64,000 nucleotides of DNA from NCBI GenBank assembly GCA_011754535.1, contig JAAQVN010000001.1:4154001-4218000 (forward strand). Direction: 5' to 3'. This stretch comes from Enterobacter asburiae. Lineage in GTDB: Bacteria; Pseudomonadota; Gammaproteobacteria; Enterobacterales; Enterobacteriaceae. A model generated the notes under the pieces. That model saw only the letters and a list, made by a program, of their open reading frames with translations. It was not told the DNA's origin and searched no databases. Positions 1-64,000 of the stretch are shown here, piece after piece. The position numbers were made by a program, and so were the translations under genes. Within the stretch, counting starts at the first letter, position 1; each line of letters begins with the position of its first letter.

Positions 1-1
1 G

Positions 2-565
2 TTCTCTACTTACGCGACATGGTGGATCCGTCAGGCAATTACCCGCTCTATCGCAGACCAGGCGCGCACCATCCGTATTCCGGTGCATATGATTGAGACC
101 ATCAACAAGCTCAACCGTATCTCCCGTCAGATGCTGCAGGAGATGGGCCGCGAGCCGACGCCGGAAGAGCTGGCCGAGCGCATGCTGATGCCAGAAGACA
201 AGATCCGTAAAGTGCTGAAAATTGCCAAAGAGCCAATCTCCATGGAAACGCCAATCGGTGACGATGAAGATTCGCATCTGGGTGATTTCATCGAGGATAC
301 CACCCTCGAGCTGCCGCTGGACTCTGCGACCACCGAGAGCCTGCGTGCCGCGACGCACGACGTTCTGGCTGGCCTGACCGCCCGTGAAGCAAAAGTTCTG
401 CGTATGCGTTTCGGCATCGATATGAATACCGACCACACGCTGGAAGAAGTGGGTAAACAGTTCGACGTTACCCGCGAACGTATCCGTCAGATCGAAGCGA
501 AGGCGCTGCGTAAGCTGCGTCATCCAAGCCGCTCTGAAGTGCTGCGTAGCTTCCTGGACGACTAA
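2..565 (+). CDS. rpoD: RNA polymerase sigma-70 factor RpoD, C-terminal part (5' end outside the window)
   Basis: The reading frame is open from base 2 to the stop at 563-565 and encodes about 187 residues. It begins in conserved region 2.4 (the [12 protein letters not shown] segment that reads the -10 element), passes through region 3, and ends with the region 4.2 helix-turn-helix ([20 protein letters not shown]) that binds the -35 element, followed by the usual FLDD end. This is the housekeeping sigma factor that directs core RNA polymerase to most promoters. The gene is cut by the window edge, not broken. A strong intrinsic terminator follows 16 bases after the stop. Identification is close to certain because these regions are almost invariant in enterobacteria. 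Confidence 0.98.
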
Positions 566-580
566 TCTGTCCTGACAGTG

Positions 581-609
581 AAAAAGCTCCCAATCGGGAG
601 CTTTTTTTT
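581..609 (+). terminator. Intrinsic terminator of rpoD
   Basis: A 7-bp stem AGCTCCC/GGGAGCT with a four-base loop is followed by eight T residues, just after the rpoD stop. Confidence 0.93.
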
Positions 610-670
610 GTTTATTCCCTCTCTCTTTGTACTGTGGGCTCCCCAGTAATTTATAAGCAGAAGCAATAAC

Positions 671-1063
671 CTTGTTTCAGAACGAGTGAAGACTTTCAGC
701 GAAGCTCTGATCCGGCTGTAAATCGCTGAGGCGTTTGCCTTCCGGCCGGGGCGAGGCGCATGGATGCGCCGAGAGGGCGGGCTTTACAGGGACGTTACCT
801 CCGCCCGTCCCCGATAAGCCGGAAGGAATAAGCCGAGGGCACCGCGAAGCGGCGATTTACCGCCGGGAGCCCGGGTCGCCAGGGTGGTGGCGACTGAGCC
901 ACCCTGGCACGTTCACAGGTCATGTCGTGACAGAGTAGCAAGGAAGATAAAGTGAACGGAATGACCACCACGGCCGTATATTCCCCTCACCCTAACCCTC
1001 TCCCCGTAGGGGCGAGGGGACTGTTCCGTGCTGCCATAACGTGGTGGGGATCCCTCAGTCATG
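671..1063 (+). repeat. Structured dispersed repeat, copy A (second copy at 63289-63650)
   Basis: About 390 bp is highly similar to 63289-63650, in the same orientation. Four complementary segments are visible. An outer stem joins 738-746 (CCTTCCGGC) with 818-826 (GCCGGAAGG). Inside it lie hairpins 755-770 (GGCGCA/TGCGCC) and 775-806 (GGGCGG/CCGCCC). A separate 10-bp stem joins 878-887 with 899-908. Next come a ribosome-binding-site-like AAGGAAG (940-946), a GTG at 952 and an in-frame ATG at 961, opening a 39-codon frame that soon enters a CCCTCACCC-type palindrome. Copy A carries 30 bases (around 835-864) that copy B lacks. It fills the rpoD-mug gap. No protein of normal size is encoded; longer open frames here are by-products of high GC. 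Confidence 0.85.
983..1020. repeat. CCCTCACCC/CTCTCCC-type intergenic palindrome
   Basis: The segment reads CCCCTCACCCTAACCC, then CTCTCCCC-GTA-GGGGCGAG. Related units occur in at least seven other intergenic gaps of the window. It is the downstream part of repeat copy A. A partial unit (GGGGTGAGGGCATCAGGCCG) lies at 1064-1084. Confidence 0.8.
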
Positions 1064-1091
1064 TGGGGTGAGGGCATCAGGCCGCAGAGGA

Positions 1092-1598
1092 TTACAGCCC
1101 CCGCACCATCAGCGCCTCATCCAGTTCCCGATACGCCTCCACCAGCTTATCCAGCGTCGCCCTGTTGAGCCCGCTCGGGTTCGGCAGCACCCACACCTGC
1201 GTAACGCCAATCATGATGCTCTGCTTGCCCCACTTCGTTCCACGCTGGCTAAACGCCTGCTCGTAGGCCTGCTTGCCGAGGATCGCCAGCGCGGCCGGCT
1301 GGTAGTCTTCAATCTTCTTCACCAGCTCTCGCCCGCCGCTGCGCAGCTCATGCAGGTTTACCTCGCTCGCCTGTACCGTCGGCCGCTCGACCAGCATGGT
1401 AATGCCGCAGCGTGTATCCAGCAGGTGCTGCTCCTCTTCGGGCTTGAGTAATCTGTCGGTAAACCCGGCCTGGTAGATCACCTTCCAGAAGCGATTTCCC
1501 GGATGGGCAAAGTGAAAACCGGTGTGCGCAGAGGACTTTCCTGGGTTGATACCGCAAAACACGACCCGCAGGCCAGGTGCAAGAATATCGTTGATCAT
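1092..1598 (-). CDS. mug: G/U(T) mismatch-specific uracil-DNA glycosylase Mug
   Basis: Mug removes uracil or 3,N4-ethenocytosine from mispairs with G in base-excision repair. The protein has the Mug/TDG signature near its N-terminus, with GINPG (general base and water-positioning residues) and the FAHPGNRFW segment, and the second motif NPSGL near the C-terminus. The length of about 168 residues equals that of E. coli Mug. The start at 1598 is chosen because an ATG there follows GGGAG at a good distance and gives the family N-terminus MxxDILAPGL; a GTG four codons upstream overlaps the Shine-Dalgarno sequence itself. The gene lies between rpoD and ileX as in E. coli, converging on rpoD. Confidence 0.95.
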
Positions 1599-1722
1599 CT
1601 TTACTCCCACTGATACATCGTTATGGAAGTATAAAGGATTGATTATGCGTTGTTTATAAAAACAGCAAGCAGGAGTGAATGGCTGGATTGCTGCGGGGAG
1701 TTACTTTATAATTCACCGCCAC

Positions 1723-1798
1723 GGCCCCTTAGCTCAGTGGTTAGAGCAGGCGACTCATAATCGCTTGGTCGCTGGTTCAAGTCCAGCAGGGGCCACCA
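1723..1798 (+). tRNA. ileX: tRNA-Ile with CAU anticodon (ileX type)
   Basis: The 76-nt cloverleaf has acceptor stem GGCCCCT/AGGGGCC, D-arm AGCTCAGTGGTTAGAGC, anticodon loop CTCATAA (anticodon CAT) and T-loop GGTTCAAGTCC, with an encoded CCA end. The CAU anticodon could suggest methionine, but the body matches the isoleucine isoacceptor whose C34 is converted to lysidine by TilS to read AUA. In E. coli ileX also lies beside mug. The accessory block 1.9-10.8 kb starts just downstream. Confidence 0.95.
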
Positions 1799-1805
1799 GA
1801 CACCG

Positions 1806-1841
1806 CAAGGGCTGACGAGAAATCGTCGGCCCTTTTCTTTT
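1806..1841 (+). terminator. Terminator downstream of ileX
   Basis: A stem AAGGGC-TGACGA with partner TCGTC-GGCCCTT and loop GAAA is followed by TTCTTTTT, eight bases after the tRNA CCA end. Confidence 0.88.
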
Positions 1842-1904
1842 TCCTGGGATACTTTCAAGCGGTAACCATTGTGATTTATGGTTAATATATGACCACTCAT
1901 CAAA

Positions 1905-1932
1905 GCCAACGCCGCATTCACGCGGCGTTGGC
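1905..1932. terminator. Strong GC-rich hairpin between ileX and the outer-membrane protein gene
   Basis: A perfect 11-bp stem GCCAACGCCGC/GCGGCGTTGGC with loop ATTCAC lies 33 bases beyond the stop of the minus-strand barrel gene. Only a weak T tract (CCTGTTTT) follows on the plus strand and none on the minus strand, so it may stabilise the 3' end of the message as much as terminate. Confidence 0.5.
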
Positions 1933-1965
1933 CCTGTTTTAAAGACAGTAAAAACTTACAACAGG

Positions 1966-2649
1966 TTAAAAGACATAACGCATACCAAGGGTAAATTCAT
2001 TAGAGACAATATGCGCTTTCATCTGTTCGTCTTTTAAGCCACGCGCGTTAGTAAAGTTGTTATACCCACTTTCGATCTTACCCATATCGATATAACGGTA
2101 GCCCAGATCAACATACAGACGCTCAACCGGCATGTAGCTTACGCCCGCCCCTAACGCATAAGTCAGATTGCTTTGTGTTGTCGAGGCATATTCACGTCCG
2201 GCGTTACCCTGCCAGCCGCCCGCTTTGATTTTACTCACGCCAAGCCCAGCAGTACCGTAAACAGACACACCGTAGCCCAATTCATAATCGCGATAGACAT
2301 TCAGCATCAGACGTTCAGTTTCAGTCTGCAGGTGATTAAAGCTATTAGCGAATGTGCTGGAGCCGCTGGTGTACTCCGTCTTTTGTTTGAAGGTATATTC
2401 ACCCTCTGTACGCCAGCCGTTGCCAAACTGATAGCCCGCAGCAATCGCCGCGCCGCCAAAGTGCTCTTTCTCTTTACCGCCCACAAACTGCCCTACCCCA
2501 GGACGTGCGCTGGTATCCATCTCCTTTGCACGTTGTTCAACCTGGAGATATTTTGCGGAACCGTAATACCCTTCTTCCGTATTTGCCGCCAGAACGGTAG
2601 CCGGGATCATCGCGATCGGCAGGGCGACTACAATAGCTTTCATCTTCAT
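1966..2649 (-). CDS. Outer-membrane beta-barrel protein, Tia/Hek/Ail-OmpX-like
   Basis: The 227-residue product starts with a signal peptide (KMKAIVVALPIAMIPATVLA, cleavage likely before ANTEEG). The rest alternates amphipathic strands with polar loops, is rich in Gly, Tyr and Ala, and ends in GMRYVF with a terminal Phe, the signature recognised by the BAM assembly machine. Length and pattern fit an eight-stranded barrel like the Tia/Hek adhesins or the Opa/OmpX group; some of these act in adhesion, invasion or serum resistance, but that cannot be claimed here. GGAG five bases before the ATG at 2649 supports the start. It lies downstream of the orphan usher on the same strand. The barrel class is clear; the exact subfamily is inference. 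Confidence 0.75.
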   Translation of the reverse strand: MKMKAIVVALPIAMIPATVLAANTEEGYYGSAKYLQVEQRAKEMDTSARPGVGQFVGGKEKEHFGGAAIAAGYQFGNGWRTEGEYTFKQKTEYTSGSSTFANSFNHLQTETERLMLNVYRDYELGYGVSVYGTAGLGVSKIKAGGWQGNAGREYASTTQSNLTYALGAGVSYMPVERLYVDLGYRYIDMGKIESGYNNFTNARGLKDEQMKAHIVSNEFTLGMRYVF

Positions 2650-2829
2650 CTATACTCCGTTGAAAAAATATTCCGCACGGCGAACTGTCGTCCGTCGATG
2701 TCAGGAAAAACAGTCAGTGAGAGGGATAATAAGCAGCCCGGCACAAGCAAACTATTCGTGTGATTACGCATTTTACCAGGTAATTTTACGTAGGGATTGG
2801 TCTTGTTTTTTGATCTTTTCAACGACATT

Positions 2830-4944
2830 TCAATCGCTTACAGATTGTGGGAAACGCAGCAGCACAACCGCCCCCTCCGTCGGCACGGATTCCATTTCCG
2901 TCACCTCCAGCGTCGCGTTTTCCGGCATGCTGAGGCTATCGACCGTAATGCGGTTGATTCGCCATGGCGTCAGGTAACTGACCAACAGCTCACCCTTTGC
3001 ATTCGTCGTTGAACCAAACTGATTATAAAAGCCTACGCCCGGAGAGTCTGGCACCTCCACCAGCGCCACGGTGCTACCGAGCTGCTGCCCCAGCGTTACG
3101 CCTCCACTGTGGAACAACAGGCTGCCGCTGGCATCCGCATGATAATCGCGCCGGGTTCCTCCCCGCACCGTACTGAGGTTGACTTCCCCGGCATTGTATT
3201 GATAGCCCATGTTCGCCGACAGCGTGTCATTGCCATGCACGGTGTGCATGGCCTGCAGATCGTAACGCAGGCTGTAATCATTGAGCGCGGAACCGTAGAC
3301 ATTGATGCCGTGACTGTCTTCACCCCGGCTTGCCAGTTCGGTGACATAGCCGATATTACTTGTTGTTCCCCACAGGGAAACAGGCACGCTGACAGTGATC
3401 CCCACCGTGGTCTCATCTGGATTATTGCCATAGCGGTCATAGCCCCCGTACAGGCTCAGATCAATGTCGTGTACGGTAGTATTCAGACTCAGCGTGGCTC
3501 CCTGATTAGCGGAATCAGAGTCGCGCGATCTCAACCAGCGCCAGGACAGACTCAGGCTGGAGTCCTCACTGATGTTCTGATTAAGCTCCAGTTGTCCACG
3601 AAGTACGCGCTGGGTGATACCATCATCCCAGCCGTAGCCAGATTGCGCTGACTGCGCGATCTTCTCCTCGAATGACCGATAATGCTCTGCGCGCGGATAC
3701 CACTGCAACTGCGCATTGAGGCTGGTTTCAGTGGTAAAAAATGCTTTCGCGTAACGCAAACGCCATACCTTACCGCGAAGCGTCTCTTCATTTAGCGTGT
3801 ATCGTGCCGAGCTGATATCCCCCGAAAATGCGCCCCACCGACCTAAATTCCCGCCAAAACCTGCGACATAACTGAAGTAGTCATCTCCTTGCTGCAGCCC
3901 CGAAAACACCGTCACCTGCGGTGCGATCCCCCACGAAACCGTGCTTTGCCAGAAACGATCTTTATCCCTTTCAATACCGTGAAAAGGCTTATAACGTCCC
4001 GTGGCCAGCTCATAGCTGAACAACCCCTGATGCACCAGATTAGGCATGCTGGAATAGGGCAGCAGACGAGTACGCTCCGTACCATCACTCTCCTGAATGG
4101 TCATTTCCAGATTGCCATCCGGATTTGGTGGATAAAAATCCCGAATGGTAAACGGTCCAGGCGGAACGTGAATACGGTACACGCGCACCCCGTTCTGGTG
4201 AATTGTCACCTCCGCTTCCGTGCGGGCATAGCCGTTAATCCAGGGCGAATACGGTCGCCAGCTATCGGGGAACATCGCCTCATCGCTGGCAAGCGTCGCA
4301 CCGCGAAAAGCGAAACTGTCGAACAGGTTTGAAGAGGTATTACTGTCGCCAAAAGTCAGACGCGAACGCAGCGGCGTAATGCTGCGCCAGAGTGACATAG
4401 CATTGCTGTACGAGCCGTGCTGCCCGTCTCTTTCACGCCAGAAGGTGTTTTGATAACGCAGTCGCCATGGGCCGATGTTGAGACCATTATCCAGCGCCAG
4501 CATGGCATCGGTTCCGGAATGTTCCCAGCTGTACTGCGCCTGACGGTTATCCGCATCCAGACGATAGTTAACAAACAGCGCATTGATACCATCGTCCCAG
4601 CGACTGGTGCTGACACCGTTCTGCTGCGGGTTTATCGCCTCGTCGGGGAACAGCAGCGTGAGCAACTGTGCATCCGGGCGATACCAGTATTTGAGGTTAA
4701 ATGCCTCAGCAGACTGGGGCGTCAGGCAGCCTTTTGCATCCCATTCCAGACGTGCAATCACTGCATCCCGCACGCCCCACTCCTCCATCAGCGGCTGGCT
4801 AAGGCAAGGTCCGGAGGCTGAGACATCGAATGAGATCGACCCTTTATAGACGTTATTGAGGATAATCCACGTCTTTTTAATGGCCGCGTGGCTCTCTGCT
4901 GCCGGGAAAAGCAGCATAAATAACAAAATACGAAGTAATGTCAT
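2830..4944 (-). CDS. Orphan fimbrial usher-like outer-membrane protein, shortened at both ends
   Basis: After a signal peptide (TLLRILLFMLLFPAAESHA) the protein shows typical PapC/FimD usher segments: FRGATLASDEAMFPDSWRPY before the plug, the plug region with VPPGPFTIRDFYPP, a long barrel, and the start of the C-terminal region ending GAVVLLRF. At about 704 residues it is shorter than usual ushers (800-880). The N-terminal domain starts at a segment equivalent to VDIYLNN, so the first 35-40 residues that normally recruit chaperone-subunit complexes are absent. The second C-terminal domain is also absent and I do not see it in the 180 bases downstream. No chaperone or pilin gene is nearby. The ATG at 4944 fits the signal peptide better than a TTG four codons upstream, but no clear ribosome-binding site is visible. 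The frame is otherwise intact. Confidence 0.8.
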   Translation of the reverse strand: MTLLRILLFMLLFPAAESHAAIKKTWIILNNVYKGSISFDVSASGPCLSQPLMEEWGVRDAVIARLEWDAKGCLTPQSAEAFNLKYWYRPDAQLLTLLFPDEAINPQQNGVSTSRWDDGINALFVNYRLDADNRQAQYSWEHSGTDAMLALDNGLNIGPWRLRYQNTFWRERDGQHGSYSNAMSLWRSITPLRSRLTFGDSNTSSNLFDSFAFRGATLASDEAMFPDSWRPYSPWINGYARTEAEVTIHQNGVRVYRIHVPPGPFTIRDFYPPNPDGNLEMTIQESDGTERTRLLPYSSMPNLVHQGLFSYELATGRYKPFHGIERDKDRFWQSTVSWGIAPQVTVFSGLQQGDDYFSYVAGFGGNLGRWGAFSGDISSARYTLNEETLRGKVWRLRYAKAFFTTETSLNAQLQWYPRAEHYRSFEEKIAQSAQSGYGWDDGITQRVLRGQLELNQNISEDSSLSLSWRWLRSRDSDSANQGATLSLNTTVHDIDLSLYGGYDRYGNNPDETTVGITVSVPVSLWGTTSNIGYVTELASRGEDSHGINVYGSALNDYSLRYDLQAMHTVHGNDTLSANMGYQYNAGEVNLSTVRGGTRRDYHADASGSLLFHSGGVTLGQQLGSTVALVEVPDSPGVGFYNQFGSTTNAKGELLVSYLTPWRINRITVDSLSMPENATLEVTEMESVPTEGAVVLLRFPQSVSD

Positions 4945-4959
4945 AGCAGCAGGCAATGC

Positions 4960-4992
4960 AAAAAAGGTGAAGAGGCAAATGCCTCTTCACCT
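4960..4992 (-). terminator. Terminator of the DUF1090 gene
   Basis: A perfect stem AGGTGAAGAGGCA/TGCCTCTTCACCT is followed on the minus strand by a T run. It lies only 16 bases before the usher start, so the usher must rely on readthrough or a promoter inside this short gap. Confidence 0.88.
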
Positions 4993-5008
4993 GATTTACA
5001 TAAAAAGA

Positions 5009-5428
5009 TTATTTTTGCAGGGATGCACGAGCTGCACTCAGCTCCTGCTGGATACCGCTCAGCTCGTTCTGTTTTTCTGACAGTTTACGCTGGTACTTAG
5101 CAATCTTCTTGTTGTCACCTTTGGCTTTTGCTTCACGCAGATCGGCCTGAATCTCGGCGATATCGTCACGTTTCTCAGCCAGTTTTTTCTCCAGCTTCTT
5201 CACTTCTTTCTGCGCGTCAGCCTGAACGCTTGCCGGGGTGCAGTGTGCTTTGACTTCTGCCAGCGCTTTTTTCAGGCCGTTAACTTTATAGGTATTGCCG
5301 TACTGCTGGGCAATACGGATCTCTTTTTCCAGCGCGGCTGCTTTCGCGGTGCAGCTTTCAGCAGCCTGAGCTGAAGTGAACATACCAACAGATGCGATAA
5401 CAGCCAGTGCAGATGCTAATTTTTTCAT
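5009..5428 (-). CDS. DUF1090 family periplasmic protein, paralogue of YqjC
   Basis: The 139-residue product has a signal peptide (KKLASALAVIASVGMFTSAQA), two cysteines (in ESCTAKA and KAHCTP) and a long charged helix rich in Lys, Glu and Ala that predicts a coiled coil. The motifs LEKEIRIAQQYGN, VNGLKKALAEVKAHC and GDNKKIAKYQRKL parallel those of YqjC at 43270-43638, so the window holds two DUF1090 members. Function is unknown for the family. A very strong AAGGAGATAT ribosome-binding site precedes the ATG, and a strong terminator follows, suggesting an abundant monocistronic product. It separates the usher from the BvgS-like sensor gene. Confidence 0.85.
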   Translation of the reverse strand: MKKLASALAVIASVGMFTSAQAAESCTAKAAALEKEIRIAQQYGNTYKVNGLKKALAEVKAHCTPASVQADAQKEVKKLEKKLAEKRDDIAEIQADLREAKAKGDNKKIAKYQRKLSEKQNELSGIQQELSAARASLQK

Positions 5429-5490
5429 TGGGATATCTCCTTTATTTATGAATTTCCTCGAACAAAAGAGTATCCCAGTGGCAGGTAGGC

Positions 5491-8400
5491 TTACGCTGTA
5501 CGCCCGTCCTCATTCTGCTGTAGGACGGTCTTCCTCGGTTGTACTCCCGTATCTCGCCAGTGCTGTAACGCTGCACGCAGGTTGAGAATATGCTCCTCAA
5601 GCTGGCGAACACCATCACTGTCGACGACCCGCTCCTGCTCAAGGCAAAGCGCTTCCAGCGCCTGTTCCCCGAGCAACTGGATACCGCCCCGCAGCCGATG
5701 CAGAGATTCCGCCAATGGCGTATCGGGATCGTTTCTCCAGCGAGCAATATCGCACAGTGTCTCATCGATCACCGCGATCTGGAGTTCCAGAAACGACACC
5801 AGATGCTTATCATCGAGCAGCGCTGCGGGCAGCGTCAGTGTGGGATACAAAGCAGGAGATTTACCAGCCGGTCGCAGCGGTAACAGCAGCTCTTCCAGCG
5901 CCGCCAGCGTGACCGGCTTAAAGATACAATTACTCATGCCCGCCTCTCGCGCCGCATCCCGGGCAGACTCTCGTGCATCGGCGGTCATCCCAAGTACGAT
6001 GACATCCGGATAACGCTCATTAATGATGCGTGACAATTCATAACCACTCATCCCTGGCATGTTGCAGTCGCTGATAACGGCATCCGGTTGTAGGGTTGTC
6101 AGGTTGTCGAGCAGCGCGTGTGGGCTGTCATAAGGGCTAACCTGATGCCCAAGCCATTCAAGCTGCTGGGTGAGCAGCATCAGTCCAACCGGGTTGTCAT
6201 CCACCACCATAATGGTCAGCGCGGCGCGTTTGCCTGGTGGTGAAGAAGCATCAACCTCTCTCTGCGGCAACGGATCCATCATCGGCACTTTAAGCGTCAC
6301 CGTCACCGTAGTGCCTTCCCCTGGTGCGCTGTCTAAATCCAGGCTTCCTCCCATCATATCGGCGAGCTGCCGGCAAATATAAAGCCCCAGCCCGCTCCCC
6401 TGCGCCAAATTGCGGCTCGGTCCCTGACTAAAAGGCTGAAAAAGACGCTGCCGGGTCGTTTCATCAATCCCCTCGCCCGTATCCTCTATCGTTAGCGCCA
6501 ACAGCATAAACTTGCCGTCCTGCCATTGCGGCTGCGCACGTAACGTTACCTGACCGCTGTCGGTAAATTTGATGGCATTGCCCAGCAGGTTGATGACGAT
6601 CTGACGAAAGCGCACCACATCCATCAGGACATCGCCTTTCAGCTCCGTGTCCATCTCAAGTACAAACTTCAGCGATTTTTGCGCCGCCAGCTCCTCAAAC
6701 AGCAGTGCGCTGCTTTCTATCAGGGTTCGCAGCGAGGCTCGTTCCGGGCGTAACACCAGACGGCCAAACTCGATGCGCTCCACATCAAGGATGTTGCCGA
6801 TGAGCAGTAGCAATGACTGCGATGCATCCCAGGCAACCCGTATCGATTGTCGATTTTTCAGGGTATTGTCAGGACGCTTCATGACCAACTCCAGCATGCC
6901 GATGATGATGCTAACTGGCGTGCGAATTTCGTGACTCATGGTCGCCAGGAAGGTGCTTTTCCCGCGCCGCAAGCGCTCGGCACGGTGTTTGGCCTCACGC
7001 AGCTTCTGGATTAGGCGCAGGATGCGCGCCCGCCGGATGCGTCGCCTCTTATAAATCCACCATGCCACCAGTGCCAGCAGCGCCCCCCCTGTAACCAATA
7101 ACACCGCCAGCCACGCTTTTGACAGTGCCGACGTTGACACGGAGGCAAACATATTTCCCGCATTGCCGCCGCGCGTCAGGGCATGAAGATCTTCCGGCGG
7201 GATATTGATCAGCGCCTTATTGAGGATGGTAATCAGCGGCCAGGCCTGCCGCGATGTGCCAAAGGCAAAACGTAGCGGTTCGGTATCAATGCTGGCTAAA
7301 ATTTTCAGCGAGGCAAACTCGTTACGGGTGAGTTGAGTATTGGCAACGATCAGCGGCACAACCATCAGGTCGTTTTCATGACGCACCACGCTGGCTAAAC
7401 CGTGCCACCACGTATCAACTTTCGCCGTCTGACCACTGTTTTGTCGACCCAGCCAGCTATCCGGTGCTTCTCCACGCAGGCTCACCACTCTGGGCTGCCG
7501 CGTCTCTTTCCCTTGCTGCTTGCGCCCCACCATCACCCAGGAGTTATACAGCCAGGTTCGGGTCGTGAGCAGCTCCGCTTGCCAGATCCCTTCCTGAGTC
7601 ACGCCGGCAATCAGATCCGCCTCACCGCGGTTAACCGCCCTGAAGGCAGCATCCTGGCTGGAATAGCGGAGGATCTCAAAGGTGAATCCGGTGCGAAGAC
7701 GAAGTGCGGTCAGCAGATCGGCAAGAATGCCTCGCAGCTCGCCGCGCTCGTTGAAAAAGGCAACAGGGGCATTATCCTGCGCCACCGCAACGCGTATCCG
7801 GGAATGTTCTTTGATCCATTTATGTTCAAGCGAAGTGTAGCGCGGCGGCTCCTCGCTCAGCGAGAGCGGGATCCCCCCGCTCCAGCGGCGGTGGATCTCG
7901 ACGCTTGCATTCTCCGGCAGCGCCGTGAGCATCTTGTCCAGAATCGCGATCCAGACCGCCATTTTTGGCATAGCGGCGAAGGAAAATCCTGACGCATCGA
8001 ACGTGCTCGCCACCGACCGAATGCTGACATTGCTTAAGTTAGACTGACTGGCCAGATAGCGTGCGCTGATCGCATCGCTGAAGAACAGATCGATTTTGCG
8101 AAAGGCCAGCGCCTCCAGAGCGTGCCGCGAGGAGGAGAAGTTCACAATGCTGGCCCCAGGATAGCGTGCCAGCACATCGCGACTGTTGTAGACAGGCGAC
8201 ACGGCGATACGTTTGACCACATCATCTGGCGAGGCATCCGTATTGACCACCTCCACCGGGATGTTGTCACTGTATAGCACACTCAGCAGTAGCCCCTGCT
8301 TTTGCTGGCTCGCTCCCGCCTGGGGAATAAAATCAGCCTTTCCCGCCCGAAGTGCGGACAGCGCCTCATCGTAGCTGAGGTAACGAACGACCTCGATATC

Positions 8401-8676
8401 TACACCCAAATTTTCCGCCACCAGCCCGGTAAAATCCGCATTAATACCGCCGTAGTCATTAAGCCCGGTCGTGATGTCATAAGGCGGCATCATCGGCCCC
8501 CAGACCGCCATGCGGATTTTGCGATGTTCGCGCACCCAGCGCCATTCGCTGCTGCTGAGCCCGGGTTCAATGACCTCTTCATGGCTGCGCGCCAGCAAGC
8601 GAAGGGATTCCTCCTGTGGCGCGGCAGACGCAGCAAATGTGAGGCAAAAAAGCAGGATAAAGGAAACAATATTCAC
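5491..8676 (-). CDS. BvgS/EvgS-like hybrid sensor histidine kinase
   Basis: The 1061-residue membrane sensor has, in order, a signal peptide (1-19), two periplasmic solute-binding (Venus flytrap) domains of SBP_bac_3 type (about 50-270 and 285-505), one membrane helix (about 521-541), a dimerisation/phosphoacceptor domain with SHEIRTP (His582), an ATPase with NLLGNAIKF, DTGEGI and GLGL, a receiver domain with VISDCNMPG (Asp870), and a C-terminal Hpt domain with LHRLRGG (His993). This gives a His-Asp-His relay to the partner regulator. It is shorter than E. coli EvgS (1197) and lacks the PAS domain before the kinase. Translation starts at a GTG in a GTGA overlap with the upstream response-regulator gene, implying coupling. 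The signal sensed is unknown. Confidence 0.88.
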   Translation of the reverse strand: MNIVSFILLFCLTFAASAAPQEESLRLLARSHEEVIEPGLSSSEWRWVREHRKIRMAVWGPMMPPYDITTGLNDYGGINADFTGLVAENLGVDIEVVRYLSYDEALSALRAGKADFIPQAGASQQKQGLLLSVLYSDNIPVEVVNTDASPDDVVKRIAVSPVYNSRDVLARYPGASIVNFSSSRHALEALAFRKIDLFFSDAISARYLASQSNLSNVSIRSVASTFDASGFSFAAMPKMAVWIAILDKMLTALPENASVEIHRRWSGGIPLSLSEEPPRYTSLEHKWIKEHSRIRVAVAQDNAPVAFFNERGELRGILADLLTALRLRTGFTFEILRYSSQDAAFRAVNRGEADLIAGVTQEGIWQAELLTTRTWLYNSWVMVGRKQQGKETRQPRVVSLRGEAPDSWLGRQNSGQTAKVDTWWHGLASVVRHENDLMVVPLIVANTQLTRNEFASLKILASIDTEPLRFAFGTSRQAWPLITILNKALINIPPEDLHALTRGGNAGNMFASVSTSALSKAWLAVLLVTGGALLALVAWWIYKRRRIRRARILRLIQKLREAKHRAERLRRGKSTFLATMSHEIRTPVSIIIGMLELVMKRPDNTLKNRQSIRVAWDASQSLLLLIGNILDVERIEFGRLVLRPERASLRTLIESSALLFEELAAQKSLKFVLEMDTELKGDVLMDVVRFRQIVINLLGNAIKFTDSGQVTLRAQPQWQDGKFMLLALTIEDTGEGIDETTRQRLFQPFSQGPSRNLAQGSGLGLYICRQLADMMGGSLDLDSAPGEGTTVTVTLKVPMMDPLPQREVDASSPPGKRAALTIMVVDDNPVGLMLLTQQLEWLGHQVSPYDSPHALLDNLTTLQPDAVISDCNMPGMSGYELSRIINERYPDVIVLGMTADARESARDAAREAGMSNCIFKPVTLAALEELLLPLRPAGKSPALYPTLTLPAALLDDKHLVSFLELQIAVIDETLCDIARWRNDPDTPLAESLHRLRGGIQLLGEQALEALCLEQERVVDSDGVRQLEEHILNLRAALQHWRDTGVQPRKTVLQQNEDGRTA

Positions 8677-9302
8677 GTGTCTGGCTCTGATGGGGAAATA
8701 AGATCGAACAGCTGTTCAAACTGTTCAACGCCGCTTTTCTTCATCATCCGCGCCTTATAGGTGCTGATAGTTTTATTACTGAGCGCCAGCCTGTCAGCCA
8801 CCTCCTTGTTACTCTCGCCCTGTTTCAGATAGTTCAGCACGGCGAGTTCCCGGTCGGAAAAACGGGCCAGGAGCGTTTGGGCTTCATGTTTTTCTACCGA
8901 CTTTTCAGCCATGCTGGCAAACATCCCTTCAGGAAAACAGTAATAACCATCGAGCAGCAACTGGCAAACAGGTTCAATACGTTCCAGCGCCAGGCTTTTA
9001 TTAATAAAGCCGCTCGCGCCGGCCTGTAAGGTACGTGGCGCATAAACTGCCGCAGGCTGGTTGGTGTACACCAACACCCGGAGCGCCGGAAAGTGGTGCC
9101 TGATGCGCGGGAGAAGATCCAACCCGTCAGCATTTTTGAGTTCAAGGTCAAGGATCAACAGTGACGGAAGTTCACGGTGCAGCAGCGCCAGCAGGTTCTC
9201 ACCGGAGGAAGTCGTCACGGTAAAAGCCGGATTTTTGTCCAGTAACACCTTGAGTGCAAAGCAGATTGCCGGATGGTCATCCACAAGCAAAATTTTCGTC
9301 AT
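8673..9302 (-). CDS. EvgA/BvgA-like response regulator (NarL/FixJ family)
   Basis: The 209-residue protein has a receiver domain (1-120; acidic pair in LLVDDH, phosphoacceptor Asp52 in LILDLEL, Lys in FINKSL) and a LuxR-type helix-turn-helix at about 145-200 (FSDRELAVLNYLKQGESNKEV). The final aspartate should be phosphorylated by the Hpt domain of the overlapping sensor. It is the first gene of the pair, with sensor translation coupled to its stop. Upstream there is a 20-bp-spaced direct repeat TTGTCTG (9387 and 9407), a candidate autoregulatory site. It resembles EvgA more than NarL by its pairing with a two-flytrap sensor. Target genes are not known; the neighbouring usher and barrel genes are obvious candidates. 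Confidence 0.88.
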   Translation of the reverse strand: MTKILLVDDHPAICFALKVLLDKNPAFTVTTSSGENLLALLHRELPSLLILDLELKNADGLDLLPRIRHHFPALRVLVYTNQPAAVYAPRTLQAGASGFINKSLALERIEPVCQLLLDGYYCFPEGMFASMAEKSVEKHEAQTLLARFSDRELAVLNYLKQGESNKEVADRLALSNKTISTYKARMMKKSGVEQFEQLFDLISPSEPDT

Positions 9303-9646
9303 TATGTTTATTTCTTACCTAAGGGGTTAACCGTATCATTATGCGGGGTACACCATAGCCGATCGCCCAGGGAATCGAGACAAGGCTTGTCTGTTTTCAG
9401 AAATTTTTGTCTGCACAAAGAAATATCTGAGCAGAAGCTCGGACAGTGGTGACAATGCTGGAACTGGAACCGGAATTAATCAAAACCATCCTGCTTTTTT
9501 GCTTCCTGCTCACTCCCCCACCTCACAAACTGCGAATCTAAAGAAATCCCCCATCGCGCCGATCATCATCCGTGTGTATTATTTCCTGTAGCTTTTACAA
9601 CAACTACCCTTAACTCAAATACTTAAGCGCCAAAGCGAAAGGCATC
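9303..9646. promoter_or_regulatory. Divergent intergenic region between the EvgA-like regulator and the J-domain-like gene
   Basis: This 344-bp gap has no ORF. It holds two TTGTCTG direct repeats 20 bp apart (9387-9393, 9407-9413), two helical turns, about 85-110 bp upstream of the regulator ATG. This spacing is common for sites bound by response-regulator dimers. Around 9588-9602 an inverted TGTA/TACA pair occurs before the J-domain-like gene. These are readings by eye, not matches to a known box. Confidence 0.3.
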
Positions 9647-10816
9647 ATGAGCACACCGATCAAACGGCTAGAAATCATTAAAAATGCCATTGAACTGGAA
9701 GATGACGACATCATCCAGAGCCAGCTGACACGCCTGAAAAATGAAGCGTTTGACGATGAGCTACAGGCAATCGTCGTGATGCTTGAGCAAAAGAACTACA
9801 CCGCGGCGATGGCGGCCATTACCGCCTGGCTGCAGAGCCAGCGCGCCGTGACCCAATGGCGCGATCCGCAGGTGGCCGCCAGCAAGCTGGAGCTGAAGGC
9901 GCTGGAAGAGCGACTGCGCGATCTGATTGACCGCCGCAACGCACGCGTACAGCAGCTTGATGAGTTCAACGATTTGTATTTTTCACGGCTGGGCCCGCTG
10001 ATGCAGCAGATCCTCGCCCTGCGTAAAACCCTGGCGGAGCTGAACCTGCGTCGTCAGCAGGCGGAGGCGCGTCGTCGCGAGGAAGATTACCGTCGCTGCC
10101 AGCGCTATATGGCGCAGGCGGTAGAGGTGCTGGCTACGCTCACCCAGCGCTGGCGCGACCTTCCGGCCGACTCCGTGCAGGCCGCTGAGGCGCGCAAGCA
10201 TCTTGAGCAGCAAAGTAATCTGATTGCCAACCTGCTGGCCGAAGCGCTTGAGCTGGAGAGCGGCTTAACGCGCGAAGAGGAGCCTACCCGGCAGGCCCGC
10301 GACGAGGCCAACGAAGAGTACGAGAAGTATCGCGAACAACATCACGATGCCGAAGTGCGTCTGCGTAAGGGGAAAGATCTCTCGGAAGAGGATCGGAACG
10401 AGCTCAAGCGCCTCTGGCGGCAGGCGAGCAAGCTCTGCCATCCGGATTTAGTCGCAGACGATCTAAAAGAGGAAGCCAACGCGATGATGGTGCAGCTCAA
10501 CCAGGCGAAGCAGCGCGGCGACGTAAAAGCCATTCGCTCGCTGGTGGCCCGCCTGCAGCAGGGCTTCGAGCCATTGATGGCAAGCGACAGGCTGAACGAT
10601 CTGGAACGTATCCGTAAAAAAATGGCGCAGGTCCGCGAGCAAATCGACACCTTAGTGCACGAGCTGGCGGAGCTGGAAAAAGAGGAGTCCTGGCTGCTGG
10701 TCTCGTCGCTGAGCAATATGGAAGCGTACTTTGCTCAGCAGGAAAAAGCGCTGCACGAGGTCCGCGCCTCGCTCGAACATCAGGTGAACGAAGCGCAGCT
10801 GGATTCGGCAGCCTGA
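9647..10816 (+). CDS. Coiled-coil protein with an internal J-domain-like segment
   Basis: The 389-residue soluble protein has no signal peptide. It is dominated by charged heptad-like helices (about 75-245 and 310-385). Between them, residues 245-300 contain LWRQASKLCHPDLVADDL, with His265-Pro266-Asp267, the tripeptide by which J-domains stimulate Hsp70 ATPase. The helix before HPD (LKRLWRQASKL) and the stretch after it fit helices II and III of a J-domain. No glycine-rich or zinc-finger regions of DnaJ are present. An Hsp70 co-chaperone role is therefore plausible but unproven; the family has no function I recognise. It is transcribed divergently from the EvgA-like gene and runs to within one base of yqjH, which converges on it. 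Confidence 0.65.
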   Translation: MSTPIKRLEIIKNAIELEDDDIIQSQLTRLKNEAFDDELQAIVVMLEQKNYTAAMAAITAWLQSQRAVTQWRDPQVAASKLELKALEERLRDLIDRRNARVQQLDEFNDLYFSRLGPLMQQILALRKTLAELNLRRQQAEARRREEDYRRCQRYMAQAVEVLATLTQRWRDLPADSVQAAEARKHLEQQSNLIANLLAEALELESGLTREEEPTRQARDEANEEYEKYREQHHDAEVRLRKGKDLSEEDRNELKRLWRQASKLCHPDLVADDLKEEANAMMVQLNQAKQRGDVKAIRSLVARLQQGFEPLMASDRLNDLERIRKKMAQVREQIDTLVHELAELEKEESWLLVSSLSNMEAYFAQQEKALHEVRASLEHQVNEAQLDSAA

Positions 10817-11581
10817 TTATTTAGCGTGCCAGTATGCGCTGGCACGCACCAGCTGCTGGTCAATCGAGTCGGTTTCAAACTGGCGGCTCAGGCTTTTCAC
10901 CACCTTCCCTTCCCCGGTCAGCCAGATAAAGTAATCCTCAGCCGGAACGGTCAGCGCCGCCAGATGGTCCGCTACCGCCTGCACGTTGTGGCCCACCACC
11001 CATTTGATGTTGAATTCGCTCAGGTGCGCCAGATAGCCTTTGTAAGATTCGTCCCCGACCGTCACTACCGCTTGAACCTCCGGGTGAACCGGCAGTTTAA
11101 CAATGCTCTCTAAGCGCCGACGCAGCGCGGGCATGCCGGACTCGTCGCACACGTACAGCTGCCAGGCGTAATCCTCCGGCACCACCAGAGAACCGCGCGG
11201 GCCGCCGATGGTCAGCCTGTCGCCCGCTTTCGCCTCGACCGCCCAGCGGCTGGCAACCCCGCCGTCATGAATGAAGAAATCGAGCAACAGCTCATGATTT
11301 GCCTCATCGTACAGCGGCGTATAGTCGCGCGCCTGCGGACGCACGCCGTCGCCCCAGTCGATGCCTTCATCGGTGACCACCGGCGGAACAAACGTGGTGC
11401 CAGGTGCCGGGAAAAAGACTTTGGTGTGGTCGTCGAAACCGCGGGAGCTAAAGCCCTCCAGCGCCTCGCCGCCTAAAACAATGCGCTGAAAGCCTGCGCT
11501 GATGCGCTCAACGCGGCGCACCGTCAGCTCGCGAAAGCGCAGGTCATTACGCACGCGCTGTGGGTAACGGGTAGATGCCAT
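10817..11581 (-). CDS. yqjH: NADPH-dependent ferric-chelate reductase YqjH
   Basis: The 254-residue cytosolic flavoprotein belongs to the siderophore-interacting (ViuB/SIP) family. Features are an N-terminal FAD-binding barrel with RDYTPLY and the GPRGS phosphate-binding loop, then a C-terminal NAD(P)H-binding half ending RASAYWHAK. In E. coli the enzyme reduces ferric siderophores such as ferri-dicitrate and is repressed by both Fur and the nickel-responsive YqjI. Both controls appear conserved: a Fur-box-like sequence and an AT-rich palindrome lie directly upstream, and yqjI is divergent. It lacks four residues found in some homologues but the fold motifs are intact. Confidence 0.92.
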   Translation of the reverse strand: MASTRYPQRVRNDLRFRELTVRRVERISAGFQRIVLGGEALEGFSSRGFDDHTKVFFPAPGTTFVPPVVTDEGIDWGDGVRPQARDYTPLYDEANHELLLDFFIHDGGVASRWAVEAKAGDRLTIGGPRGSLVVPEDYAWQLYVCDESGMPALRRRLESIVKLPVHPEVQAVVTVGDESYKGYLAHLSEFNIKWVVGHNVQAVADHLAALTVPAEDYFIWLTGEGKVVKSLSRQFETDSIDQQLVRASAYWHAK

Positions 11582-11605
11582 TTTTAGCCTCTTGTCTTGT
11601 GAATA

Positions 11606-11650
11606 CGATATATCGAAACTGATTTTTAAATGATAATGATTACTAATCAG
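11606..11650 (-). promoter_or_regulatory. Operators upstream of yqjH: YqjI-like palindrome and Fur-box-like site
   Basis: CGATATATCG (11606-11615) is a perfect palindrome with the same GATATAT core seen before yqjI. At about 11630-11648 ATGATAATGATTACTAATCA closely follows the Fur consensus of repeated GATAAT hexamers. Dual Fur and YqjI control of yqjH is known in E. coli; these positions are inferred. Confidence 0.65.
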
Positions 11651-11681
11651 TAAAAATGCAAGATCTTTTAGATTGCATCTG

Positions 11682-11711
11682 AATATATCTTAGATATATT
11701 TTAGATATATC
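11682..11711 (+). promoter_or_regulatory. YqjI autoregulatory operator
   Basis: A perfect 19-bp palindrome AATATATCT-T-AGATATATT (11682-11700) is followed by a further half-site AGATATAT at 11703-11710, about 20-45 bp before the yqjI ATG. E. coli YqjI binds inverted repeats in its own and the yqjH promoter. Confidence 0.65.
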
Positions 11712-11728
11712 AAATTGAAGAGACTACT

Positions 11729-12223
11729 ATGCGACACGAACACGATGGCGGCGGACGCCGACCGCGCTTTTTCGGCCACGGCGACCTGCGGCTGGTGATC
11801 CTGGACATCCTGACCCGCAGCGCGAGCCACGGCTATGAGCTGATCAAAGAGATCGAGAATCTGACGCAGGGGAACTACACTCCGAGCCCTGGGGTGATCT
11901 ATCCAACCCTGGATTATCTTCAGGATCAGACCTTTATCACCATCACGGAAGAAGAAAGCGGTCGTAAGAAGATTGCGATTACCGCTGAAGGACAACGCTG
12001 GCTGGACGAAAACCGGGAACAGCTGGAACAGATCCAGGTGCGTATTAAAGCGCGCAGCGTCGGCTTTCAGCTGCGCAAAAACCCGCAGATGAAGCGGGCG
12101 CTGGATAACTTTAAAGCGGTGTTAGATCTGAAGGTAAATCAGGGAGAGCTCAGCGACGCGCAGCTCAAGCAGATTATCGGCGTAATCGACCGCGCGGCGC
12201 TGGAGATCTCCCAGCTGGATTAA
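11729..12223 (+). CDS. yqjI: PadR-family transcriptional repressor YqjI, with very short metal-binding N-terminus
   Basis: The 164-residue protein is a PadR winged-helix regulator: [16 protein letters not shown] begins the DNA-binding domain, and [14 protein letters not shown] is the recognition-helix/wing signature. In E. coli YqjI (207 residues) a 40-45 residue His/Cys-rich tail precedes RFFGHG and binds Ni(II), releasing DNA. Here only [12 protein letters not shown] remains, with two His and no Cys. An in-frame TAG upstream, with no start codon between it and the ATG, shows that no longer protein is encoded. It could therefore respond poorly to nickel or use other ligands. The last four bases overlap the convergent chemoreceptor gene. 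Core identity is strong. Confidence 0.92.
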
Positions 12224-13779
12224 GCCGGCGCGTGCTCGCTCACGCGGAAGACGCGTACCAGCTCTTTCAGGTGCATCGCCTGCTCGTTAAGGGATGCCGC
12301 CGCCGCGACGGACTCCTCCACCAGCGCAGAGTTCTGCTGGGTGGTGGCATCAATCAGGCCAATCGCGCTGTTGATCTGCGAGATCCCTTCCGTCTGCTCG
12401 TGGCTGGCCTGGCGGATCTCGCGCAGGATCACGTCCATCTCCTCCACGTTGCCGACCATCCCGTTGATCAGAGCGCTCGCTTTTTCCACCAGGTTCATCC
12501 CGTCCTGGGTCTGGCTGGTGGAGCTCTCGATCAGCTCGCGGATTTCACTGGCTGACGACGCGCTCTTCTGGGCAAGCTGGCGCACCTCGCCGGCCACCAC
12601 CGCAAAACCGCGGCCGTGCTCGCCGGCACGCGCCGCTTCCACCGCCGCGTTCAGCGCCAGAATGTTGGTCTGGAAGGCAATGGCGTCGATCAGGTCGATA
12701 ATGTCGGACATCCGGTTCGACGTCTCGTTAATCAGGCGCATTTTGCTGGTCACCTGCTTCATCATCTCCCCGTTGTTTTTGACCACCGTGGCGGCATCTG
12801 CCGAGAGGTTGGTCGCTTCGCCGGTGTGCGAGGCGGTGTTTTTCACCGTCGCGGTGATCTGCTCCATCGAGGCGGCGGTCTGTTCAACGGAGCTGGCCTG
12901 CTCTTCGGTGCGCGCGGCCAGATCCTGGTTCCCGGCGACAATCTGCGCGGCCGCGCTGGAGATATTCTCCGAACCGGTTTGCACCTGCTGCACAATGTCC
13001 AGCAGGCGGTTTTTCATCTCCATCAGCGCGTGCAGCAACAGGCCCGTTTCGTCCTTGCCGTGCGGCGTGATGCTGCCCGTCAGGTCGCCCTCTGAAATGG
13101 CATTGGCAAACTTCACCGCCTCGCCGAGCGGACGAGTAATAGCGCGCACGATAAACCAGCCAATCAGGCTGCCCGCCGCAACGCTAAACAGGGTGATCAG
13201 GATCAGCAGTAGCCGGTTGGATTTAAAGTCACCTTCCACCTGCTTCCCTGCGCTCTGCATCTCATGGTTCTGAATCGCAATCAGCTCCTGCACTTTGGCT
13301 TTATAGGCCTGCTGCACGGTGAGGGTGCGGGTCATCATCTCCTGGATTGCAGCCGCGCGATCGTTGTTCTGCACCGCCTGCAAAATGCGATAGCGCGAGT
13401 CCAGATACTGCTGACGAACGTCGCGGATCTCGGCAAGGACCTGCTGTGATTTCGGATCCTGCAACACGCTGTTTAGCTCACCCAGAATCAACGTAATATG
13501 TTCGCTGATCGTTTTAAGATGCTGCTGCGACTGCGCCGTGTACGTTCCCTTATCATCCAGTAACATGAGCTGCTGAGTGCTAATAAATTCCTGGAAGTTG
13601 TCGATTAACTGGTTCGCTTTTACCGTGGTCGGATAATCATGGGTAATGATGGATTGCATCCCGTTGTTAGCCCGGTTCAGACTCAGTAAGGACATACTGG
13701 CGCTAACTACCATCAGGACAATAAAGAATCCAAACGCCAGAAATAATTTCGTGCCGATCTTTACGTCATGTAAGAACAT
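12220..13779 (-). CDS. Methyl-accepting chemotaxis protein with four-helix-bundle sensor domain
   Basis: The 519-residue receptor has a first membrane helix (about 10-32), a periplasmic four-helix bundle of 4HB_MCP type (about 35-188), a second membrane helix (about 190-212), a HAMP domain, and a cytoplasmic signalling hairpin whose tip reads [21 protein letters not shown]. Methylation-helix Gln/Glu pairs are visible. It lacks the C-terminal NWETF-type pentapeptide that tethers CheR and CheB, ending RVSEHAPA, so it probably depends on other receptors for efficient adaptation. The ligand is unknown. It has its own FliA-type promoter at 13820-13846. E. coli has no receptor gene between yqjI and aer. 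Confidence 0.92.
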
Positions 13780-13819
13780 ATTTTCTCCATCGATGTGATT
13801 ATTTCTCAGACGATCGCTG

Positions 13820-13846
13820 TTATCGGTAACGAATCCGCTAACTTTA
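13820..13846 (-). promoter_or_regulatory. FliA (sigma-28) promoter of the chemoreceptor gene
   Basis: On the minus strand the site reads TAAAGTTA, 11 bases, then ACCGATAA, against the consensus TAAAGTTT-N11-GCCGATAA: one mismatch in each box. It lies about 40 bases before the start codon. Confidence 0.85.
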
Positions 13847-14060
13847 TGACTTTGATCGTTTTTTTATTTCATAACCATCACAATGGATAGGTAGAGGCTA
13901 TTAATACAGCCTCATCGATCGTTACCAGACCACCAGAACAGGGTTTTACAAAATAGCATCACGGAAAACTGACTTAGGCAGGAATAAATAACTGAGGCAC
14001 TTTCTTTAGTTATTTAATATCTGATTAACAATAAAACATATTAATAGTCACAAGCAGAAA

Positions 14061-14098
14061 TAAAAAAGCCGTTTATTCCTTACGGTATAAACGGCTTT
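14061..14098 (-). terminator. Terminator of aer
   Basis: A stem AAAAGCCGTTTAT/ATAAACGGCTTTT yields a minus-strand RNA ending in a T run just after the aer stop. Confidence 0.9.
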
Positions 14099-14115
14099 TC
14101 CGGAACACTACTGGC

Positions 14116-15636
14116 TCAATGGAGCACCGTTACCGCATCCTTAAGACGCCCGGCGCGGTGTTTCACCATGGCAGAAATGTGCGCGCTCTCCTCGACCAGG
14201 TCGGCATTTTTCTGCGTGATGCTGTCCAGCTCCGCCACCGCACGGGTTAATTCTGACAGTCCGGTGGCCTGCTCGGACGTCGAGTGGCTGATCTGCGCGA
14301 TAAGCTGCGTCACGTTTTTCACCTGCTCGACAATGTCATCCATCGTGCGGCCTGCGGCGTGCACCTGCTCAGAGCCGGACTGCACCCTGCTGGCGCTGGC
14401 ATCAATCAGCTTACGGATATCGTTAGCCGCATTAGCGCTGCGGCTGGCGAGATGGCGGACTTCCCCCGCGACTACGGCAAAGCCTTTTCCCTGCTCGCCG
14501 GCCCTTGCCGCTTCAACGGCCGCGTTCAGCGCCAGGATATTGGTCTGGAAAGCGATATCGTTAATCAGGGTGGTAATCGAGCCAATTCGCTGCGTGCTGT
14601 CGGCGATGTCGTCCATGGTTTTGACGACGGTCTGCATCGCGTTTCCGCCCTCCGTCGCCGCGCTGCTCGCAGCCACGGAGAGTTTATCCACCTCAGCGGC
14701 GGTTTCAGAGTTGCTCTGAACGGAAGCGGCCATCTGGTTCATCGTTGCGACGGTCTGCTGCACGTTCGCCACGGTCTGACGTGTACGATCGTTCAGCGCT
14801 TCATTCCCCTGCGCCAGCCTGTCGCTGCCGTCACGGACGCTCATCACCTGGCTTGAGACGTCATTGATGAGCCAGCGGCACATCAGCCCCAGCTGTCCTA
14901 CCGCGCGAAGGGTCAGCCCCAGCTCGTCGCTGCGGTTCAGATGCTGCACGCTGTTACGCTCGCCGGTCGCCACCTTCAGCGCCTGACGCGCCACGTTCTC
15001 GATCGGGCGGACAATCTGCTGCTCAAACAGCAGCGTACCCAGCAGCATTACCACGGCAGCCGCTGCGAGCGGTGCCCAGCCTGCGGAGGCTGACAGCAGG
15101 GTAGCGGCAAGCGCGGCAAAGAGTACCGCCATCACGCTGCGTACCCGCCAGCGCAGCGGCATTGCAGGAAGTTTACCCCGCCAGCCCTTACGCACCACCA
15201 GCCCTTTGTGAATACGTTTTTTACAGCTCCCGTTATTCAGCGCCCGGTAGAGCGGCTCCACGGCGGCAATCTCTTCCTCCGTGGCTTTGGTGCGGATCGA
15301 CATATAGCCCGTCACCTGCCCGCGGCGTACCATCGGCACCGCATTCGCACGCACCCAGTAGTGGTCACCGTTTTTGCGTCGGTTTTTGACAATCCCGCTC
15401 CACGGCTCGCCCTGCTGCAGCGTGTACCACATATCGGCAAACGCGGCTTTTGGCATATCGGGGTGGCGCACCATATTGTGCGGCTGGCCCGTCAGCTCAT
15501 CAAGCTGGTAGCCGCTCACCTGCACAAAGGTGTCGTTGGCGTGGGTAATGTAGCTGTGGACGTCTGTGGTAGACATTAAGGTGGTGTCGTCGTCCAGAGG
15601 ATAATTATTCTGGGTGACAAAGGAGGGAGAAGACAT
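14116..15636 (-). CDS. aer: Aerotaxis/redox receptor Aer
   Basis: Aer is a membrane-bound FAD receptor that steers cells toward favourable redox conditions. The 506-residue protein has an N-terminal PAS domain (about 15-115; [16 protein letters not shown] and [17 protein letters not shown]) that binds FAD, a central hydrophobic anchor (about 165-205) with no periplasmic domain, a HAMP segment, and a signalling hairpin with [21 protein letters not shown]. The ATG at 15636 is preferred: AAGGA lies nine bases upstream and it gives the E. coli N-terminus; an ATG three codons earlier abuts the ribosome-binding site. A FliA-type promoter and a terminator bracket it as a single-gene unit, next to patA as in E. 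coli. Confidence 0.96.
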
Positions 15637-15687
15637 GATGGGCATTCCTTGCAGGTTATTCGAATGTTAATTTTGTGGTTTATTGTT

Positions 15688-15714
15688 TTTTCGGCGGTAA
15701 ACAATTTATCTTTA
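15688..15714 (-). promoter_or_regulatory. FliA (sigma-28) promoter of aer
   Basis: The minus strand reads TAAAGATA, 11 bases, then GCCGAAAA: six of eight and seven of eight consensus bases with exact spacing. E. coli aer is also FliA-dependent. Confidence 0.75.
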
Positions 15715-16009
15715 GTTGTTAAAGTTGATGGAGATCGCAGATTTCACTTAAACCGCACTTTTTGTGAGATTTTATAATTCATTGATTTCAAATACTTTCA
15801 CAAAGAAATTACCTACAAAACATGACCTGTTAACGCCCACTTAAGCCGCAAGCAATGCACTCCTTTAGTGCAATTGCCCTTTTCTGCCCCTCACAACGTA
15901 TGTTGCCGTGTTCCGCGAAATCCCGTTTCGGTTGTATTGGCATGATTAAATATTGTGCAACAATATTTTAACCTGGCGTTTATCCCGATTTTCGTTAAGT
16001 CATCTGAAG

Positions 16010-17449
<1,440 letters not shown>

Positions 17450-17451
<2 letters not shown>

Positions 17452-17496
17452 AAAATGCCGGGCCTACGTTTTGTTTTCTGTAGGCCCGGCTTTTTT
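17450..17496. terminator. Bidirectional terminator between patA and the XRE-cupin gene
   Basis: A perfect 11-bp stem GCCGGGCCTAC/GTAGGCCCGGC is flanked by A6 on one side and T6 on the other. Confidence 0.9.
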
Positions 17497-18097
17497 AACG
17501 GTGGAACTCCGCCACCGTCATGGTAAAGCGCAGCACGTTTTTTCCCTCATTCGCATAGCCGTGCGCGGCTTCGGTTTTCGCCACCGCCGATGCGCCTGCA
17601 TTAACCTGCGTCACCGTCTCGTCCACCGTCAGTGTCAACACGCCTTCGTTCACGTGCAACAGCTCAAAGGTTCCCGACGGATGCCCTGTCGAGGTGAAAT
17701 ACTCCCCCGGATGCATCTCCCACTGCCATAACTCAATCATATCCGGGCCCGCAGTGCCTGCCAGCAGCCTGGCGTAACCGCCCTGTTCGCCCTGCCACAG
17801 CACCGGAATCGCCGCTTCTTCGATAACGTGCACCAGCGGCTCGCTGGAGACGTTGACGATATCCGCCACGGAGATGCCGAGCGCGGCGGCCAGCTTGCAC
17901 AGGATGGCGATGCTAGGGTTGGCTGCGCCCTTTTCGATCTCCACCAGCATCCCTTTGCTGACGCTGGCCCGGCGGGACAGCTCGTCCAGCGACAGCTTTT
18001 TCTCTTTCCGCCAGTTGCGGATGCGGTTCGCCACGGCCAGGCTTACCTGGGCAACATCGGCACCCTGCGCAGTCATTATATTGACTTTATCAGTCAT
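17495..18097 (-). CDS. XRE-family transcriptional regulator with C-terminal cupin
   Basis: The 200-residue regulator has a helix-turn-helix of Cro/C1 type at about 20-80 (KLSLDELSRRASVSKGMLVEIEKG) and a cupin beta-barrel at about 110-198 (HPGEYFTSTGHP and a matching second motif). Such proteins bind a small ligand in the cupin and usually control a neighbouring catabolic gene. Here the divergent neighbour, 42 bases away, is the B3/B4-domain gene followed by a DapA-like lyase, so these are the likely targets. A second in-frame ATG lies at 18076; no convincing ribosome-binding site separates the two. Not found at this place in E. coli K-12. Confidence 0.85.
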   Translation of the reverse strand: MTDKVNIMTAQGADVAQVSLAVANRIRNWRKEKKLSLDELSRRASVSKGMLVEIEKGAANPSIAILCKLAAALGISVADIVNVSSEPLVHVIEEAAIPVLWQGEQGGYARLLAGTAGPDMIELWQWEMHPGEYFTSTGHPSGTFELLHVNEGVLTLTVDETVTQVNAGASAVAKTEAAHGYANEGKNVLRFTMTVAEFHR

Positions 18098-18139
18098 TGG
18101 TCACTACCATGGTATAAAACAGTCAATACAGGATTATTT

Positions 18140-18826
18140 ATGTCTCTCGTTACGCCGTCAATAGACTCACGTCTTGCCGGGATTGCCCCGGGCTTTCGGG
18201 CACTGAGCATTCTGGTTGAAGCTGCGCCGATTATCCACCCGGAGGTTGCGCCCGCCGCGCTGGCGCAGGCCTGCCGGCAGGTGTTGAATGATGATGTTCC
18301 ATGGGCTGATGCACACCTTTCAGGCTGGGATGAGGTGTTCAAAGCCTTCGGTGCGAAGCCGAAACGCACGCCCTGTTCGGCCTCTGCCCTGCGCAAGCGG
18401 GTACTGAAAGACGGTTCGCTGCCGTCGCTGGATCCGGTCGTGGATATCTATAACGCGGTGAGCATTCGCTATGCCATTCCGGTGGGTGGGGAAAATCTCG
18501 CGGCGTACTCGGGTGCGCCCCGTCTGACGCTGGCCGACGGCAGCGAGCCGTTTGATACCTTCAAAGAGGGACTGCCGGTGGTGGAACACCCGGAACCGGG
18601 TGAGGTTATCTGGCGCGACGACCTCGGCGTCACCTGCCGCCGCTGGAACTGGCGCCAGGGGATACGGACGCGTCTGGACAGCCAGGCGCAATCCATGTGG
18701 TTTATTCTTGAAAGCCTGCCGTCGATGCCGCTTGCGGCACTGGAAGAGGCAGGAGAGGAGCTGGTCAACAACCTGCAGCAGCTGATGCCGGGAGCCACGG
18801 CTCAGGTCCAGCTGCTGACGCTGTAA
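18140..18826 (+). CDS. B3/B4 domain protein (PheT beta-subunit B3/B4-like)
   Basis: The 228-residue protein corresponds to a stand-alone B3/B4 domain, the fold that in phenylalanyl-tRNA synthetase beta carries the editing site. Segments typical of the stand-alone family are LPSLDPVVDIYNAVSIRY, IPVGGENL and GEVIWRDDLGVTCRRWNWRQ. Whether it edits tRNA or acts on a small molecule is unknown. The ATG at 18140 is chosen because it lies just past the divergent promoter region; the longer open frame upstream would overlap the XRE-cupin gene. The DapA-like gene starts 12 bases after its stop, forming an operon. Confidence 0.8.
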   Translation: MSLVTPSIDSRLAGIAPGFRALSILVEAAPIIHPEVAPAALAQACRQVLNDDVPWADAHLSGWDEVFKAFGAKPKRTPCSASALRKRVLKDGSLPSLDPVVDIYNAVSIRYAIPVGGENLAAYSGAPRLTLADGSEPFDTFKEGLPVVEHPEPGEVIWRDDLGVTCRRWNWRQGIRTRLDSQAQSMWFILESLPSMPLAALEEAGEELVNNLQQLMPGATAQVQLLTL

Positions 18827-18838
18827 GAGGACAACACG

Positions 18839-19687
18839 ATGTTTCACGGATTAAGCGCGTTTCCGTTAACGCCCCTGAAAAATGGGATGTTTGACGAGCA
18901 ATCCTTCATCAATCTTCTGCGCCCCGTGGTCGACGCAGGCGTGGACTCACTGGGCATTTTGGGCTCAACGGGAAGTTATGCCTATCTGACCGTTGAAGAG
19001 CGCGGCCGAATCACGCGCTGCGCGGTGGAGCATGCTGGTGACGTTCCGGTCATCGTCAGCATCGGCGCACTTAGGCTGGACGATATTCTGCGTCTGGCTG
19101 ACGACGCGCAAGCGGCAGGTGCATCTGGCGTGCTGATGGCACCCGTGTCGTACCAGCGATTAACGGAAGATGAAGCGTTTAATCTCTATGAAACGGTGAC
19201 TCGCCAGCTCTCCGTACCGCTGTGTATTTACGATAATCCCGCCACGACCGGTTTTGCGTTTAGCGATGAATTGTTATTTGCTACCGCGGCCCTGCCGAAT
19301 GTGGGCTCCATTAAGCTTGGCCGCGTGCCGGAGGAGCTGTCGCAGGTACGCGCTCGTCTTCCTGATACCGTCACGCTGGGCATTGCCGGCGACTGGCGGG
19401 CAGCATCTGCCCTGCAGGCCGGGTTTGACGTCTGGTATTCGGTCATCGGCGGGTTGTTTCCGCAAACAGCGCTGGCGATTGCGCGTTCGAAAGAGGCGGC
19501 GCAATCCGAGCGGCTGGAGCCGCTGTGGGAATTGTTCCGTCGTTACGGCAGCTTACGGGTGGTGGCAGCAGCGGCAGAAATGCTGGGGAAAGTTGAAACA
19601 CCCGCGCTCCCCTTCCCGCTTCAGGCTATTCAGGGTGAGCCGCGCGAAGCGCTTGCTGCGATTCTTGCGGAGCTGAAGCTGGCCTGA
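18839..19687 (+). CDS. Dihydrodipicolinate synthase/N-acetylneuraminate lyase family protein
   Basis: The 282-residue class-I aldolase fold has the catalytic tyrosine (Tyr131 in CIYDNP) and the Schiff-base lysine (Lys159 in GSIKLG) in correct order. The pyruvate-binding loop is GSTGS rather than the usual GTTGE, arguing against genuine DapA. The substrate is probably a 2-oxo acid or its aldol product; no specific reaction can be named. It is the second gene of the pair with the B3/B4 protein, under the likely control of the divergent XRE-cupin regulator. AGAGGA precedes the ATG. Confidence 0.85.
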   Translation: MFHGLSAFPLTPLKNGMFDEQSFINLLRPVVDAGVDSLGILGSTGSYAYLTVEERGRITRCAVEHAGDVPVIVSIGALRLDDILRLADDAQAAGASGVLMAPVSYQRLTEDEAFNLYETVTRQLSVPLCIYDNPATTGFAFSDELLFATAALPNVGSIKLGRVPEELSQVRARLPDTVTLGIAGDWRAASALQAGFDVWYSVIGGLFPQTALAIARSKEAAQSERLEPLWELFRRYGSLRVVAAAAEMLGKVETPALPFPLQAIQGEPREALAAILAELKLA

Positions 19688-19692
19688 ACAAC

Positions 19693-19719
19693 GCCGGGTG
19701 GCGCTTGCGCTTACCCGGC
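19693..19719. repeat. REP-type palindrome
   Basis: GCCGGGTGGCGC-TTGC-GCTTACCCGGC forms an imperfect stem typical of enterobacterial REP units, lying between two convergent genes. A near twin is at 46843-46869. Confidence 0.85.
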
Positions 19720-19726
19720 ATGACCG

Positions 19727-20020
19727 CTACTGCGGCAACAGCCCCACAAAACTGCGTTTTTTGCGCGGCTCCGACATCAGCTCCTCAAGCTTATCCACGC
19801 ATGCCAGATAGTGCGGCGTTTGCTTGTGCGCCAGCACCGCCTCTTCGTCTTTATAGGCTTCGTAGATAAAGAACCGGGTTTTCACCCTTGGATCCTGCAA
19901 GACGTCAAAGCGCAGGTTCCCCGGCTCCCTGATTGCCCCCTCGTGGTTGGCGCGAAACACCTCCAGAAACTCGTCCACGCGCTCGGGTTTGATGTTGATC
20001 TCCACTAACGTCACGTTCAT
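19727..20020 (-). CDS. lsrG: LsrG, phospho-AI-2 (P-HPD) isomerase
   Basis: The 97-residue ABM-type monooxygenase-fold protein starts [15 protein letters not shown] and contains [21 protein letters not shown] in two parts, the hallmark of LsrG. It converts 4-hydroxy-5-phosphonooxypentane-2,3-dione (from phospho-AI-2) to the 3-hydroxy-2,4-dione isomer used by LsrF. It is the last gene of the lsr operon; its start overlaps the lsrF stop by four bases. A REP unit follows. Confidence 0.95.
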
Positions 20021-20904
20021 TTCGCTTCTCCCTGTTTCTCTTCCTGCCAGAACTGGAACGCGTCACGGGCGTTCCAGCTCTCGTGAACCACTTTCTTCAC
20101 CGCCTTCAGCATGGCAAGCGGCGCGCTGGACTGGAAGATATTGCGTCCCATGTCCACGCCGGACGCGCCCTGGTCGATCGCCCGCCAGCACATCTCCAGC
20201 GCCTCGTGCTCCGGCAGCTTTTTGCCCCCGGCGATGACGATCGGCACCGGGCAACTGGCGGTCACTTTTTCAAAGCCCTCGTCCACGTAGTAGGTTTTGA
20301 CGAACTGCGCCCCCATTTCGGCGGCGATGCGGCTGGCGAGCGAGAAATAGCGCGCGTCACGCGCCATCTCTTTGCCCACGCCCGTCACCGCCAGCGTCGG
20401 CATGCCGTAGCGCGCGCCCGCGTCTACCAGCTTGATGATATTGTTGATCGACTGATGCTCAAACTCGCTGCCGATGTACACCTGTGCCGCCACGGCGCAG
20501 ACGTTCAGGCGCAGGGCATCCTCCATCGCCACCGCCACGCACTCGTTCGACAGCTCGCCCAGAATCGAATTACCCCCGGAGGCGCGCAGCACCACCGGTT
20601 TGTTCGTCGCGGCGGGCACCTGGCTTCTCAGGATTCCGCGGGTGCACATCAGCACGTCGGTTTCACCAAACAGCGGCGCGATGGAGAGATCGATACGCTC
20701 AAGGCCAGTGGTCGGCCCCTGAAAGTAGCCGTGGTCAAAGGCCAGCATCACTGTGCGGTTGCTCTGCGGGTTGAAGATGCGCGAAAGCCTGGACTGCATG
20801 CCCCAGTCCAGCGAGCCGCAGCCTTTCAGCGTGAACGGTACATTCTGCTGAGGCGTGCCGATGCCAAAATCCTTGCCGTCTTTGATGTCGTCTAAATCAG
20901 CCAT
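20017..20904 (-). CDS. lsrF: LsrF, 3-hydroxy-5-phosphonooxypentane-2,4-dione thiolase
   Basis: The 295-residue class-I aldolase-like (DeoC/FbaB) protein transfers an acetyl group from the phospho-AI-2 product to CoA, completing autoinducer-2 breakdown. The catalytic lysine is Lys203 in [10 protein letters not shown], as in E. coli LsrF, and the phosphate-binding end AGGKKLPE and [11 protein letters not shown] are present. It lies between lsrB (11-base gap) and lsrG (4-base overlap). Confidence 0.95.
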
Positions 20905-20915
20905 TTGCTCCCCCG

Positions 20916-21917
20916 TCAGAAATCGTATTTATTGATGTTCTCTTTAGTGAACACCACGCGCTCCGGCAGCAGCACAATGCCGTTGCCCTTCGCCTCATAC
21001 TGGTAGCCCTGCACGCTGTTCGGCTCGACCTTCAGCGCGCCGATATCTTTTACGTCCACGCTGTCGCCGACGTTAAGATCGCCTTTTTTCAGCAGGCGAT
21101 CGGCGACATTGACCGCAATTTTGCCCTGTTGTACCACGTCCCACAGGCCGAAGGCCTTCACCGTGCCGCGCTCAACGTACGGGCGCATCACGTTCGGCGT
21201 GCTGAAGCCGACAATCGCCACCCCTTCGCGCTTCAGGTTTTCCGCCGCCTGTGCCGCTGCCGGCAGCGCGTTGGCGTCCGGGGCAATGATCGCATCCAGA
21301 TCCGGATACGCTTTTAAGATCCCTTCGGCGGTTTGCAGGGATTTGGTGGCGTCGTTATAGCCAAACTGGGTGGTGACGATCTGCCACTGCGGGTGATCTT
21401 TCTCGATTTTGGCTTTCGCCTCTTTCACCCACTGGTTCTGGTCGGTAACGGTGGGGCTTGAGTAGAAGAACGCCACTTTAGCGTTCGGTTTGGTGACCTG
21501 CTTGCCCGCCATCTCCACCAGCAGGCCGCCAAGCTGCTCCGGCGTCCCCTGATTGATGTAGATGCTGCGGCACTCCGGCTTAGTGTCGGAATCCCAGGTC
21601 AGGACCTTGACGCCGCGCTGCATCGCGCGCTTGAGTGCCGGACAGAGGCCGTCCGGCGACACGGCGGAGACGATAATGGCGTTATAGCCCTGGTTAACGA
21701 AGTTATTGATGAGCTGCACCTGGCCGGAGACGCTCGGCTCGGTTGGGCCGTCGTAGGTCACGTCCACGCCGAGGTCTTTCCCCGCCTCTTTTGCGCCGTT
21801 GCCGCCGCTGGTGAAGAAGCCCACGCCTACCAGCTTCGGGATAAAGGCAATGCGGTCCGCCGCCTGCGCCGAGGCGAAGCTGAGGGCCATTGCCAGGACA
21901 AACAGTTTTGTTTTCAT
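20916..21917 (-). CDS. lsrB: LsrB, autoinducer-2 periplasmic binding protein
   Basis: The 333-residue protein starts with a signal peptide ([22 protein letters not shown]) and continues as a type-I periplasmic binding protein. Segments such as [31 protein letters not shown] and DSDTKPECR correspond to the LsrB ligand pocket for (R)-THMF, including Lys, Asp and Pro/Ala contacts. It delivers AI-2 to the LsrCD-LsrA transporter. It follows lsrD with one base between. Confidence 0.95.
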
Positions 21918-21918
21918 C

Positions 21919-22896
21919 TTACGCTCCGGATAGTTTTCTGAAGAGAGAACGCACCCACTCGCGGTGCAGACTCAGCGAACGTCCCATCACCACCACAACC
22001 AGCAGCGCCCCTGACAGCGCGCTCGACACCTGGTTTGGGATGCCGACCATCTGTAACCCCTGCTGCAGGTAGCCCACCAGCAGCGCCGCCAGCGCCGTAC
22101 CGACAACCGAACCTGAACCGCCGTAGATATTGGCCCCGCCGAGCACGGCGGCGGTCAGCGCGGGCATGAGCAAATCGCGCCCCAGATCCGAACGCGCGGA
22201 GCCGAAATAGGAGACCATCACCAGCGCGGCAATCGCCGAGGCCACGCCCACCAGACCGTACAGCGCGTAGGGCATGCCGTTCACCGACAGCGCCGCATAG
22301 CGCGCCGCGCGCGAGTTCTGACCGATTAAAAACAGATGTCGGCCAAAGCGCCCGCGGTGGGTAATCAGCCAGAAGAAGGCGGTAATCACCGCGAACAGCA
22401 CCAGCGGGATCGGCAGACCCAGCACCGTGAGGTTAGCGAACGCCGTGAAGCTGTCCGGGAAGCCGCCGATGCCCTCATAGCCTGTAGCTCCCGCCATGCC
22501 GGAGAGCAGCAGCGCGCCGCCGCCGTAGAGGTAGAGCGTGCCGAGGGTGATAACCAGCGGGCTGATGCCGGTGTAGTGAATAAGCGCGGCATTAAATAAT
22601 CCGCACAGCAGGCCGAGCAGCAGCGTCAGCGGAACAGCGACCGCCATCGGCCACCCCGCCTGCATCATCACGCCCAGCGCGATGGCGCACAGGCCGATGG
22701 TCGAGCCGAGGGAGATGTCGATCCCGCCGCTGATGATCACAAGCGTGAGCGGCAGCGCCACGATGCCGATGCAGATAAAGTCGCTGGTGCTGAACAGCAG
22801 CATGTTGACGTCGAGCATGCGCGGGTTGATGGCGCCAAAGAGCAGGATCTCCAGCACCAGTAAAATCAGCAGCGCGCTTTCCCAGTTAAGCCTCAT
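21919..22896 (-). CDS. lsrD: LsrD, autoinducer-2 ABC transporter permease
   Basis: The 325-residue inner-membrane protein has 8-10 hydrophobic segments and the BPD_transp_2 (ribose-type) permease pattern: [16 protein letters not shown] near the N-terminus and [13 protein letters not shown] and [20 protein letters not shown] toward the end. It pairs with LsrC to form the channel. Adjoins lsrC without a gap. Confidence 0.94.
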
Positions 22897-23924
<1,028 letters not shown>

Positions 23925-23928
<4 letters not shown>

Positions 23929-25412
23929 GATTGCCCTCCAAACGCCAGCGTCATCATCTTGTCGAGACTGACGGCGTGGCGCGGCAGCTCGCCGCTGAGT
24001 ACCCCCTGATGCATCACCAGCACGCGATCCGCGAGGCCGGGAAACTCGTCGAGATCGCTTGAGATCATCAGCACCGCCACGTTCTGCGCCGCCACGCTTT
24101 TAATGAGCTGGTAGATGTCAGCGCGCGCCGAGACGTCCACGCCGCGCGTCGGTTCATCGACGATCAGCAGTAAAGGGTTGGCCTCCAGGCAGCGCGCCAG
24201 CAGTACCTTCTGCTGGTTGCCGCCAGAGAGCGTGCGCACGGTTTGATCCGCATGGTTGAGCTTGATCCCCAGCGCCCGGTGGTAGCGCTCCACCACCGCC
24301 GACTCCCGCTTGCGCTGCTGCCAGAGAGACGGCTCGTTCAGCGCCACCGTGTTCCAGCGGATCGGCGCGTCGAGGAACAGGCCGGACACCTGCCTGTCTT
24401 CCGGCAGGTAGACCAGCCCTTTGTCCAGACGTGAACTTACCGGCTCGCCTGTAATGTCCTGATTCTCCAGCCAGACGCGGCCCCCGCGCACGGGCCGCAG
24501 GCCGTAGAGCGTTTCCGCAAACTCGGTGCGCCCGGATCCCACCAGCCCGGCCAGGCCGACGATCTCCCCGGCGTAGATCTCAAGGCTAAGATCGATAAAC
24601 CCTTCTCCGGTGAGATCGTCCACCCGCAGTACCGGGAAATCCTGCGGCTGGGTGCGGCGGTTGCCCGGCAGCGCCAGCCACAGCTTTTGCGTATCGCTGA
24701 GAGATTTCTCCCGGCTGACCGGCGTCATGGCGGCGATCAGGGCGCCATCGTCAAACTGCGCGGTTTCGCCGCTCAGCACCACCGCACCGTCGCGCATCAC
24801 CGAGACGTGGCTCGAAAGCATGCGAATTTCCGGCAGCTTGTGCGAGATAAAGACGATCCCGACACCAAGATCCTGCAGGGCGCGGATCTGGCGAAACAGC
24901 CGTTCGGTTTCGCCGGGTGTGAGGGAGGCCGTAGGTTCGTCGAGGATCAGGATCCTCGCGTTGCGCATCAGCCCGCGCAGGATCTCCACCATCTGCTGAT
25001 CCGCCACCTCCAGGGTGCTGGCGGCGGCATCAAGGTTAAGCTGGCACTGCAGCTGCTGGAGTTTCTCCGCCAGCCGCTTTTCCAGATCGCGCTCACGCGG
25101 CAGGCGGAACAGGATGTTTTCCCGCACCGTCAGGTTGGGGAACAGCAGCGGCTCCTGCGGCACCAGATAAATGCCTAACCTGTGCGCCTGTACGGGCGTG
25201 AGCCGCGCATATGACTGCCCCTCGACAGAAAGTTCACCGCTGTCCGGCGTCTCGACCCCGGCGATGATCTTCATCAGTGTCGATTTTCCCGCGCCGTTTC
25301 CGCCCATCAGGGCGTGCACCTGGCCCGCAAACAGCGTGAAATCAATGCCTTTAAGAACCGGCACGCCTGAGAACTGTTTGCTGATATTCCGCGCGTCGAG
25401 AAGTGAGGTCAT
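23925..25412 (-). CDS. lsrA: LsrA, autoinducer-2 ABC transporter ATP-binding protein
   Basis: This sugar-type ATPase has two ABC domains in one chain (about 495 residues). The first has Walker [10 protein letters not shown] and Walker [11 protein letters not shown]; the second has a degenerate Walker A (GLVGSGRTE), a canonical signature LSGGNQQK and Walker [11 protein letters not shown]. It powers AI-2 import through LsrCD. The open frame extends to 25460 with a TTG, but GGAG sits five bases before the ATG at 25412 (another ATG at 25415), giving the normal N-terminus. First gene of lsrACDBFG. Confidence 0.94.
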
Positions 25413-25415
25413 CAT

Positions 25416-25627
25416 CGCTCCGCTATTGAACAAATGATTTTTAGATTTAATAATGTTCAAAAGCGTAGACGGTGAACTATATTTACAACCGTGCAGGGAT
25501 CACAGTTTTATCGATTGAGATACAGATAAACCAGAAACGATCGAAATGATCCGTTTTGTCGCGTGGCTCACACTTTCCCTCCGCGCCATCACGAACATAT
25601 GATCTAAATTTTTATAAGAGTTCAACT
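25416..25627. promoter_or_regulatory. Divergent lsrA-lsrR promoter region
   Basis: This AT-rich 212-bp gap must hold the LsrR operators and the CRP-dependent promoters known for lsr in E. coli. I can see a GATCACAG half-site (about 25498-25505) resembling half of a CRP site, but no full palindrome that I can assign with certainty. Confidence 0.45.
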
Positions 25628-26596
25628 ATGAGCGATAAACGCACTGCGGAAGAAGGACGGTTTGCCGGGCTGGCACTGGCGGAAGAGGAACTCGTGGCGC
25701 GCGTGGCCTGGTGCTACTACCACGACGGATTAACCCAGAACGATATCGGCGAGCGGCTCGGGCTGCCGCGCCTGAAGATTTCTCGCCTGCTGGAGAAGGG
25801 TCGTCAGTCCGGGGTGATCCGCGTGCAGATCAACTCCCGCTACGAGGGCTGCCTGGCGCTGGAAACCGAGCTACAGCAGCGCTTTGGCCTGAAGCTGGTG
25901 CGCGTGATGCCCGCCCTGAATACGCCGCCGATGAACGTGCGGCTGGGCATAGGCGCGGCGCAGTCCCTGATGGGCGTGCTGGAGCCCGGCCAGCTGCTGG
26001 CGGTGGGGTTTGGTGAAACCACCATGAGCAGCCTGCAGCACCTGAGCGGCTTTATCAGCTCGCAGCAGATCCGCCTGGTGACGCTCTCCGGCGGCGTCGG
26101 GCCGTATATGACCGGCATCGGCCAGCTGGACGCGGCCTGCAGCGTCAGCATGATCCCCGCCCCGCTTCGCGTGTCATCCGCCGAGGTGGCCGGGATCTTA
26201 AAACGCGAGACCAGCGTGCGGGACGTGATCCTCGCCGCCACCGCCGCCGACGTGGCGGTGGTCGGCATTGGTTCGGTGAACCAGCGCCGTGACGCCACCA
26301 TACTGCGCTCCGGCTATATCAGCGAAGGTGAACAGCTGATGTACGCCCGCAAAGGCGCGGTCGGCGACATTCTCGGCTATTTCCTCAATGCCGAGGGAGA
26401 ATGCGTCGAGGAGCTGGAGATCCATAAAGAATTACTGGGCGTCACGCTCGATGAACTGGCGCAGCTGCCCACCATCGTTGGCGTGGCCGGAGGGGAAGAG
26501 AAAGCCGATGCGATTTATGCCGCACTGAAGGGTCGCCGTATCAATGGCCTGGTGACGGAGGAGACGACAGCCCGCGCGGTGCAGGCCCTGACGTAA
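25628..26596 (+). CDS. lsrR: LsrR, transcriptional repressor of the lsr operon
   Basis: The 322-residue SorC/DeoR-like protein has an N-terminal helix-turn-helix (about 25-58, [20 protein letters not shown]) and a C-terminal sugar-phosphate-binding domain with [10 protein letters not shown] and GIGSVN. It represses lsrA and itself until phospho-AI-2 binds. The ATG at 25628 gives the family N-terminus; the open frame extends upstream into the promoter region. lsrK follows after 34 bases on the same strand. Confidence 0.95.
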
Positions 26597-26630
26597 CGGG
26601 GTTGCCCTGCGCTAACAACGAGGCAAGCTC

Positions 26631-28259
26631 ATGAGTTACCTTTTAGCGTTAGATGCAGGGACAGGCAGCGTTCGCGCCGTGATTTTCGATTTACAGGGCA
26701 ACCAGATTGCCGTCGGCCAGGCCGAGTGGAAGCACCTGAGCGTGGAGAACGTGCCGGGGTCGATGGAGTTCGACCTCGAAACCAACTGGCAGCTGGCCTG
26801 CCGGTGCATTCATCAGGCGCTGGAGCGTGCGCGCCTGAGCGCGGCGGACATTCAGTCCGTCGCCTGCTGCTCGATGCGCGAAGGGATCGTGCTGTACGAC
26901 CGCAACGGCGAGGCCATCTGGGCCTGCGCCAACGTCGACGCCCGCGCCAGCCGCGAGGTGGCCGAACTCAAAGAGATCCACGATTACCGTTTTGAATCCG
27001 AAGTGTATGACGTCTCAGGGCAAACGCTGGCGCTGAGCGCCATGCCGCGCCTGCTGTGGCTGGCGCACCACCGTCCGGATATTTATCGCAAGGCCGCGAC
27101 TATCACCATGATCAGCGACTGGCTGGCGGCGAAGCTCTCCGGCGAGCTGGCGGTCGACCCGTCTAACGCGGGCACGACGGGCATGCTGGATCTCTTCTCC
27201 CGCGACTGGCGTCCGGCTCTGCTCGACATGGCCGGCCTGCGCGCCGATATCCTCTCCCCGGTGAAAGAGACCGGCACCGTGCTGGGCGCTGTCACCAGAG
27301 AGGCCGCGCAGCAGAGCGGCCTGCGCGAGGGCACCCCGGTGGTGATGGGCGGCGGCGACGTGCAGCTGGGCTGTCTGGGGCTGGGCGTAGTCCGCGCCGG
27401 ACAAACGGCGGTGCTGGGCGGCACCTTCTGGCAGCAGGTGGTGAACCTGCCGCAGGTGCGCACCGACCCCGAGATGAACATCCGCGTGAACCCGCACGTG
27501 ATTCCCGGCATGGCGCAGGCGGAGTCGATCAGCTTCTTTACCGGGCTGACCATGCGCTGGTTCCGCGACGCCTTCTGCGCCGAGGAGAAGCTGATTGCCG
27601 AGCGGATGGGGATGGACACCTATTCCCTGCTGGAAGAGATGGCGAGCCGCGTACCGGCAGGCTCCCACGGGGTGATGCCGATCTTCTCCGACGCGATGCA
27701 TTTCAAGCAGTGGTACCACGCCGCGCCGTCGTTTATCAACCTCTCCATCGACCCGGAAAAGTGCAACAAAGCGACGCTGTTCCGTGCCCTGGAAGAGAAT
27801 GCAGCGATCGTCTCGGCCTGCAACCTGGCGCAGATCTCTCGCTTCTCCGGCGTGACATTTGAGAGCCTGGTGTTTGCAGGCGGCGGTTCCAAAGGCGCCC
27901 TGTGGAGCCAGATCTTAAGCGACGTCACCGGGCTGCCGGTGCGCGTGCCGGAAGTGAAAGAGGCGACGGCGCTCGGCTGCGCGATAGCGGCAGGGGCTGG
28001 CGCGGGGCTGTTTGCGGATATGGCCTCGACGGGCGAACGGCTGGTGAAGTGGAGCCGCGAGTTCACGCCAAACCCGCAGCACCGCGAGCTGTACGACGGC
28101 ATGATGCAGAAATGGCAGGCGGTGTACGCGGACCAGCTTGGGCTGGTGGACAGCGGGCTGACGACGTCGATGTGGCAGGCTCCGGGGTTAGTAAAAACCC
28201 ACACCCCTCACCCTGCCCCTCTCCCCAAAGGGGAGAGGGAAAAAACCAGAGCGAGCTGA
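26631..28259 (+). CDS. lsrK: LsrK, autoinducer-2 kinase, with repeat-derived C-terminal tail
   Basis: The FGGY-family kinase phosphorylates AI-2 (DPD) in the cytosol, trapping it and producing the LsrR inducer. Motifs are [16 protein letters not shown] at the N-terminus, the phosphate loop GGTFWQQV, and [15 protein letters not shown] for adenosine binding. At 542 residues it is about a dozen longer than E. coli LsrK: after SMWQAPGL the frame runs into a CCCTCACCC-type intergenic palindrome, coding the tail [14 protein letters not shown] before stopping. The tail lies outside the fold, so activity is probably kept. Confidence 0.95.
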
Positions 28260-28321
28260 TTCTTTAAGACCGCACCGGACAGTCCCCTCTCCCCTCCGGG
28301 GAGAGGGTTAGGGTGAGGGGC
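28203..28321. repeat. Inverted pair of CCCTCACCC/CTCTCCC palindromes
   Basis: Unit one (28203-28240) reads CCCCTCACCCTGCCC then CTCTCCCC-AAA-GGGGAGAG. Unit two (28282-28321) is in the opposite orientation, ending GGTTAGGGTGAGGGG. The outer arms are complementary, giving a BIME-like structure. The first unit lies inside the lsrK coding end. Confidence 0.85.
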
Positions 28322-28391
28322 ATTATTTGAATCCCATCACAATCACCGCATTCCCCTTTTCCCTTTTACTCCCCGCTGGCTAAATTAGTAA

Positions 28392-30455
<2,064 letters not shown>

Positions 30456-30483
30456 AGCATTGTCGGGCGGCCAGGGTAAAAGC

Positions 30484-30509
30484 AAAACGGCAACCCCGTT
30501 GCCGTTTTT
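30484..30509. terminator. Bidirectional terminator between fadH and rlmG
   Basis: A stem AAAACGGCAAC/GTTGCCGTTTT, with A and T flanks, serves both convergent genes. Confidence 0.9.
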
Positions 30510-30518
30510 AGTGTTTGC

Positions 30519-30566
30519 TCCCTCTCCCTGTGGGAGAGGGTTGGGGTGAGGGCATCAGGCCGCACA
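30519..30566. repeat. CCCTCACCC/CTCTCCC-type palindrome
   Basis: CCCTCTCCC-TGT-GGGAGAGGG is followed by TTGGGGTGAGGGCATCAGGCCG; same family as the units at 34599, 36111, 44702 and 48591. Confidence 0.85.
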
Positions 30567-30575
30567 TACCCAATC

Positions 30576-31712
30576 TTACCGACGACGTCCCAGCTTCACC
30601 GACTTCAGCACCACGAATTTGTTATTGGTGGCAATGGTGACACAGTTGCCGAAAATCTTCTTCAGCTTGTGGAAGTAGTCCAGGTGGCGGTTCGCCACGA
30701 TGTACAGCTCGCCGTTGATTTTCAGGCAGCGGCGCGCGTGGTGGAACATCTCCCACGCGACGTTATCCGTCAGGGCATGCTTCTGGTGGAACGGCGGGTT
30801 GCAGAACACCGCATTAAAGCGGAAAGGCTCTACGCCAGACAGCGCGTTGTTGATCATAAACTCGCAGCGATCCACCGCTTCCGGCATGTTGGTTTCCACG
30901 TTCAGACGGCTGGAGGCCACCGCCATCGGCGACTCGTCGCTGAACACCACGCTGGCTTCCGGGTTTTTCGCCAGCAGCGTCAGGCCAATTACGCCGTTGC
31001 CGCAGCCCAGATCGACGATTTCCCCTTCCAGGTTTTCTGGCAGGTGCTCCATAAAGAAACGCGCCCCAATATCCAGACCGGTGCGGGAGAAAACGTTCGC
31101 ATGGTTGTGGATGGTCCAGTCGGTCCCTTCCAGCTTCCAGCTCAGGGTCTCCGGCGCGTCGGCCAGCTCCGGCGCGCTGAACGTACAGTTGATCAGGCGC
31201 GCTTTTTTCCAGGCCAGCGTCGTGGTGGTTGGGCCAAGGACCTTCTCGAACAGCTCCAGCGTCGAGGTGTGAATATCGCGCGCTTTGGCACCCGCGATGA
31301 TGCGGGTTTCCGGCGTCACGACCTTACGCAGCGCGCGCAGCTGCTGCTCCAGCAGCGCCATGGTTTTTGGCACTTTAATCAGTACCACACCCGGTGCCTG
31401 CGGGTAGTCCGCGGTGCTGTCGAGGAACTTCACGCTGGACTCGTCGAGGTCGTTATGGCGCAGGTTTTCACGCGTTGCCAGCTCGCTTAAGTAGGAATCG
31501 CCGATGCTGTAAGGCGTGTGCTCCGCCAGGGCGCAGCCGAGCGCGCCAAACGCGTCATTCAGGATCAAAACCGGGCCGCGGATTTCAGTCTCATCCAACT
31601 GCTGCAGCAGATATTCATCCGCCGCTTCCCACGCCTGAAGCGGGTTAACGTCGTCCGTTTCCGGGAAACGTTTAAGGTTGAGTGAACGGAAACCGTTGTC
31701 TAAGTGGCTCAT
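30576..31712 (-). CDS. rlmG: 23S rRNA (guanine-1835-N2)-methyltransferase RlmG
   Basis: RlmG methylates N2 of G1835 of 23S rRNA using S-adenosylmethionine. The 378-residue protein has a degenerate N-terminal methyltransferase-like half and a catalytic C-terminal half with the SAM motif [11 protein letters not shown] and the base-flipping motif NPPF ([10 protein letters not shown]). Length equals E. coli RlmG (ygjO). Divergent from ygjP. Confidence 0.95.
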
Positions 31713-31795
31713 CGGCCCTCCTGAATGGTAAAATTTGGCGTATCCCTGAAAAGGGTGCGTGAGTATACCCGTTTTATTGTCGATTTGGGGCGTTG

Positions 31796-32299
31796 ATGAA
31801 CCAACTAACTTATCTCCAGGGCTACCCGGAGCATTTACTTTCTCAGGTTCGCACCCTGATTGCCGAGCAAAAGCTCGGCGCGGTACTGGAAAAATGCTAT
31901 CCCGGCACGCACGATTTCGCGACCGATAAGGCCCTCTGGCAGTATACGCAGGATCTGAAAAACCGGTATCTGAAGAGCGCGCCGCCGATCAACAAGGTGA
32001 TGTACGACAACAAGATCCACGTGCTAAAAAACGCGCTCGGCCTGCACACTGCGATTTCCCGCGTGCAGGGCGGCAAGCTGAAGGCGAAGGCCGAAATCCG
32101 CGTCGCGACGGTTTTCCGTAACGCGCCGGAAGCCTTTCTGCGGATGATCGTGGTCCATGAGCTGGCGCATCTGAAAGAGAAAGAGCACGACAAAGCGTTC
32201 TATTCCCTGTGCTGCCACATGGAGCCGCAGTACCATCAGCTGGAGTTTGACACCCGTTTGTGGCTTACGCATTTATCGTTAAATGGTAATGCGGAATAG
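31796..32299 (+). CDS. ygjP: YgjP, putative zinc metallopeptidase (DUF45/YgjP-like)
   Basis: The 167-residue cytosolic protein carries the zinc motif [12 protein letters not shown] (HExxH with a third His four residues on), preceded by MIVVHE. In the WLM/DUF45 group this suggests metal-dependent proteolysis, with no known substrate. An ATG at 31796 is chosen over the TTG one codon upstream because it yields the E. coli N-terminus [12 protein letters not shown]. Confidence 0.9.
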
Positions 32300-32369
32300 C
32301 GCACTGGTTTTGCAATAATCCCGTGCTAAAGTGGCTTAAGGTTCCCCGCTACGGAGTACGTAAACGTTT

Positions 32370-33368
32370 ATGATACGTTTCGCAGTCATTGGTACGAACT
32401 GGATCACGCGCCAGTTCGTCGACGCCGCCCACGAAACCGGCAAACTTAAACTCACCGCAGTTTACTCCCGCAGCCTTGAGCAGGCGCAGAGTTTTGCTAA
32501 CGACTACCTCGTCGAACATCTCTTTACCTCCCTTGATGAGATGGCGCAAAGCGACGCCATTGACGCGGTCTATATCGCCAGCCCGAACTCCCTGCACTTC
32601 CCGCAAACGGCGCTGTTTCTCAGCCATAAAAAGCATGTGATCTGCGAGAAGCCGCTGGCCTCGAATATTGAGGAAGTGGAAGCGGCCATTGCGCTTGCCC
32701 GCGAAAATCAGGTGGTGCTGTTCGAAGCATTCAAAACCGCAAGCCTGCCGAATTTCCTGCTGCTGCAGCAGTCCCTGCCGAAAATTGGCAAAGTGCGCAA
32801 AGCCTTTATCAACTACTGCCAGTATTCGTCGCGCTATCAGCGCTATCTCGACGGCGAAAACCCGAATACCTTTAATCCGGCCTTCTCAAACGGCTCCATC
32901 ATGGACATTGGTTTTTACTGCCTGGCCTCTGCGGTCGCGCTGTGGGGCGAGCCGCACGGCGTCACGGCCACCGCCAGCCTGCTGGAGAGCGGCGTGGATG
33001 CGCACGGTTTAGTGGTGCTGGACTACGGCGATTTTAGCGTCACGCTGCAGCACTCCAAGGTGAGCGATTCCGTGCTGCCGAGCGAAATTCAGGGCGAAGC
33101 CGGGTCGCTGGTCATCGAGAAAATCTCCGAATGCCAGAAGGTGAGCTTTGTGCCGCGCGGCGGGAAAGCGCAGGAGCTGACGCAGCCTCAGCATATTAAC
33201 ACTATGCTCTATGAGGCAGAGGTCTTCGCCCGTCTGGTGGGAGACAACGAAGTGAATCACCCTGGCCTCGCGGTTAGCCGCACCACGGCGAAGCTGCAAA
33301 CGGAGATCCGCCGCCAGACCGGCGTAGTGTTCCCGGCAGACGGCGTGAGCGCGGAAGCTATCGCGTAA
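32370..33368 (+). CDS. ygjR: YgjR, Gfo/Idh/MocA-family oxidoreductase
   Basis: The 332-residue protein has an N-terminal Rossmann fold (FAVIGTNWITRQFVDAA) and the signature VICEKPLA whose lysine is the usual catalytic residue, then a C-terminal alpha/beta domain. This family performs NAD(P)-dependent oxidation or reduction of sugars and related compounds; the substrate of YgjR is unknown. Placed between ygjP and alx as in E. coli. Confidence 0.92.
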   Translation: MIRFAVIGTNWITRQFVDAAHETGKLKLTAVYSRSLEQAQSFANDYLVEHLFTSLDEMAQSDAIDAVYIASPNSLHFPQTALFLSHKKHVICEKPLASNIEEVEAAIALARENQVVLFEAFKTASLPNFLLLQQSLPKIGKVRKAFINYCQYSSRYQRYLDGENPNTFNPAFSNGSIMDIGFYCLASAVALWGEPHGVTATASLLESGVDAHGLVVLDYGDFSVTLQHSKVSDSVLPSEIQGEAGSLVIEKISECQKVSFVPRGGKAQELTQPQHINTMLYEAEVFARLVGDNEVNHPGLAVSRTTAKLQTEIRRQTGVVFPADGVSAEAIA

Positions 33369-33424
33369 AGGTGTGTAATGAAACGGCGCAGACCATTGAC
33401 GAAACAAATGGTCTGACATATTTT

Positions 33425-33602
33425 GTTACCTGCAAAGGGGAGTAACTTCTTCGCCGGTGGATCGTCATTACGATGCGTGCAAAACCGCATCCGGTCGCCG
33501 GGCAACCTTCGTGGTTGTAAGTGAGACCTTGCCGGGAGGCGAGGTCTATGCATAAAAAGCTAACGGCTATCGTCTTCTGACCATAGCCGTTTTTGTTTTT
33601 TT
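33425..33602 (+). ncRNA. yybP-ykoY manganese riboswitch (pH-responsive element) of alx, with terminator
   Basis: The leader has the two conserved junction segments of the family: AAAGGGGAGTAAC at the 5' side and GTGAGACCTTGCCGGG at the 3' side, with CCGGGCAACC between. An intrinsic terminator AACGGCTAT/ATAGCCGTTTTT follows at 33562-33601, just before the alx ribosome-binding site. In E. coli this leader (SraF/PRE) responds to Mn2+ and alkaline pH to control alx. Confidence 0.93.
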
Positions 33603-33620
33603 ATGTGTAAGGAAAATAGT

Positions 33621-34589
33621 ATGCATTCTGTCGGCACTCCAATGCTGTGGGGCGGATTCGCGGTTGTCGTGCTCATCATGCTGGCGATCGACCTCTTTTT
33701 GCAGGGTCGTCGCGGCGAGCACGGCATGAGCGTAAAGCAGGCCGCCGTCTGGTCGCTGGTGTGGGTTAGCCTCTCACTCCTTTTCTGCGCCGCCTTCTGG
33801 TGGTATCTGGCCTCGACCGAAGGCCGTGCGGTGGCCGATCCTCAGGCGCTCGCCTTCCTCACCGGCTATCTGATTGAAAAAGCCCTGGCGGTTGATAACG
33901 TCTTCGTCTGGCTGATGCTGTTCAGCTACTTTGCCGTGCCTGCGGCCCTGCAGCGCCGCGTGCTGGTATACGGCGTGCTGGGTGCCATTGTCCTGCGTAC
34001 CATCATGATCTTCGCCGGCAGCTGGCTGATTACCCAGTTCGAATGGCTGCTGTACGTGTTCGGCGCGTTCCTGCTGTTCACCGGGGTCAAAATGGCGCTG
34101 GCGAAAGAAGACGATACCGGTATCGGCGATAAGCCGCTGGTGAAGTGGATCCGCGGCCATCTGCGCATGACCGACAAGATCGAGAGCGAGCACTTCTTCG
34201 TGCGTAAGAACGGCCTGCTGTTTGCTACCCCGCTGCTGCTGGTACTGATTCTGGTCGAGCTGAGCGACGTGATTTTCGCCGTAGACAGCATCCCGGCAAT
34301 CTTCGCGGTGACCACCGACCCGTTCATCGTGCTGACCTCTAACCTGTTTGCGATCCTCGGTCTGCGTGCCATGTACTTCCTGCTGGCAGGCGCGGCGGAG
34401 CGCTTCTCGATGCTGAAGTACGGCCTGTCGGTGATCCTGGTGTTTATCGGTATCAAGATGCTGATCGTCGATTTCTACCACATCCCAATCGCTATCTCGC
34501 TTGGCGTGGTGTTCGGCATTCTGCTGGTGACGCTGCTTATCAATACCTGGGTTAACCGCCAGCACGATAAGAAGCAGCAGGTGGAGTAA
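33621..34589 (+). CDS. alx: Alx, TerC-family membrane protein linked to manganese export
   Basis: The 322-residue integral membrane protein has about nine hydrophobic helices and the TerC hallmark acidic residues in membrane segments ([12 protein letters not shown] and [16 protein letters not shown]). In E. coli Alx is induced by high pH and Mn2+ and is implicated in lowering internal manganese. AAGGA before the ATG at 33621 fixes the start; the open frame begins six codons upstream within the terminator tail. Expression is gated by the riboswitch directly upstream. Confidence 0.95.
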
Positions 34590-34598
34590 AACGTTCGG

Positions 34599-34643
34599 TG
34601 CGGGCTGATGCCCTCACCCCGACCCTCTCCCACAGGGAGAGGG
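34599..34643. repeat. CCCTCACCC/CTCTCCC-type palindrome
   Basis: CGGGCTGATGCCCTCACCCC, then CCCTCTCCC-ACA-GGGAGAGGG; the reverse orientation of the unit at 30519. It lies in the alx-sstT gap. Confidence 0.85.
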
Positions 34644-34827
34644 TGAACACACTTTTGTAACTCAACAGTTAAAAAATATGATGCAAGACGTAAAATCCAG
34701 CATTTTACGCTTCCGCCTTTCGCTCCTTTCCCTGATACTCAACCAGGCAAACAAATACTTACATCCGGACACAAATGTGACTTAGAGCACATCCAGGATG
34801 GAACGCAATTTCACTCAGGAATAACGT

Positions 34828-36069
34828 ATGAGCACACAATCACGCGGTCTGTTCGCGCGCCTGGCGCAGGGCAGCCTTGTAAAACAAATTCTGGTCGGGT
34901 TGGTACTGGGTATTCTGCTGGCGATGGTGTCAAAACCTGCCGCGGAAGCCACGGGGCTGCTCGGCACCCTTTTCGTTGGCGCGCTGAAGGCCGTCGCACC
35001 GGTACTGGTGCTGATGCTGGTGATGGCGTCGATTGCCAACCACCAGCACGGACAAAAAACCAACATTCGCCCAATTCTGTTCCTGTATCTGCTGGGAACC
35101 TTCTCTGCGGCCTTAACGGCCGTTGTGTTCAGCTTCCTGTTCCCGTCCACACTGCACCTGACCAGCGCGGCCGGTGATATCACGCCGCCGTCCGGCATTG
35201 TCGAAGTCCTTCGCGGCCTGCTGATGAGCATGGTTTCTAACCCCATCACCGCGCTGATGAGCGGAAACTACATTGGTATTCTGGTCTGGGCGATTGGACT
35301 GGGCTTCGCGCTGCGTCACGGCAACGAGACCACGAAAAACCTGGTGAATGATATGTCGAACGCCGTCACCTTTATGGTGAAACTGGTGATTCGCTTTGCG
35401 CCAGTCGGTATTTTCGGGCTGGTCTCTTCCACGCTGGCGACCACCGGTTTCGACGCGCTGTGGGGCTACGCGCAGCTGCTGGTTGTTCTGGTCGGCTGTA
35501 TGCTGCTGGTGGCGCTGGTGATCAACCCGCTGCTGGTATTCTGGCAGATCCGCCGTAACCCGTATCCGCTGGTGCTGACCTGCCTGCGCGAGAGCGGCGT
35601 GTATGCCTTCTTCACCCGCAGCTCTGCGGCGAACATTCCCGTGAACATGGCGCTGGCGGAGAAGCTGAACCTGGACCGCGATACCTATTCCGTGTCGATC
35701 CCGCTGGGCGCGACCGTGAACATGGCGGGCGCGGCTATTACTATCACCGTGCTGACCCTGGCGGCGGTGCATACGCTGGGTATTCCTGTTGATCTGCCAA
35801 CGGCGCTGCTGTTGAGCGTGGTGGCGTCGCTGTGTGCCTGCGGCGCATCCGGCGTGGCGGGCGGTTCGCTGCTGCTGATCCCGCTGGCGTGCAATATGTT
35901 TGGCATCCCGAACGAGATTGCGATGCAGGTTGTTGCCGTCGGCTTTATCATCGGCGTGCTGCAGGACTCCTGTGAAACCGCGCTGAACTCCTCTACCGAC
36001 GTGCTGTTCACCGCAGCGGCCTGTCAGGCGGAAGACGCGCGTTTAGCGAAGAATGCCCTGCGAGGTTAA
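34828..36069 (+). CDS. sstT: Serine/threonine:sodium symporter SstT
   Basis: The 413-residue inner-membrane protein belongs to the dicarboxylate/amino acid:cation symporter family, with eight helices and re-entrant loops. Characteristic segments are [11 protein letters not shown] (serine-rich loop) and [13 protein letters not shown], the sodium- and substrate-binding motif. It imports L-serine and L-threonine with Na+. Start ATG follows AGGAATA. It may supply substrate for the tdc pathway encoded 16 kb away, though no physical link exists. Confidence 0.95.
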
Positions 36070-36073
36070 CAGC

Positions 36074-36102
36074 AAAAAGGCAACCCTGAGGTTGCCGTTT
36101 TT
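36074..36102. terminator. Bidirectional terminator between sstT and uxaA
   Basis: A stem GGCAACC-CTGA-GGTTGCC is flanked by AAAAA and TTTTT, serving both convergent genes. ygjV, present here in E. coli, is absent. Confidence 0.92.
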
Positions 36103-36110
36103 AGTGTTTG

Positions 36111-36145
36111 TACCCTCTCCCCGTGGGAGAGGGCATCAGGCCGCA
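36111..36145. repeat. CTCTCCC-type palindrome, short form
   Basis: CCCTCTCCC-CGT-GGGAGAGGG runs directly into CATCAGGCCGCA, lacking the TTAGGGTGAGG segment of the longer units. Confidence 0.8.
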
Positions 36146-36149
36146 CCGA

Positions 36150-37637
36150 TTAAAGCGTCACACCACTCTTAAAGATCGCCAGCTCGCGGAAGTCGTTCTT
36201 CTCATTGCAGGTCTGCCTGCCGTTAGCAAACTCCACGATAGTGTCCACGAACTCCGTCAGCAGCTGCGGCATCGCTTTGCCATGTATCAGCTGGCCTGCG
36301 TCGAAATCAATCCAGTGCTTTTTCTTCGCCGCCAGCTCACTGTTGGTGGCGATTTTGACCGTCGGCACAAAACCGCCGTACGGCGTACCGCGACCGGTGC
36401 TGAACAGCACCATATGACAGCCCGCCCCCGCCAGCGCGCTGGTGGCGACCGCATCGTTACCCGGTGCGCTCAGCAGGTTCAGACCGTGGGTTTTCAGGCG
36501 TTCGCCGTAGCGCAGAACGTCCACCACCTGGCTGGCCCCCGCTTTCTGGGTGCAGCCGAGGGATTTCTCCTCCAGCGTGGTGATCCCACCCGCCTTATTA
36601 CCCGGCGACGGGTTTTCATAAATCGGCTGATTGTGGGCGATGAAGTACTGTTTGAAGTCATTCACCATGGTAACGGTCTTCTCAAACGTCTCTTCGTCGC
36701 GGCAGTGGCTCATCAGAATGCGCTCCGCGCCGAACATTTCCGGCACTTCGGTCAGCACCGTCGTACCGCCGTTGGCGATCACGTAATCCGAGAAGCGGCC
36801 CAGCATCGGGTTGGCAGTGATCCCGGAAAGGCCGTCAGACCCACCGCACTCCAGCCCAAACTTCAGCTCGCTCAGCCTGCCCGGCTCGCGCCTGTCGTGG
36901 CGCATCACCTCATAAAGCTGGTGCAGCAGCTCAACGCCCGCCTCCACTTCGTCGTCCTGATGCTGGCACACCATGAAGTGCACGCGCTCAGGATCGAATT
37001 CGCCCAGCGTGTCGCGGAAGGCACCCACCTGGTTGTTTTCGCAGCCGAGGCCGATCACCAGCACCGCGCCCGCATTCGGGTGGCGCACCATGTTTTGCAG
37101 CATGGTGCGGGTGTTGATGTGGTCATCGCCCAGCTGCGAGCAGCCGTAGGTGTGGCTGAACAGATGCACGCCGTCGGTGCCTTCGGCATTGTTGGTCTCT
37201 TTCAGGAAACGCGTCTGAATTTGACGCGCAATGCCGTTGACGCAGCCGACGGTCGGCAGGATCCACAGCTCGTTGCGGATCCCCACCTCACCGTTAGCGC
37301 GGCGGTAGATCTGCACTTCACGATCCGCCGCCTGCACATTTTCTTCGGGTAAATCAGGTTGATAGCTGTACTCGTCCAGATCGCTCAGATTCGTGCGCGC
37401 GTTGTGGGAATGAATATATTCACCCGGTGCAATATCCGCCAGCGCATGGCCGATGGGCAAACCGTACTTCACCACGTTCTCCCCCTTTGCAATGGGGATC
37501 AGGGCAAACTTGTGTCCACGTCCAATGGCCTGGCGTAACGTGACCAACTGGTTGTCAAAGGTCACTTCCGTGCCTTCGGTTAAATCTGCCAGCGCGACGG
37601 CGACGTTATCCAGCGAATGGATTTTGATGTATTGCAT
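36150..37637 (-). CDS. uxaA: Altronate dehydratase UxaA
   Basis: UxaA dehydrates D-altronate to 2-keto-3-deoxygluconate in galacturonate breakdown and needs Fe2+ or Mn2+. The 495-residue protein has an N-terminal SAF domain (about 10-85) and the large UxaA catalytic domain with GLECGGSDGLSG, NPSPGNKAGG and SLGCTQKAG. It is homologous to GarD at 61634-63205, which shares both domains and the NPSPGNK motif. It is the second gene of uxaCA, 17 bases after uxaC. Confidence 0.96.
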   Translation of the reverse strand: MQYIKIHSLDNVAVALADLTEGTEVTFDNQLVTLRQAIGRGHKFALIPIAKGENVVKYGLPIGHALADIAPGEYIHSHNARTNLSDLDEYSYQPDLPEENVQAADREVQIYRRANGEVGIRNELWILPTVGCVNGIARQIQTRFLKETNNAEGTDGVHLFSHTYGCSQLGDDHINTRTMLQNMVRHPNAGAVLVIGLGCENNQVGAFRDTLGEFDPERVHFMVCQHQDDEVEAGVELLHQLYEVMRHDRREPGRLSELKFGLECGGSDGLSGITANPMLGRFSDYVIANGGTTVLTEVPEMFGAERILMSHCRDEETFEKTVTMVNDFKQYFIAHNQPIYENPSPGNKAGGITTLEEKSLGCTQKAGASQVVDVLRYGERLKTHGLNLLSAPGNDAVATSALAGAGCHMVLFSTGRGTPYGGFVPTVKIATNSELAAKKKHWIDFDAGQLIHGKAMPQLLTEFVDTIVEFANGRQTCNEKNDFRELAIFKSGVTL

Positions 37638-37654
37638 ATCAACCTCAGAAGGCC

Positions 37655-39543
<1,889 letters not shown>

Positions 39544-40842
39544 ATGCGTAAAATTAAAGGGTTACGTTGGTATATGATCGCGCTGGTGACACTGGGCACC
39601 GTGCTGGGCTACCTGACGCGTAACACCGTGGCAGCCGCGGCGCCGACGTTGATGGAAGAGCTGCATATCTCCACGCAGCAATACTCTTACATCATTGCCG
39701 CCTATTCCGCGGCATACACCATCATGCAGCCAGTCGCTGGCTATGTTCTGGATATTCTCGGAACCAAAATCGGATATGCCTTCTTCGCCATCGCCTGGGC
39801 GGTGTTCTGCGGCGCAACCGCGCTGGCAGGCAGCTGGGGCGGTCTGGCGCTGGCCCGTGGCGCGGTAGGAGCAGCGGAAGCGGCGATGATCCCGGCGGGG
39901 CTGAAAGCCAGCTCCGAGTGGTTCCCGGCAAAAGAGCGTTCCATTGCGGTCGGCTACTTCAACGTAGGCTCGTCCATCGGCGCGATGATTGCGCCGCCGC
40001 TGGTGGTGTGGGCTATCGTGATGCACAGCTGGCAGATGGCGTTCATCATCTCTGGCGTGCTGAGCTTTGCGTGGGCAATGGCGTGGCTGGTTTTCTATAA
40101 ACACCCGCGCGATCAGAAGAAACTTTCCGAGGAAGAACGCGAATACATTATTGGTGGTCAGGAAGCGCAACATCAGACCAACAACGGTAAGAAAATGTCC
40201 GTCTGGCAGATCCTGGGCACCCGTCAGTTCTGGGGTATCGCCCTGCCGCGCTTCCTGGCTGAACCGGCCTGGGGGACCTTCAACGCCTGGATCCCGCTGT
40301 TCATGTTCAAGGTCTATGGCTTTAACCTGAAAGAGATCGCGATGTTCGCCTGGATGCCGATGCTGTTCGCTGATCTGGGCTGTATCGTGGGCGGCTACCT
40401 GCCGCCGCTGTTCCAGCGCTGGTTTGGGGTGAACCTGATTGTTTCCCGTAAGATGGTGGTGACCATGGGCGCGCTGCTGATGATTGGCCCGGGCATGATT
40501 GGCCTGTTCACCAGCCCCTACGTCGCTATCGCGCTGCTGTGCATCGGTGGTTTTGCGCACCAGTCGCTGTCCGGCGCGCTGATTACGCTCTCCTCTGACG
40601 TCTTTGGTCGTAACGAAGTGGCAACCGCCAACGGCCTGACCGGGATGGCCGCGTGGACCGCAAGTACCATGTTCGCACTGGTCGTCGGCGCGCTGGCGGA
40701 TACCATCGGCTTCAGCCCGCTGTTCGCGGTGCTGGCAATCTTTGACCTGATGGGTGCGGTGGTTATCTGGACGGTGCTGAAAAGTAAATCTGCAGAGGAG
40801 CTGGCGAAAGAGTCCCTCGGGAAACCGGCTACGCAGAGTTAG
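39544..40842 (+). CDS. exuT: Hexuronate transporter ExuT
   Basis: The 432-residue major-facilitator protein (anion:cation symporter subfamily) has twelve predicted helices, with the family signature GAVGAAEAAMIPAGLKA in helix 4 and the following loop. It imports D-galacturonate and D-glucuronate with protons, feeding UxaC. GATGAGG precedes the ATG. Divergent from uxaCA and followed by a terminator and exuR. Confidence 0.95.
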   Translation: MRKIKGLRWYMIALVTLGTVLGYLTRNTVAAAAPTLMEELHISTQQYSYIIAAYSAAYTIMQPVAGYVLDILGTKIGYAFFAIAWAVFCGATALAGSWGGLALARGAVGAAEAAMIPAGLKASSEWFPAKERSIAVGYFNVGSSIGAMIAPPLVVWAIVMHSWQMAFIISGVLSFAWAMAWLVFYKHPRDQKKLSEEEREYIIGGQEAQHQTNNGKKMSVWQILGTRQFWGIALPRFLAEPAWGTFNAWIPLFMFKVYGFNLKEIAMFAWMPMLFADLGCIVGGYLPPLFQRWFGVNLIVSRKMVVTMGALLMIGPGMIGLFTSPYVAIALLCIGGFAHQSLSGALITLSSDVFGRNEVATANGLTGMAAWTASTMFALVVGALADTIGFSPLFAVLAIFDLMGAVVIWTVLKSKSAEELAKESLGKPATQS

Positions 40843-40861
40843 CGAAAATACGTTTCACCGA

Positions 40862-40884
40862 AGCCGCCCGCGGGCGGCTTTTTT
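40862..40884 (+). terminator. Terminator of exuT
   Basis: A perfect stem AGCCGCCCG/CGGGCGGCT is followed by a run of T residues, between exuT and exuR. Confidence 0.92.
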
Positions 40885-40957
40885 AATGGCAAAATCTGGA
40901 GAGTATTCCATGAAAGTGGTATAACAAATCATCTGCCGTACCCTGCCTGGAGCGCAT

Positions 40958-41734
40958 ATGGAAATCACCGAACCACGTCGTTTATATCAACAACTTGCTG
41001 CTGAGCTGAAAGATCGCATCGAGCAAGGGGTCTATCTTGTCGGTGATAAACTTCCCGCCGAGCGCTTTATCGCGGATGAAAAAAGTGTGAGCCGCACCGT
41101 AGTGCGCGAAGCGATTATCATGCTGGAAGTGGAAGGCTACGTCGAGGTACGCAAAGGTTCCGGCATTCACGTTATTTCTAATCAGCCTAAGCACTCTCCG
41201 GTAGCGGATGAAAGTCTGGAATTCGCCAGCTACGGCCCGTTTGAGCTGCTCCAGGCTCGCCAGCTGATCGAAAGCAATATTGCCGAATTTGCCGCCACGC
41301 AGGTGACCAAGCAGGACATCATGAAGCTGATGGAGATTCAGGAAAACGCCCGCAAGGAAAAATGTTTCCGTGATTCCGAGTGGGACCTGCAGTTTCACGT
41401 TCAGGTTGCCCTGGCCACCCAGAATACGGCGCTGGCGGCAATCGTTGAGAAAATGTGGACTCAGCGCGTTCACAACCCCTATTGGAAAAAACTGCACGAT
41501 CACATCGATTCCCGCACGGTCGACAACTGGTGTGACGATCACGACCAGATCCTTAAGGCGCTGATTCGTAAAGATCCCCACGCGGCGAAACTGGCCATGT
41601 GGCAGCACCTGGAAAACACCAAGCAGATGCTGTTCAATGAAACCAGCGACGACTTCGAATTTAACGCCGACCGCTATCTTTTTGCTGATAATCCTGTCGT
41701 TCACCTCGATACGGCCCCGAGCGGCGCAAAATAG
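40958..41734 (+). CDS. exuR: ExuR, GntR/FadR-type repressor of hexuronate genes
   Basis: The 258-residue protein has an N-terminal winged helix ([18 protein letters not shown] and [21 protein letters not shown]) and a C-terminal FCD ligand domain with paired His/Asp residues ([14 protein letters not shown]). It represses exuT, uxaCA and itself; galacturonate or fructuronate relieves this. After the stop, a hairpin GGCGCA-TCGC-TGCGCC (41753-41768) has no T tract and is only a possible 3' end. Confidence 0.95.
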
Positions 41735-42077
41735 GTGACCTTTCTGCCGGCAGGCGCATCGCTGCGCCTTCCCGCCTGAGTGGGTAAGCAAAACATATAT
41801 AGTGTCAGCCTTTGTAAAATCCCTCGCTCACTTTCAGGGCTTACGCCAAAATCACCTCACCCTGCAAATTCTGTGACGCAGAACGTCGGGCTTTGTTACA
41901 ATTGGATTCACTTCGTTATTTTGAAAGTTAGTGCTTGCTAACCAGCCAATTAACAGGGAACAGTGTTGGCCACAACTCAATGTGTCCGCGAGCGACCATA
42001 ATGAAATCACAACAATGTCGCCGTGCTGTTTGTCCCGGATAACAGGCGAGACGTTAACCGATTTCCAGGAACACTGA
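41735..42077. other. Intergenic region exuR-yqjA
   Basis: This 343-bp gap contains the hairpin near 41753 and otherwise only AT-rich sequence before yqjA. E. coli yqjA is CpxR-regulated, but I cannot point to a convincing pair of GTAAA half-sites. No coding frame with a ribosome-binding site is visible. Confidence 0.4.
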
Positions 42078-42740
42078 ATGGAACTTTTGACCCAACTGCT
42101 GCATGCCCTTTGGGCGCAGGATTTTGAAACGCTGGCCAACCCTTCCATGATTGGCATGCTCTATTTTGTCTTGTTTATGATCCTGTTCCTTGAGAATGGT
42201 TTGCTGCCTGCGGCCTTCTTACCGGGTGACAGTTTGCTGGTGCTTGTCGGCGTGCTGTGTGCCAAAGGCGCAATGGCGTTCCCGCAGACCATTTTATTAC
42301 TGACCGTCGCGGCCAGCCTTGGCTGCTGGGTGAGTTATATCCAGGGAAGATGGCTGGGCAATACCCGAATAGTACAGAACTGGCTTTCCCATCTGCCTGC
42401 GCACTATCACCAACGGGCGCACCACCTGTTTCATAAGCATGGGCTTTCCGCGCTGCTGATTGGCCGCTTTATCGCCTTTGTACGCACCCTGCTGCCCACC
42501 ATTGCCGGGCTGTCCGGGTTGAGCAGCGCACGCTTCCAGTTCTTCAACTGGATGAGCGGCCTGTTATGGGTTCTGATCCTGACGACGCTGGGCTATGCGC
42601 TGGGTAAAACGCCGGTCTTCATGAAATATGAAGATCAGCTGATGTCCTGCCTGATGCTGCTGCCTGTTGTTCTGCTGGTCTTCGGCCTGATTGGCTCGCT
42701 GGTTGTCCTGTGGAAGAAAAAATACGGAGCGCGAGGTTAA
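42078..42740 (+). CDS. yqjA: YqjA, DedA-family inner-membrane protein
   Basis: The 220-residue protein shows the DedA pattern: membrane-embedded acidic residue in [16 protein letters not shown], the GRWLG segment, and the conserved arginine and proline motif [18 protein letters not shown]. DedA proteins are proton-dependent and support membrane energetics and possibly lipid carrier recycling; YqjA is needed for growth at alkaline pH and with YghB for cell division. mzrA starts two bases after its stop, as in E. coli. Confidence 0.94.
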
Positions 42741-42742
42741 CG

Positions 42743-43126
42743 ATGGTTATCTCACCGCTCGCCATGCGCCGCTTTGCCTGTGCCTTTATTGCACTGGTGA
42801 TGCTCAGCGCCATACTGCTGGCCTGGAACACGCTTTCACATCAGGACGCTACGCTGGCCATTCGTCCGGTAAACCAGGGGGGCGGTGTGCCTGACGGTTT
42901 TTCTGTCTGGCATCATCTGGATGCAAACGGCATCCGCTTTAAAAGCATCACCCCGCAGGACGATGTTTTACTGATTAAGTTTGATTCCCGTGCGCAGAGC
43001 GCCGCCGCGAAAGCCGTTCTTGACCGTACGCTGCCGCACGGATATATCATTGCCCAGCAGGAAGACGACAACTCGCCGGCCGCATGGCTGTCGTTGATTC
43101 GCGATACGTCGCATCGGTTCGGATAA
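42743..43126 (+). CDS. mzrA: MzrA, modulator of EnvZ/OmpR
   Basis: The 127-residue small inner-membrane protein has one N-terminal membrane anchor (about 10-30) and a periplasmic domain with IRPVNQGGGVPDGF, WHHLDANGIRFKSITP and AVLDRTLPHGYIIAQQ. In E. coli MzrA binds EnvZ and links the CpxA and EnvZ systems. The ATG at 42743 gives the E. coli length exactly; an upstream in-frame ATG lies inside yqjA. Co-transcribed with yqjA. Confidence 0.94.
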   Translation: MVISPLAMRRFACAFIALVMLSAILLAWNTLSHQDATLAIRPVNQGGGVPDGFSVWHHLDANGIRFKSITPQDDVLLIKFDSRAQSAAAKAVLDRTLPHGYIIAQQEDDNSPAAWLSLIRDTSHRFG

Positions 43127-43269
43127 CTTCCAGGATTCCGAATCTTTTCACTCACTTTGGTGAATCCCCCGTTTACTTACTATGCTTAAGTACGCGGAGC
43201 ACCCCTCGAATGTACTCCGCATAATTTTGGATAGCGGCTAACCCCGCAACACAATGGAAGGTTTCGATA

Positions 43270-43638
43270 ATGAAATTCCGCATTACCCTGGCTCTGGCCC
43301 TTTTATCTTTAAGCACAGCGACCTTCGCAAACTCTCTCTGTCAGGAGAAAGAACAGGATATTCAGCGTGAGATCGGTTATGCCGAAAAGCATAACAATCA
43401 GCACCGTGTTGATGGTCTTAAAAAAGCGCTGAGCGAAGTGAAAGCGAACTGTTCAGACAGCAAGCTGCGTGCCGATCACCAGAAGAAAATCGCTGAACAA
43501 AAGGACGAGATAGCCGAGCGCCGTCAAGACCTGCAGGAAGCGAAAGAGAAAGGGGATGCGGAAAAAATTGCTAAGCGCGAGAAGAAGTTGAAAGAGGCGC
43601 AGGACGACCTGAAAGCGCTGGAAGCTCGCGATTATTGA
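43270..43638 (+). CDS. yqjC: YqjC, DUF1090 periplasmic protein
   Basis: The 122-residue protein has a signal peptide (KFRITLALALLSLSTATFA) followed by a Lys/Glu-rich helical domain with two cysteines (SLCQEKE, KANCSD) and the block RVDGLKKALSEVKANC shared with the product at 5009-5428. The function is unknown. First gene of the yqjCDEK cluster; yqjD starts 29 bases later. Confidence 0.93.
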   Translation: MKFRITLALALLSLSTATFANSLCQEKEQDIQREIGYAEKHNNQHRVDGLKKALSEVKANCSDSKLRADHQKKIAEQKDEIAERRQDLQEAKEKGDAEKIAKREKKLKEAQDDLKALEARDY

Positions 43639-43667
43639 GTTAACGGAAATCTCAACAGGAGAGAATC

Positions 43668-43973
43668 ATGTCAAAAGATACGACGTCTGAACATCTGCGC
43701 GCTGAACTGAAATCCCTGGCCGATACCCTTGAAGAGGTGCTGAACTCCTCTGCCGATAAGTCGAAAGAAGAAGTGAGCAAACTGCGCAGCAAAGCGGAGC
43801 AGGCGCTGAAAGAGAGCCGCTACCGCCTGGGTGAAACCGGGGATGCGCTGGCGAAACAGACCCGTGAAGCGGCTGCGCGTGCGGACGAATATGTACGTGA
43901 TAATCCATGGACGGGTGTCGGAATTGGTGCCGCAGTAGGTGTGGTACTGGGTGTCCTGCTGACGCGTCGTTGA
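43668..43973 (+). CDS. yqjD: YqjD, ElaB/YqjD (DUF883) membrane-anchored ribosome-binding protein
   Basis: The 101-residue protein is an amphipathic helical region (about 1-75) followed by the DUF883 C-terminus DNPWTGVGIGAAVGVVLG, a single tail-anchor helix ending LLTRR. In E. coli YqjD associates with ribosomes and tethers them to the inner membrane in stationary phase. AACAGGAGAG precedes the ATG. yqjE begins one base after its stop. Confidence 0.95.
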   Translation: MSKDTTSEHLRAELKSLADTLEEVLNSSADKSKEEVSKLRSKAEQALKESRYRLGETGDALAKQTREAAARADEYVRDNPWTGVGIGAAVGVVLGVLLTRR

Positions 43974-43974
43974 T

Positions 43975-44373
43975 ATGGAAGATCCTCGTCACGCACAAGG
44001 GCCTGCTAATAACGTCCTCGGCATCGGCCAGCGTATTTTAACGACGCTGGTCGGGATTGCCGAAACGCGCGTCCGGCTGGCAGTGGTCGAACTGGAAGAG
44101 GAGAAAGCGAACCTCTTCCAGATGCTGCTGATGCTCGGACTGACCATGCTCTTCGCCGCGTTTGGTCTGATGAGCCTGATGGTGTTAATCATCTGGGCCA
44201 TTGACCCGCAGTATCGACTCAACGCGATGATTGCCACGACCGTCGTTCTTCTGGTCGCGGCGTTGATTGGCGGCATATGGACACTGCGTAAAGCACGCAA
44301 GTCCACTTTCCTGCGCCACACGCGCCAGGAGCTGGCTAACGATCGCGCCCTGCTGGAGGATGACAAGCCGTGA
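43975..44373 (+). CDS. yqjE: YqjE, holin-like membrane protein
   Basis: The 132-residue protein of the phage-holin superfamily III-like group has two membrane helices (about 55-80 and 83-108) and basic termini. The segment RVRLAVVELEEEK before the first helix is conserved in the family. Role unknown. Its stop overlaps the yqjK start by four bases. Confidence 0.92.
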   Translation: MEDPRHAQGPANNVLGIGQRILTTLVGIAETRVRLAVVELEEEKANLFQMLLMLGLTMLFAAFGLMSLMVLIIWAIDPQYRLNAMIATTVVLLVAALIGGIWTLRKARKSTFLRHTRQELANDRALLEDDKP

Positions 44374-44666
44374 GCGATAAAGCGGAACGTCAGAAGCGAA
44401 AAGCGTACCTGTTAAGTCAGATCCAGCAGCAACGGCTGGATCTGTCTGCCAGCCGCCGTGACTGGATCGACGCGACGCGACGGTTTGACCGTGGCTGGAA
44501 TACCTTCCTGAGCCTGCGTTCATGGGCGCTGGTCGGCAGCAGCGTGATGGCTATCTGGACGGTTCGTCATCCGAATATGCTCATCCGCTGGGCCCGACGC
44601 GGTTTTGGTGCCTGGAGCGCCTGGCGTCTGGTGAAAGCGACGTTGCGACAACAGCAGCTGCGGTGA
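44370..44666 (+). CDS. yqjK: YqjK family protein
   Basis: The 98-residue basic protein contains LLSQIQQQRLDLSASRRDW and one weak hydrophobic stretch (WALVGSSVMAIW), as in YqjK. Function unknown. It overlaps yqjE by four bases (GTGA: GTG start) and closes the yqjCDEK operon, which ends at a strong terminator. Confidence 0.9.
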   Translation: MSDKAERQKRKAYLLSQIQQQRLDLSASRRDWIDATRRFDRGWNTFLSLRSWALVGSSVMAIWTVRHPNMLIRWARRGFGAWSAWRLVKATLRQQQLR

Positions 44667-44667
44667 T

Positions 44668-44700
44668 AAAAAAACGGTAACCCTGGTTACCGTTTTTTTT
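44668..44700 (+). terminator. Terminator of the yqjCDEK operon
   Basis: A stem ACGGTAACC/GGTTACCGT is flanked by A7 and T8. Confidence 0.94.
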
Positions 44701-44701
44701 C

Positions 44702-44748
44702 GCCCTCTCCCCGTGGAAGAGGGTTGGGGTGAGGGCACCAGCGCGCAC
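44702..44748. repeat. CCCTCACCC/CTCTCCC-type palindrome
   Basis: GCCCTCTCCCC-GTG-GAAGAGGG then TTGGGGTGAGGGCACCAGCGCG. It lies directly behind the yqjK terminator, upstream of yqjF. Confidence 0.83.
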
Positions 44749-44911
44749 CTGGCCTTACTCAATATCTTTGAAGAAGATTGACAGTTTTCCTTGCTAACAA
44801 TTGCCACCCGCCCCGTTTATTATCCTCTCCATCGACAGCAGAGCCGCGGTATCTACCCGGAATTGCAGACAAATAATGTTCAGCCGCTGATGTGGTTTCC
44901 TGGAGAGTAAA

Positions 44912-45304
44912 ATGAAAAAATTAGAAGATGTTGGTGTACTGGTCGCACGTATTCTGATGCCAATTCTGTTCATCGTGGCAGGTTGGGGCAAAATCACCGG
45001 ATATGCGGGTACTCAGCAATATATGGAATCCATGGGCGTTCCGGGGTTCCTGTTGCCACTGACTATTCTGCTTGAGTTCGGCGGCGGCCTGGCGGTTCTG
45101 TTCGGCTTCCTGACTCGCACCACTGCGCTGTTTACCGCAGGCTTTACCCTGCTGACCGCGTTCCTGTTCCACAGCAACTTTGCGGAAGGCGTGAACTCAC
45201 TGATGTTCATGAAAAACCTGACCATCGCGGGTGGCTTCCTGCTGCTGGCTATCACAGGTCCAGGCGCATACAGCATCGACCGCCTTCTGAATAAGAAGTG
45301 GTAA
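44912..45304 (+). CDS. yqjF: YqjF, DoxX-family membrane protein
   Basis: The 130-residue protein has four membrane helices and the DoxX pattern (ARILMPILFIVAGWGKI, PLTILLEFGGGLAVLFGFLTR). In E. coli yqjF responds to dinitrotoluene breakdown products and quinone-like compounds through the LysR-type regulator YhaJ; yhaJ lies 1.6 kb downstream here. A role in quinone detoxification is likely but unproven. GGAGAG precedes the ATG. A hairpin and the glutathionyl-hydroquinone reductase gene yqjG follow. Confidence 0.93.
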   Translation: MKKLEDVGVLVARILMPILFIVAGWGKITGYAGTQQYMESMGVPGFLLPLTILLEFGGGLAVLFGFLTRTTALFTAGFTLLTAFLFHSNFAEGVNSLMFMKNLTIAGGFLLLAITGPGAYSIDRLLNKKW

Positions 45305-45326
45305 GCACGCTATACTGATTGAATCC

Positions 45327-45353
45327 AAAGCGAGGAGATATCTCCTCGCTTTT
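45327..45353 (+). terminator. Hairpin between yqjF and yqjG
   Basis: A perfect stem AAAGCGAGGAGAT/ATCTCCTCGCTTT ends in TTTT, a likely partial terminator within the yqjF-yqjG unit. Confidence 0.75.
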
Positions 45354-45375
45354 GCTATCTGACGGAGGAGAAAAA

Positions 45376-46362
45376 ATGGGACAACTCGTAGACGGCGTCT
45401 GGCAGGATGTCTGGTATGACACTAAATCCACCGGAGGACGCTTTAAGCGCTCTGTTTCGGCCTTCCGTAACTGGCTGACCGCCGACGGCGCGCCTGGCCC
45501 AAGCGGCGAAGGCGGCTTCGCGGCGGAGAAAGATCGTTATCATCTGTACGTTTCTCTCGCCTGCCCGTGGGCACACCGCACGCTGATTGTGCGCAAGCTT
45601 AAAGGGCTCGAATCTTTGATTCCGGTTTCGGTGGTCAACCCACTGATGCTGGAAAATGGCTGGACGTTCGACAGCGATTTCCCCGCCGCGACCGGTGATG
45701 ACCTGTATCACCACGATTTCCTTTACCAGCTCTACCTGCGCGCCGATCCGCACTACACCGGACGCGTTACGGTGCCGGTGCTCTGGGACAAGAAAAACCA
45801 GACGATCGTCAGCAATGAGTCCGCGGAAATCATCCGCATGTTTAACACCGCGTTTGACGCGCACGGTGCCCGCGCCGGAGATTATTACCCGGTCGAGCTG
45901 CGGGATAAAATTGACGAGCTGAACGGCTGGATTTACGACAACGTTAACAACGGCGTCTACAAGGCCGGTTTCGCCACCAGCCAGGAAGCCTACGACGAAG
46001 CGGTCGGGAAAGTCTTTGAATCCCTGGAACGGCTGGAGCAGATCCTCGGCCAGCACCGCTATTTAACGGGCGATCGCCTGACGGAAGCGGATATCCGCCT
46101 GTGGACCACGCTTATCCGCTTCGACCCGGTTTACGTCACCCACTTCAAGTGCGATAAACACCGCATCAGCGATTACATGAACCTGCACGGTTTCCTGCGC
46201 GACATCTACCAGATGCCAGGGATCGCGGAAACGGTCGATTTTGACCATATTCGCACCCACTACTTCCGCAGCCACAAAACCATCAACCCAACGGGCATTA
46301 TTTCCGTTGGCCCGTGGCAGGACCTGGATGAACCGCACGGGCGCGACGTTCGTTTTGGATAA
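45376..46362 (+). CDS. yqjG: YqjG, glutathionyl-hydroquinone reductase
   Basis: This xi-class glutathione transferase reduces glutathionyl-hydroquinones with glutathione, freeing hydroquinone. The 328-residue protein shows the catalytic Cys in the family motif LACPWAHRTLIVRKLKGL (Cys-Pro-Trp-Ala), the SNESAEIIRMFN segment for glutathione binding, and a C-terminal helical domain with LTEADIRLWTTLIRFDPVY. The ATG at 45376 follows GGAGGAG and gives the E. coli length; the frame extends upstream through the hairpin. Confidence 0.96.
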   Translation: MGQLVDGVWQDVWYDTKSTGGRFKRSVSAFRNWLTADGAPGPSGEGGFAAEKDRYHLYVSLACPWAHRTLIVRKLKGLESLIPVSVVNPLMLENGWTFDSDFPAATGDDLYHHDFLYQLYLRADPHYTGRVTVPVLWDKKNQTIVSNESAEIIRMFNTAFDAHGARAGDYYPVELRDKIDELNGWIYDNVNNGVYKAGFATSQEAYDEAVGKVFESLERLEQILGQHRYLTGDRLTEADIRLWTTLIRFDPVYVTHFKCDKHRISDYMNLHGFLRDIYQMPGIAETVDFDHIRTHYFRSHKTINPTGIISVGPWQDLDEPHGRDVRFG

Positions 46363-46369
46363 ATACGGA

Positions 46370-46393
46370 GGGCATCATCAGATGCCCTTTTTT
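46370..46393 (+). terminator. Terminator of yqjG
   Basis: A stem GGGCATC/GATGCCC with a short loop is followed by TTTTTT. Confidence 0.9.
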
Positions 46394-46470
46394 AATTCAC
46401 AATCTCCATCTATCCTTATCTCGATCGCTTAAAAAACAAGTGATTGACCGATTATTGAGGCAAGGAAAAA

Positions 46471-46836
46471 ATGGACTGGTATTTAAAAGTACTGCGCAAC
46501 TACATTGGATTTGGTGGCCGCGCCCGCCGCAAAGAGTACTGGATGTTTGTTCTGGTGAACTTCGTCCTGATTATGGTGCTGGGCATCGTGGATAAAATTC
46601 TCGGATGGGAGCGCGCCGGCGGTGAAGGCGTACTCACCACGATCTATGGTTTATTGGTCCTGCTGCCTTCATGGGCCGTGCTGTTTCGTCGTCTCCACGA
46701 CACCGACCGTTCGGCATGGTGGCTGCTGTTGCTGTTGATCCCGCTTGTCGGCTGGATCGTGATTTTGATTTTCAACTGTCAGAGCGGGACGCCGGGCGAA
46801 AACCGCTTTGGTCCGGATCCTAAGATCGGCGCATAA
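46471..46836 (+). CDS. yhaH: YhaH, DUF805 membrane protein
   Basis: The 121-residue inner-membrane protein carries the DUF805 pattern: WYLKVLRNYIGFGGRARRKEYW at the N-terminus (split over two motifs), three to four helices, RRLHDTDRSAWW and a C-terminal FNCQSGTPGENRFG. Function unknown. E. coli has a paralogue yhaI next to it; here yhaI is absent and a REP unit and yhaJ follow. Confidence 0.92.
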   Translation: MDWYLKVLRNYIGFGGRARRKEYWMFVLVNFVLIMVLGIVDKILGWERAGGEGVLTTIYGLLVLLPSWAVLFRRLHDTDRSAWWLLLLLIPLVGWIVILIFNCQSGTPGENRFGPDPKIGA

Positions 46837-46842
46837 ATTCCT

Positions 46843-46869
46843 GCCCGGTGGCGCTTACGCTTACCGGGC
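46843..46869. repeat. REP-type palindrome
   Basis: GCCCGGTGGCGC-TTAC-GCTTACCGGGC, nearly identical to the unit at 19693-19719, between the convergent yhaH and yhaJ. Confidence 0.88.
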
Positions 46870-46877
46870 CTGTACGC

Positions 46878-47780
46878 TTATTTGTTGTGATGCGCAAAGA
46901 GCTTAGGTATTTCTCGCAAACACCACGATTTGGCTTCGCCCATGCTGTCGCGGCGCCACGCCATAATAATGTCCACTTCGCTGGTGTACTCCGGGCTCAC
47001 AACCCGCAGTCGCCCTTCCGCAATATCTTTCTCCACAAACGTATACGGCATCGTCGCCACGCCCAAACCGGCCAGCAGCGCCTGCCTTTTGTCTTCCAGT
47101 GACGTGACCGTCAGACGAGGCTGTTTATCCAGCAGCTGAACCGTCAGCACCGGACGTTCACGCGCGGTATCCGCCACCGCCACGCCGCGATACTTCACGC
47201 GCGTGACCTCAGAAAGCGGTTCCGGCTCCTGATGAATCGGGTGATCCGGCGCGGCAACGTAGACGTTCATGACGCTGTAAAGCTTGCGGGAGTTGATTTC
47301 CGAGGATGAGCGGAAGTGCATATCTGGCGCAATGACGATATCCGCCCTGCCCGTCTCCAGACGCTCCCACGCCCCGGCCAGCACCTCGGTGATGATCGAC
47401 AGCTGCGTGTTGGCCTTCGCCGCCAGGCGGTCCACCAGCGGGAACAGCGCTTCAGTGGGCACCAGCGCTTCGGTGACTAACGTCAGATGGGTTTCCCAGC
47501 CGCGCGCCAGCGCTTCGGCGTCCGTGGTGAGCTTGTCTGCTGCTTCCAGCAGCACGCGGCCGCGCTCCAGCAGCATTCGGCCCACGTTGGTGAATTTTGT
47601 TCGATGACCGGAGCGATCAAAGAGCACGACGTCCAGCTCTTCCTCCAGTTTTTGCATGGTGTAGCTCAGCGCAGACGGAACGCGCCCCAGTTCATCTGCC
47701 GCCGCGGCAAAACTGCCCCGCCGGTCAATCGCGTCCATGACGCGCAGCGCCTCAAGCGTCAATGCTCTCTCTTTAGCCAT
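46878..47780 (-). CDS. yhaJ: YhaJ, LysR-type transcriptional regulator
   Basis: The 300-residue protein has the LysR helix-turn-helix (about 5-65; RRGSFAAAADELGRVPSALSY) and a periplasmic-binding-protein-like effector domain. In E. coli YhaJ activates yqjF in response to degradation products of nitroaromatics and also affects virulence genes in pathogenic strains. It is divergent from yhaK with a 104-bp gap, a typical LysR layout, so yhaK is a second likely target. Confidence 0.94.
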   Translation of the reverse strand: MAKERALTLEALRVMDAIDRRGSFAAAADELGRVPSALSYTMQKLEEELDVVLFDRSGHRTKFTNVGRMLLERGRVLLEAADKLTTDAEALARGWETHLTLVTEALVPTEALFPLVDRLAAKANTQLSIITEVLAGAWERLETGRADIVIAPDMHFRSSSEINSRKLYSVMNVYVAAPDHPIHQEPEPLSEVTRVKYRGVAVADTARERPVLTVQLLDKQPRLTVTSLEDKRQALLAGLGVATMPYTFVEKDIAEGRLRVVSPEYTSEVDIIMAWRRDSMGEAKSWCLREIPKLFAHHNK

Positions 47781-47884
47781 CTCGTTCTCATTCAGGAAAT
47801 TTGAACATACCGGGCAGAATATCTGGCTAACAATGCAGCGTCCATACCTTTACCATTGTTTTAGTGTAAAGAGAGGTCAAGTTT

Positions 47885-48586
47885 ATGATTACGACAAGAA
47901 CAGCTAAACAGTGCGGACAAGCCGATTTTGGCTGGCTGCAGGCCCGCTACACCTTTTCCTTTGGACACTATTTTGACCCGAAACTCCTCGGTTACGCTTC
48001 ACTGCGCGTATTGAATCAGGAAGTGCTCGCCCCGGGCGCGTCCTTCCAGCCGCGTACGTACCCGAAAGTCGATATCCTGAACCTGATCCTGGAAGGCGAG
48101 GCAGAATACCGCGACAGCGAGGGCAATCATGTCCAGGCAAAGGCTGGCGAAGCATTGTTAATTTCCACGCAGCCGGGCATCAGCTACAGCGAGCATAACC
48201 TCAGCAAAGACAAAACGCTGACCCGCATGCAGCTGTGGCTGGACGCCTGCCCTGAGCGGGAAAACCCGCTTGTGCAGAAAATAGATCTGAAGGGCGATAA
48301 ACAGCAGCTGATAGCGTCACCTGACGGCAGCAAAGGCAGTTTACAGCTACGTCAGCAGGTGTGGCTGCACCATATCGAGCTGAAAAAAGGTGAACAGGCG
48401 AGCTTCCAGCTGCACGGTCCGCGCGCCTATTTGCAGTCCATTCACGGTACGGTGCACGCGGTGACGCACACGGAAGAGAAAGAAGCGCTGACCTGCGGCG
48501 ACGGGGCGTTTATTCGTGATGAAGCGAATATTACCCTGGTGGCGGATACGCCGCTGCGCGCGCTGCTGATTGATTTGCCGGTTTAA
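47885..48586 (+). CDS. yhaK: YhaK, pirin-like bicupin
   Basis: The 233-residue protein has the pirin N-terminal cupin signature (SFGHYFDPK, PRTYPKVDILNLILEGEAEYRD as separate segments) and a second cupin-like half. E. coli YhaK is reported to be redox-sensitive and affected by nitrosative stress. In the context of yqjF, yqjG and yhaJ it probably belongs to a quinone/aromatic stress group. A repeat unit follows its stop. Confidence 0.92.
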   Translation: MITTRTAKQCGQADFGWLQARYTFSFGHYFDPKLLGYASLRVLNQEVLAPGASFQPRTYPKVDILNLILEGEAEYRDSEGNHVQAKAGEALLISTQPGISYSEHNLSKDKTLTRMQLWLDACPERENPLVQKIDLKGDKQQLIASPDGSKGSLQLRQQVWLHHIELKKGEQASFQLHGPRAYLQSIHGTVHAVTHTEEKEALTCGDGAFIRDEANITLVADTPLRALLIDLPV

Positions 48587-48590
48587 AGAA

Positions 48591-48625
48591 CGCCCTCACC
48601 CTAACCCTCTCCCACAGGGAGAGGG
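48591..48625. repeat. CCCTCACCC/CTCTCCC-type palindrome
   Basis: GCCCTCACCCTAACCC, then CTCTCCC-ACA-GGGAGAGG, five bases behind yhaK and 23 before the cyuA stop. Confidence 0.85.
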
Positions 48626-48647
48626 AACCGATAGAGCCCTGAACTCG

Positions 48648-49949
48648 CTACACCTTACTCGCCATAATCTCAATAATCTGCCGGTCCGTGGCCTGCATTG
48701 CGCGGCACGCCAGCGCGCACAGGTTGGCGATCGACTGCTCCACGTCGTGCGCCACAATGCCCTCGTTGCCCGTCACGGCAGTATCATCCAGTGCCATCAT
48801 CACGGCTTTCCAGGCGCTGCTGACGCTGGTTGAAACCTTCATGGCGCAGCTGTTAGACGCCCCATCGCAGATCGTCCCGCTGACGTCACCGATCATACTG
48901 CCGATCGCCATAGAAATGGTCTGGTAAGAACCGCCCATCAGCCACGCCATCCCCGCCGCAGCGCCCATCGCTGCCGTTGTCGCCGCACAGAGTGCGGACA
49001 GGCGCGGAAGCTGATAATGAATATAGATCGCCGACAGATGCGAGAGCATCAGCGCCCGCGCCAGCCGTTCATCACCAGCCTGAACGTGCTCAGCGACTAC
49101 CACAACCGGCATGGTGGCGGCGATCCCCTGATTCCCGGAGCCAGAATTGCTCATCGCTGGCAGCGTCGCGCCCCCCATGCGGGCGTCCGAGGCCGCGCTG
49201 GTGCGGATAACAATGTCTGAACCCAGATCCTGCCCCATCCATCCGCGTGAGCGCTGTTTACTGAGCGTCGCGCCAATGTGCAGACCCCAGCTGCCGCTTA
49301 AACCTTCACGGGAGAGCGCATCGTTCAGACGCCCCGCATCGAGAATGAAGCGGATCGCCTCGAATGGCACCTGCTCCACAAACTCAAGGATCTGCGAGAG
49401 CGTGGTATTTGACAGAACCGCCAGCGGATCGTTACTTACCTCGGCCTGCCGATCGTCAAGCCTGAAGCGCGTTTCGCTCTGACAAACCACCTCCACCACG
49501 CGGGTATGCCCGCCCGCGATGGTCACCATGGCCGAAGCCTCTCCGGCGTAAACGCAGGCACGCGAGTAGAGGATCTCCTCGCACGGCTCCTGCAATTTCA
49601 CCTGCACCAGACCAGCGTTAAGCATTGCTTTGGCGCGCGCCAGCGCATCGGCGGTGACATCTTTCAGCACCTCCAGCCCCGCCTGCGCATTGCCCCCCAG
49701 CGCGCCCAGCGCAGCCGCAATGGGCAACCCGACCATGCCGGTGCCCGGCACCGTTACGCCAAGCCCGTTCTTCATCAGATTCGGCGATACCCACGCCTCA
49801 ATCTTCGTGACGTCGCCAGGCAGTTGCTCTGCGGCAATCGCACAGGCCAGCGCCAGAGAAACGGGCTCGGTGCACCCCAGCGCAGGCTTAACTTCTTCCT
49901 GCACTACGCGAATAAATTGATTCCATAAAGGATGAGTTTGCTTAGACAT
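48648..49949 (-). CDS. cyuA: CyuA (YhaM), L-cysteine desulfidase
   Basis: CyuA splits L-cysteine into pyruvate, ammonia and sulfide under anaerobic conditions, probably with an iron-sulfur cluster. The 433-residue protein of the UPF0597 family shows [19 protein letters not shown] near the N-terminus, [10 protein letters not shown] in the centre and [11 protein letters not shown] near the end; the three cysteines in ALGCTEP and CDGASNSC are candidate cluster ligands. The ATG at 49949 follows AAGG and gives the family N-terminus. The gene start lies 21 bases downstream of the cyuP stop. Confidence 0.93.
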
Positions 49950-49969
49950 CGTTACGACCTTAATTACCC

Positions 49970-51301
49970 TCAGGAGAATGCGAGGAAAGGAGAAACACAA
50001 AGCAGCAGTCCGGTGATGACGATTATCACCAGCGATACGCCTTTATACTTATGCAGGGCCGGGACCTTGTAGACCAGCCATGCAGGGATCAGGCAGCCCA
50101 CCATGCCAAAGATAGGGCTACAGATGGAGGTGAAGCTCAGCACCGGCGCGTTTAACACGATCGCGCTCCAGGCCAGCAGGATAGCGAACAGCATAATCCC
50201 GCGCTGGACGGCATTTTCATTGATTTTCTCTGCCGGCATTTTGCGGCGCAGGATGTTCATGACGATCCCCTGCGTGGCCTCGCGGAAGCCGAGGTAGACG
50301 CCGAAAAATGCGGTCATCACAGCAAAAATATTGAGGATCACGCTGACGATTTTGACCCAGCCCGCGCCGTCGCCGCTGATAAACTGCGCCGCAATCGCCA
50401 GAGCCGAAATGTTCTGCTCGTAGGCTTTGACCGCCTCGTCATGCCCCATCGCTAGCGTAAAGGAGATGGCGTAGAAAAAGACCGTCACAAACAGCACGCC
50501 AAAGGCAATATTCATCGCCCGCAGCGCTTTATGGCGCGCCACCTCAACGGACTTTTCCCGTGAACGATACGAAATCACCATCGGGCTTAAGGTCTGAATA
50601 AACAGAATGGAAGTTAAGGTAAAGGGCAGCGTGATGATGGCGTTTTTAATCAGCAGCCCCATCGGCGGCAGCATGCCCACGTTGGCTAAATGCCAGAGTC
50701 CAATCATCGAAAGACCCAGCGCGGCAACCACGAATAATTTGGTCAGCACCATCAGGCTGGAAACTTTAAACAGCAGCTTTTCACCGCGCGACGAAATAGC
50801 GACCAGAATGCAGATCAGGAATAAGCCGTAAAACGGGTTTTCCGAGAGCAAACCGTCGGTCACGCCGAAGGTATGCAAATACGAGGCGCTGTCGTTGGTG
50901 ATAGCCGTGGAATAGACGAACATCCAGATCACCAGCATCACGAAATAGAGCGCGCCTAATAAGATGCCCCAGTTTTTACCTAAATAACCGCTAATCACGC
51001 TCGGGTAGTCTTTACATTCCGGGGATTCCGCCAGCGTATTAATAAATAATCGCTGGAAGAGGTACATGGCCGGATAGCCAATAATCGACGAGAGCAAAAA
51101 GACCCACAGCCCCATTAATCCAACCTGAACCGGGAGAAAAACAATCCCCGCGCCGATAGCCATCCCGATACTCATGATGACCCAGCCCGTGTCGGTGCTG
51201 TCGAATTTAATCGCCTCTCGCCACTCGCTTTCGCTCATTCCCGCCCGCCTTGCCGCAGGGGAATCACTCACAATCACACTGCTGTTTGTTGCCATATTCA
51301 T
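49970..51301 (-). CDS. cyuP: CyuP (YhaO), HAAAP-family cysteine/serine transporter
   Basis: The 443-residue inner-membrane protein has eleven predicted helices and the hydroxy/aromatic amino acid permease pattern ([17 protein letters not shown] in helix 1). E. coli CyuP imports L-cysteine and probably L-serine for CyuA. It is the first gene of cyuPA; the 273-bp region upstream (51302-51574) must hold its promoter. The known activator CyuR (DecR) is not encoded here. A weak match to its AT-rich site may lie near 51430-51460. Confidence 0.92.
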
Positions 51302-51531
51302 GGGGCACTCGCTTATTTTGTAGGGTAATCAGTTGTTTTTATAGGTTTCCGATCGCCAGCGATTGCGATTCAGAGAGCAGCAGGTGTTTATATTTGGTGT
51401 GAGAAAATCATAGCCGGAGCGAGGGAGAAAAAAGTCACAACTTTAATATGGATTTTCTGACGCTGGAGGAAAAGTTGCTACCTGAGGATTAAAAGAGAAG
51501 GGTATTTTCTAAATGTGACGACATTCACGAA

Positions 51532-51558
51532 ATTAAAAGCCTCCCCAAAGGAGGAGGC
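51532..51558 (-). terminator. Terminator of the tdc operon
   Basis: A stem GCCTCC/GGAGGC, read on the minus strand, is followed by TTTTAATTT, 17 bases after the tdcE stop. The operon therefore ends at tdcE. Confidence 0.85.
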
Positions 51559-51574
51559 ACAATGGCAATCTGAA

Positions 51575-53869
51575 TTACATAGCCTGCGTAAATGTTCGCG
51601 AAATCACATCCTGCTGCTGCTCCCGCGTCAGGGCGTTAAACCGCACCGCATACCCTGAAACGCGGATCGTCAGGTTCGGGTAATTCTCAGGATGGGCAAT
51701 GGCATCGAGGAGCATTTCCCGGTTCATGACGTTGACGTTCAGATGCTGCCCGCCCTCAATGGACGCTTCGTGATGGAAATACCCGTCCAGCAGCCCTACC
51801 AGGTTGGTTTTACGCACCAGCTCATCCTTGCCCAGCGCCTGCGGCACGATGGAGAAGGTGTAGGAGATCCCATCTTTTGCATAGGTGAACGGCAGTTTGG
51901 CCACCGACGTTAACGAGGCCACCGCCCCTTTTCTGTCGCGACCGTGCATCGGGTTCGCGCCAGGCGCAAACGGCGTGCCGCCGCGGCGTCCGTCCGGCGT
52001 GTTGCCGGTCTTCTGGCCGTAGACCACGTTGGAGGTGATGGTCAGGATCGACTGGGTCGGCACCGCGTTACGGTAGGTTGGCAGCGCCTGAATTTTCTTC
52101 ATAAAGCGCTCCACCAGGTCGCAGGCGATGCTGTCCACGCAATCGTCGTTGTTGCCATACTGCGGGTAGTCCCCTTCTATCACGAAATCGACCGCCAGAC
52201 CGGTGTGGTCGCGCACCGGCTTCACCGTGGCGTATTTAATGGCCGAGAGAGAATCCGCCGCCACCGACAGCCCGGCAATGCCGCAGGCCATGGTGCGATA
52301 GACGTCCCGGTCGTGCAGCGCCATCAGCGAGGCTTCGTAGCTATACTTGTCGTGCATGTAGTGAATGAGATTCAGGGCGCTGATGTACTGCACCGCCAGC
52401 CAGTCCATAAAGTGATCGAGGCTCGCCATCACGGTGTCGTAATCCAGCACGTCGCCCAGCAGCGGCTCGGTTTTCGGGCCGACCTGAATCTTCAGTTTTT
52501 CGTCCACTCCGCCGTTGATCGCGTACAGCAGCGTTTTGGCGAGGTTGGCGCGCGCGCCAAAGAACTGCATCTGCTTGCCGATCACCATCGGGCTGACGCA
52601 GCAGGCAATGGCGTAGTCGTCGCTGTTGAAGTCCGCACGCATCAGATCGTCGTTCTCGTACTGCAGCGACGAGGTGACGATCGACACCTGCGCGGCGTAT
52701 TTCTTAAACGCGATCGGCAGCTGTTCTGACCAGAGGATCGTCAGGTTCGGCTCCGGCGCAGGCCCCATGGTGTGGAGCGTGTGCAGGTAGCGGAAGCTGT
52801 TTTTGGTCACCAGCGTGCGTCCGTCCAACCCCATGCCGCCGATCACTTCCGTCGCCCAGATCGGATCGCCGGAGAAGAGCGTGTCGAACTCCGGCGTGCG
52901 CAGGAAGCGCACCATGCGGATCTTCATGATGAAGTGGTCGATAAGCTCCTGGGCCTGGACTTCATTCAGCCGCCCTGCCTGCATATCGCGTTCGATGTAG
53001 ATATCGAGGAACGAGGCCGTGCGCCCCAGCGACATCGCCCCACCGTTCTGGGATTTTACTGCGGCAAGGTAGGCAAAATAGACCCACTGCACCGCTTCCT
53101 GGGCGTTCATCGCCGGGCGTGAGATATCAAAGCCGTAGTTCGCCGCCATCTGCTCGATCTGCAGCAGCGCGCGCTTGTGCTCCGCCAGCTCTTCACGCAG
53201 GCGGATCGTCGCCTCCAGATCTTCACCGCGCTCCAGCCTGCCCTGCAGATCCGTAAACTGCAGCTCACGCTCGCGCACCAGATAAGCGATCCCGTACAGC
53301 GCCACGCGGCGATAGTCGCCGATGATGCGTCCGCGCCCGTAGCCGTCCGGCAGACCGGTCAGCACGCCGGATTTACGGCAGCGCATCATCTCCGGCGAGT
53401 AGACGTCAAACACGCCCTGGTTGTGGGTTTTGCGCAGGTCGGTAAACAGGTATTCGAACTGTGGATCCATCTCCCGACCGTAGGCTTCGAACGAGCTGCG
53501 GATCATATTGATCCCACCGTAAGGGTGCAGCGCACGCTTAAGCGGCTTATCGGTTTGCAGACCGACGATCGTCTCCAGATCCTGGTCGATATAGCCAGGC
53601 CCGTGGGCCGTAATGGTGGTGGCAATGTTGGTGTCAAAATCCACCGGGGCATGGGTGGCATTCTCCTGGCGAATGCCGACCATTACCTTCTGCCACAACG
53701 CCGTCGTTGCTGGCGTCGCCTGCGCGAGGAAAGCTTCATCACCTTCATAAGGGGTGTAGTTATGCTGAATAAAATCGCGGACGTTAACGGCGTTTTTCCA
53801 TTCTTCACCGCGAAACCCGGCCCATGCGTCGCTGTAGGGCGCGACGCCCGTATCGATAGTTACTTTCAT
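51575..53869 (-). CDS. tdcE: TdcE, 2-ketobutyrate formate-lyase / pyruvate formate-lyase
   Basis: This glycyl-radical enzyme cleaves 2-ketobutyrate with CoA to propionyl-CoA and formate under anaerobiosis, and also accepts pyruvate. The 764-residue protein has adjacent catalytic cysteines Cys423-Cys424 (IACCVSPM) and the glycyl radical site RVSGYAVRF with Gly739. It needs an activating enzyme encoded elsewhere. Last gene of tdcABCDE here; tdcF and tdcG, which follow in E. coli, are absent. Confidence 0.96.
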
Positions 53870-53884
53870 GTGATTCTCGCTTTA

Positions 53885-55096
53885 TCAGGCGTAAGCCGCG
53901 GCCGGAGTAACCTTCCCAAGACGGAGAGCGTCCAGCGCGATCATTTTTTCTTCGTTGGTAGGGACAACCGCGCAGACTACGCGGGAGGTATCGCTGCTGA
54001 TGATGCGCTCACCCGCGCTGCCCGGCAGGGCGTTTTTGGCGTCGTCGAGGTGGATGCCGAACACTTTCAAATGTTCCGCCACCAGCTCACGGACGAGCGT
54101 CGAGTTTTCGCCAATGCCGCCGGTAAAGATCACCCCATCCAGACGGTGCAGCGACGCGGCGTGACCGGCAATATGCCGCGCAATGCGGTGAACAAAGGTG
54201 TTTATTGCCAGCTGCGCCCGCTCATTGCCTTCGTGCCAGGCTTTCTCCAGCGCGCGTAGATCAGAGGAGATGCCGGATATCCCCAGCAATCCGGACTCTT
54301 TGTTGACCACGCGCTCCAGGTCCTCGAACGACTGCCCGGTCTGCTGGGCAATCCACGCCATCGCGCCGAAGTCCACGTCGCCGCAGCGCGTACCCATCAC
54401 CAGCCCTTCCAGCGGCGTCATCCCCATAGAAGTGTCAACGCTTTCGCCGTTGCGCACCGCACAGATGGACGCCCCGTTGCCAAGATGGGCGATCACCAGG
54501 CCGCTGTCATCGGGGGACAGCCCGAGAAGCGTATGCACCTGCCCGGCCACGTAGCGGTGAGAGGTGCCGTGGAAGCCGTAGCGACGCACGCCCAGCTCTT
54601 CAAAATAGCGGTACGGCAATCCGTACAGATACGCCTGCGGCGGCAGCGTCTGGTGGAAGCTGGTGTCAAACACCGCGACCTGCTGCACGCCGGGGAACAG
54701 GCGCTCTGCGGCTTCCACGCCGCTCAGGTTGGCGTAGTTATGCAGTGGCGCCAGCGGGGAGACCTGGCGGATCTGCGCGACCACCTCTTCCGTGATCAGG
54801 GTCGACTCGCTGAAGAGGTCACCGCCGTGGGCAATGCGGTGGCCAATCAAGGCCACGCTGCTCATCAGGTCGCGTTTCTCCAGCTCCAGGGCGATGGCAG
54901 CCAGCGCCCCTTCGTAGTCCTGGTGAGCCAGTCTGGCCGGCTGCCCCCCGTTCACGGAAATAAAGGCCTTCCCGGTGTTGATCCCATCTGCAATGCCCGT
55001 CATCAGGGCATCGCAGCTTGCTGCATCCAGCACCGAAAACTTAACAGAGGACGATCCGCAGTTAATAACCAGTACTACCGGAAACTCAATCATCAT
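53885..55096 (-). CDS. tdcD: TdcD, propionate kinase
   Basis: The 403-residue acetate/propionate kinase family protein makes ATP from propionyl-phosphate and ADP, the energy-yielding step of threonine fermentation. Motifs are [15 protein letters not shown] (first ASKHA motif), [22 protein letters not shown] and FTGGIGENS. Two ATGs in tandem (55096 and 55093) follow GGAG; either may serve. The next gene, tdcE, starts 15 bases after the stop. Confidence 0.95.
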
Positions 55097-55123
55097 ATGA
55101 CTCCGCTCTTCCTGAGCTTTGGG

Positions 55124-56458
<1,335 letters not shown>

Positions 56459-56464
56459 TCACCT

Positions 56465-57454
56465 TTATGCGTCAACGAAGCCGGTAATTTGGGAAACGCG
56501 GGAGAGATCGATATTGCCGCCGGAAATAATGCAGACGGTTTTACGGCCCTGAATATAGTGGTCAAGCTTGCCGCTTAATAATGCCGCGCAGGCCAGCGCA
56601 CCGGCGCCTTCCGTCACCACTTTATTTCGCTGAATAAGGGCAATCATGCTGTTGCGAATATCGTCTTCGCTCACCAGTACAATGTCGTCGACCAGTTCAC
56701 GAACAATTTCGAAGGTTAATTTACCCGGACGAGACACATCGCAGCCGTCAGCTAACGTGCCGGTAACGCGATGGTTGGTTATTTCTCCGGCCTGATACGA
56801 TGCGGCCATTCCGTGAACGTTTTCAGACTGTACGCCGATAATATTAATGGTCGGGTTGATGGATTTAATCGCCGTGGCAATCCCGGCAATTAATCCGCCG
56901 CCGCCGATAGGGACAATCACGTTATCCACGTCGTACAAATCTTCGAGGATTTCCAGGCCGATGGTGCCCTGGCCGGCGATCACTTTCGGATCGTCATAAG
57001 GCGGGATAAAAATGCGCCCTTCCATCTCGACGATTTCGCTCACTTTGGCGATGGTGTCGTTGAAGTTTTCGCCGTGCAGCACCACCTCTGCCGAGTAGTC
57101 GCGCGTCGCGGCGACTTTGGATTTCGGTGCGCCCATTGGCATCACCACTTTGCCGTCGATACCGAGCATCGCACAGGAGAGCGACACTCCCTGCGCGTGG
57201 TTTCCTGCGGAGCAGGCGACGACGCCTTTGCGTTTTTCAGCATCGGTCAGCGAGCTTAATTTATTAAACGCACCGCGAATTTTAAACGAGCCGGTACGCT
57301 GCATGTTTTCAAACTTGAGGAATATCTCACCTTTACACCGTTCGCTGAGATAATTTGAGCGCGGCATGCCGGTTTTATAGATTTTTCCTGCCAGTCGCTT
57401 TCTGGCATCCTGTATATCTTCAATGGTTACCGGGAGATCGTAAGTAATGTGCAT
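56465..57454 (-). CDS. tdcB: TdcB, catabolic threonine dehydratase
   Basis: This PLP enzyme deaminates L-threonine to 2-ketobutyrate (and serine to pyruvate) and is activated by AMP. The 329-residue protein has the PLP lysine Lys58 in [13 protein letters not shown], the SAGNHAQGV asparagine segment and the glycine-rich phosphate loop IGGGGLIAG. It lacks the C-terminal regulatory ACT domains of IlvA. The ATG at 57454 follows GAGGAC and gives the E. coli N-terminus MHITYDLP; an upstream start in frame is not needed. Confidence 0.96.
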
Positions 57455-57550
57455 AATGTCCTCGTTATAATAATTCATTGTTTTCAGGCAAAGTCAGGGT
57501 ATCAGAGCGTTAAATAGCGGCGCCCCGGGTGTTTTAAAGCGTGATTATTT

Positions 57551-58471
57551 TTATCGTCGTCTTTCTATATTCATCGAAGAATATTGTTTTGCCAGTTCGA
57601 CTAAAACTGATGCCGATTTTTTAATTCTGTAATTTTTCGACCACACGGCGGCATAGCGCGCCACGGGTAATTCGTCCTCCACCGGCAGGACAATAAACTG
57701 GTCCGAACCGAACGGCGCAATCATGTCGCGCGGAATCACCGTCAGATAATCGGCATTCAGGACAAGGTTATAAATGGTGACGACGGAATCGGTCTGGACG
57801 ATGTTTTCAATGCTGATGTGGTTGTCTTGCAGGGTGGTCAGGAGTTCTTTGTAGTAGCCCATATCGGTTTGCGGCATCACCCACTGCTCGTGCGTGAGCG
57901 ATGCCAATGTCGTCGGGCCGGTGCACGTTCGTGATTTACTGGCGACCAGCACAAACTCGGACTCGAACAGCGGTTCGACGTGCAGATCCTGCAACAGCAT
58001 TTCATCGCTCAGCGTGCCGATAGCGAAATCCAGACGACCGTCGCGAATGGCCGGAAGGAAAGAGGAGAGCTGGGCTTCATACATGGATACGCGTGCTTTC
58101 GGGAACACTTCCCTGAATTTTTTGATCATCCCGGACAGGAAGGTGAAACCAATCAGCGACGGATAGCCAAAGGAGACGTCCATGACGGTGCTAAAACTGA
58201 GGCTGTTAATCTCGCTCACCATGTTTTTCATCTCGCGGGTGATCGACTCAGAGTACGAGAGCAGAACCTGGCCCGCGGCAGTGAGTTTTACGCCGGTGTT
58301 TTTACGTACCATCACTTCCACGCCGAAGTAGGACTCAATATCGCTGATGATTTTGCTGACGGCGGGCTGCGTCAGGCCCAGCTGTCTTGCGGCAGAACCT
58401 ATGGAGCCACTTTTAATGACTTCCTGAAATACCACGAGGTGCTGTGTTTTCGGTAGAATAATAGTGTTCAT
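57551..58471 (-). CDS. tdcA: TdcA, LysR-type activator of the tdc operon
   Basis: The 306-residue protein has a LysR helix-turn-helix (about 15-70; SGSIGSAARQLGLTQPAVSKIIS) and an effector domain (FAIGTLSDEM). TdcA activates the operon of which it is the first gene, with CRP and IHF, under low oxygen and absence of catabolite repression. A CRP-like site lies about 70 bp upstream of the ATG. The E. coli co-activator gene tdcR is not seen. Confidence 0.94.
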   Translation of the reverse strand: MNTIILPKTQHLVVFQEVIKSGSIGSAARQLGLTQPAVSKIISDIESYFGVEVMVRKNTGVKLTAAGQVLLSYSESITREMKNMVSEINSLSFSTVMDVSFGYPSLIGFTFLSGMIKKFREVFPKARVSMYEAQLSSFLPAIRDGRLDFAIGTLSDEMLLQDLHVEPLFESEFVLVASKSRTCTGPTTLASLTHEQWVMPQTDMGYYKELLTTLQDNHISIENIVQTDSVVTIYNLVLNADYLTVIPRDMIAPFGSDQFIVLPVEDELPVARYAAVWSKNYRIKKSASVLVELAKQYSSMNIERRR

Positions 58472-59125
58472 AATATTCTGCGCTTATTTCCCTATGACGG
58501 GGTGGATTCTACTCAATAATGTTTCAAGGGGTATGTGCTGTTACTCACAATTTGCTTTTTCACACTATTCACATGAATAATCAAAACCCTAAAAAGACTT
58601 TACTAACAATGAGATGAATGCATCAAGGCAGACCATTACGCTGATATTGATCAACAAAAACAGGAGTAATAAATTTATTTTATGGCAATAACCTTGATAA
58701 ATTTCCTGCATTAAAAAAATCAATAAAGACGATCTTTCAGGCAATTAAAGGCCAATAAATAACCGTTATTCAGTTGAAACATTCTTTCAAATTATCAAAT
58801 TCTGCAGAGGCTTTTTGGCCAGCTTTTGATAAAGAGTGGAACAGGTCACACATTCACAGCCTGAATGTTTTTGATTTCAATATATCCATATCAACCAGGA
58901 AAACATTCAGGATCATACAGATAACAATCATAACAAATTGACAATACTGTAAATTCACTGTTTTTCAGCGTGAAATTTTGTGATGGCGATCGTCTGCAGA
59001 TTCAGGATAAACATTGAAGGGATAAAAACAGTGAAATGTGCTTAATGTCGCAAATATGAGAATTGATGTCGTTTGTCCGGTGCCGGTTGCCGCTTCGCTT
59101 ACCCTGACCTACAACCACATAAAGC
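58472..59125. promoter_or_regulatory. Long AT-rich control region upstream of tdcA, with CRP site
   Basis: The 654-bp gap holds no credible ORF and is much richer in A+T than its surroundings. TGTGC-TGTTAC-TCACA (58534-58549) matches the CRP consensus in nine of ten defined bases and lies where the -43 site of E. coli tdcA would be. The AT tracts further up (about 58560-58960) may bind IHF or H-NS, which I infer only from composition. Confidence 0.6.
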
Positions 59126-59149
59126 AAAAACCCCGCCGAAGCGGGGTTT
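59126..59149 (-). terminator. Terminator of rnpB
   Basis: A stem AACCCCGC/GCGGGGTT is followed by TTTTT on the minus strand. Confidence 0.93.
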
Positions 59150-59154
59150 CCTGA

Positions 59155-59533
<379 letters not shown>

Positions 59534-59592
59534 GGCGCGCAGTATAGAGGGTTTGCGCGCCGCTGTCACCCTCAGGTGCGGGTAAGATGCTA

Positions 59593-60483
59593 TTAACGCG
59601 CCACTTCCACCTTCGCCAGTTTTTCGTAGTAGCACGCAATCGCGCTGTGATCGGCCGTGCCCAGGCCATCGGCACGCAGCGCCTGCATCATCTCCATGAC
59701 CGCAGCGGTCAGCGGCAGCTGCGCACCCACGCCGTGAGAGGTGTCCAGGGCGTTCGCCAGATCTTTAATGTGCAGGTCGATGCGGAATCCCGGCTTGAAG
59801 TTACGGTCCATCACCATCGGCGCTTTGGCATCCAGCACGGTACTGCCCGCCAGGCCGCCGCGAATAGCCTGATAGACCAGATCCGGATTGACGCCCGCTT
59901 TGGTTGCCAGCGTCAGCGCTTCAGACATGGCGGCAATATTCAGCGCCACAATCACCTGGTTCGCCAGCTTGGTGACGTTGCCCGCACCAATATCTCCGGT
60001 ATGCACCACGGATCCCGCCATCGCTTTCATCAGGTCATAGTATTTGTCGAACACGGCTTTATCGCCGCCCACCATCACCGAAAGGGTGCCGTCGATGGCT
60101 TTTGGCTCGCCGCCGCTGACGGGCGCATCCAGCATGTCGACGCCCTTCGCTTTTAACGCCTCGCTGATTTCACGGCTGGCAAGCGGGGCGATAGAGCTCA
60201 TATCAATCAGCACCAGGCCGGGCTTCGCCCCCTCGATGATGCCGTTCTCCCCCAGCGCAACCTCTTTGACGTGCGGGGAGTTTGGCAGCATGGTGATGAT
60301 GACATCGCACTGCTCGGCAATGGCTTTAGCGGTGGTGGCCGTTTCCGCACCCGCCGCCATCACCTCCGCCACAGACTGCGAATTATGATCGGATACCACC
60401 AGTGAGTAACCCGCTTTGATGAGGTTCTTACTCATTGGTTTACCCATGATCCCAAGACCAATAAAACCCACTTTCAGCGTCAT
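59593..60483 (-). CDS. garR: GarR, tartronate semialdehyde reductase
   Basis: GarR reduces tartronate semialdehyde to D-glycerate with NAD(P)H in galactarate/glucarate breakdown. The 296-residue beta-hydroxyacid dehydrogenase shows the Rossmann motif VGFIGLGIMGKPMSKNL, the substrate loop DAPVSGGEPKA and the catalytic lysine in GNVTKLANQ. The ATG at 60483 follows GAGGAAG. garK (glycerate kinase), which lies between garR and rnpB in E. coli, is absent. Confidence 0.96.
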   Translation of the reverse strand: MTLKVGFIGLGIMGKPMSKNLIKAGYSLVVSDHNSQSVAEVMAAGAETATTAKAIAEQCDVIITMLPNSPHVKEVALGENGIIEGAKPGLVLIDMSSIAPLASREISEALKAKGVDMLDAPVSGGEPKAIDGTLSVMVGGDKAVFDKYYDLMKAMAGSVVHTGDIGAGNVTKLANQVIVALNIAAMSEALTLATKAGVNPDLVYQAIRGGLAGSTVLDAKAPMVMDRNFKPGFRIDLHIKDLANALDTSHGVGAQLPLTAAVMEMMQALRADGLGTADHSAIACYYEKLAKVEVAR

Positions 60484-60504
60484 AATCTGCTTCCTCAATG
60501 ATGG

Positions 60505-61275
60505 TTATTTTTTAAAAGCGTCCGCTAATTTCTGCGTCGCTGAGCGGAACACGCCGAGGTCGCTGCCGACGGCTACAAAGGTGGCCCCCCACTCCAGGTA
60601 GCGACGGGCATCGGCCTCAACCGGCGCCAGAATGCCGCACGGTTTACCGTGCGCTTTGGCGCGGGCAAAGATGTGCTGGATCGCGCGCTGCACGTCAGGA
60701 TGGCTGGCGTTACCCAGATGACCAAAGGCGGCAGCCAGATCGCTTGGGCCGACAAAGATACCGTCCACGCCGTTTGTGGCTGCAATCGCGTCGAGATTAT
60801 CAACGCCCTGCTGGCTCTCGATCTGAACCAGAATGGTGATGTTGTTATTGGACTGAGCGAAGTAGTCCTTAACGGTGCCAAACATGTTGGCGCGGTGCGA
60901 AACGGAGACGCCGCGGATCCCTTCCGGCGGATAGCGCGTTGAGGCCACGGCCAGCGCCGCCTGTTCTTCGGTTTCCACAAACGGGATCAGGAAATTGTAG
61001 AAACCGATATCCAGCAGACGCTTGATAATCACCGGATCGTTAGTGGGCACACGCACTACCGGGGCGCTGGGGCTGCCTTTCAGCGCCATCAGCTGCGGAA
61101 TAAAGGTGCTGATATCGTTCGGCGCATGTTCGCCGTCCAGCACCAGCCAGTCGAACCCGGCCAGGCCCAGCACTTCGGTGCTGATAGGGTTTGCCAGCGC
61201 GGACCAGCAGCCAATCTGAATCTGGTGCGCCGCTAGAGCCGCTTTAAACGTATTCGGGAAGATATCGTTATTCAT
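60505..61275 (-). CDS. garL: GarL, 5-keto-4-deoxy-D-glucarate aldolase
   Basis: GarL cleaves 5-keto-4-deoxy-glucarate to pyruvate and tartronate semialdehyde. The 256-residue HpcH/HpaI-family metal-dependent aldolase shows [12 protein letters not shown] (catalytic His), [16 protein letters not shown] as [10 protein letters not shown] with the metal Glu, and [15 protein letters not shown] with the metal Asp. It precedes garR by 21 bases in one operon. garP, the transporter gene normally between garD and garL, is absent. Confidence 0.96.
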
Positions 61276-61633
61276 CTCATATACCTTTTTAATTCCGCAG
61301 TTTTAGCCCGTATTATTCATTTCGAAACAGATTCTTTTTATATTTATTTCTCTGACTGAATGTTGGCGCAATAAAATCGTCATTCAGTATAATCGGCTCT
61401 GTGTGACATCACATTGTCTTAATGCTCAAGTATCACGCCGCATCTCAACGCTATTTTGAGCATACGCACAAAGCAGTGGGCGCTAATGCACAGAATCAAG
61501 GATTAGTCCGCCTGAAACGATCGCGATCACATTTTCACTTTTCCCGTCCTGACATGCTTTATTTCTTCGATAAGAAAACGATTATCCAGGAGCTATATTT
61601 CATAGCTGAAACTTTGCCGGAGAAAAGTGAATA
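61276..61633. promoter_or_regulatory. Divergent garL-garD control region
   Basis: This 358-bp gap should carry sites for the activator CdaR. A clear -10 element TATAAT at 61388-61393 faces garD, followed by TGTGA-CA-TCACA (61402-61413). A 70-codon frame (61422-61634) ends overlapping the garD ATG by one base but has no ribosome-binding site or recognisable product; I do not annotate it as a gene. Confidence 0.5.
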
Positions 61634-63205
61634 ATGGCCGATATTGCAATTAGAGAGGCATCGCCGACGGCGTTTTATATTAAGGTTCACGATACGGATA
61701 ACGTGGCGATTATTGTCAACGACAGTGGCTTAAAAGCAGGCACCCGCTTCCCGGACGGGCTTGAGCTGATTGAGCACATTCCGCAGGGACACAAGGTCGC
61801 GCTGGTCGATATTCCTGCCCACGGTGCAATCGTCCGTTACGGTGAAGTCATAGGCTATGCGGTACGCGCTATCCCGCAGGGTAGCTGGATTGAGGAATCG
61901 CTGGTTGAACTGCCCAAAGCACCGCCGCTGAATACCTTGCCGCTGGCTACCCGCGTTCCTGAACCGCTTCCTCCGCTGGAGGGGTATACCTTCGAAGGCT
62001 ACCGCAACGCGGACGGCAGCGTGGGAACCAAAAACCTGCTCGGCATTACCACCAGCGTGCACTGCGTGGCGGGCGTGGTGGATTACGTAGTGAAAATCAT
62101 TGAGCGCGATCTGCTGCCGAAGTACCCGAACGTCGACGGCGTGGTGGGTCTTAACCACCTGTACGGCTGCGGTGTGGCGATCAACGCGCCAGCGGCGGTC
62201 GTGCCGATCCGTACCATTCACAATATCGCCCTTAACCCGAACTTTGGCGGCGAGGTGATGGTGATTGGTCTCGGGTGTGAAAAATTGCAGCCAGAGCGCC
62301 TGCTGCAGGGCACCGAAGATGTCAAAGCCATCCCGGCTGACGAGGCCAGCATCGTGCGCCTGCAGGACGAACGCCACGTTGGCTTCCGTTCGATGGTCGA
62401 CGATATTCTTCAGGTGGCGGAGCGTCATCTGGACAAACTCAACCGCCGCCAGCGCGAAACGTGCCCGGCATCGGAACTGGTGGTGGGCACTCAGTGTGGC
62501 GGCAGCGATGCCTTCTCTGGCGTGACGGCTAACCCGGCGGTGGGCTATGCGTCCGATCTGCTGGTGCGCTGCGGCGCCACGGTGATGTTCTCCGAAGTCA
62601 CCGAAGTGCGTGACGCCATCCATCTCCTTACGCCGCGCGCCGTTAATGAAGAGGTGGGGAAACGCCTGCTCGAGGAGATGGCCTGGTACGATAGCTATCT
62701 CGATATGGGCAAAACCGACCGCAGCGCCAACCCCTCTCCGGGCAACAAGAAAGGCGGTCTGGCAAACGTGGTGGAAAAAGCCCTCGGTTCGATAGCTAAA
62801 TCCGGCCAGAGCGCGATTGTGGAAGTGCTCTCTCCGGGCCAGCGGCCAACCAGGCGCGGTCTGATCTATGCGGCTACGCCTGCCAGCGATTTTGTTTGCG
62901 GCACCCAGCAGGTGGCGTCCGGCATTACGGTACAGGTCTTTACCACCGGGCGCGGCACGCCGTACGGCCTGATGGCGGTCCCGGTGATCAAGATGGCGAC
63001 CCGCACCGAGCTGGCAAACCGCTGGTATGACTTAATGGATATCAACGCGGGCACCATTGCCACCGGGGAAGAGAGTATTGAAGACGTGGGCTGGAAACTG
63101 TTCCATTTTATTCTGGACGTGGCAAGCGGGCGGAAGAAAACGTTCTCGGATCAATGGGGATTACACAATCAGCTGGCGGTGTTCAACCCGGCACCGGTGA
63201 CGTGA
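61634..63205 (+). CDS. garD: GarD, galactarate dehydratase
   Basis: GarD dehydrates galactarate to 5-keto-4-deoxy-glucarate, the entry step for the GarL-GarR route; the enzyme needs iron. The 523-residue protein has an N-terminal SAF-type domain (about 12-85) and the UxaA-family catalytic domain, with [26 protein letters not shown] and [10 protein letters not shown]. Length and sequence match E. coli GarD. It is paralogous to UxaA at 36150-37637. Divergent from garL. prlF-yhaV, next downstream in E. coli, is absent; repeat copy B occupies the place. Confidence 0.97.
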
Positions 63206-63232
63206 TTCATATTCCCAACTGCACCGAACGGT

Positions 63233-63254
63233 CCTCTCTCCCTGTGAGAGAGGG
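63233..63254. repeat. CTCTCCC-type palindrome, short variant
   Basis: CCTCTCTCCC-TGT-GAGAGAGG, just behind garD; may help terminate garD transcripts though no T tract follows. Confidence 0.6.
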
Positions 63255-63288
63255 ATCCCCAGAAATTTCTCAACCCGGAGCGATCAAT

Positions 63289-63650
63289 GTTGCTTCAGGA
63301 AAATGAATGACTTGCAGCGACGCCCTGGTCCGGCTGTAAATCGCTGAGGCGTTTGCCTTCCGGCCGGGGCGAGGCGCAGGGATGCGCCGAGAGGGCGGGC
63401 TTTACAGGGACGTTGCCTCCGCCCGTACCCGACAAGCCGGAAGGAATAAGCCGGGAGCCCGGGTTGCCAGGGTGGTGGCGACTGAGCCACTCTGGCACGT
63501 TCACCGATCATGTCGTAACAGAGTAGCAAGGAACATAAAGTGAACGGAATGACCACCACAGCCGTATGTTCCCCCTCACCCCAGCCCTCTCCCTCAGGGA
63601 GAGGGGGTCGTCCGTGCTGGCATTATTTTGGGGGGAACCCTCAGCCCACA
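63289..63650 (+). repeat. Structured dispersed repeat, copy B (first copy at 671-1063)
   Basis: The same order of elements as copy A is present: outer stem CCTTCCGGC/GCCGGAAGG, hairpin GGCGCA-GGGA-TGCGCC, hairpin GGGCGG/CCGCCC, stem GCCAGGGTGG/CCACTCTGGC (one G-T in place of G-C, which still pairs in RNA), then AAGGAAC, GTG at 63540 and ATG at 63549. The first residues MNGMTTTAV are identical to copy A, then the reading frames diverge because of an extra base. 30 bases present in copy A are missing. The 3' end is a CCCTCACCC-type palindrome (63571-63606). It fills the gap between garD and agaR. Confidence 0.85.
63571..63606. repeat. CCCTCACCC/CTCTCCC-type palindrome within repeat copy B
   Basis: CCCCCTCACCCCAGCCC then CTCTCCC-TCA-GGGAGAG. 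It is positioned as in copy A, directly after the conserved start codon region. Confidence 0.8.
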
Positions 63651-63669
63651 GGAAGAGGGGAAAAGCCCC

Positions 63670-64000
63670 TTAAACCAACACCACATCAATCCCGCTTTTC
63701 CGCAGCCCGTCCAGGCTCTCCGCCGGAATGCCTTCATCGACAATAATCATATCAATCCTTTGCGTATCAATGATTTTATGCAGGCTTGAGCGGTTAAACT
63801 TGCTGGAGTCCGTCACCACGATAATACGCTCCGCCACCTCGCACATTTTGCGGTTCAAACGTGCTTCATCCTCGTTGTGCGTGCTCACGCCGCGATCGAG
63901 ATCGATGGCGTCAACGCCCAGGAACAGCAGGTCAAAATGGTAATTCTGTAGCGACTGTTCTGCCTGGTCACCGTAGAAAGATTGCGACTGACGGCGCAGA
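63670..64000 (-). CDS. agaR: AgaR, DeoR-family repressor, C-terminal part (5' end outside the window)
   Basis: The frame runs from the window edge to the stop at 63670-63672 and encodes about 109 residues of the sugar-phosphate-binding (ISOCOT-fold) domain of a DeoR-family regulator. It contains [35 protein letters not shown] and [17 protein letters not shown], which match AgaR, the repressor of the N-acetylgalactosamine/galactosamine genes. A GTG at 63888 could be taken as a start but lies within the conserved domain. The gene is cut by the edge, and its place after garD agrees with E. coli. Confidence 0.93.

Follow-up and report, generated by a model that had tools for sequence, protein, structure and literature searches.

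The window, namely the whole stretch of 64,000 nucleotides that was analysed, corresponded to C1:4154001-4218000 of a 4.96-Mb genome and carried the same repeat twice, with copy 1 lying downstream of rpoD and copy 2 downstream of a 523-codon ORF ending at 63205 (rpoD, mug, and the other window genes are presumed identities, recognised from the sequence). The two copies were 89% identical between 672-840 and 63290-63458 and 94% identical between 862-986 and 63450-63574, and their comparison confirmed the original prediction of two dispersed copies sharing the same order of stems. The outer 9-bp stem formed by CCTTCCGGC (738) and GCCGGAAGG (818) was found as the same pair at 63356 and 63436, and it enclosed, as had been proposed, two hairpins: hairpin 1, whose stem was kept while its loop varied (TGGA in copy 1, GGGA in copy 2), and a hairpin carrying ACAGGGACGT, a motif found twice in the window against 0.23 expected. 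The 10-bp stem GCCAGGGTGG/CCACCCTGGC changed to CCACTCTGGC in copy 2, a G-C to G-U replacement that kept the pairing. The extent of 360-390 bp formerly given to the repeat (671-1063 and 63289-63650) was corrected to about 632-1058 and 63248-63644, ends included (Table 1).

Copy 1 gave a fold with z = -3.19, equalled by 2 of 200 shuffles, and copy 2 one with z = -1.85, equalled by 7 of 200. A deletion of 30 nt has cost copy 2 its P5 hairpin together with the 3′ side of the helix TAAATCGC/GCGATTTA, and the covariance model R1 scored copy 1 well above copy 2. No sigma-70-like promoter was found by a consensus scan of 500-1150, which covers the surroundings of copy 1 only, and the single terminator-like site in that interval was that of rpoD, at 580-607. 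The window also contained ordinary RNAs, namely RNase P RNA at 59157-59533 (-) and a tRNA gene at 1723-1795 (+), as well as more REP/BIME copies of the insertion-target kind at 28204-28323, 30514, 34610, 36091, 44697, and 48592.

Table 1. Features of the two copies in the window, and loci of the related insertion sequence.
Feature	Position	Strand	Basis or remark
Left half of interrupted REP palindrome, eroded CCCTCTCCCTGTGGG, upstream of copy 1	617..631	+	REP uninterrupted at this site in several relatives
5′ terminal inverted repeat of MITE, copy 1, CTGTGGGCTCCCC, eroded CTGAGGRATCCCC	632..644	+	2 mismatches
5′ domain of RNA module, copy 1, TRIP1-type	712..871	+	Model R1 full length, 144.4 bits
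9-bp stem CCTTCCGGC/GCCGGAAGG around two hairpins	738..826	+	Sequence and fold
Hairpin 1, copy 1, loop A-TGGA-T, CsrA-like	755..770	+	Sequence and model alignment
Hairpin 2, copy 1, ACAGGGACGT, CsrA-like	786..795	+	Motif count and model alignment
3′ hairpin GCCAGGGTGG/CCACCCTGGC, copy 1	878..908	+	Covariation and fold
Last stem CGTTCAC/GTGAACG, holding the proposed GTG start (952)	910..958	+	Covariation
Internal REP, partly read as spurious peptide	983..1019	+	Repeat family D4 (983-1016), limits widened by eye
3′ terminal inverted repeat of MITE, copy 1, CTGAGGGATCCCCA	1045..1058	-	End search
5′ terminal inverted repeat, copy 2, GAGAGGGATCCCCA	63248..63261	+	2 mismatches
5′ domain of RNA module, copy 2, 30-nt internal deletion	63330..63480	+	Model, 86.7 bits
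Hairpin 1, copy 2, loop A-GGGA-T	63373..63388	+	Sequence
Hairpin 2, copy 2, ACAGGGACGT	63404..63413	+	Motif count
3′ terminal inverted repeat, copy 2, CTGAGGGTTCCCCC	63631..63644	-	2 mismatches
Insertion-sequence loci in G408 and G428	L233, L235, L237, L238, L240, L241, L243-L248		

It had also been suggested that both copies carried a small ORF with a conserved start. The letters themselves were confirmed, since GTG at 952 and 63540 starts MNGMTTTAV in both copies, but the ORF was rejected, as this GTG forms one side of a stem that covaries, and the reading frame continues into the letters of the REP. GTGAACG pairs with CGTTCAC, and 5 of 28 copies presented one pair as G-C instead of A-U; four of those five (L023, L028, L031, L042) read CGTTCGC/GCGAACG, losing the GTG and keeping the pairing, which indicates that the structure was selected and the ORF was not. 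On this comparison, the GTG and ATG appear as part of the last stem or its neighbours, and they are not a conserved start.

The RNA fold was evaluated in a sequence-only alignment of 23 copies of the 5′ domain (A1), another of 28 copies of the 3′ domain (A2), and the model-fitted alignments A3 (145 matches from 90 loci, 135 of them distinct) and A4. A1 supported a Y-shaped fold made up of an outer helix (CCGGC.GAAAATYG/CRATTTTC..GCCGG), a side hairpin CCGCGAAGCGG, and an irregular arm tipped by two hairpins; changes on both sides were observed in 33 of its 52 pairs, and 91.6% of the cells paired, versus 32-39% when the alignment was slid. In A2, which covers a hairpin and the last stem, 13 of 19 pairs changed on both sides. 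None of 500 shuffles reached the observed values in A1 and A2, and their slid versions paired in 32-48% of cells. The covariation across many copies on which the original prediction was to be checked was, by these two-sided counts, strong.

A selected RNA stem tolerates G.U and not A.C, whereas a strand-neutral DNA process tolerates both equally. The ratio of G.U to A.C cells in A1 was 22 to 2 without two loop-closing pairs and 22 to 13 with them; in A2 it was 13 to 3 without one poorly paired end pair and 15 to 11 with it, this asymmetry alone not being significant by distinct types; and in A3 it was 135 to 32 without the two loop-closing pairs, in which case 29 pairs favoured G.U and 8 favoured A.C, and 137 to 97 with them. 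As the full counts make clear, this strand test leans on the exclusion of those pairs, and its P values are a guide only because the copies are related. G.U amounted to about 2% of the standard pairs, which is low for RNA. Altogether, comparison of the copies showed, as far as sequence can tell, a fold under selection.

The loops of the two hairpins look like CsrA docking sites. Among the 135 distinct A3 matches (90 loci), GGA was found in loop 1 of 131, in loop 2 of 122, and in both loops of 119, with a GGA-to-GGA spacing of 26-29 nt in all 119, in a match set that favours GGA loops because both sequence searches and a model derived from copies with GGA were used to gather it. The loops were mostly A-N-GGA-Y, the 5′ strand of hairpin 1 occurred as 40 different sequences, and ACA[AG]GGA was present at hairpin 2 in only 51 of the 135. 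Outside the family, both loops had GGA in 19 of 29 matches; GGA loops were absent from one distant group (L061, L062, L067, L070, L072, L075) and had been lost in the group of G230 and G347. According to a SELEX study (PMC7652899), the CsrA consensus is RUACARGGAUGU, with GGA within the hairpin loop, and most of the selected hairpins had four or fewer contiguous pairs, whereas hairpin 1 of the module was modelled with nine. The genome studied here possesses csrA. Like the CsrA sponges CsrB, CsrC, RsmY, and RsmZ, the module presents paired hairpins with GGA loops; it differs from them in having two such hairpins instead of many, in being dispersed, in the absence of a visible promoter of its own, and in that its binding is a prediction. 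We infer from these features that the module would bind CsrA.

Eight full or nearly full copies, in addition to partial ones, were found in this genome by blastn and by the covariance model. Within the genus, the model had matches in 38 of 40 genomes, with 0 to 22 per genome, so that these genomes would differ in their number of potential CsrA docking sites. In the family, matches were found in at least 89 of 246 genomes (this count and that of 14/274 are both lower bounds, the best few candidates per genome having been scored, with stricter filters over 40 genomes). In other genera, the copies had all or some of a shared core about 250 nt long; identity was roughly 69-80%, a level exceeded by some short pieces. 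When a window copy was used as blastn query against E. coli, a match was obtained in 5374 of 5426 genomes, and 80% of the query was covered in only 45 of them. A phage origin and a plasmid origin were rejected: there was no match in 50,697 phage records, and 29 of 72,556 plasmid records gave matches, none covering 80% of the query and several belonging to records of chromosome size.

The K-12 elements TRIP1a (L076) and TRIP1c (L078) matched model R1 with 169.0 and 168.7 bits, respectively, which makes the window family a relative of TRIP1; the partial TRIP1b (L077) gave no R1 match at E up to 1. TRIP1a of K-12 lies antisense to aqpZ. TRIP1 was reportedly described by Rudd (1999). Both families share the same RNA module, and the description of TRIP1 as intergenic, rich in GC, and folding as a double-Y RNA holds for the window family, whose copies in the window's genus differ in bearing IS10-like ends and target duplications. 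In a survey of TRIP1, Li et al. (2024) predicted this 'double-Y' fold and suggested a non-coding RNA, and the available part of their paper deals with neither a transposition mechanism, nor a CsrA motif, nor relatives outside E. coli (PMC10888264). Among the matches listed for TRIP1 and BIME, that paper was the only one bacterial by title.

A further likeness was observed with TwoAYGGAY (Rfam RF01731), which has been predicted to bind CsrA (PMC4333381). In both, two hairpins with AYGGAY-like loops lie side by side and in register, whereas the TRIP1 type has in addition an outer stem, P5, the 3′ hairpin, and the last stem. The corresponding loops were ATGGAT and AGGGAC in copy 1 and AGGGAT and AGGGAC in copy 2, GGA being kept and the second base often being G. 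The TwoAYGGAY model gave no match to copy 1 at E up to 5 and none across the whole window at the gathering score (43 bits). Among 18 loci scanned, partner elements in L020 and L022 passed this cut-off with 51.4 and 49.2 bits and also matched R1, with 79.7 and 74.8 bits. The CA(G/T)GGATG...TACAGGGACGT pattern, which had been likened to intergenic repeats of other gammaproteobacteria, proved to be real and common to elements of other gammaproteobacterial families. A connection between TRIP1, TwoAYGGAY, and CsrA was not found in the literature searched, which includes only a minority of subscription journals.

IS10 itself generates a 9-bp target duplication. In the window's genus, the module was found to sit between ends like CTGAGGRATCCCCAGTAAT and CTGAGGGNTCCCCA, which are similar to the ends of IS10 as read for comparison from plasmid R100. 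An exact 9-bp target duplication flanked 12 of 30 copies, not all of which are independent insertions, against a mean of 1.62 and a maximum of 7 in shuffled data; these 30 remained from 57 loci after 5 without the core string, 21 without an end pair, and 1 with a repeated flank were removed, and L123, which scored 4/9 with its end match slid by one base and is exact by eye, stands outside the 12. Eleven of the 12 exact duplications were REP centres such as CCCTGTGGG, CCCACAGGG, or CCCGGTGGG; the other, at L048, lay outside a REP and belonged, together with L045 and L046, to the copies of this genome with an exact duplication. No intact duplication was present in the window, where 3/9 positions agreed for copy 1 and 4/9 for copy 2 (by eye, outside the 30). 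The family resembles REP/BIME in its intergenic niche, being inserted in REP and containing REP, and differs in that the sequence and structure of the 250-nt module are not those of a REP.

With the IS10 transposase as query, 4 of the 60 genomes searched within the genus yielded relatives, and this genome (G000) yielded none at E 1e-10. An IS4-family insertion sequence of 1279-1280 bp with the same ends as the MITE was present in seven copies in G408 and five in G428; its ends equal those of the MITE over the first 19 and 14 bases, and its transposase matched NF033591 (IS4 family) with 303 bits. All 12 copies lay in the centres of REP palindromes and 9 of them had exact duplications (a tally of 9/14 includes two other insertion sequences, L234 and L236, located outside REPs). 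In G408, the MITE copies L123, L124, and L125 had identical 158-nt cores at different sites. The ends CTGAGRRATCCCC and the 9-bp duplications are shared with IS10/Tn10 and the IS4 family, whereas the REP-centre targets, the structured-RNA cargo, and a matching transposase about 35% identical to that of IS10 set the element apart. The original prediction had offered a structured RNA or a non-autonomous mobile element as alternatives to a plain REP, and the element turned out to be both, given the covariation on one side and, on the other, the ends, duplications, and candidate mobiliser, seen in relatives as well as in copies elsewhere in this genome. By these comparisons, mobility and RNA structure are well supported.

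In a few other genomes, IS10-like ends were found on one or both sides of the module (G067, G500, and E. coli ECONIH4), and the modules of G074 had Tn5-like ends; where legible, the sites in these genomes were also in REPs. Neither kind of end was present in most of the 139 matches examined, six loci having been left out beforehand; loose matches to the Tn5 right end (5 mismatches) were noise, and CTTA-type IS10 matches look like chance. At L134 and L138 (G400), MITE copies were ended early at their 3′ REP by a shared sequence starting TGTACGGTCCGGGGACATAG, perhaps another insertion sequence.

Forty loci orthologous to the rpoD site were found, and 30 of them were read. Two held the core in the same orientation, one held it in the other orientation (L269, assigned to 'other' by the script but with the core in reverse at G401:C50:988-1146), one had a solo end joined to REP, nine an intact or nearly intact REP, L271 among them differing by a base, and 17 were classed as other. 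Eight of 11 unpaired end-like sites read by eye in this genome were MITE ends beside REP. Such solo ends could have arisen by loss of the DNA lying between the inner REP and an outer one.

The neighbouring genes of 36 loci of the genus, according to rough ORF calls, were convergent in 14, tandem with the element in sense in 10, tandem with the element antisense in 10, and divergent in 2. The even orientation in tandem settings is transposon-like and argues against a local function as a sense 3′-UTR, which was rejected. Insertion seems indifferent to orientation and uncommon where the flanking genes diverge.

In many other genera (89 loci), neighbouring modules formed pairs that were divergent in 37 of 51 cases, tandem in 8, and convergent in 6, L026 being left out of this count as the same stretch as L212. 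The modules of 33 of the 37 divergent pairs were 39-122 bp apart, and the partner, which was the TwoAYGGAY match in two loci, often had a poorer model score. A divergent promoter between paired modules was discarded, as no common promoter was evident by eye in 30 spacers. Divergent pairs were seen in L212, L215, L171, L178-L186, L194-L196, L230, and others, with arrays in G011 (L212, L215). In L206 (G464:C1:1789200-1791900), five tandem modules shared a strand within 2.2 kb, and 288 bp separated them at three of the four gaps.

The explanation that we hold to be probable, with some reserve, is that the TRIP1-type RNA is the cargo of a MITE mobilised in trans by an IS4-type transposase, and that its GGA loops bind CsrA and titrate or recruit it. 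The structured module of about 250 nt would be carried by a non-autonomous MITE of about 400-430 bp which, judging from the comparison, has IS10-like ends, makes 9-bp target duplications, and lies nearly always in REP centres, and which an IS4-family transposase of the kind found in two relatives may move in trans. The two GGA loops, 26-29 nt apart, would bind one CsrA dimer, and copies transcribed by read-through or from unknown starts would titrate CsrA as a dispersed sponge; alternatively, the transcribed copies may recruit CsrA to RNA 3′ ends. More tentatively, it is possible that a mobile RNA class present throughout the Gammaproteobacteria, including TRIP1 and TwoAYGGAY, spreads CsrA-titrating hairpin pairs whose copy number tunes Csr, a class which in the window's genus would ride IS4-type transposons aimed at REPs. 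If true, this would join TRIP1, an E. coli repeat without an explanation, to the orphan Rfam family TwoAYGGAY and to a REP-aiming transposon, and would give a concrete account of REP-site interruption and of the origin of solo ends.

Some of the same observations could be read in other ways. The very stable fold, the location in REPs, and the scarcity of loci between divergent genes (2 of 36) are also consistent with a REP-like role, in which the fold would shield mRNA 3′ ends or limit read-through in either orientation and GGA would be an incidental tetraloop feature; we regard this as unlikely, since it leaves unexplained why GGA and the 26-29 nt spacing persist while the stems change. Less likely still, the RNA or its single-stranded DNA might serve only the spread of the element itself, as a transposition platform or a recruiter of host factors with no benefit to the host, a notion in keeping with the mobility and orientation-neutrality of the copies, with the association of the module with both IS10-like and Tn5-like ends, and with the divergent pairs of other genera; however, the insertion sequence that shares the ends of the MITE moves although it does not contain the module, and most of the 139 matches examined lack such ends. 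That the repeat is inert DNA, whose stems persist because the copies are recent or because palindromes self-correct, is very improbable: compensatory changes do far outnumber G.U intermediates, as palindrome correction would predict, and the strand asymmetry is weak once loop-closing pairs are counted, but covariation extends across genera and families, G.U exceeds A.C in the stems, and the unpaired letters of the loops are conserved.

Two minor observations concerned other loci. The Aggregatibacter sRNA AaHKsRNA22 of Rfam (RF02902), on which nothing was found in the same literature, matched L020 at 1091-1186 (-) with 40.4 bits, for a cut-off of 39.8, and this match overlapped the 3′ part of the partner element. 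In distant gammaproteobacterial matches, the module was followed, by eye, by a long hairpin such as GGTTACTTTTCTTTG...CAAAGAAAAGTAACTCG, and hairpins of this kind were seen in L052, L053, L055, L057, L059, L061, L064, L067, L068, L072, and L075.
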